The notes beneath the pieces were generated by a model that was not told the origin of the DNA, did no database searches, and saw nothing but the letters and a program-made list of their open reading frames with translations. Positions 1 through 64,000 of a stretch of 64,000 nucleotides of DNA are shown piece by piece. Within the stretch, counting starts at the first letter, position 1. The number at the start of each line of letters is the position of its first letter. The position numbers and the translations under genes are program-made. The stretch is from Salinivenus lutea (GTDB lineage Bacteria > Bacteroidota > Rhodothermia > Rhodothermales > Salinibacteraceae): positions 1 through 64,000 of the forward strand of contig NCRC01000010.1 of NCBI GenBank assembly GCA_002894685.1. Reading direction: 5' to 3'.

Positions 1-450
1 GGACTGGGGGCGGCGGCGCACGCCCAGTCGGGGCGGGCCGGCCAGACCCTCGACTTTACGGTTCAGAAGAGCACCTCCCTCGACGTCCACGGCGAGCCGA
101 GCCTCTCAATCTCCAGCCTCGGCGTACCGCAAGAGACGGACGACGGGGCGGCCGCGTACACAATCCAGACCAACAAGGGAACGCCAAAAGACATCCGGGC
201 GTCGCTGGACCAGTCGGTACCGGACGGGCTCACCCTGGAGGCGTACGTGGACGCGCCGGAGTCCCGAGGGCGCGGGGCGACATCCACCGGGTGGACAACC
301 CTGTCGCCGGAGGAGCAGGTGGTGGTCGAGTTTATTCAGCAAACAGAAGAAGAGAACGTTCCCATCACCTACCGGGCAGTGGCGACGCCGGGGGCCTCTC
401 CCGGCTCGTACGTGTTCACCGTCACGTATACCATTACGAGTGCGAACTAA
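1..450 (+). CDS. Secreted beta-rich small protein, 5' end outside window
   Basis: The frame is open from base 1 to TAA at 448-450. The visible part starts inside a signal peptide: a short hydrophobic/Ala stretch ends at AHAQ, a likely signal peptidase I site. About 140 mature residues follow, with alternating polar and hydrophobic strands and no Cys. The C-terminus (YRAVATPG...VFTVTYTIT) matches the end of the product of 1759-2292 in layout: a 'hPhxYxA' segment, a Pro/Gly turn, then a final amphipathic strand. I therefore take it as one of four paralogous secreted subunits upstream of an Ig-like periplasmic protein and a beta-barrel protein. A pilus- or fibre-subunit role is inferred from that order. 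No named domain was recognised. Confidence 0.7.
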   Translation, partial: GLGAAAHAQSGRAGQTLDFTVQKSTSLDVHGEPSLSISSLGVPQETDDGAAAYTIQTNKGTPKDIRASLDQSVPDGLTLEAYVDAPESRGRGATSTGWTTLSPEEQVVVEFIQQTEEENVPITYRAVATPGASPGSYVFTVTYTITSAN

Positions 451-517
451 TTGCGGGGCCGCCGGGGCGGTTGGCGGCCGACCGTGTCGACAGTGTCTGC
501 TCAATCCACGACGTGCC

Positions 518-1027
518 ATGGACCGGATCGGCCGAGCGCTTTGCATGTTGCTGCTGGGGGGCGGGCTGCTCGCCGCGGGCGGAGGAGGCGCGGACGTGCG
601 GGCGCAGGTTCGAGAGGACGAGGCGACGCAGGAGGTCACGGCGCACGTCCGCCCGTACCAGCACGTGAGTCTCGATCCTCTTCCGTCCTTTGCCGCGGGG
701 CCGGGCGCGCCCCGCACGGTTGCGACCACGTACGCGGTGGTCACCAACGACCCGGAGCCGCAGCGCCTCGTGGCCTCCGTGGAGGGGCCCACCCCCGACG
801 GCGTGACAGTGTGGGTTGAGCTGGAGCCCCCGGAGGGCGCCGCCCCGGCGGCGGACGGGCCCGTGCAGGTGGTTGGGCCGGACGGAGAGCGCGGCCCCAC
901 GCCCCTGGTGACGGGCATCGAGCAGGTGTCCGCGGCGGATCTCGACGTCCAGTACACGATGGAGGCGACGGTGGCGGCCGAGCCGGGGGACAAGCAGGTG
1001 CGGCTGGAGTTTGAGCTCGTTCCGTAG
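518..1027 (+). CDS. Secreted beta-rich small protein (subunit-like)
   Basis: 169 aa from ATG 518. An upstream in-frame ATG at 440 overlaps the previous gene, but 518 puts the signal peptide at the N-terminus: MDRIGRA, then a Leu/Gly/Ala core, cleavage near VRAQ. The mature part is acidic and beta-rich. It ends in DVQYTMEA...KQVRLEFELVP, the same Tyr-x-x-x-Ala segment plus closing alternating strand seen in its neighbours. It lies 67 bp after the preceding gene and 54 bp before the next, same strand, which fits one transcript. It was not recognised as a named family. A role as an exported structural subunit is inferred from position and shared C-terminal layout. Confidence 0.65.
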   Translation: MDRIGRALCMLLLGGGLLAAGGGGADVRAQVREDEATQEVTAHVRPYQHVSLDPLPSFAAGPGAPRTVATTYAVVTNDPEPQRLVASVEGPTPDGVTVWVELEPPEGAAPAADGPVQVVGPDGERGPTPLVTGIEQVSAADLDVQYTMEATVAAEPGDKQVRLEFELVP

Positions 1028-1081
1028 GGGGAGGCCTCGAGTCTCAGGAACGTATTTGTTGCACATCCCAATCGCGTCGTG

Positions 1082-1558
1082 ATGCGTCTCGTGGGTCGAG
1101 GTCTTGTTGGCGGACTCCTGTTGTGTATGCTCGGGCCCCTGTCCGTGCACGGGCAGGCCCTGGTGCTGGAGGGCGGACCGCCCCAGCTGCAAATCGACCG
1201 GTTTGTGCCGGGCGACCCGACCGCGACCGCCACCGACGCGTCGTCCACCCTGGTCTACACGCGGGCGTCGGAGGGGGACGACCTGCCCCTCAAAGTGTCG
1301 GTGTCGACCTCGGCGCCGGGGCAGCAGTTTGCGCTGCGCGTGGCGGCACAGGACCCCACCCACGGCACGCCCACGGGCGCGGTGCCGCTGCGCGATGGCA
1401 TGGCGCCCGCCGACCTGCTCCGCGACGTGACCCCGTGTACGACCCCGGAGGCCGCCTGCGAGGAGGAGACGACCCTCCGGTATCGACTGCGGGCGGCGGT
1501 CGGGGACGGGCCGGGGACCGACCGCCACGTGGTGCGCTTCACGCTTCTTGCACAGTAA
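1082..1558 (+). CDS. Secreted beta-rich small protein (subunit-like)
   Basis: About 158 aa. An in-frame GTG sits directly before ATG 1082 and either could start. The signal peptide is clear (MRLVGRGLVGGLLLCML, cleavage near VHGQ). The mature domain ends in TTLRYRLRAAVG...HVVRFTLLAQ, the C-terminal layout shared by the four small genes here. It is the only one of the four with two mature-region Cys (in TPCTTPEAAC), five residues apart by the intervening TTPEA, so a disulfide is possible. Third gene in a close plus-strand run. Subunit function is inferred; I did not recognise a family. Confidence 0.65.
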   Translation: MRLVGRGLVGGLLLCMLGPLSVHGQALVLEGGPPQLQIDRFVPGDPTATATDASSTLVYTRASEGDDLPLKVSVSTSAPGQQFALRVAAQDPTHGTPTGAVPLRDGMAPADLLRDVTPCTTPEAACEEETTLRYRLRAAVGDGPGTDRHVVRFTLLAQ

Positions 1559-1670
1559 AATAGCGCCTCGCGGCCGGGATTCGTCGAATGGCCGGCGGGT
1601 TCGTCGTGGCAGCGTCGGGCTCCATCGAAGCATAGACCCACTCGTCGAAAGGGTGGGGGTGGTTCATGAG

Positions 1671-1684
1671 AGCGTAACAACTTT
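1671..1684 (-). promoter_or_regulatory. Copy of AGTYGTTACGYT motif
   Basis: Minus-strand reading AAAGTTGTTACGCT. It lies 75 bp before the low-GC secreted protein gene. Near-identical 14-mers occur intergenically at 18486, 32165 and 33038. Function is unknown; it could be part of a promoter or a regulator site. Confidence 0.3.
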
Positions 1685-1758
1685 CAGGGAGGGGAGAGGT
1701 ACCCTATACGCGCCGACAAAACGGGACCTCATCCCATACTTGCTGTTTTTTCTCTGAC

Positions 1759-2292
1759 ATGAATCACCACTTATATATGAAACGAGTTGCCCTTCTCCTG
1801 CTCGCCGGCCTCTTCGGATTCGCCACGCTCCAGACGGCGGCTGCGCAAACCGGCAGTCATGAAGTGAAAATTGACGTCGATAAAGTCAACACGATTTCGG
1901 TTGATAACACAGTGTCGTTCGACATCACATCTTCGGATATTGGGTCGGAGGTGACAGATGAAACGGCAGATCTCGACGTGACGACGAATGCACCTAATAA
2001 TCGAAAAGTTACCGTACAAACAACAGATGTTACTGAAAATGATGCGAGTCTTAAGAATGTAAGTCTGAAAGTTGAATCCACGAAAAACTTGGGAGGGACG
2101 AGCAATGAGGTGACCATTACGTCCCTGGGAAGCAATAGTACAGGGAGTCCTGAGGACTTTTTGACAGGAGTTTCAAGTATTGACGAGGATGATGTCCCCC
2201 TCAAGTACACAGCAGAAGTAAATTACGAATACGATCCTAACCAGACGGTTACATTTACGGTCAAGTACACGTTGACGGGAGGCGGAAATTGA
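1759..2292 (+). CDS. Low-GC secreted beta-rich protein (probable major subunit)
   Basis: 177 aa from ATG 1759; a second Met at 1777 (MKRVALLLL) could be the true start. The signal peptide ends near TAAAQ. The mature part is Thr/Val/Asp-rich, lacks Cys and is mostly predicted strand. It ends DVPLKYTAEVNY...VTFTVKYTLTGGGN, which lines up with the end of the first gene (NVPITYRAVATP...FTVTYTIT). By eye its base composition is far less GC-rich than its neighbours. That could reflect recent acquisition or selection for expression. It has its own 200-bp upstream gap and a strong terminator downstream, as expected of an abundantly made subunit. The subunit role is inferred. Confidence 0.7.
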   Translation: MNHHLYMKRVALLLLAGLFGFATLQTAAAQTGSHEVKIDVDKVNTISVDNTVSFDITSSDIGSEVTDETADLDVTTNAPNNRKVTVQTTDVTENDASLKNVSLKVESTKNLGGTSNEVTITSLGSNSTGSPEDFLTGVSSIDEDDVPLKYTAEVNYEYDPNQTVTFTVKYTLTGGGN

Positions 2293-2356
2293 GAATAAAC
2301 GTGATCTGAATTGGGTTTAGGAAGTCAGGGAAAAATTGGCTTCTTCTTGAAGAAAG

Positions 2357-2391
2357 TGCCCGGACGGTGTACGGCACCGTCCGGGCATTTC
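2357..2391 (+). terminator. Rho-independent terminator
   Basis: A perfect 13-bp stem (2357-2369 with 2375-2387, starting TGCCCGGACGGTG) with a 5-nt loop, followed by TTTC. It lies 65 bp after the low-GC subunit gene and would end its transcript. Confidence 0.85.
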
Positions 2392-2392
2392 T

Positions 2393-2878
2393 ATAGCATT
2401 GGACTGTCGAGGTCCATCCCCGCAGGCGGCGACGGACCGGTTCCCTCCGCCTGGCCCCCCGGTAACGGGCCGAGGAAGAAGGAGGGCCGGAAGGAAAAGG
2501 AAGCCGCAACCATTGCGTCCGGCGTCTTGTCAGACGGCTGACCCTGGAGGTAGAGAGAGGCGCCCGATCCCGAAAAGCCCCAGTGTAAGGATCCGGGGGC
2601 TCTCGGGTGGAAGACGCGTGCGGAATCTTCCCTTCCCCCCTCCCGGACACCAGCGTTTCCGGCGGCCCGGAATGGAGGCATCCGCCTCGGTCGTGGCGGG
2701 CTCGGAGCGACAGGGCCGGCCCCAGCCAGCCCCCGGTCGGGCGGGAGGACGCTCTCTACTCCACCGTGAGGGTGCGGGCGGGTGCGAGCCGGGCGTTGGA
2801 AGGGAGTGTGGACCGCTCCCCGAAGGAAGAAGTATAGAAACGAATACGAACTGACATGGACGGATCTCCTCCTTGCGA
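2393..2878. other. Intergenic, no gene seen
   Basis: 486 bp between the terminator and the Ig-like periplasmic protein gene. Open frames here (for example 2399-2854) have no start signal, no conserved domain and the codon pattern of GC-rich noncoding DNA. A promoter for the following two genes is expected but I cannot point to one. Confidence 0.4.
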
Positions 2879-3757
2879 ATGAGCAACCGACTGATGTCCC
2901 CGACCCTTGCGTCCTGCACACTCCCTGGGTTCGTTTTCTCCGTGAGCAGGCGCAGCTGGCCCTGGATTGGGCTGATTGCGTGCGTGGTGTTCATGGGCGG
3001 TTTTGTGCACGACAGTCGGGCGCAGGTCATGGTCCGCAGCTCGCTGTCGATGGACACGGAGGCCACGCCGGGCGAGACGTATCAGGGAACGATTGAGCTG
3101 TACAATCAGGGCGACACGCTCCGCAGCGCCGAGGTCTCGCTTCGCGATTATCTGTTTACGGACGAGGGGAACACTCAGTACGCGGAGCCCGGGAGTCACG
3201 ACCGATCGAACGCACCCTGGATTGAGTTTGGGTCGTCGGTCGTGACGATTCCGCCCAACGAGGAGACGGAGGTCCAGTACGAGGTGCAGGTGCCGGAGAC
3301 GGTGGAGGGAGAGGCCCCCGTTGGGACGTACTGGAGCATGCTGATGGTGCGCCCGCTGGGACAGGGCACCGGCCCCTCGCCGGATCAGGGGGTGGCCGTC
3401 CGGCAGATCCGGCGCTACGGCATTCAGGTGGCGACCCACATGCAAGGAAGCAGCGGGCCGACGCTGGAGATACAGTCGGCCGGGGTGGCGGACGAAGAGG
3501 CACAGCCCACCCTCAATGTGTCCCTGAAAAACACGGGGGCGCGAATGGCGAGCGTGAGCATGCTGCTCGAATTGTACGACGAGGCGGGCAGTCTGGTGCG
3601 CGAGGAAGAAACGTCGAGCCGGCGCCTTTATCCCGGCACGTCGGCCCAGTACCAGGTTCCGCTCGGGGAGGTAGAGGCCGGGCAGTACGAGGCCCTCCTC
3701 GTGTTGCAACCGGATCCGGGGCAGGCCCGCGGGGTGCAGTACACGATTGAGCTATAG
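2879..3757 (+). CDS. Periplasmic Ig-like protein, chaperone-like (PapD/DUF916-like)
   Basis: About 292 aa from ATG 2879 (an in-frame TTG precedes it at 2873). After a long N-region, a hydrophobic core around residues 28-42 ends at DSRAQ. The mature ~243 residues look like two beta-sandwiches, about 50-165 and 170-292. The first holds a hallmark series: IELYNQGD, APWIEFGSSVVTIPPNEE, then GTYWSMLMV. This is the layout of the Ig domain in PapD-type chaperones and of DUF916 in WxL cell-surface operons. It follows the secreted subunit genes and precedes the beta-barrel gene by 44 bp. That order suggests it escorts the subunits in the periplasm. Family assignment is by pattern only. Confidence 0.6.
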   Translation: MSNRLMSPTLASCTLPGFVFSVSRRSWPWIGLIACVVFMGGFVHDSRAQVMVRSSLSMDTEATPGETYQGTIELYNQGDTLRSAEVSLRDYLFTDEGNTQYAEPGSHDRSNAPWIEFGSSVVTIPPNEETEVQYEVQVPETVEGEAPVGTYWSMLMVRPLGQGTGPSPDQGVAVRQIRRYGIQVATHMQGSSGPTLEIQSAGVADEEAQPTLNVSLKNTGARMASVSMLLELYDEAGSLVREEETSSRRLYPGTSAQYQVPLGEVEAGQYEALLVLQPDPGQARGVQYTIEL

Positions 3758-3801
3758 AGCCCCCCGGGCGGCGGACTCTCCCATGAGAGATTCTTGAGGG
3801 C

Positions 3802-6800
3802 ATGTACATCGTTGGTGGGGGCTCCGGCCCACGACACGCACGTACTGGCGGCAGACGGGGCGGACTGGCGGCAGCGGGGCGGATTTTTGTGCTCGTGGTC
3901 GTAGTGATGGTGAGTGTGGGCGGGCCGCCGGCGTGGGGGCAGGCTCCCGCCTCCGACTCGCTGCTGCAGGTGGAGGCGGTGAGGGAATCGACCATCACGA
4001 CCCTGCCGGGAGGGGCCGTCACCGCCCCGATGCGGATCGAGAACACCGGGAGCAAGGAGCGTCGCCTCCGGACGGAGCGTGCCCTGCCGGACGGATGGAG
4101 CACGACGTCGTCCCGGTCGGCATTCACGCTGGCCCCCGGGGAAAGCACCCTCCAGTTGCTTCGCATTTCGGTTCCGGCGGGGGCGTCCGCGGGGCGCGAG
4201 ACGGTCCGGGTTCGGGTCGTGGATGCCGCCGATTCCACCCTCTCGGCGTCGGCCACCGTGCAGGTGCGGGTGCGGGCCGTGCGGGAGGCGCGGTTGTCCG
4301 TGGCGCAGGCCCCCCCGTCCGTCGGCACGGGACAGAGCTACGCCGCGACGTTTACGCTCACCAACGAGGGCAACGTGCCGCTCCGCCCGACGCTGCGGGC
4401 GGAGAGCAACCGGTCGGTGCCCCTAACCGTGGAGACGTCCGTCGATACGCTGGCGCCCCAGGACACCGAGCGCCTGCGGGTGCGGGCCCGCCCGGACGCG
4501 GCCGACGAGGCGTTTGAGCATCGGATTCGTCTCTACGCGGACCTTGCGCCCGGAGACACCACGCTCAGGACGGGCGCCACGACGGAGGTCATTCCGAGCG
4601 GGGAGGGCGGCGGATTGTGGTCGGGGCCGCGCTATCCCACGACGGTTCAGCTTCAGGCCTTCGGGGATGAGGCGGCGCAGGGCGGGCAGGTGGAGATCGA
4701 CGGGGAGGGGGCACTGGTGGAGGGGAGCGACCACACGGTCGACCTGTTCGTGCGCACGCCCGACCAGTCCGGCGATGCGCGGTTTGGGCGGCGGAGCCAG
4801 TACCGCCTGTCGTATGCGTCGCCGTCGTGGACGGTGCGGGTGGGCGACCACACGTTCGAGCGGACGCAGCTGGCGGAGCGTGGGCGGCGCGGGGTAGGGG
4901 GAGAGGTCCGGTACCAGACAGGGGACTGGACGGTCGGCGGGTACGCCCTCGGCGACCGCTTCGGGGCGTCGGACCGGCAGGGCAGCGCGTACGCGCAGTA
5001 CGAGGTGCACCCTCGGGCGCAGCTCACGGGCAGTCTGGTGCACAACGATGGAGCGCGGGCCAACGGCACCCTCGGCACGCTCCGGGCGCGGGTAGAGCCG
5101 TGGGCCCGGGCCCAGGTCGATCTCGAAGCCGGCGGCGGCGAGGGGGCGGACGGCTGGGGCGGGGCCTACCGGGCGGCCCTCCGCGGCGAGCCGACGTGGG
5201 GGGCGTACCGCCTCCGGCATCGGCGGGTGGACGCGGCGTTTCCCTCCACCTTCAACGGAGGCCAGCGCACCTCGGCCGCCCTGTCGGCCGATCTGTCCGA
5301 GCACGTGGGGGTGAGCGGGTCGGTCCGACGCACCGAACGGGACCGGGCCTTCGAGCGGACCCTCGAGTCGCGGTCGGCGCGCGTTGGGGGCACGGTGCGG
5401 GGGACCTGGGCGGCGGCCCAGTGGTCCCTCGGGGCCGATGCGGCGCTCGATCGACGCCCGCTCCGCGACGAGGAAAGTGTTCGGCTGCAGGGGGGCGTCC
5501 AAACGAGTCGCTTTGGGGTGCGTCCCACCCTGGAGGTCGGGCAGTTCGCCCCAAACGCGCAGGCCGCGGAGCGCGCGTACCGCACGTACGGGCTTCGCAC
5601 GTCGGCCCAGGTGGGAGGGCAGCAGGTGGGGGGGAGCATCGAGTACACGGAGGCGGCGTTTCGGGAGGGGTTCTCGCGCCGGCCCCGCTGGTCGGGCGAC
5701 CTCTCCACGCAGCTTCAGCTTGGGGACGCCGCCAATCTGCGCCTCCGCGGGCGATGGACGGAGGAGGGGCCGTTCTTGCCGCCGCGCCAGAGTGCACAGG
5801 CCGCATTGAACTACCAGCTGCCGGGCGGGCACGTCCTGACGATGGAGGCCCGCTACCAATCCTTTGGCGACGGGCAGAGTGACGCCCGCTTCCGGGTCGG
5901 GTACACGGCGCCGGTGGGGCTTCCCATTGTCTCGACCCCGGAGCGGGAACAGCTCAAGGGGCGGGTTGTGGACGCCGAAACGAACGCGCCCCTCTCGGAC
6001 GTGCTGGTGCAGTTGGGGGCGGCCCGGCGCCTGACAGGCGAGGATGGTTCGTTCTCGCTTCCGGTGCCCCAGGACCGAACGGCGTATCTACGCCTCGACC
6101 TCTCGTCGGCCGGGCTGAACCGGGTGCCCATGCTGAACCTGCCGATGCGGGTCGATCCGGAGGAGAGGCGGTCGACGCTCGTTATTCCCGTCAGCGAAGC
6201 AAGCAGGCTTCACGTCCAGGTGGTGAACTACGAGTATGCGACTGCGCGGGCCGCCCTGGAGGGGCAGGCGCCGGAGCCAGCCGGCGGGCTGGCGGGCGCT
6301 GTGCTTGAGGCGACGGACGGCACGGGGACGGTGCGCCGGCTGACCGGGGCGCAGGGCGAAGCCACCTTCGACGGATTGCGCCCGGGGACGTGGACCGTGC
6401 GGGTGCGGGAGGAGGGGCTTCCGCCGGAACGGGCCCCGGAGCAGTCCGACTACGAGGTGACGCTGCCTCCCGACGGTCGCGACACGTTGCAGGTGCGGAT
6501 GCTCCCCGAGGGCCGCCCGCAGATTGAGGTGGAAGAGGGAGGGGCGTTGACGAGAGGAGACACGTCGGAGGCCGCCCCTCCCGAACCGCAGGAGGAGGGG
6601 GACACGTCAGAAGATACGACGCGGGCTGTGCCGGTTGACGTGGTGGCGGGGCCGTTTGTGGTCCAGGTCGGCGGGGCGTGGCCGTGGGCAAAGGCACTGG
6701 ACGTGGCCCGTCGGGTGCGAGACGAGCGTTCGTTCGTGTCGATCCAGCCTCGGCAGACGGACGGGGAGTGGAACTATCAGGTGTGGGTGGGTCGGCATCC

Positions 6801-7371
6801 AAGCCGACGGGCGGCGGAGCGGACTCGTGATTCACTGGAGGCGTTTGTGCCTGAGGCCCGCGTGATTGAGGCCGAGATTCCGACTCCTTACGCCATGCGC
6901 CTCGGGGCCTTTGCGGAATGGGAGGGCGCACTTCGTATGGGTCAGCGCGCCCGAGACCGGGGCCTCCCCGTGGCCATTCACCCTCAGGAATGGCGAGGGC
7001 AGATTCTGTACCGGGTGTGGGCGGGGCAGTACTCGGACCGAACGGCGGCCGAGGACGCCCTCGACGCCTTCGACGCGGCCCCCGCGGATGCGTACGTCGT
7101 GGAGGGGCGAACACTGGAGAGGTATGCAGTACAGGTCGGCGCGTTTAGGGCGGCCGAGCGGGCATTCAGCCGGGCGAATCGCTTGCGAGACGAAGGACTG
7201 CAGGCGTACGTTCAGTCCGGGCAGGCGGACGGGCGGCTGGTCTACCGGGTGCTGATGGGGGCGTACCCGACCCGGGCGGCAGCCGAGGAGCGGGCCGATG
7301 GCCTGGCGGACGACGGATGGGAGGCCGTTGTGCGTCGGGTGGAGCACCGACCGGACGCACGGGAGCGCTAG
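3802..7371 (+). CDS. Usher-like outer-membrane protein with three C-terminal SPOR repeats
   Basis: 1189 aa. Signal core is at 26-40, with cleavage near AWGQ. In order: two Ig-like (NEW3/CARDB-like) domains, about 55-160 and 165-265; a long stretch of alternating strands with Arg/Tyr/Trp girdles, about 271-710, which I read as an outer-membrane barrel; a carboxypeptidase-regulatory-like beta domain at about 717-800 (GRVVDAETNAPLSDVLV); a second such domain at about 825-900; and an acidic linker at about 903-946. Three SPOR repeats follow, starting near 949 (FVVQVGGAW), 1028 (YAMRLGAFAE) and 1105 (YAVQVGAFRA). SPOR domains bind stem-peptide-free septal glycan. With the subunit and chaperone-like genes upstream, an usher role is plausible but unproven. 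The gene overlaps the convergent rodA end by 4 bp. Confidence 0.6.
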   Translation: MYIVGGGSGPRHARTGGRRGGLAAAGRIFVLVVVVMVSVGGPPAWGQAPASDSLLQVEAVRESTITTLPGGAVTAPMRIENTGSKERRLRTERALPDGWSTTSSRSAFTLAPGESTLQLLRISVPAGASAGRETVRVRVVDAADSTLSASATVQVRVRAVREARLSVAQAPPSVGTGQSYAATFTLTNEGNVPLRPTLRAESNRSVPLTVETSVDTLAPQDTERLRVRARPDAADEAFEHRIRLYADLAPGDTTLRTGATTEVIPSGEGGGLWSGPRYPTTVQLQAFGDEAAQGGQVEIDGEGALVEGSDHTVDLFVRTPDQSGDARFGRRSQYRLSYASPSWTVRVGDHTFERTQLAERGRRGVGGEVRYQTGDWTVGGYALGDRFGASDRQGSAYAQYEVHPRAQLTGSLVHNDGARANGTLGTLRARVEPWARAQVDLEAGGGEGADGWGGAYRAALRGEPTWGAYRLRHRRVDAAFPSTFNGGQRTSAALSADLSEHVGVSGSVRRTERDRAFERTLESRSARVGGTVRGTWAAAQWSLGADAALDRRPLRDEESVRLQGGVQTSRFGVRPTLEVGQFAPNAQAAERAYRTYGLRTSAQVGGQQVGGSIEYTEAAFREGFSRRPRWSGDLSTQLQLGDAANLRLRGRWTEEGPFLPPRQSAQAALNYQLPGGHVLTMEARYQSFGDGQSDARFRVGYTAPVGLPIVSTPEREQLKGRVVDAETNAPLSDVLVQLGAARRLTGEDGSFSLPVPQDRTAYLRLDLSSAGLNRVPMLNLPMRVDPEERRSTLVIPVSEASRLHVQVVNYEYATARAALEGQAPEPAGGLAGAVLEATDGTGTVRRLTGAQGEATFDGLRPGTWTVRVREEGLPPERAPEQSDYEVTLPPDGRDTLQVRMLPEGRPQIEVEEGGALTRGDTSEAAPPEPQEEGDTSEDTTRAVPVDVVAGPFVVQVGGAWPWAKALDVARRVRDERSFVSIQPRQTDGEWNYQVWVGRHPSRRAAERTRDSLEAFVPEARVIEAEIPTPYAMRLGAFAEWEGALRMGQRARDRGLPVAIHPQEWRGQILYRVWAGQYSDRTAAEDALDAFDAAPADAYVVEGRTLERYAVQVGAFRAAERAFSRANRLRDEGLQAYVQSGQADGRLVYRVLMGAYPTRAAAEERADGLADDGWEAVVRRVEHRPDARER

Positions 7372-8645
7372 TACCCGTAGATCGACAGGTCGTCGCGGCG
7401 CATGTGCGTCGTGAGGACGAGGGCGAGCAGCGCCGTGTGGGCGAGCATTGCCGACCCCCCGTACGAAATGAACGGCAGGGGCAGGCCGATCACCGGCAGG
7501 ATGCCCGTCACCATGCCGAGGTTGATGAAGATGTGGATCAGGTAGACGCCCACGGCCCCGGCGGCCACGATGCTCCCGAAGGGATGCTTCACGTCGCTGC
7601 CCAGCGTGATAAGGCGCAGCAGGAGGGCGGCGAGAAGGCCCAGGGTCACCACCGACCCTACGAATCCAAATTCCTCCCCGATCACGCTGAAGATAAAGTC
7701 GGTCGTCTGCTCGGGCACGTATGCGCCCTGCGTTTGCGTCCCCTGCATGAACCCCTGCCCCCACAGGCCGCCCGAACTGATCGCCGCCTTCGACTGCACG
7801 AGGTTAAAGCCGACGCCCTGCCGAAATTGCTCGGCGCCCGGATTGGTGAAGGAGAGCAGGCGGTCGACCTGGTAGGGCTGCAGGATCTTGTTGAGGACGA
7901 GGGAGACGACGGCGGTGACCCCGCCGGTGAAGGTGGCGGCGAGGGCGGCGACGTAGCGTCGTTGGGAGGTCCACCAGAGCCCCGCGGTAAAGAGCGCCGC
8001 AAACCCGATCGCGACCGGCACCGAGAGGAGGGCCAGGTAGCCCGCCACCGCGGGCGAGATCATAAGGGCGATAACGGGGAGGGGGAGCCCGGCCCAGAAG
8101 AGCATGATCGGGACGAGGCCGAAGAAGACGAGCGCCGTCCCCAGGTCGTTTTGGAGGATGACGAGCACGCCCGGCACCACGATGAGGGCCACCGCCTTCA
8201 GCGCAAAGTTCAGGTTGCTGGCGCCGCGGGTGTGGCGCCCCGAGAGGAGCTGGGCCACCGCGAGCACCGTTCCGACCTTGGCCAGCTCCGACACCTGGAG
8301 CCGGAAGGGGCCGAGGGCGAGCCAGGCGCGCGTCCCCTTCACCTCCGCCCCGACAAACAGCGTGAGCAGAAGGAGCCCGATGGTGACCCCGTAGGCCGGA
8401 TAGGCCAACTGCCGCAGCACCCGAAGTGGCAGCAGCAGGGCGATTGCAATGCCCACGGCCGAGACGCCGGCCCACACCATCTGGCGGTAGAAATTGTCGC
8501 GGACCCCGCTGCCCAGGTAGTCGGCCGCCGGGCCGTGCGTGGTGCTGTAGAGCGCCACAAGCCCGACGCCCACCAGCGCGACCCATGTGAGCAGGGTCCA
8601 GGGGTCGGGGAGCGGCGGCCAGTTGCGGGTGGGAGACGAGGGCAT
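7368..8645 (-). CDS. rodA: Rod-shape peptidoglycan glycosyltransferase RodA
   Basis: 425 aa SEDS-family integral membrane protein that polymerises glycan strands for side-wall growth, paired with PBP2. About ten hydrophobic helices are visible. Family landmarks are LILQNDLGTALVF in the middle, GLWGQGFMQGTQTQ with VPEQTTDFIFSVIGEEFG, and the closing GLPLPFISYGGSAML. The start is 15 bp downstream of the PBP2 stop on the same strand, so the two are probably co-transcribed. The stop overlaps the end of the SPOR-protein gene tail to tail. Length is normal for the family. Confidence 0.95.
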   Translation of the reverse strand: MPSSPTRNWPPLPDPWTLLTWVALVGVGLVALYSTTHGPAADYLGSGVRDNFYRQMVWAGVSAVGIAIALLLPLRVLRQLAYPAYGVTIGLLLLTLFVGAEVKGTRAWLALGPFRLQVSELAKVGTVLAVAQLLSGRHTRGASNLNFALKAVALIVVPGVLVILQNDLGTALVFFGLVPIMLFWAGLPLPVIALMISPAVAGYLALLSVPVAIGFAALFTAGLWWTSQRRYVAALAATFTGGVTAVVSLVLNKILQPYQVDRLLSFTNPGAEQFRQGVGFNLVQSKAAISSGGLWGQGFMQGTQTQGAYVPEQTTDFIFSVIGEEFGFVGSVVTLGLLAALLLRLITLGSDVKHPFGSIVAAGAVGVYLIHIFINLGMVTGILPVIGLPLPFISYGGSAMLAHTALLALVLTTHMRRDDLSIYGY

Positions 8646-8660
8646 GGGGAGGGCAGGGGG

Positions 8661-10613
8661 CTAGTCGCGTCCGGCCGACGAGGTGGGGGGCGCGGCGCCC
8701 ACGGAGTCCGTGCGTGCGCCGGCGTCGGTCCGCAGCGGATCCGCCGACGGCGCCTGAGAGGGCGGCTCGGTGACCGACGAGTCCGACGGCGCCCCGAAGC
8801 CCTTGGGCGGGGCGCTCCGGACCGAGTCGCGCAACTGGGTTTTCCAGTAGCGACGCTCCCAGGTGTCGGCAATGGAGCCGGTGAGGTACTTCTCGGCCAT
8901 CAGGCTGGCGATGGGGGCCGCGGCGGTGGCGCCGTACCCGGCGTTTTCGACCGCGACCGCAATGGCGATTTCCGGGTCGTCGTAGGGGGCGAACATGATG
9001 AAGAGGGAATGGTCCTCGCCGTGCGGGTTTTGGGCCGTGCCCGTCTTGCCGGCGCTGGGGATGTTCGGGATTTGCACCCACTGGCCCGTGCCGTCCGTCA
9101 TCACGCGGTGCATGCCTTCGCGGACCGTCTCGAAGTAGGACGAGTCGATGGGGATGGACTCCGCGGGCGGAAGGTCCGGGCGGCGCACCTCGCCGGTGCG
9201 GGGATGCACCATCTTCCGTACGAAATGGGGCGAGGGGAGCGTGCCCTTGTTGGCGAGCGCGGCGGTGTAGCGGGCCAGCTGGAGCGGAGTGACCGACATG
9301 TCGCCCTGCCCGATGCCCAGGTTAATCGTGTATCCGTCGGTCCAGCGGCCGTACATGCGGTCGTAGTAGGAGGAGTCGGGAATGAGGCCCGAGGCCTGTT
9401 CGCCGATGTCGAGCGGGATCTCCTGCCCAAACCCAAATTCCCGGGCCCAGTCGTGCCACGTCTTCAGCTCCATCCGGTCCATGAGCTGGTAGAAGAAGGT
9501 GTTGCACGACACCTCCAGGGCCTTCTCGACCGTAATTCGCCCCTCGTCCTTCATCTGGTGATTCTTGAAGGCCCGCCGACCAATGCGGTAGGTGGGCGGG
9601 CAATCGAGCCGCTGGTTTTCCGTGATGAGTCCCTCCTCCAGCGCCACGAGGGACATGAACGGCTTCCAGGTCGAGCCGGGAGGGAAGCCGCTCCGCACGG
9701 CGCGGTTGAAGAGCGGGTCGGTGGGGTCGGTGCGGAGGCTGTCCCACACGGGCCTGCTCACCGACCGGCTGAAGATCGACGGGTCGAACGACGGCTCGCT
9801 GACAAAGGACAGGATCTCGCCATTATCGGGGTCGAGGGCCACGGCGGCGCCCCGCTTGCCCACGAAGAGCGATTCGGCCAGGGCCTGCACCTCGTGGTCG
9901 AGGGCCAGGTGGAGGTCGTAGCCGCCCTCCGGCGGCTCGTCGTTCTTGCCGTTTCGGTACGGTTTGATCTCCGAGCCGCGTACGTTTACCAGCACGAACT
10001 CACTGCCCCGCTTCCCTCGCAGGACCGATTCGTACGCCTTTTCCAGCCCCGTCTTTCCGATGAAGTCGCCGGCCCGGTAGCCGTCGTCGCGCTTCTGGGC
10101 GAGGGCCTGGTTGCTGATCTCGCGGACGTATCCCAGGGCGTGGGCGGAGCGGGCCGCCGTATGGTAGCGCCGTCGCAATTCGATCTCGTGAGAGACGCCC
10201 GGCAGTTCGTAGAGGTGCTCCTGCACGCGACTGAACGTGTCGAACGACACCTTGCGGAAGGAGCGGCTGGGGCGAAACGGATTCCACGCCCGGGCCGCCT
10301 CCAGCTTGCGGGTCACCGTCGAGTCGGCCACGCCCATCAGGTCGGCCAGCAGCCCCGTCTTCGACCGGTCGAAGTAGCGGGGCGTGAGCATGATCGTGTA
10401 GGTGGGCTGGTTGTCCACCAGCAGCGTGCTGTCCCGATCGTAGATGGCGCCCCGGGCCGGCTCGACGGGCCGTTCCCGCACGGCGTTGCCGGCCGCGCCG
10501 CCGTCGCCCGCCCCGTTGAAGAGCTGAATCTGGGCCAGGCGTCCCCCCAGAATGAGGAAGAGGATCACCACGACGGCGGCGTAGATCCGCACGCGGACTT
10601 CGTACTCGTCCAT
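8661..10613 (-). CDS. mrdA: Penicillin-binding protein 2 (elongation transpeptidase)
   Basis: 650 aa class B PBP. One N-terminal transmembrane helix spans residues 10-24. A pedestal domain follows (RGAIYDRDSTLL near 54), then the transpeptidase domain with all three active-site motifs: SxxK at 314-317 (STWK), SxN at 369-371 (SCN) and KTG at 523-525. It cross-links side-wall peptidoglycan with RodA, encoded 15 bp downstream. The C-terminal ~60 residues are a Ser/Pro/Asp-rich tail of low complexity. A 376-bp gap separates it from the divergent gene upstream. Confidence 0.95.
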   Translation of the reverse strand: MDEYEVRVRIYAAVVVILFLILGGRLAQIQLFNGAGDGGAAGNAVRERPVEPARGAIYDRDSTLLVDNQPTYTIMLTPRYFDRSKTGLLADLMGVADSTVTRKLEAARAWNPFRPSRSFRKVSFDTFSRVQEHLYELPGVSHEIELRRRYHTAARSAHALGYVREISNQALAQKRDDGYRAGDFIGKTGLEKAYESVLRGKRGSEFVLVNVRGSEIKPYRNGKNDEPPEGGYDLHLALDHEVQALAESLFVGKRGAAVALDPDNGEILSFVSEPSFDPSIFSRSVSRPVWDSLRTDPTDPLFNRAVRSGFPPGSTWKPFMSLVALEEGLITENQRLDCPPTYRIGRRAFKNHQMKDEGRITVEKALEVSCNTFFYQLMDRMELKTWHDWAREFGFGQEIPLDIGEQASGLIPDSSYYDRMYGRWTDGYTINLGIGQGDMSVTPLQLARYTAALANKGTLPSPHFVRKMVHPRTGEVRRPDLPPAESIPIDSSYFETVREGMHRVMTDGTGQWVQIPNIPSAGKTGTAQNPHGEDHSLFIMFAPYDDPEIAIAVAVENAGYGATAAAPIASLMAEKYLTGSIADTWERRYWKTQLRDSVRSAPPKGFGAPSDSSVTEPPSQAPSADPLRTDAGARTDSVGAAPPTSSAGRD

Positions 10614-10989
10614 GAGGGCCGGGCGGTGGGAAAGCGTCGGAGAACACGCGAGTGGGAACGGGACCCCCGTTCAAAACACATCTGTTAAATAGATGGAGAC
10701 GGGTCGGGTTGCACCCGCTGGGGCCCGTGGCCCCCCGGAGAACCAGGCGTCCGGCTGCGGGGGCGGACGGCCCCCGGCATTCTGGATGCGGGCTGGACCA
10801 TCCGCCTAAAGGGCGAGTTAAATGACGGCACGTGTCTCGCAGGCCCGACCCAACGCATCGGACCGCGCGTCGGCAGAGGAAGCGCGTTCTGCTTTTTTCT
10901 GTAACGTCTAAACCTTTTTCGGGACAGACTGATACGTTCGTCCCGTTACATGTAGGCTTCGTTAAGGCCCATCGACTCTCCGCTTCGAT
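10614..10989. other. Divergent intergenic region
   Basis: 376 bp between PBP2 (leftward) and the peptidase-propeller gene (rightward), so promoters for both should lie here. Seen: GTAACG near 10901 and CGTTAC near 10945 as a spaced inverted pair, and GGGAC...GTCCC (10921-10944) between them. No open frame worth calling. Confidence 0.4.
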
Positions 10990-13900
10990 ATGCGACGACT
11001 CGCTCTTTCCCTTCTGCTGGTTCTCGGGGGTGCCTTGGCTGGCGGGGCGTTGCCGGCCACGGCCCAGTACTTTGGGCAGAACAAGGTCCAGTACCAGGAC
11101 TTCGATTTCCAGCAGTTCCAGACGGACAACTTTGAAATCTACTTCTACCCGGAGGAGCAGAAGGCGGTAACGGATGCGGGGCGGATGGCCGAGCGGTGGT
11201 ACCAGCGCCACTCGCGCACCTTCCTCCGCGAGTTCGAGCAGCGCAAGCCGCTGATCTTCTACGCCAACGACACCGACTTCCAGCAGACGAACGTAATCCA
11301 GGGGCAGATTGGGCAGGGCACCGGCGGGGTGACGGAAAGCCTGAAGGAGCGGGTGGTGATGCCCCTAACCGGAAGCTACAAGGAGACGGACCATGTGCTG
11401 GGGCACGAGCTGGTCCACTCCTTTCAGTACGACATCGCGCTGCGGCGGGACAACGAGGGCTTTTCGCTGCGCAACATGCCGCTCTGGTTCGTTGAGGGCA
11501 TGGCCGAGTACCTCTCCGTGGGGCGCCAGGATTCGCACACGGCCATGTGGCTGCGCGACGCGGCCCTGCGCGATGACCTGCCGACCGTTCGGCAGATGAC
11601 GCGGGACATGCAAAGCTACTTTCCCTACCGCTACGGCCAGGCCTACATGGCGTACATCGGCGGGAAGTACGGCGACGCGGCCGTCACGGACCTGTACAAG
11701 ATGAGCGGGCGGGTGGGGGTCGATTCGGCCTTCGTCTACACGCTCGGCATCTCGACCGACTCGCTTTCGGCGGAGTGGAAGCAGGCGGTGCGCGATTCGT
11801 ACCTCCCGCACACAAAGGGGCGCACGCCGGTCGACTCGGTGGGAACGCCGGTTCTGGGCACGCCCGGGGCGGATCGGCAGCTCAACATTTCCCCGAGCGT
11901 AAGCCCGGACGGGCGCTACGTGGCGGCCATCTCGCGCCAGAATATTTTCACGACGAACCTCTTCGTGGCCGACGCGGAAACCGGGGAGATCGTTCAGGAG
12001 CTGGAGGGGACCCGAAGCAACCCGCACTTCGATGCGCTCCGGTTCATCAATTCGGCCGGGGCGTGGTCGCCCGACGGTCGCCGGTTTGCGTTCGTCACCT
12101 TTGCGAAGGGCACCAACGAGATCAACACGTTTAACGTGCAGACGGGCGAGGTGACGCAGCGCACGGTGGTGAAGGAGGTGGGCGCCATTCAGAATCTCGC
12201 CTGGTCCCCGGACGGGACGTCCATCGCGTTCACGGGCATCGACGGGGGGCTGAGCGACCTGTACGTCTACAATCTGGAGAAGCAGTCTGTCCGCCAGCTC
12301 ACGAACGACCGCTACGCGGCGCTCCAGCCCACGTGGTCGCCGGACGGGGAGACGCTGGCCTTCACGACCGACCGCGGTCCCGACGGCACGAATTTCGAGA
12401 CCCTGAAGTATGGCGACTATCGGCTCGGGCTGATCGACGTGGCCTCGCGCGACATTGAGATTGTCCGCCCCTTCCAGAAGGGGATGCAGCACAACCCACA
12501 GTTCTCGCCCGACGGGCAAAGCCTCTACTTCATTGCGGACCAGGATGGGTTCAAGGATGTCTACCGCTACAACCTCGAGACGGAGGCGCTGTACCGGGTC
12601 ACGAAGGTGCAGACCGGGGTGAGCGGAATCACGGCCACGTCCCCCGCCATGTCGGTGGCGCGCCGAAGTGGACGCATGATGTTCTCGGTCTTCTCGAATG
12701 GCGGGTATTCGGTGGTGGCCCTTTCCGAGGACGAGACGGAAGGTACGCAGATTCGCCCCGGCACAACGCCCACGGCCGACACCACCGACACGGACTCGCT
12801 CTCCGCGGATACGCTCGGCACGGCGGGCACGCTGCCCCCCTCCGAAACGAGCGGCATTGTGAGCGACTACCTGACCGACTACCAAACGGGGCTTCCGGAG
12901 ATAGAGTCCGTCGATTCCCGAACGGCGAGCAACCGGCTCCACCTCGACTACGTGGCCCCGCCGTCGGTGGGGACCTCGTTCGGCGGGCCGTTTGGCACGC
13001 AGGTGCAGGGCGGGGTCGGGTTTTTCTTCAGCGACATGCTGGGCAACCAGAACCTGAGCGTGTTCGTCCAGGCGAACGGCACGCTGCGTGATGTCGGCGG
13101 GGGCGCGTTCTACACCAATCGCGACAACCGCCTGAACTACGGGGTGGGCGTCTCGCACATCCCGTCCCGGTACGGCCAGATTGGGCTGGCCTCGGGGGGG
13201 CGTGAGATCGTCCAGTTCGTGCAGCGCATCTACCGGACGCAGGTAAGCACGCAGGTGAGCTACCCGCTCTCGCAGACCAATCGGTTTGAGCTGAGCCTCG
13301 GCGGCACCCGCTACGGCTTCGATACGACGGTGCGACGGATTGACCGCGTGACGGGCCAAATCCAGGAAAGCCGACAGACCTCGGACCCGCTCTATCTGGC
13401 CCAGGTGGGCTTGGCCTACGTCGGGGACTTCTCCAGCTCGGGGCTTACCTCGCCCCTCCAGGGCGGCCGCTATCGGTTCCAGGTGACGCCCCAGTTCGGC
13501 TCGCGCAACTTCGTGTCGGTCCTGGCGGACTGGCGCCGCTACTTCTACCGCGAGCCGTTCACGTTTGCCGTGCGCGGGCTGCACCAGGGCAACTACGGGG
13601 CCAATGCGGAGGGCGGTCTGGTCGGGGGCGGAGACCTGCGGGGCCAGTTCGAGAATCTGATCGTGCGTGAGACGCTCGGCGATCCCTACAACACGGGCTT
13701 CGTTCGCGGGTACAGCTTCAGCTCCTTCTTCGATCAGCCGGCCTGTCGCACGGGCGCCGGGGAGTGTGGCATTGAGTACCTCTACGGCACGCGCATGGCC
13801 ATGGCGAGCGCAGAGGTTCGGGTGCCGCTGCTCGGGCCCGAGGTGATCGGGCTTTCGACCTTCGAGTACGTGCCCGTCGACCTTGTCCTGTTCGGCGATG

Positions 13901-14130
13901 CGGGCGTGGCGTGGACGAGCGAGGACTTCGACGACTTGACCCTTCGCACCTCGGTGCCGGAGAGCCAGGGCGTGGCCTCGGGGCTGGTGACGGCCGAGCC
14001 CGTGACCAGTGCGGGCCTCTCGGCCCGCGTCAACCTGCTGGGGGCCATCGTCTTCGAGATGTTCTACGCCCGCACCTTCCAGCGCGACAAGCCGTGGGAC
14101 TTTGGGCTCATTCTGCGGCCGGGCTGGTAG
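10990..14130 (+). CDS. Outer-membrane protein: gluzincin-like peptidase, PD40 beta-propeller and BamA-like barrel
   Basis: 1046 aa with a clean signal peptide (cleavage near PATAQ). Residues ~40-260 form a peptidase-MA-like domain with zinc motif HELVH at 139-143 and the expected third-ligand helix WFVEGMAEY at 167-174. Residues ~295-560 carry at least five PD40/TolB-type blade motifs (SPDGRYVAA, SPDGRRFAF, SPDGTSIAF, SPDGETLAF, SPDGQSLYF). A Thr/Asp-rich linker follows. The last ~390 residues look like a surface-antigen barrel, ending in the typical outer-membrane C-terminal aromatic (LRPGW). Substrate unknown. Its 3' end overlaps the convergent phzF-like gene by 23 bp. Confidence 0.8.
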   Translation: MRRLALSLLLVLGGALAGGALPATAQYFGQNKVQYQDFDFQQFQTDNFEIYFYPEEQKAVTDAGRMAERWYQRHSRTFLREFEQRKPLIFYANDTDFQQTNVIQGQIGQGTGGVTESLKERVVMPLTGSYKETDHVLGHELVHSFQYDIALRRDNEGFSLRNMPLWFVEGMAEYLSVGRQDSHTAMWLRDAALRDDLPTVRQMTRDMQSYFPYRYGQAYMAYIGGKYGDAAVTDLYKMSGRVGVDSAFVYTLGISTDSLSAEWKQAVRDSYLPHTKGRTPVDSVGTPVLGTPGADRQLNISPSVSPDGRYVAAISRQNIFTTNLFVADAETGEIVQELEGTRSNPHFDALRFINSAGAWSPDGRRFAFVTFAKGTNEINTFNVQTGEVTQRTVVKEVGAIQNLAWSPDGTSIAFTGIDGGLSDLYVYNLEKQSVRQLTNDRYAALQPTWSPDGETLAFTTDRGPDGTNFETLKYGDYRLGLIDVASRDIEIVRPFQKGMQHNPQFSPDGQSLYFIADQDGFKDVYRYNLETEALYRVTKVQTGVSGITATSPAMSVARRSGRMMFSVFSNGGYSVVALSEDETEGTQIRPGTTPTADTTDTDSLSADTLGTAGTLPPSETSGIVSDYLTDYQTGLPEIESVDSRTASNRLHLDYVAPPSVGTSFGGPFGTQVQGGVGFFFSDMLGNQNLSVFVQANGTLRDVGGGAFYTNRDNRLNYGVGVSHIPSRYGQIGLASGGREIVQFVQRIYRTQVSTQVSYPLSQTNRFELSLGGTRYGFDTTVRRIDRVTGQIQESRQTSDPLYLAQVGLAYVGDFSSSGLTSPLQGGRYRFQVTPQFGSRNFVSVLADWRRYFYREPFTFAVRGLHQGNYGANAEGGLVGGGDLRGQFENLIVRETLGDPYNTGFVRGYSFSSFFDQPACRTGAGECGIEYLYGTRMAMASAEVRVPLLGPEVIGLSTFEYVPVDLVLFGDAGVAWTSEDFDDLTLRTSVPESQGVASGLVTAEPVTSAGLSARVNLLGAIVFEMFYARTFQRDKPWDFGLILRPGW

Positions 14131-14950
14131 ACGCGGCGGGGGCGGCGCTGAGGCGGCCCCGGACGACGGTAACGGCCTGGCCGCCCAGGTCAATCCGGTC
14201 GGCGTCGGGGGCAGTCAGGCGCACCCGGACGGTGCCGCCCCGCGGGGACACCTGGTGGCCGATGAGCTCCGTCCGGCCCGTCTCGTGGGCCCAGTACGGC
14301 CCCAGCGCGCAGTGGGCCGAGCCCGTGACCGGGTCTTCGGGGACGCCCACGCTCGGGGCAAAGAAGCGCGACACAAAGTCCGCCTCGTCCGTGTCGGCCG
14401 GGGCCGTGACAATGACGCCGCGTGCGTCAAGGGTGCCGAGGCGAGCCATCCGGGGCGAGAGGGAGCGCACCGCCTCCGCGGCCTCGAGGCGCACGAGATA
14501 GTCGCGTCCCGTGTGCCCGACGTACGATGGCGCGGCCCCTCCAAGCCCGTTCAGCAGCGAACTCGGCGTCGCGTCAACCGGCGACGGCGGATCGGTCGGG
14601 AAGTCAAGCGTAATCCACCCGTCGGTCCGGGTGGCCGTGAGCGTGCCGCTTGCCGTCTCGAACTGAAGGGGGCGGTCCGGGTCGCTGCCCTCCTCCGTCC
14701 ATAGCACGTGGGCGCTCGCCAGGGTGGCGTGCCCGCAGAGGCTCACCTCGTCGGTGGGCGTAAACCACCGCAACTGGTAGCGATCGTCGGACAGCGGGCG
14801 CAGGAAGGCCGTCTCCGACAGGTTCATCTCGGCGGCCACGTCCTGCATCCAGGCGTCCGGACGCTGAGACGACAGGAGGCACACGGCGGCGGGGTTCCCT
14901 GCAAAGGCGGTCTCCGTAAACGCGTCGACCTGGTAGAGCGGAAGCGACAT
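14108..14950 (-). CDS. PhzF-family isomerase/epimerase-like protein
   Basis: 280 aa from ATG 14950 (MSLPLYQVDAF). The open frame runs much further upstream, but that part lies over pyrD and has no homology features. Family motifs: YQVDAFTETAFAGNPAAVCLL at the start, EMNLSETAFL, WFTPTDEVSLCGHATLASA, and near the end GVPEDPVTGSAHCALGPYW. PhzF proteins fold like diaminopimelate epimerase and catalyse proton shifts; the conserved Glu in NLSETAF is the expected catalytic residue. The true substrate of this branch is generally unknown. It overlaps the preceding gene tail to tail by 23 bp. Confidence 0.85.
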   Translation of the reverse strand: MSLPLYQVDAFTETAFAGNPAAVCLLSSQRPDAWMQDVAAEMNLSETAFLRPLSDDRYQLRWFTPTDEVSLCGHATLASAHVLWTEEGSDPDRPLQFETASGTLTATRTDGWITLDFPTDPPSPVDATPSSLLNGLGGAAPSYVGHTGRDYLVRLEAAEAVRSLSPRMARLGTLDARGVIVTAPADTDEADFVSRFFAPSVGVPEDPVTGSAHCALGPYWAHETGRTELIGHQVSPRGGTVRVRLTAPDADRIDLGGQAVTVVRGRLSAAPAASTSPAAE

Positions 14951-15088
14951 GGAGGAGAAGGGTTGCTGAGCGAGAGCACGTAGAAGGCAGGAGCGGAAAC
15001 GATTGCCCCCGCCTTCGGGTCCAATCGGGGAGTCGCACGCGGGTGTCCCTTCGGAGGGCGCCTCTCTTCGACCGAATGTGGAGCCGCA

Positions 15089-16198
15089 ATGTACCGTACG
15101 CTTCGCCCTCTCCTGTTTCGACTTGACGCGGAGCGGGCCCATGCACTGAGCCTTCAGGCCGCCGCGCTCTTGCAGCGCGTGGCGCCATCGCTCGTCGAAT
15201 CGCGGTACGACTACGAGGACGAGCGCCTCAAGACGCGTCTCTGGGGCGAAACCTTTCCCAACCCGGTCGGGCTCGCCGCGGGGGCCGACAAAAATGCCAC
15301 GCTCGTGCCGTTCTGGGAGGCCGTCGGCTTTGGGTTCGTGGAGGTCGGCTCCGTCACGGCCCGGCCCTCGGACGGCAACCCAAAGCCGCGGGCCTTTCGG
15401 CTTCCGGAGGACGAGGCGCTCATCAACCGCATGGGGCTCAACAACGACGGGGCTGAGGTCGTGGCCGATCGGCTGGAGGCGGGGCGGGGCAATCGCTCGC
15501 GCCCCCTGGGAATCAACCTGGCCAAAACCCACGACCCCGACATCCTGGGAGACGCGGCGCTGGCCGATTTCCGCGAGAGCTTCCAACAGCTCGTGTCGGA
15601 GGCCCAGTACGTGACCCTCAACGTCTCGTGCCCGAACACCGCCGACGGCACCACCTTCGAGGCCCCCGCCGCGCTCGACGACCTGCTCGGGGTCATCGCG
15701 GAGGAGCAGCGGGCGCCCGGCCTCGAAACGCCCGTCCTCATCAAGCTGAGCCCCCCGATGAGCGACCGTGTGCTGTTCGACACGCGCCTCGACGATATCG
15801 TGGCGGTGGCGCAGGAGCACGAGGTGGACGGCTTCGTGGCGTGCAATACGGCGTCGGACCGGGCGCACCTGCAGGCCTCGGCGGAGCGGCTGGCCGCCAT
15901 CGGGGAGGGCGGCGTGAGCGGCCCGCCGCTGGCGGACCGGGCCACCGGCCTGGTTCGCTACCTCTACCGCGCGACGGACGGCGAGGTGCCCATCGTCGGG
16001 GTCGGGGGCGTGCGGGATGCGGGGTCGGCCTACGAGAAGATTCAGGCCGGCGCGTCGCTCGTCCAGCTCTACACCGCCCTCGTGTACGAAGGCCCCTCCC
16101 TCGTCCGGCGCATCAAGGAGGGATTGGTCGACCGCCTCCGCGAGGACGGGCACGTATCGATTGCGGACGCGGTTGGGACGAAGGCGGCCCCGTCCTAA
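15089..16198 (+). CDS. pyrD: Dihydroorotate dehydrogenase, quinone-dependent (class 2)
   Basis: 369 aa. Oxidises dihydroorotate to orotate in pyrimidine synthesis, passing electrons to quinone. The N-terminal membrane-associating helix pair (LRPLLFRLDAERAHALSLQ) marks class 2. FMN-barrel motifs follow: GLAAGADKN, EVGSVTARP, then NRMGLNNDG. The class 2 catalytic-Ser loop is LNVSCPNT, and the C-terminal phosphate-binding part is IVGVGGVRDAGSAYEKI. Standalone, with 96 bp to the next gene on the same strand. Confidence 0.95.
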   Translation: MYRTLRPLLFRLDAERAHALSLQAAALLQRVAPSLVESRYDYEDERLKTRLWGETFPNPVGLAAGADKNATLVPFWEAVGFGFVEVGSVTARPSDGNPKPRAFRLPEDEALINRMGLNNDGAEVVADRLEAGRGNRSRPLGINLAKTHDPDILGDAALADFRESFQQLVSEAQYVTLNVSCPNTADGTTFEAPAALDDLLGVIAEEQRAPGLETPVLIKLSPPMSDRVLFDTRLDDIVAVAQEHEVDGFVACNTASDRAHLQASAERLAAIGEGGVSGPPLADRATGLVRYLYRATDGEVPIVGVGGVRDAGSAYEKIQAGASLVQLYTALVYEGPSLVRRIKEGLVDRLREDGHVSIADAVGTKAAPS

Positions 16199-16294
16199 AT
16201 CGGGCGCACGGGGCGGCGCCCAGAAACAGCGAAGGGCCTCGCCTGTAGGCGCTGTCTGTGCGTACTGTCCCGCTTCTCGTCGCTTCGCCTCCCC

Positions 16295-18184
16295 ATGCCC
16301 GCTCAGGTCGAGTTCGACACCGTGACCCAGCTTATCCGTCGCCTCTGGAAGCGCTACCGGGGGCGGGAGCGCACGGTGCTTCGCCACAAGCCGGACGACG
16401 AGTGGATTGACATCTCCTGGGAGGAGCTGGAGGCCCGGGTGCAGTCCCTGGCGGGGGCGCTTCACGAGCAGGGCGTGCGCCCGGGCGACCGGGTGGCCCT
16501 CCTCTCCGAAAACCGCCCGGAGTGGGCCATCACCGACCTCGCCACGCAGCTCCTCGGCGGCGTCAACGTGTCGGTGTACACCTCGCTCCCGCCCGCCAAG
16601 GTCGGGTACATTCTTCGCGACAGTGGGGCGGAGGTGTGTGTCGTCTCCGTTCCCGTCCAGCGAAAAAAGATTGAGGCGATCCTGGACGAGTGCCCGGCGC
16701 TGGAGACGGTGATCGTGATGGACGAGATGCCGGACGACCCGCCCGCCGCCCTCATGCGCTGGGACGATGTGCTGGAGCGGGGCGCCGCCTACTGGTCGCA
16801 GCACGAAGACGACCTCAATGCCCTGGCGGCCGATGTCGAGCCCGAGGACCCGAGTGCCCTCATCTACACCAGCGGCACCACCGGCGAGCCGAAGGGCGTC
16901 ATCCTTACACACCGCAACTTCTGCTCGAACGTGAAGGCGGCGCTCCAGCGCGTGCCCTTCGGGGAGAACGATCACCACCTCTCGTTTCTCCCGCTCTCGC
17001 ATGCGTTCGAGCGCACGGCGGGCCACACCGCCATCCTGGCCGCAGGGGCCACCATTAGCTACGCCGAGAGCGTGGAGGCGGTGAGCCAAAACCTGCAAGA
17101 GGTGCAGCCGACGGTCATGATCTCGGTGCCGCGCATGTTCGAAAAGGTCTACACCCGCGTCACGAAGCAGGCGGAGGAGGGCGGCGCCCTGAAGCAGAAG
17201 GTCTTTGAGTGGGCGGTGCGGGCGGGCGAGAAGCACGCCGCGGCCGAGCAGGCGGGCGGGGCGGGGCCGTGGCTAAAGGCCCAGAAGGCCCTGGCCCACC
17301 GGCTCGTCTTTTCCACGCTCCACGAAAAGCTGGGGGGCAACCTCAAGTTTGCCGTGAGCGGCGGCGCGGCCCTTCCCAAGGACATCGGCACGTTCTTCCA
17401 GGCCGCCGGGGTGACCATCATCGAGGGCTACGGCCTCACCGAGACCGCCCCCGTCATGACCGTCAACCCCATGGACGCCCCGCGCTACGGCACTGTCGGC
17501 CACGTCCTGCCGGGCGTGTCGGTGGCGATCCAGTCGCTGGAGGACGAGTCGATTCTCGGCACCGTGAGTGGGAACGACTACCCCACGAGCACGACCACCG
17601 CCGAGGGCGAGATCCTCGTCAAGGGCCCCAACGTGATGAAGGGGTACTGGCAGCGCCCCGAGGAGACCCGCGCGGCCTTCGACCCCAAGGGGTGGTACCA
17701 CACCGGCGACGTGGGGCAGTTTACGGACGGGTACCTCCAGATCACCGACCGCATCAAGCACATGATCGTCTCGCGCGGCGGCAAAAACATCTACCCCGGC
17801 CCCCTCGAGGAGGCGTTCAAAACGAAGGGGTGGATCGACCAGATCGTCGTGCTGGGGGAGGATCGGCCCTTCCTCACGGCCCTGGTGGTGCCCGACTTCG
17901 AGTCGCTCCGCATGTGGGCGCGGGACCGGGACGTGGACGAGGGGCGGTACAGCGACGCCGAACTCATCGAGCACGAGGAGGTGCAGGGCCTCTTCGACCG
18001 GGCGTTCACGGAGTTCAACCGCGAGGCGGCCGCCCACGAGAAAGTTCGCAACTTTCGCCTCCTGGCCGAGCCGTTTACCGTGGAGGACGGGACGCTCACG
18101 CCCACCCTCAAGCTGCGACGCAGCGTCATCGCTGAGCGGTACGCCGATCGCATCGATGGGATGTACGAGGAGTTTGGGCAGTAA
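16295..18184 (+). CDS. Long-chain acyl-CoA synthetase (AMP-forming)
   Basis: 629 aa, starting MPAQVEFDTVTQLI. Activates fatty acids to acyl-CoA via acyl-adenylate. ANL-superfamily motifs: the P-loop-like LIYTSGTTGEPKGV near residue 190, EGYGLTETAPV near 375, WYHTGDVGQF with DRIKHMIVSRGGKNIYP near 470-505. The tail ends LTPTLKLRRSVI, where the Lys following TPT/L is the usual catalytic C-terminal-domain residue. Length and insertions match the FadD/ACSL 'AMP-dependent synthetase' type rather than short acetate or luciferase forms. No beta-oxidation genes adjoin it. Confidence 0.9.
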   Translation: MPAQVEFDTVTQLIRRLWKRYRGRERTVLRHKPDDEWIDISWEELEARVQSLAGALHEQGVRPGDRVALLSENRPEWAITDLATQLLGGVNVSVYTSLPPAKVGYILRDSGAEVCVVSVPVQRKKIEAILDECPALETVIVMDEMPDDPPAALMRWDDVLERGAAYWSQHEDDLNALAADVEPEDPSALIYTSGTTGEPKGVILTHRNFCSNVKAALQRVPFGENDHHLSFLPLSHAFERTAGHTAILAAGATISYAESVEAVSQNLQEVQPTVMISVPRMFEKVYTRVTKQAEEGGALKQKVFEWAVRAGEKHAAAEQAGGAGPWLKAQKALAHRLVFSTLHEKLGGNLKFAVSGGAALPKDIGTFFQAAGVTIIEGYGLTETAPVMTVNPMDAPRYGTVGHVLPGVSVAIQSLEDESILGTVSGNDYPTSTTTAEGEILVKGPNVMKGYWQRPEETRAAFDPKGWYHTGDVGQFTDGYLQITDRIKHMIVSRGGKNIYPGPLEEAFKTKGWIDQIVVLGEDRPFLTALVVPDFESLRMWARDRDVDEGRYSDAELIEHEEVQGLFDRAFTEFNREAAAHEKVRNFRLLAEPFTVEDGTLTPTLKLRRSVIAERYADRIDGMYEEFGQ

Positions 18185-18316
18185 GGCAGCGGGCGCTCCG
18201 TCGGGGGAGGGGACGCGGCGAAATCTTATGGAGAAGCATTGAACCCTGTGAGGGGAGCGGGGAGGAGTCGGATCCCAGCCAAGCGGCGACCTTATAAGCA
18301 CAGCACATTTTGAACG

Positions 18317-18390
<74 letters not shown>

Positions 18391-18395
18391 CTTGT

Positions 18396-18432
18396 CAAGA
18401 GCGGTCGTCACGGTTGGTGGCGACCGCTCTTG
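18396..18432 (+). terminator. Hairpin after tRNA-Pro
   Basis: Perfect 12-bp stem, CAAGAGCGGTCG (18396-18407) with its complement at 18421-18432, 13-nt loop, starting 5 bp after the tRNA. There is no clear U tract, so it may be a processing or weak termination structure. Confidence 0.6.
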
Positions 18433-18485
18433 CTATGTGTTGCCCTGAGCCGGATGCGCAGACGCAGATATACCTCTCCATCCCA

Positions 18486-18499
18486 CCAGTCGTTACGTT
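18486..18499 (+). promoter_or_regulatory. Copy of AGTYGTTACGYT motif
   Basis: CCAGTCGTTACGTT, lying between the two hairpins that follow tRNA-Pro. Matches the intergenic copies at 1671 (reverse), 32165 and 33038. Function unknown. Confidence 0.3.
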
Positions 18500-18574
18500 A
18501 TTCTCTTGTTTTCGTAAAGCGTCCCTGGGAGGTTGATTTCTTATACTGGTAATCCCGGTAGATAAGAAAAGAAA

Positions 18575-18607
18575 CTCCCGTCCAGAGCGCCCGGCGGGAG
18601 CTTTTTT
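18575..18607 (+). terminator. Hairpin with T tract
   Basis: CTCCCG (18575-18580) pairs with CGGGAG (18595-18600), followed by CTTTTTTG. This looks like a terminator, yet no coding gene ends just upstream. It may end a short transcript starting in 18436-18560. The rest of 18391-18898 shows no gene. Confidence 0.55.
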
Positions 18608-18898
18608 GTTTGTGCCCGATTCGGGCCGGCCGGCGTTCGGAGGCCGGGGGGCGGAAGCAGCCGGCACGGGCCCGATCTCTTGCAAGAGCACAGGCCCGCG
18701 GGCCCATACGCATTTCTTCTGGGGAAGGAGGCGTGCGCCTTCGAATTCCGTGCGAGGGTGCGGGCGAGGACGTGTCGTTCGGAATCCTCTGCCCGAAACG
18801 GTTGTTAATGGGATGATCACGATGCTGACGGCCGTGTCTCGATGGCCGCTGTGGGGTTCGTACTGGCGACTTGCACGCACCGACCTGATTTGTCCACC

Positions 18899-19333
18899 AT
18901 GCCCGATAAGGAGAGTAGCGCGTATCCCGAGCCGAGCGATTTTGAAGTTATGCGTCCCTCGTATCACGAGGACGAGAGTGGGTTCGTGACGGCTCGGATC
19001 ACCATTTCCCCGTTTACCGTGGAGGGCGAGAGCCAGACCAAGGCCGGGGCGCGGCGCGCCGCCCTGTACGAGGCGCGGAAAACCTACGCGTCGTACCACC
19101 CGAGCTACGACGAGGAAAATCCGTTCCCCGAGCACTTTGTGGACCGACAGGGGGCGGAGTGGGAGCTCCTGCCGCCGTTCGAGCGCTCCACCTACGGCGA
19201 CTACCGCTTCACGAACGACTACGGGGAAGAGGACGAGGAGGCCGTGGAGGAGGACTACGCAGACATCGAGACGATGCTGATGTGGGACGTGCGGCCCGCA
19301 GAGGTGATTGAAGACGAGGATTCCGATTCGTAA
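18899..19333 (+). CDS. Hypothetical acidic protein
   Basis: 144 aa from ATG 18899 (MPDKESSAYPEPSDF). The open frame extends to 18842, but that extension looks like noncoding sequence. Very acidic, with Glu/Asp blocks near 115-130 and at the C-terminus. The central part (ARITISPFTVEGESQTKAG, then RRAALYEARKTYASYHP) may form a small alpha-beta fold; no Cys, no membrane segment. I do not recognise it. Ends 46 bp before the convergent hypothetical gene, with hairpins between them. Confidence 0.6.
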   Translation: MPDKESSAYPEPSDFEVMRPSYHEDESGFVTARITISPFTVEGESQTKAGARRAALYEARKTYASYHPSYDEENPFPEHFVDRQGAEWELLPPFERSTYGDYRFTNDYGEEDEEAVEEDYADIETMLMWDVRPAEVIEDEDSDS

Positions 19334-19335
19334 CG

Positions 19336-19374
19336 CTCCGATCTTCGGAGGAGCGGGAAGGGCATTTTCTGCCC
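19336..19374. terminator. Paired hairpins between convergent genes
   Basis: Two adjacent stems: CTCCGA/TCGGAG (19336-19350) and GGGCA-TTTTC-TGCCC (19360-19374). They fill the 46-bp gap between two genes ending tail to tail, so a two-way terminator is likely. Confidence 0.45.
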
Positions 19375-19379
19375 CCGTT

Positions 19380-19844
19380 CTACGATTTCCGTTTCGCCCG
19401 GTCGTGTGTGGATGGCGGGGAGGCCTTGGGAAAAGGGTCTCCGAGGTATTCCTGAAGGAACTGCCGGCCCACCAGTCGCTCGGTCGAGTCGAGAAGGTGC
19501 GTGGCGAGCTTCCGCGCCAGGTGGGACGTGACGGTCGGTCGGTCCTCCTCCGACAGGCAGTGGGTAAGCGAGACGACCGTCTGCGGATTGTCGTCGACGA
19601 TGCTCTGGATGTCGTACACGTTTCCCCCCACGTGACGCACCACCAGGGTTCCTTTCATCTCCAGGGAGGGCGGCCGCTCCATTACGAAGTGTACGGTCGC
19701 CGTGGTGAGGTCCCGGGTCCTGTCGACTGGGCGCAGGTCCAGCAAGCCCCCGTAGCGTTCCTCGCAAAGGGCCTCGAACCGGGGCACGAGGCGTTCGATG
19801 ACGACGGCGGCAATGGCGGCCGGAGGCGATGGGGGCGCGTGCAT
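19380..19844 (-). CDS. Hypothetical protein
   Basis: 154 aa from the ATG at 19844 (MHAPPSPPAAIAAVV). The frame stays open to 20015, but that extension is Arg/Pro-rich and has no features. Predicted as a soluble alpha-beta protein: an N-terminal helix (AAVVIERLVPRFEALCEERY), strands (TVHFVMERPP, TLVVRHVGGNVYDI), and a long C-terminal helix (TSHLARKLATHLLDSTERLVG). I do not recognise the family. It lies 216 bp downstream of the EEP-family gene on the same strand. Confidence 0.55.
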   Translation of the reverse strand: MHAPPSPPAAIAAVVIERLVPRFEALCEERYGGLLDLRPVDRTRDLTTATVHFVMERPPSLEMKGTLVVRHVGGNVYDIQSIVDDNPQTVVSLTHCLSEEDRPTVTSHLARKLATHLLDSTERLVGRQFLQEYLGDPFPKASPPSTHDRAKRKS

Positions 19845-20060
19845 GGAGTCATCAGGAAAGGGCGGGACGGAGGAACAGGACGCAATGTACCACACGTTTT
19901 CCCCGCTCCGGTACGCTCCTCGTGCGTTCTCGTGTCGTCCGGGGACGCGTCCCGCATGGGGGGAGCGGATTGCGTCGGGGGTCCGTGCGGGCGAGAGGCG
20001 CACCTGTGGGGGCACGGGTGGTGGAGGCGCACGCGAGTCTCGGATGGACGGGGGGAGGCG

Positions 20061-21014
20061 CTACGGCACGAGCGGGGCAGGGGCCGTCCATTCCACTTCC
20101 GTGTACACGGGCAAATGATCGGAGAGGCTCCGGGCCTCCTTGAGCGAGGGGAAGCGGTCCGTGAAGTCGCGGGTGCCGGCGCGGAGCGAGCGGAGGGGGC
20201 CGGTTTCCACAAAAATGTTGTCGTACTCGTTGGCGAGATGCCCCTCCGGCCCGTCGCGACGGATGCGGCGCAGGCTCGTGGGCTGGTCCTGGAGCACGGC
20301 GGAGTAGCCGAGGCGACGCAGCGCGTCGAAGGCCGCGTCGTCTGCGTCGAGGTTAAAGTCGCCGAGCAGCACGAGGTGATCGGGCTCGTACAGGTGATGG
20401 AGGCGGTCGAGCAGGGCAATCTCGTGCGCCGGGTTTTTTGCGCGGGGGACCGCGTGCAAGGTGGCGACGAGCAGTTGCTGCCCGGTCGCCCGATGCTCGA
20501 AGCGGGCCAGGTACGGCTCCCGGTCGATCGAGTCGGCGAGCGACGGCTCCAGCCAGGCGCGCCCGATGAGGCGCAGCCGCGAGGGCTTCCAGAGAAAGGC
20601 GTACCGTTCGGTGCCGGTCCCAGTTGTCGGGTCGCTGAGGCGGTAGTCCCACGCAAAGCCGGTGCGGTCGAGTGCCTGATCGAGGGCCCCAATTGCCTGG
20701 GCGCCGGGGGGCGACGTGACCACCTCCTGCACGGCCACCAGGTCGAAGTCGCGCAGCGTCTGGGCGGCCACCTCAATTTCGTTCGCGTCCTTCGTCCGGC
20801 CAAAGTTCGACAGATTCCACGTCGCGAGGGGCACGCGGGCCACGGGCGATGCTCGTGAGGCGTCCACGTCCACCGAGTCGTGGACCGGGGGCGACTCCTC
20901 CGCCGGGGCCGGGGAGGGCGCCTCCGTCCAGCGGCCCGACACGTAGAACACCACGGCCAGGCCGACGGCCACGAGCAGAAGGAGAAAAAGGCCGCGACGC
21001 AGGGACGTGTTCAT
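20061..21014 (-). CDS. Endonuclease/exonuclease/phosphatase-family protein, membrane-anchored
   Basis: 317 aa. An N-terminal hydrophobic segment (residues 8-25) is followed by a Pro/Glu-rich linker, suggesting a secreted or anchored protein. The DNase I-like fold is shown by its four motifs in order: ATWNLSNFG, VAVQEV (Mg-binding Glu), LGDFNLD, and SDHLPVYTEV at the end (catalytic His). These proteins hydrolyse phosphodiesters of DNA, lipids or nucleotides; substrate cannot be told from sequence. Extracellular nucleic-acid breakdown is one possibility. Confidence 0.85.
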   Translation of the reverse strand: MNTSLRRGLFLLLLVAVGLAVVFYVSGRWTEAPSPAPAEESPPVHDSVDVDASRASPVARVPLATWNLSNFGRTKDANEIEVAAQTLRDFDLVAVQEVVTSPPGAQAIGALDQALDRTGFAWDYRLSDPTTGTGTERYAFLWKPSRLRLIGRAWLEPSLADSIDREPYLARFEHRATGQQLLVATLHAVPRAKNPAHEIALLDRLHHLYEPDHLVLLGDFNLDADDAAFDALRRLGYSAVLQDQPTSLRRIRRDGPEGHLANEYDNIFVETGPLRSLRAGTRDFTDRFPSLKEARSLSDHLPVYTEVEWTAPAPLVP

Positions 21015-21047
21015 GGGGCCACGGAGCGGGGAGCGGTGCGCAGCGGG

Positions 21048-21220
21048 TTACCGACGGGCAATGATCCAGACGGCGTGGACGAGGCCCGGAATGTACCCCA
21101 GAAGCGTTAGCAGCAGGTTGATCCAGAACTAGGTGCCGAGTCCCTCCTGCAAAAACACGCCGAGTGGCGGAATGAGGACGGAGAGAAGGACGCGGATGAG
21201 GTCGCCGGTGTCGGGGCCAT
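21048..21220 (-). pseudogene. Broken Pmp3/YqaE-family membrane peptide gene
   Basis: The minus strand encodes the Pmp3 signature, DLIRVLLSVLIPPLGVFLQE then GLGT, a TAG stop, and FWINLLLTLLGYIPG continuing in the same frame to TAA at 21048. The TAG sits where family members usually have Gln (GLG-x-Q-FWIN), so one C-to-T change explains it. The nearest ATG (21220) is one base out of frame, beside a CCCC run; one more C would give MAPDTGDLIRVLL. Intact length would be 57 aa, normal for this two-helix membrane proteolipid family. Two lesions suggest a true pseudogene, though a sequencing slip in the C run is possible. Confidence 0.8.
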
Positions 21221-21451
21221 ATTTCGCAGTGGACGTGAGAAAAAGACGATTGGACGTACTGTACGCGTCCTGGTCCCGTCCGGTTACACCACGCGGTGCA
21301 TCCTGCCTCTGCACGGCCCGGTCAACCCCACCGCACCGGCTGGTGCTGCGGTGGAGGCTCGGGGCTGCGGGGCGGCTTTGAGTGAGAGGAGAGTTTTTGA
21401 GTTGAAGATGGGATGCAAGAGGCTCCCCATGAAACCGCGCACGGCTCACCT

Positions 21452-21479
21452 CATATCGCATATCGTCGATATACGATAA
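21452..21479. promoter_or_regulatory. Probable ArsR operator
   Basis: AT-rich palindrome 15-42 bp before the arsR start: TATCGT (21461-21466), six bases, ACGATA (21473-21478). ATATCG-T-CGATAT is nested within it. It is conspicuous in a GC-rich region and fits an autorepressing ArsR/SmtB site. Confidence 0.7.
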
Positions 21480-21493
21480 GTCCCCGGACTCCT

Positions 21494-21826
21494 ATGCCCG
21501 TAACGTCTGCGTTTTCAGATACGGATCGCCACCTCGCCGACGCCTTGAAGGCCCTCGCCCACCCGGCACGCCTGACCATTGTGCGTCTGCTGGCCAACCG
21601 CGACGAGTGCGTCTGTGGCGAGATTGTGGACGACCTGCCCCTTGCCCAGTCGACGGTCTCCCAGCACCTGAAGGCGCTAAAGGAGGCGGGGCTCGTACGG
21701 GGGACAGTCGAGGGACGAAGCACCTGCTACTGCCTCGACCCGGAGGCGATGGCTGCGGTCAAAGAGGCCATAGATGGACTCTTCGACGGGCTTTTCCTTT
21801 CCGCACCGAATGACAACTGCTGCTAA
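21494..21826 (+). CDS. arsR: ArsR-family arsenite-responsive repressor
   Basis: 110 aa from ATG 21494; an open extension to 21413 would run across the operator and is rejected. A winged helix is centred on LPLAQSTVSQHLKALKEAGLV. The sensor sequence ECVCGE places Cys39 and Cys41 in the alpha-3 position used for As(III) binding by classic ArsR. Further Cys pairs sit at 78/80 (STCYC) and at the C-terminus (DNCC), so more than one thiol site may exist. First gene of the ars operon; the next start is 4 bp after its stop. Expected to leave the palindrome upstream when As(III) binds. Confidence 0.92.
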   Translation: MPVTSAFSDTDRHLADALKALAHPARLTIVRLLANRDECVCGEIVDDLPLAQSTVSQHLKALKEAGLVRGTVEGRSTCYCLDPEAMAAVKEAIDGLFDGLFLSAPNDNCC

Positions 21827-21830
21827 CGTG

Positions 21831-22964
21831 ATGTCTGACCCGACGCTTTCGGAGGATTCCTTGAAGTCCGCCGTCCGCAAAAAGTACGAGGCCATTGCCA
21901 CCGAGGGCGGTTCGTGCTGCGGACCGTCCGGGGACGGGGCGGCCGACCTCGCCGTTGACATGAGTGAGGACTACGCCGAGGCGATTGCCGGGGAGGCGGA
22001 CCTGAACCTGGGGTGTGGACGCCCGACCGACCACGTAGGCCTCGAACCGGGCGAGCGCGTACTCGATCTCGGGTCCGGCGCCGGGATGGATGCCTTTGTC
22101 GCCCGACGCGAGGTGGGCCCCGACGGGCACGTCCACGGCGTCGATTTTGCCGAAGAGATGGTTGAAAAAGCCCGGGCGAACGCCGCCGAGATGGACTACG
22201 ACAACGTGACGTTCGAGCTCGGTGACATCGAAGCGCTGCCGGTTGAGGACGGGGCGTTCGATGTGGTCCTGAGCAACTGTGTTCTTAACCTGGTGCCCGA
22301 CAAGCGGGCGGCGTTTGAGGAGATGTACCGGGTCCTGCGTCCCGGGGGCCGGTTTTCGGTCTCCGACATCGTGCATGTCGGTTCCTTTCCCGACGATCTG
22401 CGGGAGGTGGCGGAGCTCTACGTGGGGTGCATCGCTGGGGCAACGGCGCGGACCGACTACCTCGATCTGCTTCGGACAGCGGGCTTTACGAACGTGCAGG
22501 TGGCCACGGAAAAAGAGATTCCACTTCCAGAGGACCTGCTCGCCGAGCACCTGGGCGCGGACGAGAGCACCCGCTTTCAGGCGGGCGACCCCGAATTGCG
22601 GAGCGTGACCGTCCAGGGACAGCGACCGGATTCCGACGCGCCGTCGTCCGGCGGACCGAAAATCGAGGTCTTCGATTCCCCGATGTGCTGCTCCACGGGC
22701 GTCTGCGGCCCCGAGCCCGACGACACACTCGTCGCCGTAAGCGGCGCGCTGCGCTGGCTGGAGCGGCAGGGGGTCCCCGTCGAACGCTACAACCCGGCCT
22801 CCCACCCGGAGATGTTTACCGACACGCCGGTCGTGTACGACGCCCTCCGACGCGAGGGACAAGACGTTCTCCCCATCGTGCTGGTCGACGGCGAGATGCA
22901 GTCCCAGGGGACGTACCCCACGCGGGAAGAGTTCATTCAAATGGCTGAGCTCGACGGTGCGTAG
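21831..22964 (+). CDS. Arsenite methyltransferase fused to ArsD-type metallochaperone
   Basis: 377 aa from ATG 21831; an in-frame ATG at 21810 would overlap arsR. Residues 1-265 are ArsM: SAM loop VLDLGSGAGMDAFV (77-90), and three Cys in the positions expected for As(III) binding, C62 (GCGRP), C150 (SNCVLN), C200 (VGCIAGA), plus an N-terminal CC at 29-30. A short Ser/Pro linker leads to ~275-377, an ArsD domain: FDSPMCCSTGVCG gives C286, C287 and C292, the ArsD Cys triad, followed by ALRWLERQGVPVERYN and LPIVLVDGEM. It would methylate As(III), with the ArsD part passing As(III) to ArsA, encoded next. The fusion is the striking point. Confidence 0.92.
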   Translation: MSDPTLSEDSLKSAVRKKYEAIATEGGSCCGPSGDGAADLAVDMSEDYAEAIAGEADLNLGCGRPTDHVGLEPGERVLDLGSGAGMDAFVARREVGPDGHVHGVDFAEEMVEKARANAAEMDYDNVTFELGDIEALPVEDGAFDVVLSNCVLNLVPDKRAAFEEMYRVLRPGGRFSVSDIVHVGSFPDDLREVAELYVGCIAGATARTDYLDLLRTAGFTNVQVATEKEIPLPEDLLAEHLGADESTRFQAGDPELRSVTVQGQRPDSDAPSSGGPKIEVFDSPMCCSTGVCGPEPDDTLVAVSGALRWLERQGVPVERYNPASHPEMFTDTPVVYDALRREGQDVLPIVLVDGEMQSQGTYPTREEFIQMAELDGA

Positions 22965-23005
22965 ACGAGACGCTATTCTTTCCTGCTGAAAGCCCACCCC
23001 GTTTC

Positions 23006-24793
23006 ATGCTGTCTTTTCTCGAATCCCCGTCGCGGCATCTCTTCTTTACCGGAAAAGGAGGAGTCGGCAAGACGTCGCTCGCCTGCGTCTCGGCCGTTCG
23101 TCTGGCCGACGAGGGCCACGAGGTGCTCCTGGTGAGCACCGATCCGGCCTCGAATCTCAAAGAGGTGCTCGACGCGCCCGTGGACGATACGGTGGGATCG
23201 GTCGACTCGGTGCCCCATCTGTCAGCCGTCAACATCGACCCGGAGGCCGCGGCGGACGACTACCGCGAGCGCGTGATTGAGCCGATGGTGGGCGTGCTGC
23301 CGGAGGAAACCGTCGATCAGGTCGAGGAGCAGCTTTCTGGGGCCTGCACCACCGAGATTGCGTCGTTTGACAAGTTCACGCAGTTTCTGGCCGGCGAGGA
23401 CGCCGCGCCCTACGACCACGTTGTCTTCGATACGGCCCCCACGGGCCATACGCTGCGCCTGCTGGAGCTGCCGGCCGCCTGGAGCGACTACATCGAGGAG
23501 AACCCAGAGGGCGCCTCGTGCCTCGGGCCCGTCTCGGGGCTGGAGGCGCAGCAGGAGCGCTACACCGCCGCTGTGGAGGCGCTGCAGGACGCGGGCCGGA
23601 CGACGCTCGTGCTGGTGAGCCGCCCGGAAGCGGCCGCCTTCAAGGAAGCTGCGCGGTCGAGCCGGGAGCTGCGGGACCTGGGCGTTACGAACCAGCGGCT
23701 CGCCGTGAACGGTGTCTTCCGCGCCCAGGCCCCGGACGATCCGTTGGCCGAGGCCATGGAATGCCGGGCCGAGGAGGCAGTGGACCGCATGCCGGACGCG
23801 CTCAGGGACCTGCCGCGCGACACGGTGCCGCTGAAGGGCTACAATCTTGTGGGGGTCGATGCGCTCCGCTCGCTGCTGAGCGACGAGTCTGCGGCCGCCT
23901 CGACGAACGGCACGGGGCAGGCGCCGGACATCGACCTGCCGACCATCCACGAACTGGTTGACGGGATTGCCGACGATGGGCACGGGCTCGTCATGGTGAT
24001 GGGCAAAGGCGGGGTGGGCAAAACCACCGTCGCCGCGTCCGTGGCCGTCGACCTGGCGCGGCGCGGCGAGGAGGTGCTGCTCACCACCACCGACCCGGTC
24101 GCGCACATCGCCGACGCGGTGGGCAGCGACGCGCTCCCGAACCTGGAGGTCCGTGCCATCGATCCCGACGAGGCCACGCGTCAGTACCGCGAGCGCGTGC
24201 TCAAGACGAAGGGCAAAGACCTTGATCCCGAGGAGCGGGAGCTGCTCGAAGAGGACCTGCGATCTCCCTGTACGAAGGAGGTGGCCGTCTTCCGCGCCTT
24301 CGCCCGCGAGATCGGCACAGCCCAGCGCCAGTTCGTCGTAATGGACACGGCCCCGACGGGCCACACACTGCTTCTGCTCGACACGACCGGCTCGTACCAC
24401 CGCGAGGTGATGCGCACGAGCGAAGTGGAAGCCGACCGCATCACCACCCCCCTCATGCGCCTGCAAGATCCGGGCTATACGAAGATGCTACTCGTGACAC
24501 TGCCGGAGACGACACCGGTCCTCGAAGCGAAGCAGTTGCAGGACGATCTGGAGCGGGCCGGCATCACGCCCTACGCCTGGGTCGTGAACCAGAGCCTGGC
24601 GGCGGCCGGGCCGTCGGACCCGCTGCTCGTCGAGCGCGCCCACGCCGAGGGGGCGCAAATCGAGACGGTGCGCAGCGAGCACGCCGAGCGCACGGCCCTC
24701 GCCCCCTGGATGCCGGAAGAGCCGGTCGGCTCCGAGCGCCTGCAGGCCCTGGCCCGCGGTGCTGCCAAGCCCGTTTCTCCGGCGGGCGCGTAA
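23006..24793 (+). CDS. arsA: Arsenite-stimulated ATPase ArsA, two-domain
   Basis: 595 aa, with two homologous ATPase halves: P-loops GKGGVGKT at 16-23 and 333-340, and DTAPTGHT in both. All three As(III)-binding Cys of E. coli ArsA align: C114 (LSGACTTEI), C172 (GASCLGP) and C422 (SPCTKEV). In known systems ArsA drives the ArsB (or sometimes Acr3) arsenite pump and accepts As(III) from ArsD. Here ArsD is fused to ArsM just upstream and no pump gene lies in the window. The gene is 41 bp after the fusion gene. Confidence 0.95.
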   Translation: MLSFLESPSRHLFFTGKGGVGKTSLACVSAVRLADEGHEVLLVSTDPASNLKEVLDAPVDDTVGSVDSVPHLSAVNIDPEAAADDYRERVIEPMVGVLPEETVDQVEEQLSGACTTEIASFDKFTQFLAGEDAAPYDHVVFDTAPTGHTLRLLELPAAWSDYIEENPEGASCLGPVSGLEAQQERYTAAVEALQDAGRTTLVLVSRPEAAAFKEAARSSRELRDLGVTNQRLAVNGVFRAQAPDDPLAEAMECRAEEAVDRMPDALRDLPRDTVPLKGYNLVGVDALRSLLSDESAAASTNGTGQAPDIDLPTIHELVDGIADDGHGLVMVMGKGGVGKTTVAASVAVDLARRGEEVLLTTTDPVAHIADAVGSDALPNLEVRAIDPDEATRQYRERVLKTKGKDLDPEERELLEEDLRSPCTKEVAVFRAFAREIGTAQRQFVVMDTAPTGHTLLLLDTTGSYHREVMRTSEVEADRITTPLMRLQDPGYTKMLLVTLPETTPVLEAKQLQDDLERAGITPYAWVVNQSLAAAGPSDPLLVERAHAEGAQIETVRSEHAERTALAPWMPEEPVGSERLQALARGAAKPVSPAGA

Positions 24794-24839
24794 GCCGTTT
24801 TGATTGTCCCGTTTTCTCACTCACAGTGCACACCTTGTC

Positions 24840-25058
24840 ATGCCGACCTACGAATACCGCTGTTCCGACTGCGAGAATGACTTTGAACTACAGGCCCCCG
24901 TTGCCGAGTACGAAGACGGAATCGACGAAACGTGCCCCGCGTGCGATTCGCCGAACACCACGCGCCGCCTCGGCTCGGTCATGATCTCGATGGGAGACAG
25001 CCCCTCCGACGCCGCGCCGCAGGGGGGGTGCTGCACGCCGGGGTCCGGCTGCTGCTAA
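24840..25058 (+). CDS. FmdB-type zinc ribbon with Cys-rich tail
   Basis: 72 aa from ATG 24840. The N-terminus, MPTYEYRCSDCENDFE, and CPACDSPNTTRRLG form the four-Cys zinc ribbon of the FmdB regulatory-like family. The tail is unusual: GGCCTPGSGCC, two vicinal Cys pairs at the very end, a layout suited to soft-metal binding. It sits between arsA and arsC with short gaps. A role in arsenic handling is inferred from context and the tail, not known for the family. Confidence 0.8.
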   Translation: MPTYEYRCSDCENDFELQAPVAEYEDGIDETCPACDSPNTTRRLGSVMISMGDSPSDAAPQGGCCTPGSGCC

Positions 25059-25101
25059 CCGCCCGGTTTCACAGCCTCCTCTTCTTTCTCTGGCCTGACC
25101 C

Positions 25102-25521
25102 ATGGACACCGTCCTCTTCGTCTGCACCCACAACTCCTCGCGCTCCCAGATGGCCGAGGGGCTCCTCCGCGCCCGGTACGGCGACCGCTACGAGGTCCAC
25201 AGCGCGGGCACGAATCCCAGCGGCGTGAACCCCTTTGCGGTGGAGGTCATGGACGAGATGGGCATTGACCTGTCGGACCACACCGCCGACCCCGTGTACG
25301 CCTACACGGACCGGCCGCTGCACATTGTCGTCACTGTGTGCGACGACGCGGCGGAGCACTGTCCCTACATTTCAGCGGAAAAGAAGAATCTGCACCAGGG
25401 CTTCGACGACCCCTCGGCCGTGACGGGCACCGACGAGGAGAAACGCGCCGCCTTCCGCCGCGTGCGCGACGAGCTGGCCGACTGGATCGACGCAACCTTC
25501 GGGCCCGCCGATTCGGACTGA
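25102..25521 (+). CDS. arsC: Arsenate reductase, thioredoxin-coupled (LMW-PTPase fold)
   Basis: 139 aa. Reduces arsenate to arsenite. The phosphatase-type loop CTHNSSR puts the nucleophile at C8 and Arg at 14. C80 and C87 (VTVCDDAAEHCP) match the redox relay Cys82/Cys89 of S. aureus pI258 ArsC, so electrons should come from thioredoxin. A conserved acid follows in DDPS. It is 43 bp after the zinc-ribbon gene and 18 bp before the acetyltransferase gene. Confidence 0.93.
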   Translation: MDTVLFVCTHNSSRSQMAEGLLRARYGDRYEVHSAGTNPSGVNPFAVEVMDEMGIDLSDHTADPVYAYTDRPLHIVVTVCDDAAEHCPYISAEKKNLHQGFDDPSAVTGTDEEKRAAFRRVRDELADWIDATFGPADSD

Positions 25522-25539
25522 TTCGAGGCTGCCAACGAC

Positions 25540-26040
25540 GTGGATCGACACCGTCCTTCATCTTTCGCCGTTCAGCGTGCCGAGCCCGAGGATCTTGACC
25601 CCATTCGAGGGCTTCTGGAGACGTGCGGCCTTCCACACGACGACCTCACGCTCGCCCACCTGAACTATTTTCTCGTCGCTCGTGACGGAATACGCCTCTG
25701 CGGGGCGGTAGGAATTGAGCCCTGTGGCGACGCGGCCCTCCTGCGGTCGCTGGCCGTGGCGCCGGACGCTCAAGGCCAGGGCCTGGGCACGCGCCTCGTG
25801 GAGGCCATCGAGCAACGGGCCCGTCAGAAGGGCATCCGCACGCTTTATCTCTTGACGACGACGGCGGCCCCGTTCTTTCGCGACCACGAGTACGAGACGA
25901 TCGAACGGGAGGCCCTGCCGGAGGACATCCGGCGGACCGAGGAGGCCGCCCGCCTTTGTCCCTCAAGCGCGGTGTGTATGCGGAAGCCACTGCGGGCATC
26001 GGCGGAGGTGGCGGACACTGACGCGACGCACGGCGTATAG
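25540..26040 (+). CDS. GNAT acetyltransferase, ArsN2-like
   Basis: 166 aa, GTG start at 25540, 18 bp after arsC. GNAT fold: substrate half with LDPIRGLLETCGLPHDDL, then the acetyl-CoA site SLAVAPDAQGQGLGTRLVEA near 70-88, and LYLLTTTAAPFFRDHEYE. The layout matches arsenic-operon-linked ArsN2-type GNATs. ArsN1 members acetylate phosphinothricin/AST-type compounds; the ArsN2 substrate is less clear. Last clearly arsenic-linked gene of the run. Confidence 0.82.
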   Translation: MDRHRPSSFAVQRAEPEDLDPIRGLLETCGLPHDDLTLAHLNYFLVARDGIRLCGAVGIEPCGDAALLRSLAVAPDAQGQGLGTRLVEAIEQRARQKGIRTLYLLTTTAAPFFRDHEYETIEREALPEDIRRTEEAARLCPSSAVCMRKPLRASAEVADTDATHGV

Positions 26041-26077
26041 TTCTTCCACCGCTGTTTCCCGGGACGCTTCGTGCGCC

Positions 26078-26557
26078 ATGCCACCATCCCCCCACGCTCA
26101 CAACCGCGCCTGGTCCGTGCTGCCGCTCGTCCGGCTCATGGTCGGGGCCGTCTTTCTGTCCGAAGGCCTTCAGAAGTTTTTATATCCGGCCCTGCGCGGC
26201 CCCGGCCGCTTCGAGGCCATGGGCTGGCCGGGGGCCGAAGTCCTGGCGCCCGGGGTGGGCGCGGCCGAGGTGGTGTGCGGGGGCCTGATTCTGTTGGGCC
26301 TCTATACGCGGTGGGCGGCGGGCGTGACGGCCGCGCTCATGACCGTTGCGATTATCACGACGAAACTTCCCATCTGGATGGGGGCGGGGTTCGGCCCGTT
26401 CGAGGTGCGGGAGTTGAGCGAGTACGGGTTCTGGAGCATGGCCCACGCCATGCGCACCGACTGGGCCATGCTGCTCGGCTCCCTTGTGCTGGTGGGGGCG
26501 GGGAGCGGGCCGTGGGCGGTGGATCGCCGCCGCACCCGCCGCACGTACACCCGGTGA
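26078..26557 (+). CDS. DoxX-family membrane protein
   Basis: 159 aa with four hydrophobic segments. Family features: LVRLMVGAVFLSEGLQKFLYP near the start, then GAAEVVCGGLILLGLYTRWAAG. DoxX-like proteins are quinone-linked or thiol-stress membrane proteins of mostly unknown function. It follows the GNAT gene by 37 bp on the same strand, so it may be transcribed with the ars genes, though the link may be incidental. Confidence 0.85.
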   Translation: MPPSPHAHNRAWSVLPLVRLMVGAVFLSEGLQKFLYPALRGPGRFEAMGWPGAEVLAPGVGAAEVVCGGLILLGLYTRWAAGVTAALMTVAIITTKLPIWMGAGFGPFEVRELSEYGFWSMAHAMRTDWAMLLGSLVLVGAGSGPWAVDRRRTRRTYTR

Positions 26558-26604
26558 GGTAGAGGGGGGACTCGTCTCTGTATGCATGCGTCCCGTTCCG
26601 TTCA

Positions 26605-27288
26605 ATGTCTGCGCCTCCGCTCTTGGCCACCCGCGACCTCACCCGCGTTCTCGACGGGACCGTACTGGTGGAGGGGGTATCGATTGAGGTGCGGGCCGAG
26701 GAAGTGTTCGTCGTCTTTGGGCCGTCGGGGGCCGGCAAGACCTCGCTCCTTCGCCTCCTCAACCGCCTCGACGAACCGACGCGCGGCACCGTGTGGCTCG
26801 ACGGCACGGACTACCGCGACATTGAGCCGCGCACGCTGCGCCGGCGGGTGGGGTGGGTGCCGCAGGCGCCGACGCTCATTGAGGGCACGGTCGCGGCCAA
26901 CGTGGCCTGGGGGCCGACCCTGCGGGACGAGCCGGTGGACGACGACCGCCTGCACGAATTACTCGATCGGCTCGGCCTGTCGGGCTTCGCCCAGCGGGAC
27001 GCCGATCGCCTCTCCGGCGGCGAAGCCCAGCGCGTGGCCATCGCCCGCACCCTCTTCAACGACCCCGACCTCGTGCTCCTCGACGAACCCGCGTCCAGCC
27101 TCGACGCCGCGGCGGCCGACCGGGTGGAGTCGCTTCTGCAAGAGGTGATGGCGGACCTGTCGCTCACCGCCGTGCTCGTTACCCACGATGCCGGCCGGGC
27201 GCGACGGATGGGCCACCGCGGGGTGCGTCTCCAGAACGGGCGGGTGGCGGCCCTCGGCGCCCTCGACGCTGTTCTGCAAGCCTCCTAA
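26605..27288 (+). CDS. fetA: ABC transporter ATPase, FetA-like
   Basis: 227 aa single ATPase domain. Walker A GPSGAGKTS at 39-47, Q-loop GWVPQAPTL, signature LSGGEAQRV, Walker B LVLLDEPASSLD, and the H-loop VTHD. The gene for an UPF0014 permease starts 24 bp downstream, which identifies it as the FetA partner rather than a phosphate or amino-acid importer ATPase. FetAB of E. coli exports iron and protects against peroxide. Whether it handles another metal here cannot be told. Confidence 0.88.
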   Translation: MSAPPLLATRDLTRVLDGTVLVEGVSIEVRAEEVFVVFGPSGAGKTSLLRLLNRLDEPTRGTVWLDGTDYRDIEPRTLRRRVGWVPQAPTLIEGTVAANVAWGPTLRDEPVDDDRLHELLDRLGLSGFAQRDADRLSGGEAQRVAIARTLFNDPDLVLLDEPASSLDAAAADRVESLLQEVMADLSLTAVLVTHDAGRARRMGHRGVRLQNGRVAALGALDAVLQAS

Positions 27289-27312
27289 GCCTGTCTGGTT
27301 CGCTCCAGTCCC

Positions 27313-28122
27313 ATGCTCCAGGACCTCCTCCAGCACATCCAAGACCCCATCGTCTGGACCGGCCTCGCGCAGGTCGGCGCCGCGTCGGTGCTGGCGGCCC
27401 TCGTGGTGCTCCTCTCGCGGCAGCGGGGCCTCAAGCTTGAGACGGAGTTGAGTGTCGCGTTCGTCCGCGGCTTCGTCCAGATCGTGGCCGTGGGGCTCGT
27501 GATCGGCCTGCTGCTGGCGGTGCCCGTGGCGTGGAGCGCGCTCATCCTGCTCGGCATGACCGGCGGGGCGACCTGGATCTCGCGGCAGCGCGGGGCGGGA
27601 CTCCCCGGCGTCACGCAGGTGTCGTTTTTGTCCATCAGTGCGGGGGCCGGGCTCGTGATTGTGACGATGACGGCGGCCGGGGCCATCGAGCCGACGGTGC
27701 GCAGCCTGGTGCCGGTGGGCAGCCTCGTCATCGCCAACGCGATGAAAATCAACGGCCTGGCGCTGAACCGGCTAAAAGACGAGCTGCGCGACAAGCGGGC
27801 CGAGATCGAGGTGGGGCTGGCACTCGGCGGCCCGCCGCCCGCCGTGCTCGCGCGACATCTGCGCACCAGCGTGCAGGCGTCGCTCATCCCGGTGGTCGAT
27901 TCGCTGAAGAGCCTGGGCTGGGTCTGGATTCCCGGCGTGATGGCCGGAATGATCCTGGGGGGCGAGAATCCCGTCTACGCCGCCCTCTACCAGTTTGTCA
28001 TCATGGCCATGATCTTCGCGGCGGGCGGCCTCACCAGCATGCTCACGAGCCTCCTCATGGGGCGTCGTGTCATCACGGAGGCGGAGCAACTGCGCCACAT
28101 CCCGGCCTCCGAGGGCGGGTGA
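27313..28122 (+). CDS. fetB: UPF0014-family ABC permease, FetB-like
   Basis: 269 aa with about seven membrane helices. Family motifs: FVRGFVQIVAVGLVIG near the start, LVPVGSLVIANAMKINGLALNR in the middle, and SLKSLGWVWIPGVMAGMILGG. Forms the membrane part of a putative metal exporter with the ATPase encoded 24 bp upstream. The family also includes plant STAR2/ALS3 proteins tied to aluminium tolerance. It ends 14 bp before the convergent lipase gene, closing the long plus-strand run that begins at arsR. Confidence 0.9.
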   Translation: MLQDLLQHIQDPIVWTGLAQVGAASVLAALVVLLSRQRGLKLETELSVAFVRGFVQIVAVGLVIGLLLAVPVAWSALILLGMTGGATWISRQRGAGLPGVTQVSFLSISAGAGLVIVTMTAAGAIEPTVRSLVPVGSLVIANAMKINGLALNRLKDELRDKRAEIEVGLALGGPPPAVLARHLRTSVQASLIPVVDSLKSLGWVWIPGVMAGMILGGENPVYAALYQFVIMAMIFAAGGLTSMLTSLLMGRRVITEAEQLRHIPASEGG

Positions 28123-28136
28123 CGCGGGCGAGCGCC

Positions 28137-29333
28137 TCACGCGTCGCTCGTTGTGGACAGCCAGCGCCGCAGGTGTTCCGTGACGGCGGGGGCGTGGAGG
28201 AGGTCCAGGTGCCCGCGGTTCTCCACGACCTGACGGGTGGCTGAGCGCGTCGGCCCTGTGGCGTCGAGGGCACTTGCGACCGGGACGAGCCCGTCCCCGA
28301 CCGCGTCCCGGGCCGGTGGGCGTGAGGTTAAGGCGGCTGCGACGTAGAGGGAGCGGCCAGGGGGACGATCGGGCGTGTCGTCGTGGGCCGCGTCGGGGGC
28401 GATTGTGCCGTGCCGAAGGTCCTGAATGCCGCGGCTCCGAAGGGTGGCGAGCGAGGCAAAGGGCGCGGTGACGGGCGTCCGCCGAAGCTGCTGTTCGACC
28501 CACGCCCCTGCGCGCTCGAGCGGAGACCCCCGGTGGGGCGTGCCGAGGTAGATGGTATTCGTGACGAGGCGGGGCCATCGGGCGGCGGCACGGTGCGCGT
28601 GGCGGACGGCACTGCGGGCCACCAGGCCGCCCATGCTGTGCGTCACCAGGACGATGCGGGAGGGGCCCGCCGATGGGGACGTCAGCCGTGACAGGTGCTC
28701 GTGCAGGGCCTGCCCGTTCTTTGAGATGGAGCGGCCCGTGTTGTAGCGGGCGAGCACGGGCGTGCCGCCGACGGGGGCGGCGAGGGCCTCAACGTGGCCG
28801 GGGCGCTTGGCCGTCGGGGCCCAGGCGCGGTCGCTGAGGCAGAGGCCGTGGACGAACACGACGAGGGTGTCGGCGTCCGTCGCGCTGGCGGGGAGGCGTT
28901 GGCCCTCGGGCGTGCGCAGCGAGAACGAGCAGGCCAGGGGGCTGTCGGACGCGGCGAGGTGATCGCCGAACACGCCGTTGAGGATGGACAGCACCCGCCG
29001 GCGCTTGTCGGTGTCCGGGAGCGGCGTGGGCGCCAGAATCTGCGCGACGGTCCCGAGGGCCTGTCCTGTGCTGTGCCCGGCCAGCTGGGTGAGGCCCCGC
29101 ACGGTGCGGTAGACAAAGCCGGTGAGCCCGGCGGTGCGCGAGGGGGCCTCGGCCCCTGGGCGGAGCGACGCCCACACGGCAGCGTGGACGGCCTCCACGA
29201 GCCGGGTCGTCCCGAGGGTCGCCTCCGTCGCAAGCTGGGCAAGTCCCGGCAGGTCGGCGGGGTGAACATGTTGGGGCGTCGGGTCGTCCGAGCGTGCCGA
29301 GGCATCAGAATGAGGGGCCGTGGGGGACGTCAT
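28137..29333 (-). CDS. Alpha/beta-hydrolase, lipase/PGAP1-like
   Basis: 398 aa, no signal peptide. After a ~130-residue helical N-terminal region, the hydrolase core has the oxyanion loop VVFVHGLCLSDRAW near 158-171 and the nucleophile elbow THSMGG with Ser233. NTIYLGTPHRGSPLE follows, as in PGAP1 and triacylglycerol lipases. The likely acid and His are in AVGDGLVPV and ENRGHLDLL near the end. Probably an ester or lipid hydrolase; substrate unknown. Confidence 0.8.
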   Translation of the reverse strand: MTSPTAPHSDASARSDDPTPQHVHPADLPGLAQLATEATLGTTRLVEAVHAAVWASLRPGAEAPSRTAGLTGFVYRTVRGLTQLAGHSTGQALGTVAQILAPTPLPDTDKRRRVLSILNGVFGDHLAASDSPLACSFSLRTPEGQRLPASATDADTLVVFVHGLCLSDRAWAPTAKRPGHVEALAAPVGGTPVLARYNTGRSISKNGQALHEHLSRLTSPSAGPSRIVLVTHSMGGLVARSAVRHAHRAAARWPRLVTNTIYLGTPHRGSPLERAGAWVEQQLRRTPVTAPFASLATLRSRGIQDLRHGTIAPDAAHDDTPDRPPGRSLYVAAALTSRPPARDAVGDGLVPVASALDATGPTRSATRQVVENRGHLDLLHAPAVTEHLRRWLSTTSDA

Positions 29334-29468
29334 GCGGCGGCGGGGAGCGAGCGGGAGGAACGAGCACCGGAACGGTCCAAACGCACCGCGACAGCAAAAG
29401 ACCCATCGAAGGCAACAACCCTCATCGGTCGCCGGCGGGGGGCGACGCGCGCCTTCCCGAGAGCACAG

Positions 29469-30617
29469 TCAGGCGTCCGGCGACCCGGACGGAGCGGCGT
29501 TCGACTGGTGTGGGGGATGGGCCTCGTCCGTGGAGCGGGGCGGGCCGCCCGACGCGCGCTCGGGCCGCCCCGAGACTCCTTCTTCGCTTCGCTCAGTGTG
29601 CAGGTGCACCACGCGCTGCGGGAAGGGAATCTCGATGCCGGCGGCGCGGAAGCGGGTGAGGGCCGCGCGGTACACCTGGTCGCGGACCCTGCGCTTCCCG
29701 CGCGGCGCGTCGATCCACACCAGCACCTGAAGTTCGATGGCGTTGTCGCCGAGCGCGACAACGTTCACCTCCGGGGCCGGCGCGTCCAGGATGCGGGGCT
29801 GCCCGCGAACGATGTCCTGCAAGAGTTCGCTGGCCCGGGCGAGGTCGGTGTCGTAGCCCACTCCGATCCGCAGGTCGATCCGCGTCCGCTGCTCCGGGAG
29901 CATGTGGTTGATAATCACCTCGCGGCCGAGCACGTCGTTCGGGATCATCACGATCTCGTTGTCGCGGGTGCGGATGATGGTCTTGTGCAGGGTGATTTCG
30001 AGGACGTCGCCCACATAGTCGCGCACCTGGATGCGGTCGCCCACCCGGAAGTTGCGGTCGGCCGTGAGGGTGACGCCGGTGAGCACGTTGGAGAGGATCG
30101 TTTTGGCCGCCAGGGCCACGGCCAGCCCGGCGATGCCGAGCGAGGCGAGGAAGGCGGTCACCTGAATGCCGAGGGCGCTCAGGGCCAGCAGGAGGCCGAC
30201 CATCCAGATCACGTAGACGGCCGTCAGGTCCAGGAGGCGCACGATCCGCTCGTCGACGTCGGTGTCGGTGCGCTGGGCGAGCGGCAGCCCGTACTCCCGG
30301 ACGGCGGTCTTGACGAGGCTGGCGAGGATCCAGGTGCCGGTGAGGAGAAGGACGGCCCGCTGCGCCCCGTCCCACCGCGCAAACTGCTCCTGGATGGCCG
30401 GGATGCGGTACAGGGCCACGTTGAGAGAAACGAGCGCCACCGCGACGCTGAGGGGGGGACCCAGGATGCGGAGCAGGAGGGCGTCGATGCGGTAGCGCCC
30501 GCCCTCGGCCTTTTGGGCGAGCCACTGGACGCCGTGGTAGAGCGCATAGCCCGCGATCCACCCGCCCGCCACGATGGCGAGGGACACGAGCACCTGGGCG
30601 ACGGCGATGCTGTTCAT
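29469..30617 (-). CDS. MscS-family mechanosensitive channel
   Basis: 382 aa. N-terminal membrane helices are followed by the pore-lining helix, LASLGIAGLAVALAAKTILSN, and the MscS beta domain: FRVGDRIQVRDYVGDVLEITL, then RTRDNEIVMIPNDVLG. The last ~60 residues are a charged, low-complexity tail. Such channels release solutes on osmotic downshock, sensible in a halophile. 121 bp upstream of the acyltransferase gene, same strand. Confidence 0.92.
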   Translation of the reverse strand: MNSIAVAQVLVSLAIVAGGWIAGYALYHGVQWLAQKAEGGRYRIDALLLRILGPPLSVAVALVSLNVALYRIPAIQEQFARWDGAQRAVLLLTGTWILASLVKTAVREYGLPLAQRTDTDVDERIVRLLDLTAVYVIWMVGLLLALSALGIQVTAFLASLGIAGLAVALAAKTILSNVLTGVTLTADRNFRVGDRIQVRDYVGDVLEITLHKTIIRTRDNEIVMIPNDVLGREVIINHMLPEQRTRIDLRIGVGYDTDLARASELLQDIVRGQPRILDAPAPEVNVVALGDNAIELQVLVWIDAPRGKRRVRDQVYRAALTRFRAAGIEIPFPQRVVHLHTERSEEGVSGRPERASGGPPRSTDEAHPPHQSNAAPSGSPDA

Positions 30618-30737
30618 AGGAGAACCGGAGGAGCGAACAAAGAGGTGGCCTCCGACTACGCGGCCGGGGGCTCCTCGGATCCCCCGGGGCCGACCGCCAG
30701 TCCGCCCCTCTGCCTCGACGCGAGAGCACAGGGACGG

Positions 30738-31802
30738 TCACTCGATGGGCGGGTGGGGCGGGTTCGACCAGCGAACGAGCAGGACGTGGCCGACCAGCGC
30801 CAGGGCAGACGCAGCGACCGCCCCACTCCCGACCGTCCAGCCAAAGAGCCCGGCCCCGAGCCCAAACAGCAGGGCCCACCAGAGCGGCACGCCAAACATG
30901 CCCACGGCGAACTTAAGCGAGGCCGTAAACGGCGCCTCGTCCACCCGCTGCATCAGGGTGCTCGTGAGCCACAGCGGGCCGGCGTTCAGGGGGCTGAGGG
31001 CCCAGGCCACCGACTCCAGCCACGGGCGGTGCGCGTCCTTGGGCGGGAGCGTGTCCGGGGCCTCCAGGGCCTGCGTCATCTCCGGAAACGAGAGCCCCTC
31101 GGTGTGCCGGTTGATTCGGGCCACGCGCTCGCGGTAGTCGTCCGTCTTTTCGGGAATCAGCAGGCCGTCCTTCATCGCAGCCGCGAGATCATCGCGAAGG
31201 GCGTTCATGCCCGTGGCCGCGTCGTTGCGGTACCGCTCCATGTACGCGGACGCCGGGAGTGGCTCGCCAAAGACGATTGACACTTTAAAGCCCGGGCGGC
31301 AAAGGTGGTAGTAGTTGAGGCCGACGGGCACGAGCTGGACCTCCTGATCGGGCGGGGCCTCCCCCTGGGCGGTGAGGGCCAGCCGGGCGCTCCCGCGGCT
31401 CAGGGGCCGGAGGTAGTAGGTGTGGGCGTGCTCGGCCTCCGAGAACATGACCACCGAACCGCCCTGGATGAGGTGGTCTCGCTGATCGGCGAAGACGTCT
31501 TTGTTTTTGGCCACCTTCTTCAATCCGTCCCGGCGCCGGTAGATCGGTTCCATGTGCAGCGCGTCCAGCACCCAGTCGAACGGCGTTCCGAAGACGGACG
31601 CACGGCTCAGAAAGGTGAGCTTGACGGGCGAAAAGATGCCCACCAGGAGGGCGTCGAGGAAGGCGTTCTGATGGTTAGGCGAGAGGATGCAGGGCTGATC
31701 CCACGCCACCCGGTGCCGGCCGCGCACTTCCACCCGGCTGAACATGAACCAGCTCGTCACGCGCACGAGCATCGCCACGAGGTGGTAGAACAGACGCTTC
31801 AT
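30738..31802 (-). CDS. PlsC-like lysophospholipid acyltransferase
   Basis: 354 aa from ATG 31802 ([13 protein letters not shown]); the frame extends further upstream without features. Motif I is [10 protein letters not shown] (NHxxxxD), with [10 protein letters not shown] near the second motif and LVPVGLNYY in the fourth. The N-terminal hydrophobic anchor and two C-terminal helices ([31 protein letters not shown]) mark a membrane enzyme that acylates a glycerolipid. Exact acceptor unknown; the C-terminal membrane pair is not in classic PlsC. Confidence 0.85.
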
Positions 31803-32449
31803 GGGGGGGCAATGAGGAGTGCAAAGGGACCAGCGATTGGGGGAGGGGCCAACATCCCCCGCAGAATGAAAGGGCGAATCGGGACCAAATGTGCCGGATG
31901 CCCCCCACCGGGCCTGGGCCCCGCACCTGTAGCGGAGGGGCCTGTCCAGCACGCGGGGGACGAGGCGGAGGGGAATCAGCGGGACGATTATCCCAAACGA
32001 GCGTCCACGGTGGTGAGCAGGGAGGCGAGGTCGGACCTGAAACGATTCCTTTCCCTCCCGGGCGGAGCAGCACAGGTGCGACCCCGATCATAGGCGGCAC
32101 CGGGCCGAAAAACAAGATCCGACAGGCGGCCCAAAGATCGTTGATCGGGGGGCGACCGGGAATGACAGTTGTTACGTTCCTTCTATTCCTCTCTTGTAGC
32201 AGAAAATATCGAATATCGGCCCCGCGCACGCTGTACAACCATTGTCGTCGTTGCTTCGAGCCCCTCCTTATAAGCATTCTCTCGCGCCCTGAAGCCGCAT
32301 CCGCGGGGCCAGCGCCCTCTCCGCTTCCAGCCGGAGCGTGCCTTCTCACGTATTCGAAAACAGCATATTTCGGATTCACATCCTCGGGGCCCGCGGCATC
32401 GTCGGGCGATGCCCGCGAACAGTTTATTTTGCCTTGCCTGCCGGTTCCC
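31803..32449. other. Divergent intergenic region with hairpin
   Basis: 647 bp with no convincing gene. It holds a repeated motif at 32165, and a hairpin at about 32392-32417 (CGCGGCATCG/CGATGCCCGCG, one bulged base) followed by AACAGTTTATTTT just before the DUF4864-like gene. The hairpin could be an attenuator or a terminator. A frame open from 31889 through the next gene has no start signal. Confidence 0.4.
32165..32178 (+). promoter_or_regulatory. Copy of AGTYGTTACGYT motif
   Basis: ACAGTTGTTACGTT, identical over 14 bases to the copy at 33038-33051. About 270 bp before the DUF4864-like gene. Confidence 0.35.
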
Positions 32450-32998
32450 ATGCTTGCGCCCATGCTTCTCTTGATGTCCCTCCTCTGTGTTGCCCCAACC
32501 GGAACTGGTCCCGCGGCATGTGATCGGGGCCCTGGCCCCGCCGACGCACCGCCTGCACTGTCCTCGCCCCTCCACTCTGTGCCCGCTGATTCCCTCCCAG
32601 AACCGTCCCCCGCGCTCTCCCCGACCGAGGTCGTCCGCCTACAGGTGGAGGCGCTCGGCGACAACGACACCCCACGCGAGGATGCGGGAATCGAGGCGGC
32701 CTTCCGCTTCGCGTCACCGGCCAACAAACGAGCGACCGGGCCCCTCCGTCGCTTCCGCCGACTGTTCGACACGCCGGCCTACGAACCGATGATTGACCAC
32801 GACGGCGCCACCTACAGCTCGCCCCACGTTGAAGAGGACAGGGCGCAGATGGGGGTGATCCTGACCACCAACGAAGGCACCCGCGTGGGCTACCTGTTCC
32901 GGCTCTCCCGGCAGTCCGACGCCCCACACGAGGACTGCTGGATGACCGATGCGGTCCAGCGCGTTCCCGTCGAGAACATTCCCACCCAACGAATCTGA
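32450..32998 (+). CDS. Secreted DUF4864-like protein
   Basis: 182 aa from ATG 32450 ([13 protein letters not shown]), chosen because it opens a signal peptide; the frame is open far upstream. After a Pro/Ser-rich linker the domain begins [18 protein letters not shown] and continues [19 protein letters not shown], then GYLFRLSRQ and [11 protein letters not shown]. This resembles DUF4864, a small cystatin-like domain common in secreted proteins, of unknown function. Two intergenic regions with the same GTTGTTACGTT motif flank it. Confidence 0.65.
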
Positions 32999-33326
32999 AC
33001 ATGGGCCTTCGAGACGGGAGGACCCGGCCCCCGCCTCACAGTTGTTACGTTACCACTACTCCTCCGAGGGAGCGGACAATGAGGGAAATCAGCCCATCCG
33101 AGCGCGTGCAAGCATCCAGGCCGCCCGAATAACGCACACTCGCAATTCGCCGATGCACCGGGGACATCGCCCTCGGCGGTTCCGGTCCTGACCGGAGAAC
33201 AACACAAGGCGTGCGGATTCCCCGCAACGCCCGCCGAGTATAACCGCTACTCCCTGCGTTGCCGTGGCGCCGGTGCGCAGCGCCACCGTCCCGTTCTTCC
33301 TTCTGTTTCTCTTCCCCAACCGTTCA
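32999..33326. other. Intergenic, repeated motif only
   Basis: 328 bp before the SDR gene. Apart from the 14-mer at 33038 I see no gene, tRNA or strong hairpin. Confidence 0.35.
33038..33051 (+). promoter_or_regulatory. Copy of AGTYGTTACGYT motif
   Basis: ACAGTTGTTACGTT, identical to the copy at 32165. About 275 bp before the SDR gene, a similar offset to that of the other copy from its gene. Confidence 0.35.
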
Positions 33327-34247
33327 ATGAGTGCACGCCCTGAGTCTCTCGCCGCCGTTACCGACATCGACTGCACGGGTCAGGTGGCCCTCGTCACCGG
33401 CTCTACGAGCGGCATCGGCCGTGTGGCGGCCCATGCGCTGGGGCGGCTCGGGGCCGAGGTGATCGTGCACGGCCGCGACCGTCAGGCGGGAGAGGCGGTC
33501 GTGGAGGGCATCCGCGAGGAGAGAGGGACGGCCACGTTCGTCGCGGCCGACTTCACGAAAGCCGGAGAGATTCGGGCGTTGGCGGCGGCCGTTCGGGCGA
33601 ACACCAACGGCCTTGATCTTCTGCTTAACAACGCTGGGGGACTGTTTCGGCAGGGCCACCGTGTGGAAAGAATTGAGCGCACGTTCTACGTGAACCACCT
33701 GGCCCCATACCTGCTGACTGCCGCCCTGCTCGATCACTTGCGCGAGGGCGCTCGCGTTGTCACGACCGCCTCCGATGCCCACCGCGGCGCCCAGTTCGAC
33801 CTCGATCGTGTGCACACCATCGACGGATATTCCGGAATGGGGGCCTACGCTCATTCGAAGCTCGCGAACGTACTGTTTGCGTCGGAGCTGGCTCGCCGCC
33901 TGGAGTCGGCGGGCCGACCCGTCGTGTCGAACAGCGTCCACCCCGGGTTCGTCCCCGGAAGCCAGTTTGGGCGGTTCCTGCCCGGGCCGCTCTCGGGGCT
34001 GTTTCGGATGCTCGGCGGGGTGCCGGGGACGTCTTCGGTGGCCGACGGGGCCGCGGAGCTTCTGCACGTGGCCCTCTCCCCGGAGACGGCGGGCGTCTCG
34101 GGGCGGTACTTTTCGGGACAGTCCCCCACCCCGCCGTCGAACGCCGCACAGGATCCCGGGGCCGCTGCGCATCTATGGGATCGGAGCGCGGAGATGCTGG
34201 ACATCCAGGTCCCGATGGGCGACGTGGGGGCGCGCCGGGGCCCGTAG
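33327..34247 (+). CDS. Short-chain dehydrogenase/reductase, retinol-dehydrogenase-like
   Basis: 306 aa from ATG 33327 (MSARPESLAAV). Rossmann motif TGSTSGIG at 24-31, NNAG near 105, catalytic Ser in TTASDAH and YAHSK as the Tyr-Lys pair. VHPGFVPG follows. Layout and length match the WW-oxidoreductase/retinol-dehydrogenase branch with NADP preference (HGRDR after strand 2). Substrate not predictable; no linked pathway genes. Confidence 0.88.
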   Translation: MSARPESLAAVTDIDCTGQVALVTGSTSGIGRVAAHALGRLGAEVIVHGRDRQAGEAVVEGIREERGTATFVAADFTKAGEIRALAAAVRANTNGLDLLLNNAGGLFRQGHRVERIERTFYVNHLAPYLLTAALLDHLREGARVVTTASDAHRGAQFDLDRVHTIDGYSGMGAYAHSKLANVLFASELARRLESAGRPVVSNSVHPGFVPGSQFGRFLPGPLSGLFRMLGGVPGTSSVADGAAELLHVALSPETAGVSGRYFSGQSPTPPSNAAQDPGAAAHLWDRSAEMLDIQVPMGDVGARRGP

Positions 34248-34460
34248 GCACGAACGAGGCCCTGAGTCCCCCTCGGCGAATCACAGGACCCAGATTCTAT
34301 AGTGGACACGCCCAGGGGTGTGGGGGGCGTGTAACGTATTGGGTGGGCCTGCCGGGGCAGGGGCTCCTGTTACGAGCCCTTCTCAACTCTCCGCGGACGG
34401 ACAGGTGTGGGTGCTTCACAGAATACTTGTTCTCCGCACCGAAAGAGAGGCAGCGCGGAC

Positions 34461-34479
34461 GACCGCGGGAGCCGCGGTC
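34461..34479. promoter_or_regulatory. Perfect palindrome before GlpA-like gene
   Basis: GACCGCGG-GAG-CCGCGGTC, 8-bp arms (9 with the flanking C/G), 52 bp before the GlpA-like start. Could be an operator or a leader hairpin; no T tract follows. Confidence 0.4.
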
Positions 34480-34531
34480 GATCTCGGATGTCCGGGGCCG
34501 CTGCCCGCTCGCTCATTGACCTTCTCTTCAG

Positions 34532-35755
34532 ATGACACGATCTCCTACGGTCCTCGTCGTTGGGGGCGGCGCCACCGGCACTGGCATCGCCCGCGACCTT
34601 GCGTTGCGCGGGGTGGAGGTGTTGCTCGTGGAGCGACACGGGCTCTCCAGTGGAGCCTCCAGCCGCTCTCATGGCCTGCTCCACAGCGGGGCCCGCTACG
34701 CGGAGGCCGATGCGGTGGGGGCGGAGGAGTGCATCGCGGAAAATCGGACCCTTCGTTCCATCGCCGGGGCGTGCATTCGCAACACCGGCGGCCTCTTCGT
34801 TCAGCTGGCCGGCGATGACCCGGAATACTTCGAGGAGAAGCGGGCCGCCTGCGATGCGATTGGAATCGAGACGGACCTGCTCAGCGCGGCGGAGGCCCAG
34901 GCGCGCGTGCCGGAATTATCGGATGCGGTAGAGCGGGCAATGTGGGTGCCCGACGGGGTGATCTATCCGTCGCGCCTCAGTGCGGCCAACGCCGCCGACG
35001 CCGAGGCCCACGGCGGGTTTGTTCGGCCGCACGCGCCTCTCGAAGACCTGGTCGTTGAAGGGGGGCGAATCGTGAAGGCGAGGATCGGTGGAGCGGTCGA
35101 CACGACGGTCGAGCCTACGTACGTCGTGAACGCGACTGGGGCCTGGGCGGGATCGGTGGGGGCGATGGCTGGCGTTTCCGTGGAGATGGCGCCGTCGCGG
35201 GGCGTGATGATTTCGGTGGAGTACGACGGCCTGGGCCCGGTGCTCAATCGATGCCGCGACCCGGACGACGGAGACATTGTTGTGCCGCACGACGGGGAGG
35301 TGGTGCTCGGCACCACGAGCGTGCCGGTGTCGGACCCGGACGATTATGAGAAGGCCGAGTGGGAGGTGGACGTGTCCTTCCGGGAGTGCGCCGCGATGCT
35401 GCCCCCTGTGGCTGACGCCCCGACGGTCCGCACGTGGTGGGGCGTGCGGCCGCTGTACGCCCCGGATGAGCAGAAAGGCGAACGACGCGGCATCTCGCGG
35501 GGGTTCTTCACCCTGGACCACGCCGCCGACGGGGTCGACAATTTCGTTAGCGTCGTTGGCGGCAAGCTGACAACCTACCGTCAGATGGCCGAGGCGGCCT
35601 CCGACCTCGTCTGCGACAAGCTGGGCGTAGAGGCAGCGTGCGAGACGGCCACCCGCCCGCTCCCGGGAGCCGATCAGCCCGACCAGCTCGATGCGTTCGT
35701 TGCGGCCTATGACGGGCAGGGGCCGACCGATGCAGGTGTCGTAGAGCAGGGCTGA
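34532..35755 (+). CDS. FAD-dependent glycerol-3-phosphate dehydrogenase, GlpA-like
   Basis: 407 aa. The dinucleotide-binding motif VVGGGATGTGIARDLALRG opens the protein and is followed by LVERHGLSSGASSRSHGLLHSGARY, typical of GlpA/GlpD. Later blocks are VVNATGAWAG, GTTSVPVSDPDDYEKAEWEV, WWGVRPLYAPDE and VSVVGGKLTTYRQMAE. It oxidises glycerol-3-phosphate to DHAP. The protein stops after the FAD domain and lacks the C-terminal [2Fe-2S]/BFD-like part of E. coli GlpA. No glpB, glpC or glpK adjoins. The sequence looks close to haloarchaeal GlpA as I remember it, hinting at transfer, but this is unverified. Confidence 0.85.
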   Translation: MTRSPTVLVVGGGATGTGIARDLALRGVEVLLVERHGLSSGASSRSHGLLHSGARYAEADAVGAEECIAENRTLRSIAGACIRNTGGLFVQLAGDDPEYFEEKRAACDAIGIETDLLSAAEAQARVPELSDAVERAMWVPDGVIYPSRLSAANAADAEAHGGFVRPHAPLEDLVVEGGRIVKARIGGAVDTTVEPTYVVNATGAWAGSVGAMAGVSVEMAPSRGVMISVEYDGLGPVLNRCRDPDDGDIVVPHDGEVVLGTTSVPVSDPDDYEKAEWEVDVSFRECAAMLPPVADAPTVRTWWGVRPLYAPDEQKGERRGISRGFFTLDHAADGVDNFVSVVGGKLTTYRQMAEAASDLVCDKLGVEAACETATRPLPGADQPDQLDAFVAAYDGQGPTDAGVVEQG

Positions 35756-35914
35756 CGAGCGGCGGATCTGGTGTCGCGGCAGGGCCTCACGAACGAGGCC
35801 GCACGAACGAGGCCGGCGGCCGGTCCGTGTCCTGATTTCGGCCCGATGTTCCGCCGTTGGGGAGCGGGGACCACGATTGCCCCCGACGCGCTGGCGCGGG
35901 CCCGGCCGCACCGG

Positions 35915-37621
35915 TCATTCGGCGGCGTCGTCCGCCTGTCCGGAGGGCGCGTCTTCAGCGTCGGCCAGCACCTCCTCTTTCACCCCTTCCAGCACCGCCA
36001 GCGCGGCCTCGCGGTCGTCCGGCAGGTCCGGGTCCTCGAACACGACCTCCTTGATCGCCCCCAGCGCCCGGTTCTCCGGGCCTTCCAGGCGGGCCTGCAT
36101 CGTCTCAAACAGATCGCCGCGGCGAAGGGCCTCGTCCTTGATGTCCATGAGGTAGTCGAAGGCCGCATCGTGCTCGTTGGCAATCTCGCCGTCGAGGATG
36201 GCCTCGCGGATCCACGTCTTGGCGATGCCCACGGCCACGCCCTCCTCGATCCCGAGCGTCTCCATAATTTCGTACCCGTCCACCGGCGGCTCAAAGTTGC
36301 GGAGGCGGTCCTTCTCCTCCACGATCCGCATCTTCTCCTCCACCCGATCGAAGGCGCGCTGGTACCGCTCGCGCCGGTTCGGGTTGTTCGAGGTCACGTC
36401 TGAGCGGACCAGCGTCATGAGGTCGTCGATGTCGTCGCCCGCCTCGTAGAGCAGGCGGCGGACGGCGGAGTCGGTCACCTCCTCGTCGGCCAGCGCGATG
36501 GGGCGCAGGTGCAATCGGACGAGTTTCTGCACGTAGTCCAGTCGCTCGTCGGTGGGCAGGCGCCACTTGCGGAAGAGATCGGGAATCATGCGGGCGCCCA
36601 CGTCCTCGTGGCCGTGGAAGGTCCAGCCGCTGTCCGGGTCGAAGCGCTTGGTCTTCGGCTTGGCGATGTCGTGGAGGAGGGCCGCCCACCGAAGCCAGCG
36701 CGTGTCCTCGCCGGGGCGGTCCGAGGTCCGCTCGGCGAGATTGTCGAGCACCTCCAGCGTGTGGTAGAAGTTGTCCTTGTGGTCGCGGCCATTGACCACG
36801 TCCACGCCCTTCAGGCGCTGGATTTCGGGCATGACGTGGGGCAGGACGCCGGTGGCCTCCAGCTTTTTGAAGCCGATGGAGGGGGTGTCGGCCTCCAGGA
36901 TCTTGTGGAGCTCCTCGGTGATGCGCTCCTGGCTCAGGATCTCCACGCGCTCGGCTTGCGTGCCCATCGCCTCGAAGACGCGGTCCGACAGCCAGAACTC
37001 CAACTGCGTGGCGAAGCGGGCGGCCCGGATCATGCGGAGGGGGTCGTCCTCGAAGGTGTCCTCCGGGTCGAGCGGCGTGTCGATGAGGCCCCGCTCCAGG
37101 TCGCGCCGCCCGTCGAACGGGTCGATGAGATCCCCGAAGCGATCGGGCGTGAGGTGAATCGCCATCGCGTTCACCGTAAAGTCGCGGCGGTACTGGTCGT
37201 CTTCCAGCGTGCCGGCCTCCACCTTGGGTTTCCGCGAGTGGGAGCGATAGCTTTCCGTGCGGGCGGCCACGAACTCCAGGACGAGGGTGTCGTCGGGGTG
37301 GTTGTCCGGAAGGGCGTCCGCGGCGGGGATTCGGATCGCCGCGGTGCCGAACTTGGGGTACACGTGGGCGGTGTAGCCCCCAAGGGCCTCGGCCACGGCT
37401 TCGGCCAGCGCGATCCCCGTGTCGGCCCCCACGGTCACAAAGTCGAGGTCGGTCGTCGAGCGTCCCAGGAGCACGTCGCGCACCATGCCGCCCACGGCGT
37501 AGGCCTCGATACCTTCCTGCACGGCCACGCGCCCAATGGTGCGCAGCACCTCCTCGTAGGGCACCTCGTCCAGGAGGGGGGCGAGCGAGTCGACGTCCGT
37601 GTACGAAAGGGCCTCCGTCAT
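35915..37621 (-). CDS. cca: CCA-adding tRNA nucleotidyltransferase / polyA-polymerase family with HD domain
   Basis: 568 aa from ATG 37621; the frame stays open upstream without features. The head domain has VGGMVRDVLLGRSTTDLDFV: GG at 44-45 and the metal-binding DLD at 58-60. RRDFTVNAMA and DDPLRMIRAARFATQL follow. An HD hydrolase-like domain comes next (FYHTLEVLDNL, LLHDIAKPKTKRF, FHGHEDVGARM). The ~100-residue acidic C-terminus is an extension. It would add or repair CCA on tRNA; the tRNA-Pro here lacks an encoded CCA. Confidence 0.92.
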   Translation of the reverse strand: MTEALSYTDVDSLAPLLDEVPYEEVLRTIGRVAVQEGIEAYAVGGMVRDVLLGRSTTDLDFVTVGADTGIALAEAVAEALGGYTAHVYPKFGTAAIRIPAADALPDNHPDDTLVLEFVAARTESYRSHSRKPKVEAGTLEDDQYRRDFTVNAMAIHLTPDRFGDLIDPFDGRRDLERGLIDTPLDPEDTFEDDPLRMIRAARFATQLEFWLSDRVFEAMGTQAERVEILSQERITEELHKILEADTPSIGFKKLEATGVLPHVMPEIQRLKGVDVVNGRDHKDNFYHTLEVLDNLAERTSDRPGEDTRWLRWAALLHDIAKPKTKRFDPDSGWTFHGHEDVGARMIPDLFRKWRLPTDERLDYVQKLVRLHLRPIALADEEVTDSAVRRLLYEAGDDIDDLMTLVRSDVTSNNPNRRERYQRAFDRVEEKMRIVEEKDRLRNFEPPVDGYEIMETLGIEEGVAVGIAKTWIREAILDGEIANEHDAAFDYLMDIKDEALRRGDLFETMQARLEGPENRALGAIKEVVFEDPDLPDDREAALAVLEGVKEEVLADAEDAPSGQADDAAE

Positions 37622-37721
37622 GCCGCCGCGGGCGTAGTGAAAGCGAATGCGTCGCGGTACGTACAGACGCCCGTCGTCGCCCGTTCGTTCGGCGGGACGT
37701 TTTCGCTCGCATTTCGCCGGG

Positions 37722-38123
37722 CTACGCGGCGGAGCCGGAGGACGAACGACGGGAGGCACGAAGCGGCTCGATGTGCTGTGCGGCGTCGGCCTCGGTCTCG
37801 ACAAACACGACCTGCCCGTCGCGGGCGAGCCGCTCGATGTATTCGCGCAGGCCGGGGTGGGTGTGATGGCCGCCGTTGACGAACACGCAGCGGGCGGGCT
37901 GCGCGTGCAGCAGGTGCGTGACGGCGTAGTACAAGGGCCCCACCGCGTCCTCCTCGATCAGGTGGAGGTTCGGGTACACGACCAGGGCCACGAACCCCTC
38001 CGGCACGGTGGTCAGGTCGTCGGGGAGGGGAGCGAGCTCCCGTCGCACCTCGTCCCGGGACACGGTGTCGGCAAGGTCAATGCGCAGGTGCGGAGGGGAC
38101 GACTGGAGGCGGTACTGAATCAT
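37722..38123 (-). CDS. Hypothetical protein
   Basis: 133 aa, starting MIQYRLQSSPPHLRI. Alternating strands and helices (EGFVALVVYPNLHLI, YYAVTHLLHAQPARCVFVNGG, YIERLARDGQVVFVET) suggest a small alpha-beta fold reminiscent of STAS-like proteins, but I cannot assign it. Soluble, one Cys. It lies between the PLP-enzyme gene and the CCA enzyme gene on the same strand, 30 bp after the former. Confidence 0.6.
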   Translation of the reverse strand: MIQYRLQSSPPHLRIDLADTVSRDEVRRELAPLPDDLTTVPEGFVALVVYPNLHLIEEDAVGPLYYAVTHLLHAQPARCVFVNGGHHTHPGLREYIERLARDGQVVFVETEADAAQHIEPLRASRRSSSGSAA

Positions 38124-38153
38124 AGGAGGAACGCAACGGACGAGGCGGGGGAT

Positions 38154-39332
38154 TTACCCCCCGCGAGCATCGATTGACCACGTGTCGACGACGGCGTCAT
38201 CGTCTATGACGTGGATCTGGTTCTGATTGTTGAAGGTAACGCAGGCGTGGTTGGGCACGATCTGAAGACGATCGCCGACCGATAAACGATCTGGATGGAC
38301 GCCGTCCAGCCACCCGTGTTCCTCCGACAGGTGGGCGAGCCGGAGCTCCGGGTGGGCCTGCCGGCTGTGCGTGGGCGCAAGCACTGTGCCGTATCCGTCC
38401 GTTCCGTAGCCCGTGTCCGTGGTGAACACCTTCTTCCCGGCGTCCACGAAGGCGCGGGCGGGCCCGTCCGGCTTCTCTTGCACGCTCACCACGGTGGTGC
38501 ACACGGTGAGGGCGCAGGCGTCGAGCGACGCGGCGCCGAGCGCCACCTGCATGGCGTCGTGCACCACGTAGTTGCCGGGGCGGATCTCCGTCACGCGGAA
38601 GCCCTCGTGCTCGGCGTTCTCGAACGCCGCCATCGTGGGGGTAGAGCCGATGCTGATCTCGAACGCGTCTGGCGTGACGCCCGTCCCTTCCGCATCGGCC
38701 AGCGCGGCGGCCACCGACAGCATGCGATCGCGCTCGTGGCGGGCCGATTGGGCCAGCGCCTCGGCCTCGGTCTGAGTGTCGGCGGGGCCGCTGTAGGCCT
38801 GGCCGGCGTGGGTCAAAATGCCGGCAAGGTGGAGTTCCTTCGCCCCGGCAATGGCGCGCGCCACCCGCACGGCCTGGGCGTTGTCGGACCAGTGCACGCC
38901 GCAACGCCCGTGCCCCACGTCCACCTCCAGGAGGACGTCGACGGGGGCGCGGGCCGGATAGGCCGCCGCGGCCTGCTCCGCCCCCGCCAGGGTGTCGACG
39001 GTAAACGAGAGCGTGGCGTCGTCGCGAAGGTGCCGCAGGCGCGCGTGCTTGTCGCGGCCCGTGACGGGGTAGGCCACCCGCACGTCGGAGACACCGGCCT
39101 CGACGAAGGTTTCGGCCTCGGCCACGGTGGCGACGGTCAGCCCCTCGGCCCCTCGGGCCCGCTGCCGCCGGGCGAGGGCGACGGACTTGTGGGTTTTGAT
39201 GTGGGGGCGCAGCGCCACGTTGTTCGCCTCGGCGGTCGCCTGCATGCGGTCCAGGTTGCGGTCCAATCGCGGACGATCCACGAGGAGGGCGGGCGTGGAG
39301 AGGTCGGCGGGGCGCATGGGGGAAGTCGTCAT
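38154..39332 (-). CDS. DSD1-family PLP enzyme (D-threonine aldolase / D-serine dehydratase-like)
   Basis: 392 aa. The alanine-racemase-type barrel begins [28 protein letters not shown] places the PLP Lys at 46. [18 protein letters not shown] and [14 protein letters not shown] follow. Near the end, IVPNHACVT supplies the His and Cys that bind zinc in metal-dependent members. It would cleave or dehydrate a D-hydroxy amino acid. Its start overlaps the carboxylesterase stop by 4 bp (ATGA), so the two are translationally coupled. Confidence 0.88.
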
Positions 39333-40927
39333 TCGTTGGACAGCTGATCGAGGAGGCGATAGCGCGCCTGGTGCGGCGCCAGTGTATCGTCCGGCGTCGC
39401 GTCGATGCGCAGGAGGGGCGGGCGGTCGCCCGTTCCTGCGGCGGGCCAGGCGGGGCGCTCGGGCCCGTTCGGGTCGCCGGTGCGGACGAAGTTGGCGATG
39501 TACGACTGCAGGTGCTCGGAGACCTGTCGGTCCTCGGGTGTCCAGGCGTAGAGGTCGTTCGTTGAGAGGGTGCCGAGGGCGTACTCGATTTCGGCGGCGT
39601 GGACGGCCCCGAGCGGGGGCGACACCCGGTGGGCGTTTTCATTCGTGCCGGCGAGGCCGGGCACGTCGTTGCCTCGTCCCTCCTTCATCGGCGGGCGCGG
39701 GTGGGTGTAGAAGTAGCGGTAGACGGGGGCGCCGGTGCGGCGGTGCGTTTCGCTCCACTTCCAGGTGCCGTAGCCGATGAAGCGATCGCTGGCCAGGGCC
39801 GTGCCCACCTCCATCACCTCCCGCCACGTCGTGGCCTCGTAGCGGTCGAGGACGCGGTCGGCCTGCGCCCCGTACTGCTCGCGGACCGCCGCGGCGTAGG
39901 CGTCGGGCGTCGGGGGACGAGTGCCCAGGAGGGCCTCGTAGCCCATCTCCTTCGAGTTCCAGCCCAGGAGCAGGGGCACGGCGGCCTGCTCCCCCGCCGC
40001 GTAGATCTGGGCAGGGGACGTGGGAAAGAAGTGGCCGTCGACGGTGATGGGGAAGCGGGGGGCGCGGGGCTGGACCGCTTGCTCCAGCAGCCGAGACGCG
40101 GAAAGCGACCGAAGGGCCGAGAGCGAGTCGGCCCCGATCTGTTCGGCAAAGCGCCGGCCCGTGGCCTCTGCCTCGTCGAGCGGCACGGACGAGCGGGAGC
40201 CCAGGAGGGCGCCGCTCTCGCCAATGGCGCGGTCGAACCGGCCCGTGGAGCGGGGCGAGGCCATGTGGGCGCTCACCGACATGGACCCGGCCGACTCGCC
40301 GCCGAGCGTCACCCGGTCGGGGTCGCCGCCGAACGCCCGGATGTTGTTCTGCACCCATTCCAGGGCGCGGGCCTGGTCGAGCAGGCCGTAGTTGCCGGAC
40401 GCGTCGTGGGGCGACGCGGCGGTGAGCTGGGGGTGCGCCAGAAAGCCGAACACGCCCAGGCGGTAGTTGAGGGTGACCACCACGAGGTCCTCCTCCGCGG
40501 CCATGCTGGCGCCATCGTACCGGGGCTCGGACCCGTCGCCCGCCAAAAACCCGCCGCCGTAGATGTAGACCAGCACCGGATGGGCGCCGGGCGCGGCGTC
40601 CGGGGGCGTCCACACATTCAGGTACAGGCAGTCCTCGCTCATGCCCTCGCTTCGGAAGACCATGTCGCCGTAGGGGCGGGGCTGCATGCAGCGCGGCCCG
40701 AACCGGGAAGCGTCCCGCACGCCGGACCAGTCGTCGGGGGGCTGCGGGGGGCGCCAGCGCCGCTCGCCGACGGGCGGCTTGGCGTACGGGATGCCCTTGA
40801 AGACCTGCACGCTGTCCTGCGAAACGCCCTCCACGCGCCCGTGGGTCGTTTCCACAACCTGGGCGGCCGTGGGCAAGAGGAGGGGAACGGCGGCGAGGAA
40901 CAGGAGGCCGAGGAGGACGGGGCGCAT
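39329..40927 (-). CDS. Secreted type B carboxylesterase
   Basis: 532 aa from ATG 40927; the frame extends to 43114 only as a shadow of the HEAT protein gene. Signal peptide [18 protein letters not shown], cleavage near TAAQ. Family motifs: [28 protein letters not shown], the oxyanion IYGGGF, and GGESAGSMS with the nucleophile Ser. The His is expected in [12 protein letters not shown]. Hydrolyses esters outside the cytoplasm. Its stop overlaps the start of the DSD1-type gene by 4 bp, an odd pairing of secreted esterase and cytoplasmic amino-acid enzyme. Confidence 0.92.
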
Positions 40928-40959
40928 GGTGGGGAGGGAAAAGGAAAGAAAGGCGGCGG

Positions 40960-42993
40960 TTACTCGTCGGACGCAGCGGTCGGGACGACACGGGCCGTCG
41001 TGATTCGGTCGTTCACGCGGAGCCGATCCACCACGTCCATCCCGTCCACCACGCGCCCGAACGCGGTGTAGTTGCCGTCCAGGTGCGGCTGCATGCTGTG
41101 CGGCACGAAGAACTGGCTTCCTTCCGTGTCCGTCCCGGCGCTGGCCATGCCGAGGGTGCCGCGGCGGTGCCCGATGCGCGTACGTTCGGTGCGGAGGAAG
41201 AAGCCCGGGCCGCCGAAGCCGGTGCGCCGGGCAAAGTCGCCGCCCTGCACCACGAAGTTGGGCACCACGCGGTGGAACGGCACGCCGTCGTAGCGGTCCT
41301 CGCGGGCAAATCGCGTGATGGCCTGGACGGTTTGCGGGGCCTGCTCCGTGTTCAGCTCGAGCGTGAGGGAGCCCCGGCTCGTTTCCAGCACGAGGCGCGG
41401 GTGGGGCCCCAGGGACTGGAGGGCGTCCCAGTCGAGGGGCGGCGTGTCCGGCAGCGGGGTGGGGGCGGCCGTGACGGTCGTGTCGAGGGCCGTGGAGAGG
41501 CCCTGCGCCGCGGCCTGTCGGACGGCATGGTGAGGGTGGGTGAGGGCGTCTCGGAGAACGGGCTCGGCGGGGGCTCCGCCCAGGGTGCCGAGGGCCCCGA
41601 GGATCGAGGTCATGCCCTCCAGGTCGTCGGGCGTGGCGAGCGTGCGGTAGACCGAGGCGAGGGTGTCGGCGGCGCCCAGGGGAGCGAAGGCCGAGTCGGC
41701 CAGGAGGGGGGCGGCGCGGTAGAGGAGTGCCGGGTCGCCGCGCCGCGCCGCCGCTGTGAGGCGGCGGAAGGTGGCCGGGGCGTCGTCCGGGCGCCTCCGG
41801 TCCCAGCGCGCCCCGAGGGCCTCCACCGCCCCGGCGGCCACGCGCACGTCGTCGTGCCGGAGGGCCGCATCCAGGAGCGTATCGGCCCGTGCCGTGTCGA
41901 GCGGGGCCAGGGCGGGCAGGGCCGCGGCGTAGGGGACGGGTCCCCGCTCGGCCCGCCAGTCCTCGACGGTGCGAAGGACGAGGGGGGACCGTCCGTTGCG
42001 GGCGAGGCCGCGCAGCAGCGGGGCGATGATCCGCCACCGGTCGGGGTTCGCGTCGAGCCAGTTCGCGACCGTGCGCGTGTGCTGGGGCGACCATTCCGCG
42101 CCGGCGAGCGTCTCGGCGGCGGTGCGGGCCACCAGGGGATGGTCGTCGTCCAGGGCCGAGAGGAGGGACGAGCGGGCCGGGGGCGACGAGAGGCGGGGGG
42201 CCAGGGCACGGGCGGCCTCGACACGCGTGCGCCAGTCGGGAGCCGAGCGGAGCCAGTCCGCAATCCGGCGGGTGTCGGTGGAGTCCTCCGCGTGGCCCAG
42301 GGCGCGGAGCAGGTGCATCGCGGCGGGGTCGTCGAGGGAGTAGCCGTCGAGGGCCGTACGGATCGGCCCGAGGCGGTCGGTGGCGAGCTCCTCGAGGCGA
42401 CCGAACGCGTAGGCGGCGTTGCGGCGCGCCCAGTCGTTGGGGGCCGTCAGGTGCTCGGTGAGCCAGTCGGTGCCGGTCGAATCGGTTCTCCCCCGCATGC
42501 CGTAGCGGGCCAGGGCGAGGGCCACGTCGGCGTCGCGCTCCGGGGGAAGGCCAATGTCGAGCAGGGCTCGCAGCGAGGACGCGTCGCCCGTTCGGCCGAG
42601 GGCGTGGATGAGGAGGCGCTGCATCTCGGCGTGGCGCTCGAACCGGAGCGTCTCCAGCAGCGCCTCGGCCGCGGTGGCCGTAGGCATCTGGGCCAGGGCA
42701 AAGGCCGCGTCGGTGCGGACGGCGGGCACGCCGTGCCCCAGCAGGTCGGTGAGGGCGGGGATTGCGGTGGTGCCGGGGACGGAGGCGAGCCCGAGCGCGG
42801 CGCGCGCCTGGACGCTTGGGGTGTCGGACGCGAGGCCGCGGCGGAGGGCGGCGGTGTCGCGGGCCGTTTGGGCCTCCGCCAGGGCCTGCAGGGCGGGCCG
42901 AGACAGCAGCTGGTCGGCCGGGCGGTCGGGGAGGGGCTGGCCCGCGGCCGGAAGGGCCCAGAAGACGAGAAGGACGAACAGCCACGCACGCAT
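40960..42993 (-). CDS. HEAT-repeat protein with C-terminal cyclophilin domain
   Basis: 677 aa from ATG 42993 ([19 protein letters not shown], a signal peptide). Residues ~30-500 are Ala/Leu/Asp-rich helical repeats of HEAT type ([43 protein letters not shown] and more). The last ~165 residues are a peptidyl-prolyl isomerase: [32 protein letters not shown], then [19 protein letters not shown]. An exported scaffold carrying a foldase; partners unknown. 32 bp upstream of the carboxylesterase gene. Confidence 0.9.
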
Positions 42994-43146
42994 GGGACCG
43001 AACGGGGGATGGGGAAGAGACACACGTCCGTGAAGGTAGGACGTAGCGTCCGGAACGTCGACCGCGGGGCCCGTGCAGGTCCCAAATAGCAAACGCCCGA
43101 CGGCGGGCGGCCATCGGGCGCAGGAAAGAAAAGCTGGGGAAGGAGG

Positions 43147-43596
43147 CTACGACCGGCCGGACCCCACCTGTCCCATCGCCACGCGGGCGCGGTTTCGGGC
43201 GCGCTCCAGGGCCTCCTCGGCCTTCTCCCGCGCCTCTCCCTGCACGCCGTTCTCGAGGCGACGGAGGGCCCGCTTCTCGGCATTCTCGGCCCGTTCCACG
43301 TCGATTTCGGAGGCGGGCTCGACGGTTTCCGCCAGCACCGTCACGTTGTTGTCGACAATCTCCAGGAAGCCGCCGCTGGTCGCAAACACGATCCGGTCGT
43401 CGTGCATGTCGGCGTACTCGTGGGCGGCCGTCGTCTTCACGATGAGCGGCCCGATGTCGAACGCCGCGATCATCGGGGCGTGGTTGTTGCGGACCTCGAA
43501 CGATCCTTCCACGCCCGGTGCTCGCACGCCGTTGGCCGAGCCCTCGAATGCCCGGCCGTCCGGGGTCACGATGTCAACGCTCAGTTCGTCTGCCAT
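43147..43596 (-). CDS. atpC: ATP synthase F1 epsilon subunit
   Basis: 149 aa. N-terminal beta-sandwich: [34 protein letters not shown], then [23 protein letters not shown]-terminal helical pair follows, rich in Glu and Arg. Part of the rotor stalk of F1F0 and an inhibitor of ATP hydrolysis. The final ~15 residues are an added tail. 87 bp downstream of atpD, same strand. The delta, alpha, gamma and F0 genes are not in the window. Confidence 0.95.
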
Positions 43597-43683
43597 GAGG
43601 CAATGTCGATGTTCGAGTTGCGAAAGTCGAATGCATGGCGCCTCCCGGGGGCCCGTGGTTCGCCACCCGCACTCCGAAACGAG

Positions 43684-48036
<4,353 letters not shown>

Positions 48037-48233
48037 CCGCCCCCTGCCGCCGATGACCTCCGGTCCCCCGCAGACCGTCTGGAGATTCGGGGTCGTGCTG
48101 GGGGCGGGGACGTCTTGGCACGACAATTTCGGGTACGTCCCCTCGCACGAAGAGCCCCCTTGCTCCTCGTGTCGGGGCGCGGATGTCTCGAACAGTATGT
48201 CCTCTTTTCTGATTTGGCTGGTGGTTTTTCCCA

Positions 48234-48593
48234 ATGACTCCTCCTCCGGTTGATCGATCGGCCCTGCTGGACACCGTAGACGGGGACCCCGAGTTTCTGG
48301 ACACCCTCGTCCATACGTTCCTCGACGACTGCCCCACGTACCTGGAGTCCATTCGGACGGCGGTGCGCGAGGAGGATGCCGACGAACTGGTGCAGGAGAG
48401 CCACGGACTGAAGGGGGCGGTGGGCCTGCTGCACGCCCGTCCGGCCCGCCGGGCCGCCCAGCAGCTCGAAGAGCTCGGGCGGAAGGGAAACCTCGAGGAC
48501 GCGCCGGAGGCCCTTGATGCCCTGACGGAGGAGATCGACCGGCTCCGCCCCGCCCTGCGCGAGATTGTAGACGACGTGCAGGCCGACGGGTAG
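48234..48593 (+). CDS. Histidine phosphotransfer (Hpt) protein
   Basis: 119 aa four-helix protein. Helix 2 carries ELVQESHGLKGAVGLL, the Hpt signature HxLKG, with phospho-acceptor His57. Acidic throughout. No hybrid kinase or response regulator gene adjoins. The only receiver protein in the window is PorX, some 12 kb away; a link would be speculation. Its stop is 23 bp before the convergent thiL stop. Confidence 0.88.
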   Translation: MTPPPVDRSALLDTVDGDPEFLDTLVHTFLDDCPTYLESIRTAVREEDADELVQESHGLKGAVGLLHARPARRAAQQLEELGRKGNLEDAPEALDALTEEIDRLRPALREIVDDVQADG

Positions 48594-48616
48594 CGCGGCC
48601 CAGCCGAAACGACGAA

Positions 48617-49693
48617 CTACAGCTCGGGCTCGCCGTCGTCGAAGTGGTCGAAGCCGCCCGGGTTGAGGGGGACGTTGTCTCCGTTGGCGCGCTGGAAGAA
48701 CACGGGCTGCTCCGGGTCCTCCGGCTCCGTAATGTCGCCGATCACGGAGAACGACTGCGGGTCGAGGGCGTCGAGTTCGTCCTCCGGCAGCGTGAACAGA
48801 AGCTCGTAGTCCTCGCCGCCGAAGAGGGCGTAGATGCTCACGTCCTCGCCGAAGTCGGTGGCCGTGTTGCGGGTTTCGGGGTCGATGGGGAGGGCGGGCT
48901 CGTAGAGTTGGGCGCCCGTCCCGCTTGCCTCGCAGACGTGGTGAATCTCGGAGGCCAGGCCGTCGGAGATGTCGATGAGGGCGTGCGGCTTCACGCCCGC
49001 GGCGGCCCAGTCGCGCACCGTCTTCAGCTGGGCGGGCGGGGCCAGATGGCGCCGGATGACGTACGAGAAGGGGTCGAGGTTGGGCTGGAAGTCCTCGCCC
49101 TGCTCCTCCATGCGCTGTCGGTTGCGGGCCAGGGCCTTGAGGCCCGCGTAGGACGCGCCGATGTCGCCGGTCACGCACAGCTTGTCGCCCACCTTGGCGC
49201 CCCCGCGGTACACCACATCGGTTTCCTCGGCCTCGCCCACCACCGTCACGGAAAGCGAGAGCGCGTGGTTGCTGGTCGTGTCGCCGCCCACCACGGTCAC
49301 GTCGTAGGCGTCGCACGCCTGCTGCACGCCCTCGTAGATCTGCTGTACCATCTCCACGGACACCTGCTGCGAGAGGCCGATCGAGACGACGGCGTAGCGC
49401 GGCTCGGCGTTCATCGCCGCGATGTCGCTCACGTTCACCGAGAGCGCCTTGAAGCCGAGGTGCTCCATCGGCATAAACGCACGATCGAAGTGGATGCCCT
49501 CCACCAGCTGGTCGGTGGTGAGCAGGTGCACCCGGCCGTCGCCCACGCGGTAGACGGCCGCGTCGTCGGCAATGCCGGACACGACCGACTCGTCGTCGGG
49601 TGCGCCCAGCGTGTCGCGCAGGTGAGCGATGAGGCCGAACTCGCCCACGTCGGAGACGTCAGTTTGCTGAGAAGCAGGATTGGGAGACTCCAT
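48617..49693 (-). CDS. thiL: Thiamine-monophosphate kinase
   Basis: 358 aa from ATG 49693 (MESPNPASQQT); upstream in-frame Met codons lack features. Family blocks: GEFGLIAHLRDTL, GIADDAAVYR, TTDQLVEGIHFDRAFM, LGFKALSVNVSDIAAMNAEP, VVGGDTTSN, and ALIDISDGLASEIHH. It phosphorylates thiamine monophosphate to the diphosphate cofactor. No other thiamine genes adjoin. Confidence 0.94.
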   Translation of the reverse strand: MESPNPASQQTDVSDVGEFGLIAHLRDTLGAPDDESVVSGIADDAAVYRVGDGRVHLLTTDQLVEGIHFDRAFMPMEHLGFKALSVNVSDIAAMNAEPRYAVVSIGLSQQVSVEMVQQIYEGVQQACDAYDVTVVGGDTTSNHALSLSVTVVGEAEETDVVYRGGAKVGDKLCVTGDIGASYAGLKALARNRQRMEEQGEDFQPNLDPFSYVIRRHLAPPAQLKTVRDWAAAGVKPHALIDISDGLASEIHHVCEASGTGAQLYEPALPIDPETRNTATDFGEDVSIYALFGGEDYELLFTLPEDELDALDPQSFSVIGDITEPEDPEQPVFFQRANGDNVPLNPGGFDHFDDGEPEL

Positions 49694-49895
49694 CAGTGCA
49701 GGCGGCATTTGGGGCCAGGTCGTGTCGACACGGCTGTACCCCGACGCCGGAGGCATGTTTTCGGCGTGGCCGGGATGGCCGGCACCTTCGTCGGCTTTTT
49801 GTCTCCACCGGGCGTATTCACGAGGCGGGAGAAGAAGGGGAGGCGCCGGCGGAGTGGACCGCGATGCGACCCCGAGCCCAGAGGAGGGGCGGGCG

Positions 49896-51104
49896 TCAGG
49901 TCCTCCCCGTCGATTCACGGGCGGGCACGCTGAGGGAGCCCAGCACCGCCGCCCGCTCGGCCCCCGTCACCGACGGCAGGCTGGTGGGCACGCCGTGTGC
50001 GGTCTCGTGGGCCAGCACGGCGAAGCAGAGCGCCTCCTTCGCGTCCGGGTCCACGCCGTGCGCCGCAATCGACTCGACCGGGATGGGGGCGAAGGCGTCG
50101 GCGAGCATACGCATCAGCGTGTCGTTGTGCACGCCCCCGCCGCTCACAATCACCCGCTCCACCGACTGGCCGGGCCGGATGTAGCGGGCGTAGGCCTGGT
50201 AGACGGACGCGGCGGTGAGGAGCGTGGCGGTGGCGAGCGTGTCCTCGACGCTCAGGCCGCGCGACTGGGCCGCGCCCAGCAGGTCGTCCACGAAGCCCGG
50301 CCCAAAATCGGCCCGTCCGGTCGACTTGGGCGGCTCGCGGTGGAAGTAGTCGAGCGAGAGGAGGTCGGCCAGGAGGTCGTGGTCGGGCGTGCCCTGGGCG
50401 GCGCGCTGGCCGTCCCGGTCCATCGGGGCGTCGACGAGGCGCCGGGCAAGGGCGTCGAGCACCATGTTGGCGGGGCCGGTGTCGAAGGCGCGCACGGCGT
50501 CGCGGGACGCGTCGGCGGGAAGCACCGTGAGGTTGGCGATGCCGCCCAGGTTGAGCAGGCCGCGGGGCTCGTCCGGGTCCGCAAAGCAGGCGTAGTCGAA
50601 ATAGGGGACGAGCGGGGCGCCCTGCCCGCCCAGCGCCAGGTCGGCGGCGCGGAAGTCGCCCACCACCGGCGCGTCCAGCAGAGTGGCGAGGGGCGACGGG
50701 GTGCCGAGCTGGAGGGAGGCGCGCACCGGTTTGCCCGCGAACTCGGCGGCGTCCGGCAGGTGCTGCACCGTTTGGCCGTGGCAGCCCACGAGGTCGAGGG
50801 CGTCGAGCGAACGGCCTGCTTCGGCCGCCACGGCGTCCACCGCGTCGGCGTAGGCGTGGGCGAGGCGGACGTGGAGGCGGGCCACGTCCTGGACGGAGGC
50901 ATCGTTCGTTGCGGCGGCGTGGATTCGGGTGCGCAGCGCCTCCGGATAGGGCGTGTGGGCGAACGCCTCCTGCGTCACGGAGAGGGCCGTGCCGTGGCCC
51001 TCGACGGTGGCCCACACCGCGTCCACGCCGTCGAGCGAGGTGCCCGACATGAGCCCGACGATGCGGGTCGGCGAGTCGTCGCGGAGGGACCGGAGGGCGT
51101 CCAT
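49896..51104 (-). CDS. anmK: Anhydro-N-acetylmuramic acid kinase
   Basis: 402 aa. Opens with IVGLMSGTSLDGVDAVW (ATP phosphate loop), then DLVGCHGQTVQHLP, LLNLGGIANLTVLP, AFDTGPANMVLDAL and VIVSGGGVHNDTLM. It phosphorylates and opens 1,6-anhydroMurNAc released by lytic transglycosylases, for cell-wall recycling. 12 bp after the TPR gene on the minus strand. Confidence 0.95.
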   Translation of the reverse strand: MDALRSLRDDSPTRIVGLMSGTSLDGVDAVWATVEGHGTALSVTQEAFAHTPYPEALRTRIHAAATNDASVQDVARLHVRLAHAYADAVDAVAAEAGRSLDALDLVGCHGQTVQHLPDAAEFAGKPVRASLQLGTPSPLATLLDAPVVGDFRAADLALGGQGAPLVPYFDYACFADPDEPRGLLNLGGIANLTVLPADASRDAVRAFDTGPANMVLDALARRLVDAPMDRDGQRAAQGTPDHDLLADLLSLDYFHREPPKSTGRADFGPGFVDDLLGAAQSRGLSVEDTLATATLLTAASVYQAYARYIRPGQSVERVIVSGGGVHNDTLMRMLADAFAPIPVESIAAHGVDPDAKEALCFAVLAHETAHGVPTSLPSVTGAERAAVLGSLSVPARESTGRT

Positions 51105-51116
51105 GGGGCGGTGCGG

Positions 51117-51935
51117 TTACGTGTCGGAATCGCTCACGTCCTCGTTCTCGGCCTGCTCGCGCATCTCGGCGGCCTGCGCGCGAAATTCGTCGGCCCGGTC
51201 GGGCTGCTGTTCGGCCAGGGTGTCGTAGACGCGGGCGGCCTCGCCGTACTGCCCCTGTTGCTTGTAGATGCGGGCCAGCGTTTCGGAGACGAGGTCGTCG
51301 GCCTCATCGTCGTCCAGGTCGGGCTCGGGGGCCTCGGCGGCGTCTGGGTCGGGGTCGATGCGGGCCGATTCGAGCTCATCGATGAGGTGGTCGAGGTCGT
51401 CGTCCGGCGCCTCGTCCGACAGGTGCTCGACGCGTTCCTCCGGCGTGTCGGGGGCGCCGCCGAGTTCGGACGGGTCCGGCGGCCCGGAGAGGCCGGAGCG
51501 CGCCCCGCCCCGCCGGGCTTCCTCGTCGGCCCGCTGCCGCAGCTCGGCCAGGTCGTCCGGGGCGTCCGACGGGGCGTCCAGTGGCGTCTCGGGATCGGCT
51601 GCGTCGTCTGGGTCCGACAGCCCGAGATCCGACGCGTCCACCACGTCCAGGAGAAGGGGCACGTCCTCCGGCGGGTCGGCAGACTCCATTTTGCGGAGGA
51701 CGCGGGCCTTTCCTTCCTGGGCGACGGGGCTGTTGGGCAGCAGGGCCTGCGCCCGGGCCCAATGGGTAAGGGCGTCGGCCCACCGGTCCTCGGTTTCGTA
51801 GGCCCGAGCCAGCAGCACGTGGGCCGTCGGGTGCGCCGGAAGGGTGTCGACGGTCTCCTCTAGTGTGGAAATGGCCGCGTCGAGGTCGCGGCGCTGGAGG
51901 GCGTCGAGCGCGTCCTGAAGGTCGGGCGGAGCCAT
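51117..51935 (-). CDS. Acidic TPR protein
   Basis: 272 aa from ATG 51935 (MAPPDLQDALDALQ); the frame runs on upstream only as a shadow of the GT2 gene. N-terminal TPRs: AISTLEETVDTLPAHPTAHVLLARAYETEDRWADALTHW spans one and a half repeats. The middle ~110 residues are a Pro/Asp/Glu disordered linker. A further TPR (LARIYKQQGQYGEAARVYDTLAEQQPD) follows near the C-terminus. No signal peptide. Likely a protein-protein scaffold; partners unknown. Confidence 0.82.
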   Translation of the reverse strand: MAPPDLQDALDALQRRDLDAAISTLEETVDTLPAHPTAHVLLARAYETEDRWADALTHWARAQALLPNSPVAQEGKARVLRKMESADPPEDVPLLLDVVDASDLGLSDPDDAADPETPLDAPSDAPDDLAELRQRADEEARRGGARSGLSGPPDPSELGGAPDTPEERVEHLSDEAPDDDLDHLIDELESARIDPDPDAAEAPEPDLDDDEADDLVSETLARIYKQQGQYGEAARVYDTLAEQQPDRADEFRAQAAEMREQAENEDVSDSDT

Positions 51936-52006
51936 GGCGGAGACGAGACGGCGAGCAGGGCGAGCGGAAAAACTACGAGGCGCGGCGTTCGATTGAAAGG
52001 GCGGGG

Positions 52007-53524
<1,518 letters not shown>

Positions 53525-53623
53525 TCGCGTAGAGAGGGGAACGTTGAACGTTGCGGGGAGAAGGTGGAGGGTGAGGAGGGAGCGGTCCGCTTCTTGTCCT
53601 CCCGTGCTCCTACGATTCTGTGC

Positions 53624-55168
53624 CTACCGGTTGCGGCCGTACGATTCGTGGCTCGAGACCCAGTCGGACGACGAGATGGCGGCCCCCAGCGACAGCTCGC
53701 CGGCCAGAGCGGCCCCCGCCACAATCTCGGCGAACTTCTCGACTTTTCCTTTCCCGTAGCACCCCATGGCCTCCAGGCACTCGCGCTGGGTGGGCAGGCC
53801 GGTGCCCCCGCCGTAGGTGGCCACGATGAGGGACGGGATGGTGAGTGAGATGTGCAGGTCGCCGTCGTCGGACAGCTCCGTGTAGAGCACGCCGGCCGAC
53901 GACTCGGCCACGTTGGCCACGTCCTGCCCGGTGGCGATGAACATGGCCGTGATCGCGTTCGGGGAGTGCGCACCGTTGTTGTTCGCGCCGGAGAGGAAGG
54001 CGCCCACGGTCGACACGTTCCAGTGGTAGTGCAGGCTCTCGGGCTCCACCCGCATGTGCTGGATCAGCACGTCGCGGTCGATGGTGGCCTCGGCGGTGAC
54101 CCGCTTGCCGCGCGTCTTCATCACATTCACCTGCGAGGCCTTCTTGTCGGTCGCAAAGTTCGACTCCAGGTAGAAGTGCTGGATGGGCTCCGGGTACTGG
54201 TCCATGATCCAGCCGCAGGCGGCAAAGGTGGCGCGCCCCACCATGTTTTGCCCCGCCGCGTCCCCCGTCTCGTAGTTGAAGCGCAGGTACGCAAACTTAT
54301 TCGACTGGTACTGGTCGATGTAGAGCATCTTGGCGACGCTGGAGGTCGCCTCGGCTTCCTCGCGGATTGCGTTGGTGTGCGCGTCCACCCAGTGCGTGAA
54401 GTCGCGGGCCTCGCGGGCGTCGCGGAAGACGAAAACCGGCGCGCGCTGCATGCAGTCGTTCACGATGGTCGACTTCACGCCGCCGCTCAGGTTGCACGCC
54501 TTGATGCCCCGGTTGTAAGAGGCCACGAGCGTGCCCTCGGACGTGGCGAGGGGAATGAGGAAATCGTCCTGCGCGTGCTCGCCGTTCACCGTGAGCGGCC
54601 CGGCAAAGCCGAGGGGGATCTGGGCGACGCCGGTGAAGTTCTCGACGTTGCCCTTCGTGGTGTGGGGGTCGAAGGAGTAGCGCGAGGTGTGGTCGAGCTC
54701 GGCCCCGCTGTACTCCTCCACGAACTGCCGGCGCTCGTCGATGATGGCGTCGCTGTAGTCGTCGTCCTTGTCGCGCGGGATGCGGGGAATCTCGTCGTCC
54801 GGCTCCGAGATCGAGTCCTCGACCGCAAAGCTGAGCTCGCCGAACGGCTGGGCGCGAAAGGTCAGCGCGATCTGGTGCTTGCCGGCGTCCAGGGGCGGGC
54901 GCCGGACGCGCAGGTGCAGCGTGCGCTTCAGCGGAAAGTCGAGGGTGGTGTCGCCGCCCAGCGTGTCGGCCGCGTACGTGTCGCCGTCCCCCATAAACAA
55001 GTGAATGCGCCCGCGGGGGACGGACTCGCCGTCGATTGTCACGTCGAGCAGCTCCGTAAGCGTCGCGTCCTTGAGTCGGTTTTTGAGGGCAAACTCGACG
55101 CCCCGGTCGGTATTCTCGAGGCTGCCAAAGGTGTAGAGTTGCTTCAGCAGGGCGCTGGGGATGAACAT
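53624..55168 (-). CDS. HMG-CoA reductase with N-terminal beta domain
   Basis: 514 aa. Residues ~1-115 form a strand-rich domain (FIPSALLKQLYTFGSLENTD, VRRPPLDAGKHQIALTFRAQ) absent from standard enzymes. The catalytic part follows: GNVENFTGVAQIPLGFAGPL, the ATSEGTLVASYNRG block with the catalytic Glu, GDAAGQNMVGRAT for cofactor binding, ATDKKASQVN with the catalytic Lys, and GGGTGLPTQRECLEAMG near the end. This makes mevalonate from HMG-CoA with NADPH. Class I-like by motif spacing. The flanks hold no other mevalonate gene. The repeat array lies upstream. Confidence 0.88.
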   Translation of the reverse strand: MFIPSALLKQLYTFGSLENTDRGVEFALKNRLKDATLTELLDVTIDGESVPRGRIHLFMGDGDTYAADTLGGDTTLDFPLKRTLHLRVRRPPLDAGKHQIALTFRAQPFGELSFAVEDSISEPDDEIPRIPRDKDDDYSDAIIDERRQFVEEYSGAELDHTSRYSFDPHTTKGNVENFTGVAQIPLGFAGPLTVNGEHAQDDFLIPLATSEGTLVASYNRGIKACNLSGGVKSTIVNDCMQRAPVFVFRDAREARDFTHWVDAHTNAIREEAEATSSVAKMLYIDQYQSNKFAYLRFNYETGDAAGQNMVGRATFAACGWIMDQYPEPIQHFYLESNFATDKKASQVNVMKTRGKRVTAEATIDRDVLIQHMRVEPESLHYHWNVSTVGAFLSGANNNGAHSPNAITAMFIATGQDVANVAESSAGVLYTELSDDGDLHISLTIPSLIVATYGGGTGLPTQRECLEAMGCYGKGKVEKFAEIVAGAALAGELSLGAAISSSDWVSSHESYGRNR

Positions 55169-55491
55169 GAACGGCGGGGACCTGGAAAGAGAGGCGCGAG
55201 CGGGAGTAGCGGCTCAACGCGGAGGGCCCCGGTGGGTTCAGGTGGAGCTCTTGGGCGCGCCCCGTTCGGGATGGGCACTGTCGTAAGGGAGGGGGCACAC
55301 CGGATGATCCTCCCCACACGTCATCCCGGGCGGAGCGCTGTGACCGAAGGGAGCGCGTCCTCCTGGAGGGGCGAATCCGATGAATAATGAAGAATCGGGC
55401 CCCATCCGGCGATTGAAAAGGACCGGCGGGGGCCCGGCGTCCGAAACGCACTTGCAATGTGCCAGCGCGCGCTCGATGCAATCGGCGGGAT

Positions 55492-55767
55492 GGATCCCGG
55501 CTCGGCCCTCGCGACGGAGGTCGCTCGGTTGGTCGGGATGACACATGCTTGTGGTCGGGCGGGACCGGCGGTGTCGTGGAGGAAGAGGCAAGCTCATTCC
55601 AAATACACTTACATGTCATCCCGGACGGAGCGACGCGAACATCCGGAAACGAGTATAGCGAGTTCACGCCAGTAATCTATCTTCGCGGTCAAGGGAGGCA
55701 CGGCACATTCTGCGACCTCTCCCATTGCCAGCTATTTTCAATGTAACGTTGACCCGGGCGTTGTGAT
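55492..55767. repeat. Repeat unit 1 (linker B)
   Basis: P1 in its 'CCTCGCGACG' loop variant (55492-55542), spacer, P2 at 55616-55648 ending ATCCGGAAAC rather than ATCCGGGATC, then linker B to 55767. Confidence 0.85.
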
Positions 55768-56014
55768 GGATCCCGGCTCGGCGGTCGGTCCGCAGTCCCT
55801 CCCTTGGCCGGGATGACGAGTGCTGGGGCCAGGCGGGACCGGCGGTGTCGTGAAGAATGAGGCGGCCCATTCCGAATACACTTACACGTCATCCCGGACG
55901 GAGCGACGCGGAGATCCGGGATCTATTCAGTGGATGAAGGAACCGAGCCGTCATTCGATCGCCATAAAGCCCCGGCAGCCACCGGCGGCGTGGGCCTAGC
56001 CTCGGCGGGAGGAT
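55768..56014. repeat. Repeat unit 2 (linker A)
   Basis: P1 in its 'GGTCGGTCCGC' loop variant (55768-55817), spacer, P2 (55889-55922), linker A (ending GGCGGGAGGAT). Confidence 0.85.
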
Positions 56015-56271
56015 GGATCCCGGCGCGGCGGTCGGTCCGCGGTCCCTCCCTTGGCCGGGATGACGAGTGCTGGGGGGCGGGCGGGAGCGGCGGTGTCGTG
56101 AAGGAAGAGGTAAGCCCATTCTGGACACACTTACACGTCATCCCGGACGACGTGAACGGAGTGAACGGAGATCCGGGATCTATTCAGTGGATGAAGGAAC
56201 CGAGCCGTCATTCGATTGCCATAAAGCCCCGGCAGCCACCGACGGCGTGGGCCTAGCCTCGGCGGGAGGAT
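56015..56271. repeat. Repeat unit 3 (linker A)
   Basis: As unit 2, but the P2 loop is ~10 bp longer, with an internal duplication: GTGAACGGA occurs twice at 56152-56169. Confidence 0.85.
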
Positions 56272-56545
56272 GGATCCCGGCGCGGCGGTCGGTCCGCGGT
56301 CCCTTCCTTGGCCGGGATGACAGGTGCTTGTGGCCAGGCGGGACCAGCGGTGTCGTGGAGGAAGAGGCGGGCCCATTCCGAATCCACTCACACGTCATTC
56401 CCGGACAGAGCGAAGCGGAGATCCGGAAATGAGCGGAGCGAGTTCACGCCAGTAATCTATCTCGCGGTCAAGGGAGGCACGGTACATTTTGCGGCCTCCC
56501 CCATCGCCAACTATTTCCAATGTGACGCTGACCTGGCGTTGTGAT
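56272..56545. repeat. Repeat unit 4 (linker B)
   Basis: P1 (56272-56321), spacer, P2 (56394-56428), linker B. Linker B here and in unit 1 share TTCACGCCAGTAATCTATCT and the GATGGATCCCGGCTCGGC junction. Confidence 0.85.
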
Positions 56546-56760
56546 GGATCCCGGCTCGGCAGTCGGTCCGCGGTCCTTCCCTTGCCCGGGAGGACACGTG
56601 CCAGGGTCGACTGGAGTCGGCACGGTCGGACGGAGGGGCAGCGTATTCCGATCACACCAACACGTCCTCCCGAACGGGGGGAGCCGTACAAACGAAGATC
56701 CGGATCTATTTGGCGGGTCAAAAATCTACACTTATAGATGACCCCAGACCATTCCGCGCC

Positions 56761-57081
56761 ATGGCCACTCGCGGCTACGTCTACATTCTCACCAACAAGC
56801 CGAACGGCACGCTGTACGTCGGCGTCACCAGCGATCCCATCGAGCGGATCCGTCGTCACAAGGAGGGAGGAGGCTCCCGGTTTGCGGCACGATACAACCT
56901 CACGCGGCTGGTGCACATCGAAGAACACGACACGATGCCCGTGGCCCTCCGCCGAGAAAAGCGGCTCAAACGCTGGCGTCGGGCGTGGAAGCTGTCGCTG
57001 ATTCGGGACCACAATCCGACGTGGGAGGACCGCTACGAGGAGATCTGTCGTCTCCTCGCCGGCGGTGGGCGGCTTCCCTGA
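56761..57081 (+). CDS. GIY-YIG endonuclease, small single-domain (YhbQ/UPF0213-like)
   Basis: 106 aa from ATG 56761 (MATRGYVYILTNKPNG); an in-frame extension to 56710 has no features. Catalytic elements: GYVYILTNKPNGTLYVGVT (the two Tyr of GIY-YIG), the Arg in DPIERIRRHK, and the metal-binding Glu in LRREKRLKRWRRAWK. Length is that of the stand-alone UPF0213 type, which lacks a DNA-binding domain. It sits inside one unit of the palindromic repeat array, flanked by the same end sequences as the gene-less units. A role in moving or maintaining the repeats is inferred from that. DNA cleavage is the family activity, but the target is unknown. Confidence 0.92.
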   Translation: MATRGYVYILTNKPNGTLYVGVTSDPIERIRRHKEGGGSRFAARYNLTRLVHIEEHDTMPVALRREKRLKRWRRAWKLSLIRDHNPTWEDRYEEICRLLAGGGRLP

Positions 57082-57237
57082 GGGGCGGCCTTGCGGGGCC
57101 TCTTCCGTGTCGTTCGGGCGGGTGGACAGATCCGGGCACGGGGCTCCTGGCGACCGGACGGGGGGACGGGCGCTGATCGCCGACCGCAACCAGCACCGCC
57201 GTACAGATGAAGTAGCGGGCATTGAACACATCTGCAG
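57082..57237. other. Intergenic part of long repeat unit
   Basis: 156 bp after the GIY-YIG stop with no gene or match to linkers A or B; unique to the long unit. Confidence 0.4.
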
Positions 57238-57257
57238 CTCATCCCGGGCGGGAGGAT

Positions 57258-57507
57258 GGATCCCGGCGCGGCCCTCGCGACGGGCGTCGCTCGGTTGGCC
57301 GGGATGACACGTGCTTGTGGTCGGGCGGGACCGGCGGTGTCGTGGAGGAAGAGGCAAGCTCATTCCAAATACACTTACATGTCATCCCGGACGGAGCGAC
57401 GCGGAGATCCGGGATCTATTCAGTGGATGAAGGAGCCGAGCCGTTATTCGACTGCCAGAAAGCCTCGGCAGCCACCGACGGCGTGGGCCTAGCCTCGGCG
57501 GGAGGAT
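57258..57507. repeat. Repeat unit 6 (linker A)
   Basis: P1 in the 'CCTCGCGACG' loop variant, like unit 1, then spacer, P2 (57381-57416) and linker A. The spacer, GTGCTTGTGGTCGGGCGGGA, is nearly identical to that of unit 1, so units 1 and 6 are closest relatives across the nuclease gene. Confidence 0.85.
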
Positions 57508-57600
57508 GGATCCCGGCGCGGCGGTCGGTCCGCGGTCCCTCCCTTGGCCGGGATGACACGTGCTGGGGGCGGGCGGGACCGGCGGTGTCGTGGAGGACGA
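57508..57600. repeat. Repeat unit 7, truncated
   Basis: P1 (57508-57557) and about 40 bp of spacer. It ends where the 3' end of the ArsA-HSP20 gene begins (stop at 57618). Confidence 0.8.
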
Positions 57601-57617
57601 GACCTCCCCGCATGAGC

Positions 57618-58841
57618 CTATTGTGCCGCCCCTCCGTCCAGGGCGAAACGGACCCGGAGCCAGCCGTCGCGCAGGGCGTGCTCGGTGAGCGTGTAGTAGC
57701 TGAGGAAGTTGGGGAGCAGGTAGTTGCGGCGCTGGTTGGCCACCTGCACCACCAGCTGGTCGCCGGCCTGGCGCACGGACACCTCTTCGTCCTCGATGAA
57801 GGGCAGGCGCAGATGGAGCACGTAGTTGTCGCCGTCCTCCTCCACCTTGAAGGTCGGCTCGTCGTAGAGCACGGCTGTCGGGTCGTCATCCGGGTACATT
57901 GCGTCGGCGACGCGGCTGAGGCGCTCGGCGCCAAAGACCTCTTCGCCCATGTGCGGCACGCGCAGGATGGGGAGCGGCCCGAAGCTGTGTTCGATCTCCT
58001 GCAGGTATTCGCGCTGAGACCGCACGTACCCCTCGAAGAACGAGTTTTCGGGCACCTGCTCCTCCGGCAGCACACGGTTTACCACCACGCTGTCCACCGC
58101 GTAGCCGTAGAGTTGCAGGTACGTGTAGGCCCGCCGCGCCTCCTCGATCACCATCTTCTCAGGGTTCATCACGAGGCGGATCGAGGTCGTCTCGGGCGTG
58201 GCGAGCACGTCGCGGATGCGCTCCAGCTTCTCGAAGATGACCTCCAGCTCCTCGTACCCCTTGTCCAGCGGAATGCCGGTCGTTTTGCGCACGCCGAACC
58301 CGAGCGACTTCACGGCCAGCTTCTGGAAGGGAAAGGCCTTGGCCAGCCACCACTGCGTGACCTGCGGGAGGGTGAGGAGCGTGAGCGTCTCGCCGGTGGG
58401 GGCACTGTCGACCACGATGCAGTCGTAGTCCTCTTCGCGGAGGGCCTGCTCCAGCCACAGCAGCACCGAGCCCTCGTTCATGCCGGGCAGGGCGGCCATC
58501 TCCTCCGCCGCGATCTGGTCGACCCCCTGCCAGCGGAAGACGGTGAGCATGAGCTCGCGCATGTTGCCCCAGTACTTCTTCATCGAGTAGTAGAGGTCGA
58601 CCTCCTGCGCAAACAGGTTTTTCTCGACCTCTTCGGCCTCGGGGCCCAGGTCCTGGTCGAGCGCGTCGGCGAGGCTGTGGGCGGGGTCCGAGGACAGGAT
58701 GAGTGTTTTTTTGCCTTGCCGCGCGGCCCGCTGGGCGGTGGCGGCGGCGCAGGTGGTTTTGCCCACGCCCCCCTTGCCGGTAAAGAGCAGGATGCGCGTG
58801 CCGAACGTCGGGGTTGACTCGTCGTCGGTAGGAAACAGCAT
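57618..58841 (-). CDS. ArsA/Get3-family ATPase with C-terminal HSP20-like domain
   Basis: 407 aa. One ATPase domain: P-loop FTGKGGVGKTTCA at 20-32, SSDPAHSLADALDQ (switch I), VDSAPTGETLTLL (switch II). It lacks the second half and the Cys triad of the arsenic ArsA at 23006, so it is not an arsenite pump ATPase. Residues ~315-407 (FKVEEDGDNYVLHLRLPFI, VRQAGDQLVVQV) look like an alpha-crystallin/HSP20 sandwich. The combination is known from Chlorobi and other bacteria; function is unclear, perhaps hydrophobic-segment targeting or chaperoning. Confidence 0.9.
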   Translation of the reverse strand: MLFPTDDESTPTFGTRILLFTGKGGVGKTTCAAATAQRAARQGKKTLILSSDPAHSLADALDQDLGPEAEEVEKNLFAQEVDLYYSMKKYWGNMRELMLTVFRWQGVDQIAAEEMAALPGMNEGSVLLWLEQALREEDYDCIVVDSAPTGETLTLLTLPQVTQWWLAKAFPFQKLAVKSLGFGVRKTTGIPLDKGYEELEVIFEKLERIRDVLATPETTSIRLVMNPEKMVIEEARRAYTYLQLYGYAVDSVVVNRVLPEEQVPENSFFEGYVRSQREYLQEIEHSFGPLPILRVPHMGEEVFGAERLSRVADAMYPDDDPTAVLYDEPTFKVEEDGDNYVLHLRLPFIEDEEVSVRQAGDQLVVQVANQRRNYLLPNFLSYYTLTEHALRDGWLRVRFALDGGAAQ

Positions 58842-58941
58842 CGGGCGGGAGAGGAGGCCGCGAGAAGAACGGAGGGGACGGCTACACGCCCGAGCGCCGG
58901 AGAGTGTCCGTGGGGCGAACGGGGCGGAGAGGCCTTGGGCG

Positions 58942-60237
58942 TTACGCCCAGTCCTCGGGCAGCACCTCCACCAGCTTGTGGGAGCCGATGAGGAGCAGCA
59001 CGTCCTCGGGGGCGGCGGTGCGAACGAAGGCGTCGAGCGCCTCGGCCAACGGGTGCGGCGGGCGGGTGGTGACGCCCTGCGCGCGACACCGCTCGGCGAT
59101 CTCGTCGGGCGGAAGGGCCCGGTCCGTGTCGATGGGGATGGGCGTGACCACGGCGCCGCAGTCGGCCAGCATCCGGGCCGTATCGTCGAGGCCCTTGCCG
59201 CGGACGGCGTTCAGGCAGACGTAGAGCGTGCCGCCCCGCTCGGCCACCGCGGGCGCCACGGTGTCGAGCGTCGCCCGGATGCCGGGCGGGTTGTGGGCCA
59301 CGTCGACGATTACGAGTGGGTCCTGTCGGAGCACCTCCAGCCGGCCCCGAAAGCCGGTGTGGGCCCGCACGTCGCGGAGGCCGTCGTAGGCGGGCTGGGG
59401 GGAGTCTTCAAAATGGGGGAGCACCAGCTCGGCGGCGCGCAGGGCGAGGGCGGCGTTCCCCTGCTGGTGGCGACCCGGGAGCGACACGGGGAGGCTGTCG
59501 TAGCGGCGGAGGGGCGTCTCGACGTCGATCACGCTGCCGGTGAGGTCGGCCTGTCGGGCCTCCCACGTGACCTCGTCCCGAAGCTCGTGGAGAGGGGCGC
59601 CCACCTCGTCGGCAACGGCTGCGACGGCGGTGCGGGCCTCCTCCTGCGTGACGGCGGAGAGGGCGGGCGTATCGGGTTTGAAGATGCCCGCCTTCTCGCG
59701 GGCGATGGCGCCCAGCGTGTCGCCCAGGATGTCGGTGTGGTCGAGGTCGATGTTCGTGATGACGGACAGGGCGGGGCGCAGGACGTTGGTCCCGTCGAGC
59801 CGCCCGCCGAGGCCCACCTCGACGACCGCCAGGTCCACATTTTGCTCGGCGAAGTAGCGGAAGGTGAGCGCCACGGTGAGCTCGAAAAAGCTGGGCTCGA
59901 TCCGGTCGATGTCGGCCCGGTGGGCGTCGATCGTGTCGGCGAGCCAGTCGGTGGGGGCGGGCACGCCGTTGATCCGCATCCGCTGCGTGACGTGGGTGAG
60001 GTGGGGCGAGGTGTGGAGCCCGGTGCGGAGGCCCGCCGCGGCGGCGATGGCGGCGATCATGGACGAGACGGACCCCTTCCCGTTCGTCCCGGCCACGTGC
60101 ACGGCCCGGAGCGCCTCGTGCGGGCGGTCCATGGCGTCCATGAGCGCCTCCATGCGGCCCAGGCCCGGCGTGGCCGCGTCCGCCGTGTTGGCGTACTGGG
60201 GCATCGACAGCAAGTACTCGAGGGCGTCGCGGGGCAT
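58942..60237 (-). CDS. folC: Folylpolyglutamate/dihydrofolate synthase
   Basis: 431 aa from ATG 60237 (MPRDALEYLLSMPQYAN). Mur-ligase family: VAGTNGKGSVSSM (P-loop at 50-57), TSPHLTHVTQRMRING, VVEVGLGGRLDGTNV, ITNIDLDHTDILGDT, IAREKAGIFKP and VDVAHNPPG. It adds glutamate to folates and may also make dihydrofolate. 14 bp after the tsaE stop, same strand. Confidence 0.95.
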   Translation of the reverse strand: MPRDALEYLLSMPQYANTADAATPGLGRMEALMDAMDRPHEALRAVHVAGTNGKGSVSSMIAAIAAAAGLRTGLHTSPHLTHVTQRMRINGVPAPTDWLADTIDAHRADIDRIEPSFFELTVALTFRYFAEQNVDLAVVEVGLGGRLDGTNVLRPALSVITNIDLDHTDILGDTLGAIAREKAGIFKPDTPALSAVTQEEARTAVAAVADEVGAPLHELRDEVTWEARQADLTGSVIDVETPLRRYDSLPVSLPGRHQQGNAALALRAAELVLPHFEDSPQPAYDGLRDVRAHTGFRGRLEVLRQDPLVIVDVAHNPPGIRATLDTVAPAVAERGGTLYVCLNAVRGKGLDDTARMLADCGAVVTPIPIDTDRALPPDEIAERCRAQGVTTRPPHPLAEALDAFVRTAAPEDVLLLIGSHKLVEVLPEDWA

Positions 60238-60251
60238 CGGGGCGGGGCAGG

Positions 60252-60734
60252 CTAGGACGCGTCGTCGGAGCGGAGGGTGAGGCGGCGTCGCTGGGGGGCG
60301 ACGTGGGTGAGGTGCAGGCGGAGGGTCTCCGGGGGCAGGAGGGACTCGACCCGATCGGCCCACTCGATGACCGTGAGGCCGGGGCCGTGCACGTACTCCT
60401 CGAAGCCCAGCTCCACGAACTCGTCGGGGGTCTGCACGCGGTAGGCGTCGAAGTGATGGAGGGGACGGTCGCCGTCGTCGTACGTGTGCAGGATGGTGAA
60501 CGTAGGGCTTCGCACGGCGGTGGCGTCCAGGCCGAGGCCCTTCGCGATGCCTTTCACGAGGTGGGTTTTGCCGGTCCCCAGGTCGCCGTACAGGGCCACG
60601 ACGGCGCCAGGCCCCAGCCGCTCGGCCAACCGCGCGCCCAGTGCCGTCGTCTTATCCACCGAATCGGTGGTGGCGGGGAAGAGCGCCTGGGCGCTGGAAT
60701 GTTGAGGGGGAGGACGTTGAACGTCGTCTGACAT
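60252..60734 (-). CDS. tsaE: tRNA t6A-modification ATPase TsaE
   Basis: 160 aa from ATG 60734 (MSDDVQRPPPQHSS). P-loop LYGDLGTGKTHLVKGIAKGL (G50-T57), SPTFTILHTY, LHHFDAYR and IEWADRVESLLP, the TsaE signatures. It works with TsaB and TsaD to make threonylcarbamoyl-A37 in tRNAs; those genes are not here. The N-terminal ~20 residues are a variable extension. 48 bp downstream of porX and 14 bp before folC. Confidence 0.94.
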   Translation of the reverse strand: MSDDVQRPPPQHSSAQALFPATTDSVDKTTALGARLAERLGPGAVVALYGDLGTGKTHLVKGIAKGLGLDATAVRSPTFTILHTYDDGDRPLHHFDAYRVQTPDEFVELGFEEYVHGPGLTVIEWADRVESLLPPETLRLHLTHVAPQRRRLTLRSDDAS

Positions 60735-60782
60735 GGTGCGTCTGGGCTGGAATGAGGCACCCCCAAGTCGCCCGCCCACGGG

Positions 60783-62342
60783 CTATCGAGGCGTGAGGGT
60801 GGCGATGGGGAGGATCATCTCCTGCATCGAGGCGCCGCCGTGCTGCAGGGTGTCGCGGTAGAGGTTCTCGTAGTGGTGGAAGTTCGTCGGGTAGACGAAA
60901 TAGAAGTCCTCCTTCGCGAAGATGTAGTTCGTGTTCATGTTGTAGCTGGGAAGGCCGAAGGTCTCCGGCTCGCGGACAAAAATGGCCTCCTCCTCTTCGC
61001 ACTTCAGGTTGCGGCCATACTTGTAGCGCAGGGCGGTCGACGTTTCGCGGTCGCCGATCACCTTGCTGGAGCGCAGGCTGCGGATGGCCCCGTGGTCGGT
61101 CGTGAGCACGATCGTGCAGTCCTGCTGGGCAAGGGTCTGGAAGGCATCGTAGAGCCACGAGTGCTCGAACCAGGTGCGGGTGAGGGCGCGGTACGCCTCC
61201 TCGTCCGGCGCCAGCTCCTTGAGCACGTCGGAGTCGGAGCGGCTGTGGGCGAGGATGTCGACGAAGTTGACGACGACGGCGCTCAGGTCGTGCTGCGTGA
61301 GGTTGGTGGCCTCCTCGGCGAACGACTGTCCTTCCTCGCCGGTGATGAGCTTGTCGTAGCGCACGTTCGCGTCGCCGCGGCCGTGGCGCTCCAGCTGGGC
61401 GTGGAGCAACTCCTCCTCGTACTGGTTGCGGCTGTGCTCGCTCTCCTCGTCGGTCGTCCACGCCCCGGGGAACTGATCCACCAGGTCCACCGGCAGCAGG
61501 CCGCTGAAGATGGCGTTGCGCGAGTAGGGCGTGGCGGTGGGAAGGATGCTGTAGTAGAAGTCCGTGTCGATGGCGAAGTGATCGGACAGCAGCGCCTCGA
61601 AGGTGCGCCACTGGTCGTAGCGCAGGCAGTCGATCACGAAAAGCACGACCGGTTCGTCGCCCATCTCCGGGAGCACGAACTCCGGGACCACCTCGTGTGA
61701 GAGCGGGGGGCGGTCCGCGTCGGGGGGGTCGTCCGCGTGGGCGATCCAGTCCGCGTACTGCTGCTCGACGAACGTGCCGAACGTGTCGTTCGCGTCCTCG
61801 AACTGGTCCTGAAAAATTTGCCGGGCGCCCTCGTCGCCCTCCAGCTCCAGGTCGTAGCGGACGAGCGTGCGGTAGAGCTCGGTCCACTTCGTGTGCGACA
61901 GCGGCTCGCGGAGGGCCTGCGAGATGTCGTTGAACGACTCCAGGTACTTCTGCGAGAGGGTTTCCTGGCGGAGCTGGGACTGCTCCAGCAGCCGCTTGCA
62001 GGTGAGCAGGATCTGGCTGGGGTTGACCGGCTTGGTGAGGTAGTCGTCGATCTGGCTGCCCAGGGCCTGCTCCATCAGGTCCTCCGCCTCGCTCTTGGTG
62101 ACGAGTACCACGGGGAGCTCGGGCCGCTCGGCCTTCATCGCCTCAAGCACCTCCAGGCCGTCCATCCCGGGCATCTGCTCGTCGAGCAGCACCACGTGGA
62201 AGGCGGTGTCCCGCACCAGGTCGACGGCGTCGGCCCCGTTGGCGGACGTCGACACGTCGTACCCCTTGTCTTCCAGGAACATAACGTGGGATTTGAGCAG
62301 GTCGATCTCGTCGTCGACCCAGAGGATGTGGGGCGTGCTCAT
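60783..62342 (-). CDS. porX: PorX: response regulator with PglZ phosphodiesterase domain
   Basis: 519 aa from ATG 62342 (MSTPHILWVDDEIDLL). Receiver domain at 1-120, with phospho-acceptor Asp54 (VLLDEQMPGMDG) and switch Lys in YLTKPVNPSQ. Helical middle part, then a PglZ (alkaline-phosphatase-like) domain from about 205: FVIDCLRYDQWRTFEALL, ILPTATPYSRNAIFSG, LTTDHGAIRSLRSSKVIGD. In Porphyromonas, PorX with PorY controls type IX secretion genes, and the PglZ part hydrolyses oligonucleotide second messengers. Its presence supports a Bacteroidota origin. No PorY or T9SS structural gene lies nearby. Confidence 0.93.
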   Translation of the reverse strand: MSTPHILWVDDEIDLLKSHVMFLEDKGYDVSTSANGADAVDLVRDTAFHVVLLDEQMPGMDGLEVLEAMKAERPELPVVLVTKSEAEDLMEQALGSQIDDYLTKPVNPSQILLTCKRLLEQSQLRQETLSQKYLESFNDISQALREPLSHTKWTELYRTLVRYDLELEGDEGARQIFQDQFEDANDTFGTFVEQQYADWIAHADDPPDADRPPLSHEVVPEFVLPEMGDEPVVLFVIDCLRYDQWRTFEALLSDHFAIDTDFYYSILPTATPYSRNAIFSGLLPVDLVDQFPGAWTTDEESEHSRNQYEEELLHAQLERHGRGDANVRYDKLITGEEGQSFAEEATNLTQHDLSAVVVNFVDILAHSRSDSDVLKELAPDEEAYRALTRTWFEHSWLYDAFQTLAQQDCTIVLTTDHGAIRSLRSSKVIGDRETSTALRYKYGRNLKCEEEEAIFVREPETFGLPSYNMNTNYIFAKEDFYFVYPTNFHHYENLYRDTLQHGGASMQEMILPIATLTPR

Positions 62343-62545
62343 GGAGGAGCCGGGACTGTGGGGAGGAAACGGAGGGGACTCGAGGTGGGCCTGCTCCTCT
62401 GTACCTTCCGGGGGCCAAAACGTTCGGCGGCAGCCGGTCTGGGCGGGCGGCCCGATCAACGGGGACCGTAGGGGCTCCGAACGTTTCGCGCGTCGCTCCG
62501 TGTTTGGACCGCTCCGTCTTTTCTGTCCCAACCGGTCCCCCGGCC

Positions 62546-63208
62546 ATGTCTGCACAGTCCATTGGTCTCTCCGACGAGCTCCACGAGTACCTGCTGTCGG
62601 TGTCGCTCCGGGAGTCGGAGGCCATGCGACAGCTGCGCGAGGAGACCGCCGAGCACCCGATGTCGCAGATGCAGATTGCGCCGGAGCAGGCCCAGTTTTT
62701 CCAGTTCCTGATCCGCCTCATCGGCGCCCGACGCACGCTGGAGGTAGGCGTGTTTACCGGCTACAGCGCGCTGGCCGTGGCCGAGGTGCTCCCGCCCAAC
62801 GGCGAGGTGGTGGCGTGTGACGTGAGTGAGGAGTACACGCAGGTGGCCCGCCGCCACTGGCGCGCGGCCGGCGTGGCCGACACCATCGACCTTCGCCTCG
62901 CCCCGGCCGCCGAGACGCTCGACGCCCTCCTGGACGACGGGCAGGCCGGCACGTTCGACTTCGCGTTCATCGACGCGGACAAGGAGCCCTACGACACGTA
63001 CTACGAGCAGTCGCTGCGCCTGCTGCGGCCCGGCGGCGTGGTGGCGCTCGACAACATGTTTCGGGACGGGCGCGTGACGGAGGCGGACGTGGAGGACGAG
63101 AGCGTCCGCGCCATTCAGCGCCTCAACCAGAAAATCCACGACGACGACCGCGTGGACTTGAGCCTGCTGCCGCTGGCCGATGGCGTGACGCTGGCGATGA
63201 AGCGGTGA
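62546..63208 (+). CDS. Class I SAM O-methyltransferase
   Basis: 220 aa from ATG 62546 (MSAQSIGLSDELHEYL). The catechol/caffeoyl-CoA-type O-methyltransferase series is present: MQIAPEQAQFFQFLIRL, TLEVGVFTGYSALAVAEV, VVACDVSEEY, FDFAFIDADKEPYDTYYE, and LRPGGVVALDNMFRDGRV, with the metal-binding Asp in DADK and DN. Acceptor unknown. Divergent from porX with a 203-bp gap. Confidence 0.92.
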   Translation: MSAQSIGLSDELHEYLLSVSLRESEAMRQLREETAEHPMSQMQIAPEQAQFFQFLIRLIGARRTLEVGVFTGYSALAVAEVLPPNGEVVACDVSEEYTQVARRHWRAAGVADTIDLRLAPAAETLDALLDDGQAGTFDFAFIDADKEPYDTYYEQSLRLLRPGGVVALDNMFRDGRVTEADVEDESVRAIQRLNQKIHDDDRVDLSLLPLADGVTLAMKR

Positions 63209-63224
63209 CTGGCGCGGCGGGGCG

Positions 63225-64000
63225 TCAGGGCACGCCCGTCGACGCCGCCTCCGCCAGTCGGTCGGCGAGGCCGACGAGGTTGAAGACGTGCAGGTAGCGG
63301 TGGATCGCGGTTTGCAGGCGCCACTGAACGTAGGCGTCGGGGTCGCGGTACGCCGACACGTTCTCGTACAGCGCCCCGCGGGCCTGCCGCACCGCCGGGG
63401 CCGTCCACACGTAGCGGCTGCCGGTGTCCACGAGCCAGCGCTGTCGCTCGTCGGGCAATTCCGCAAAGGCAGTGCCCTCCTCCTCGGGGCGCAGCCACTT
63501 GCGCCAGCGCCCGCTCTCTACGACCGCCGTCCGCAGGGCGTCGCGCAGACCCGCGTCGTGCCCCAGGCGCTGCTCCAGCGCCTCCAGCTCACGGAGGGCG
63601 TCGGCCTCCACGGCCGAGAGGCCCGGGCCCACGTTGGCCCCGCCAACCCCGCTCAGCGGATACTGCTCGGGGGCCGCCACATCGTCGGTGTAGTGCCCCT
63701 TGAGCAGGGCGCCGAGGTGCTGTTGGGCTTCGGCGGCGAGCCAGCGGGCGCGGTCCGGGTCGAAGGCGGGCGAGGCGAGGGCCGTGCCCACGTCGCCGAC
63801 GACGAACGACGGGCGGGGCAGGGAAGTGCTGTCGAGCGCCTCGGCGAGCCGGGTGCAAAACGATCGGAAGCGCGTCCTGCTGTCGGGGCCGTCGGTCTCC
63901 TCCACCCCCACCTCGTAGGCCACGGGGCCGCGGCCGGCGGCCCGGCGTGCCTCCTCTGCGTGGCGCATGAGGGCGAGCGTGCGCTCAACGAGGCGGTCGA
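63225..64000 (-). CDS. GatZ/KbaZ-like tagatose-bisphosphate aldolase subunit, 5' end outside window
   Basis: The frame enters from the right edge, reading DRLVERTLAL before an internal Met, and stops at 63225. Blocks seen: VAYEVGVEETDG, PSFVVGDVGTAL, LLKGHYTDD and the GVGGANVGPGLSAVEADAL block, which match the class II D-tagatose-bisphosphate aldolase non-catalytic (GatZ/KbaZ) family. Such subunits stabilise GatY/KbaY, or in some bacteria act as stand-alone sugar-phosphate enzymes. Partners would lie beyond the window. 16 bp after the convergent methyltransferase stop. Confidence 0.8.
   Translation of the reverse strand, partial: DRLVERTLALMRHAEEARRAAGRGPVAYEVGVEETDGPDSRTRFRSFCTRLAEALDSTSLPRPSFVVGDVGTALASPAFDPDRARWLAAEAQQHLGALLKGHYTDDVAAPEQYPLSGVGGANVGPGLSAVEADALRELEALEQRLGHDAGLRDALRTAVVESGRWRKWLRPEEEGTAFAELPDERQRWLVDTGSRYVWTAPAVRQARGALYENVSAYRDPDAYVQWRLQTAIHRYLHVFNLVGLADRLAEAASTGVP

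Follow-up and report, generated by a model that had tools for sequence, protein, structure and literature searches.

A small GIY-YIG nuclease gene and CGTC-tagged palindromic repeats appear to travel as one unit in many bacterial phyla

The window, a 64-kb stretch (64,000 nucleotides) of contig NCRC01000010.1 of Salinivenus lutea, carries an array of seven units at 55320-57557. Each unit consists of a palindrome P1, a spacer and a palindrome P2, with similar linkers between the units (Table 1), and the seven units in a row noticed in a preliminary description of this DNA were thereby recovered. P1 has the form GTC-ATCCCGG(A)-loop-(T)CCGGGAT-CTA. P2 is a palindrome of the same kind but inverted, and on the minus strand reads Y-GTC-ATCCCGGC-loop-GCCGGGAT-CCAT. 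Because P2 is opposite in orientation to P1, each unit is an inverted pair of tagged palindromes with the tags outermost. The translated motif VIPAKGG, earlier assigned to P1 on the minus strand, was found to belong to P2 on that strand, and P1 reads VIPDG on the plus strand. Perfect GTC-tagged hairpins with a stem of at least 7 bp numbered eight in the window, all of them within the array, compared to 0-1 in shuffled windows (n=5). The stability of the hairpins was unremarkable for their G+C content, and the evidence for the palindromes is their common tag, their position and their recurrence, not hairpin stability. No Rfam match was observed in the array region. One of the seven units, the sixth, holds an intact GIY-YIG gene. 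The gene had been thought to replace a linker between units; it lies between the decayed P1 and the intact P2 of the sixth unit, and thus takes the place of the spacer.

Table 1. Features of the array and its neighbours (positions within the window)
Feature	Position	Strand	Description
Neighbouring gene, one side of the array insertion point	53624..55168	-	presumably HMG-CoA-reductase-like
Unit 1	55320..55542	+	P1 55320-55377 (left half intact, right half decayed), spacer, P2 55490-55542
Unit 2	55615..55817	+	P1 55615-55651, spacer type 2, P2 55766-55817
Unit 3	55888..56064	+	P1 55888-55924 (perfect 8-bp stem), spacer type 1, P2 56013-56064 (perfect stem, minus orientation)
Unit 4	56137..56321	+	P1 56137-56181, spacer type 1, P2 56270-56321
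Unit 5	56394..56595	+	P1 56394-56432 (decayed), spacer type 2, P2 56544-56595 (tag decayed to GTCCTCC)
Unit 6, full element	56664..57308	+	decayed P1 56664-56708, GIY-YIG gene, truncated P1 57238-57251, intact P2 57256-57308
GIY-YIG nuclease gene	56761..57081	+	ATG at 56761, stop at 57081; 106 aa, W subtype (KRWRRAWK motif); Pfam PF01541, E=4.5e-16
Unit 7	57381..57557	+	P1 57381-57417 (perfect), spacer type 1, P2 57506-57557 (perfect)
Neighbouring gene, other side of the array	57618..58841	-	presumably ArsA-like ATPase

An in-frame TTG upstream of the gene, at 56710, is an alternative start that gives a protein of 123 aa. In the GIY-YIG A2 alignment the invariant or nearly invariant columns were Y8, Y19, G21, R29, E66 and N85. 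The window protein retains the invariant residues, including the conserved Tyr, Tyr, Arg, Glu and Asn, and is expected to be active because all active-site positions are conserved. The AlphaFold (AF2) model was confident (pLDDT 93.9). Its best Foldseek matches were UPF0213 (1zg2) and Slx1, with UvrC lower down, none of them below E=0.001. UPF0213 proteins share the small single-domain form, whereas YhbQ-like genes from the same family of genomes lack both flanking REPs and the C-terminal motif of the W and K subtypes described below. Slx1 works together with Slx4, which is absent from the window element. With GIY-YIG homing endonucleases of the I-TevI type the protein has in common the catalytic fold, the active-site residues and the idea of selfish spread by DNA cutting. 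However, it is a single domain, no intron, intein or C-terminal DNA-binding module is present, palindromes of its own delimit the gene, and the NCBIfam model for group I intron endonucleases scored 19.2 bits, well under its cut-off of 56.05. PADLOC gave no defence-family match of note. A phage origin of the gene was set aside, since no phage record encodes the family and the PHROGs matches, to homing endonucleases, were weak. Few plasmids carry it, and with no phages doing so the family is mostly chromosomal. The window's genome also has two UvrC-like GIY-YIG frames, 12 kb apart on one contig (G000:C11:40181 and C11:27866).

The array is an insertion. In nine other congeneric genomes in which both neighbouring genes could be placed, the two genes are adjacent with a gap of 75-180 bp, while the same gap holds about 2.4 kb of array in the window genome; the comparison of empty and filled sites proposed earlier thus found both states. 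A sister genome, G012, has the array at the same place between the two neighbours, with a protein that is 93% identical. Pattern searches, on which all genome-wide counts are based, found no further site with the P1 core (0-1 mismatch) in the window's draft genome, where the repeats are extragenic and confined to a single locus, and about 17 further dispersed P1 copies in G012. These further copies lie inside near-identical MITEs of about 330 bp with terminal repeats of their own, TAGTGCCGTGTCAACC...GGTTTGACACAACACTA, and a P1-P2 unit inside (L116-L131, L133). Their spread is better ascribed to the MITE and points to hitch-hiking, not REP movement; an initial reading of these copies as REP spread was therefore dropped. 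G012 also carries a second W gene (L134), flanked by a different palindrome, GTCGTCCCAAA-CTTGA-TTTGGGAC, that also accompanies the W genes in G004 and G009.

Bacterial REPs fall into two superfamilies, GTAG, which is linked to RAYT transposases, and CGTC, which includes the neisserial dRS3 and the Rickettsia RPE-4 and RPE-6 repeats and occurs in many phyla (Di Nocera, De Gregorio and Rocco 2013, PMC3733652). Members of the CGTC superfamily have stems of 8-9 bp that begin with AT, CCA-like tails and some permitted loop variants, and they 'apparently lack a dedicated transposase' and adjoin no transposase gene (PMC3733652). P1 and P2 of the window are CGTC-tagged REPs (Y-GTC-ATCCCGG...CCGGGAT-C[CT]A) with one deviation, a long loop. 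The unpaired CGTC or TGTC at one end is present, the window tag being GTC after C or T, and 74 of the 79 left ends had one of these two as the outer base. The 8-bp stems, ATCCCGGA and ATCCCGGC, carry AT at their first two positions, P2 ends in CCA and P1 in CTA, and the units are paired and clustered as in the superfamily. The loops measure 16-30 nt in the window, compared to the 4-5 nt of the superfamily, a length found in most relatives. A nuclease partner is not described in the 2013 paper (PMC3733652). In N. gonorrhoeae a GIY-YIG gene was found within a dRS3-type array, in the same layout as in the window.

The protein family was searched for in 84,980 species genomes, and the 80 best matches were examined for flanking hairpins. 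A perfect tagged hairpin was present within 500 bp in 60 of these 80 and on both sides in 42. The palindrome sequences were diverse, and the host taxa included Alpha-, Beta-, Gamma- and Deltaproteobacteria, Bacteroidota, Planctomycetes, Nitrospinae, Omnitrophus, Bipolaricaulota and Parcubacteria. Best matches, relatives and a phylum-wide sample together gave 224 distinct genes for scoring, with loci picked by protein score and not by repeats. Subtypes were told apart by the residue at the WK-motif position, which is Trp72 in the domain sequence and W76 in the alignment. Of 151 W genes, drawn from many phyla, 137 had a tagged REP no more than 350 bp away and 108 had one on both sides, in line with the clustering near GIY-YIG genes that the preliminary description had proposed to test in relatives and contrary to its refuting case, nuclease genes that are never flanked elsewhere. 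K genes had a flanking REP in 41 of 52 cases, on both sides in 32. Among UvrC and YhbQ-like GIY-YIG genes, 0 of 10 had a flanking REP. At G332:C1:2945597-2947072 five GIY-YIG genes that lie further from the W and K subtypes follow one another in tandem every 315 bp, and three more tandem genes were seen at 712545-713395 of G332.

The two subtypes go with two hairpin classes, and the coupling is labelled W/S and K/G (subtype/REP class). A continuous stem of at least 7 bp flanked 131 of the 137 W genes with REPs, the other six having the K-type class, and a stem of 5-6 bp flanked all 41 K genes with REPs, followed by a GA motif in 37. The coupling was highly significant (p=2.9e-34), to be read with the fact that the first hairpin definition (stem of at least 7 bp) missed the K class, which was assigned after some K flanks had been seen. 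Among loci fetched after class assignment the top-scoring genes agreed, and several low-scoring, more distant matches had no REP. K genes had been considered as a repeat-free negative control; this was rejected once a search for flanking repeats made without a stem assumption revealed their own REP class. With a 5-bp stem and a GA motif, this class lies outside the stem lengths of 8-9 bp in the 2013 paper. In nine genomes with both subtypes, every gene had its own class (W 14/14, K 13/13), so that the pairing tracks the protein and not the genome. Within the W subtype, four-nucleotide G-loops and five-nucleotide loops starting with a pyrimidine also track the protein tree, with 12 class changes compared to a shuffled minimum of 28, and in genomes with both loop kinds the nearest outside relative was of the same loop class for 9 of 11 paralogues. 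The loop classes are best separated by residues 67 and 69, which flank the conserved Trp of the KxWxR motif. With only four phylogenetically independent pairs this coupling was not significant when phylogeny was allowed for, and it is a lead, not a result.

The REP nearest to the gene pointed its tag outward in 174 of 235 cases, and left and right 7-nt stems were identical in 69 of 99 loci, compared to 7.0 after shuffling (maximum 15 in 1000 shuffles). In pairs of W loci whose DNA homology extends past the gene, it ended within 3 bp of the outer tag edge at 159 of 293 ends, against 4.3 expected and 12 at the inner edge; these 293 ends are not independent, as they represent 74 distinct gene sides, and part of the signal could come from orthologues that have kept their REPs while the DNA around them diverged. 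Paralogues that occupy different sites in a single genome and end at the tags give cleaner cases, seen in G139 (three copies) and G127 (two copies, 99% identity over 420 bp). A direct repeat of at least 4 bp at the ends, such as the target-site duplication of DDE transposons and MITEs, was found in none of 98 elements. A search for empty sites in Rhizobium plasmids gave one-sided matches only and no clean empty site.

The locus is probably a REP-nuclease-REP mobile element, bounded by inverted CGTC REPs with outward tags, together with gene-less REP-spacer-REP derivatives which would have accumulated beside the full element. Both parts of this reading had been anticipated. The view of nuclease and repeats as one unit gains from the recurrence of REP-gene-REP with other palindromes in many phyla and from paralogues that share DNA up to the outer REP edges, and the gene-less units are likely to be short derivatives. 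We infer three steps for its working. The nuclease would recognise hairpins of its own REP class once they are extruded, whether as single-stranded DNA or in a cruciform, as might happen at a replication fork; it would then cut hydrolytically at the hairpin base, close to the Y|GTC tag; and host repair would copy either the full element or a REP pair lacking the gene to a new or neighbouring place.

A comparable arrangement is known from REPtrons, which combine REPs with a RAYT (TnpA-REP). In both, a single gene lies between inverted copies of a tagged palindrome, gene-less derivatives occur as dimers or clusters, protein lineages are matched to palindrome types, and few gene copies accompany many repeats. 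The nuclease genes, like RAYTs, seldom reach very high copy number. The missing target duplication in W elements is a further likeness. REPtrons differ in their GTAG tag, where GTC (CGTC/TGTC) is found here, and in their HUH tyrosine transposase (Y1_Tnp, PF01797), whereas the sole gene here is of the GIY-YIG type, for which hydrolytic chemistry and hence no covalent DNA-protein intermediate is expected. The window element is therefore not a member of the RAYT family, although it may work comparably. A likeness to REP/RAYT systems with another nuclease fold, as first suggested, agrees with the PF01541 assignment and with the lack of any PF01797 match in the whole window genome. On balance, if with less assurance than for the locus itself, we favour the broader reading in which the CGTC REP superfamily has a dedicated mobility enzyme, the stand-alone GIY-YIG nuclease, with W and K acting on two REP classes, in an element class that would parallel REP/RAYT with another enzyme superfamily and another chemistry.

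The occurrence of gene and repeats was compared in 296 genomes of the window genome's phylum, using the pattern GTCATTCCNG-N6-11-GGAATC and counting genomes with at least three copies as repeat-rich. A type-A (GIY-YIG family) gene was present in 52 of 54 genomes with at least three REPs and in 28 of 28 with at least ten (odds ratio 25, p=1e-11; p=1e-5 at genus level), and reversed-pattern controls were essentially empty. Class-S REPs were found with a K gene only in G208 (333), G314 (90) and G186 (15), and with neither a W nor a K gene in G132 (9). Many of those in G208 form compact inverted pairs about 46 bp apart. These four genomes indicate that no W gene is needed for class-S REPs to persist or to spread, and the genome correlation thus holds at the family level and is weaker at the subtype level. 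The earlier concern that repeats might abound in relatives without the gene was for the most part not borne out, given the 52 of 54 repeat-rich genomes with a type-A gene. Either the REPs outlive their enzyme, as decayed flanked copies suggest, or another agent spreads them. In a rival reading the GIY-YIG gene is a passenger, cargo that happened to be captured between two REPs that are spread by other machinery, and besides the orphan REPs the presence of PF01797 Y1 transposases, which include RAYTs, in 46 of the 54 repeat-rich genomes is in keeping with this. We consider it unlikely. PF01797 gave no match in the window genome or in eight repeat-rich genomes, including G314 with its 90 copies, its link to the repeats (odds ratio 2.8, p=0.008) is far weaker than that of the GIY-YIG gene, and CGTC REPs adjoin no transposase gene (PMC3733652). 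Cargo status also gives no reason for two subtypes with two hairpin classes inside one genome.

Slightly less probable again is a host function, in which a domesticated structure-specific nuclease would process REP hairpins, by trimming or resolving them, or would be under REP control, and would not move the REPs. The nearest solved folds besides UPF0213, Slx1 and UvrC, are both repair nucleases, the family is mostly chromosomal, and a REP is usually found a short way upstream of the gene, at a median of 56 bp from the start of the domain, a position from which expression could be controlled. Against it, several divergent copies can occur in one genome (up to 15 matches) and the presence of the family is patchy; the window locus shows insertion polymorphism; paralogues are delimited by REP tags; and decayed GIY-YIG genes with in-frame stops still have REPs alongside (L262, L265, L274). 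All of these are typical of a mobile element. A coincidence, both REPs and small genes gathering in intergenic DNA, where REPs are mainly found (PMC3733652), is very improbable given the absence of REPs beside other GIY-YIG genes, the matched stems, the subtype coupling and its within-genome result, and the roughly 20-fold fall in REP density from 3.17/kb near W genes to 0.163/kb beyond 700 bp (one REP definition), a distant control that covers all DNA and not intergenic DNA only, and on which the W/K coupling does not depend.

The mobile-element reading, drawn from sequence comparisons, is that the small GIY-YIG gene and the short palindromic repeats travel as one unit in many phyla. Each kind of enzyme has its own kind of repeat, which suggests that the nuclease is the long-missing enzyme of a class of repeats common in bacteria. 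In the open-access literature no paper linking GIY-YIG genes with REPs was found, preprints and subscription papers being outside the scope of the search. The family, small and widespread, is currently annotated merely as 'GIY-YIG nuclease family protein'. If the coupling reflects function, this nuclease would be the missing partner of the CGTC REPs, among them the neisserial dRS3 and the Rickettsia palindromes, and the question could be tested with one protein and a few oligonucleotides. If true, a lone hydrolytic nuclease together with hairpin ends would make up a type of mobile element. This would be unexpected, because movement by such an enzyme would have to lean on host repair.
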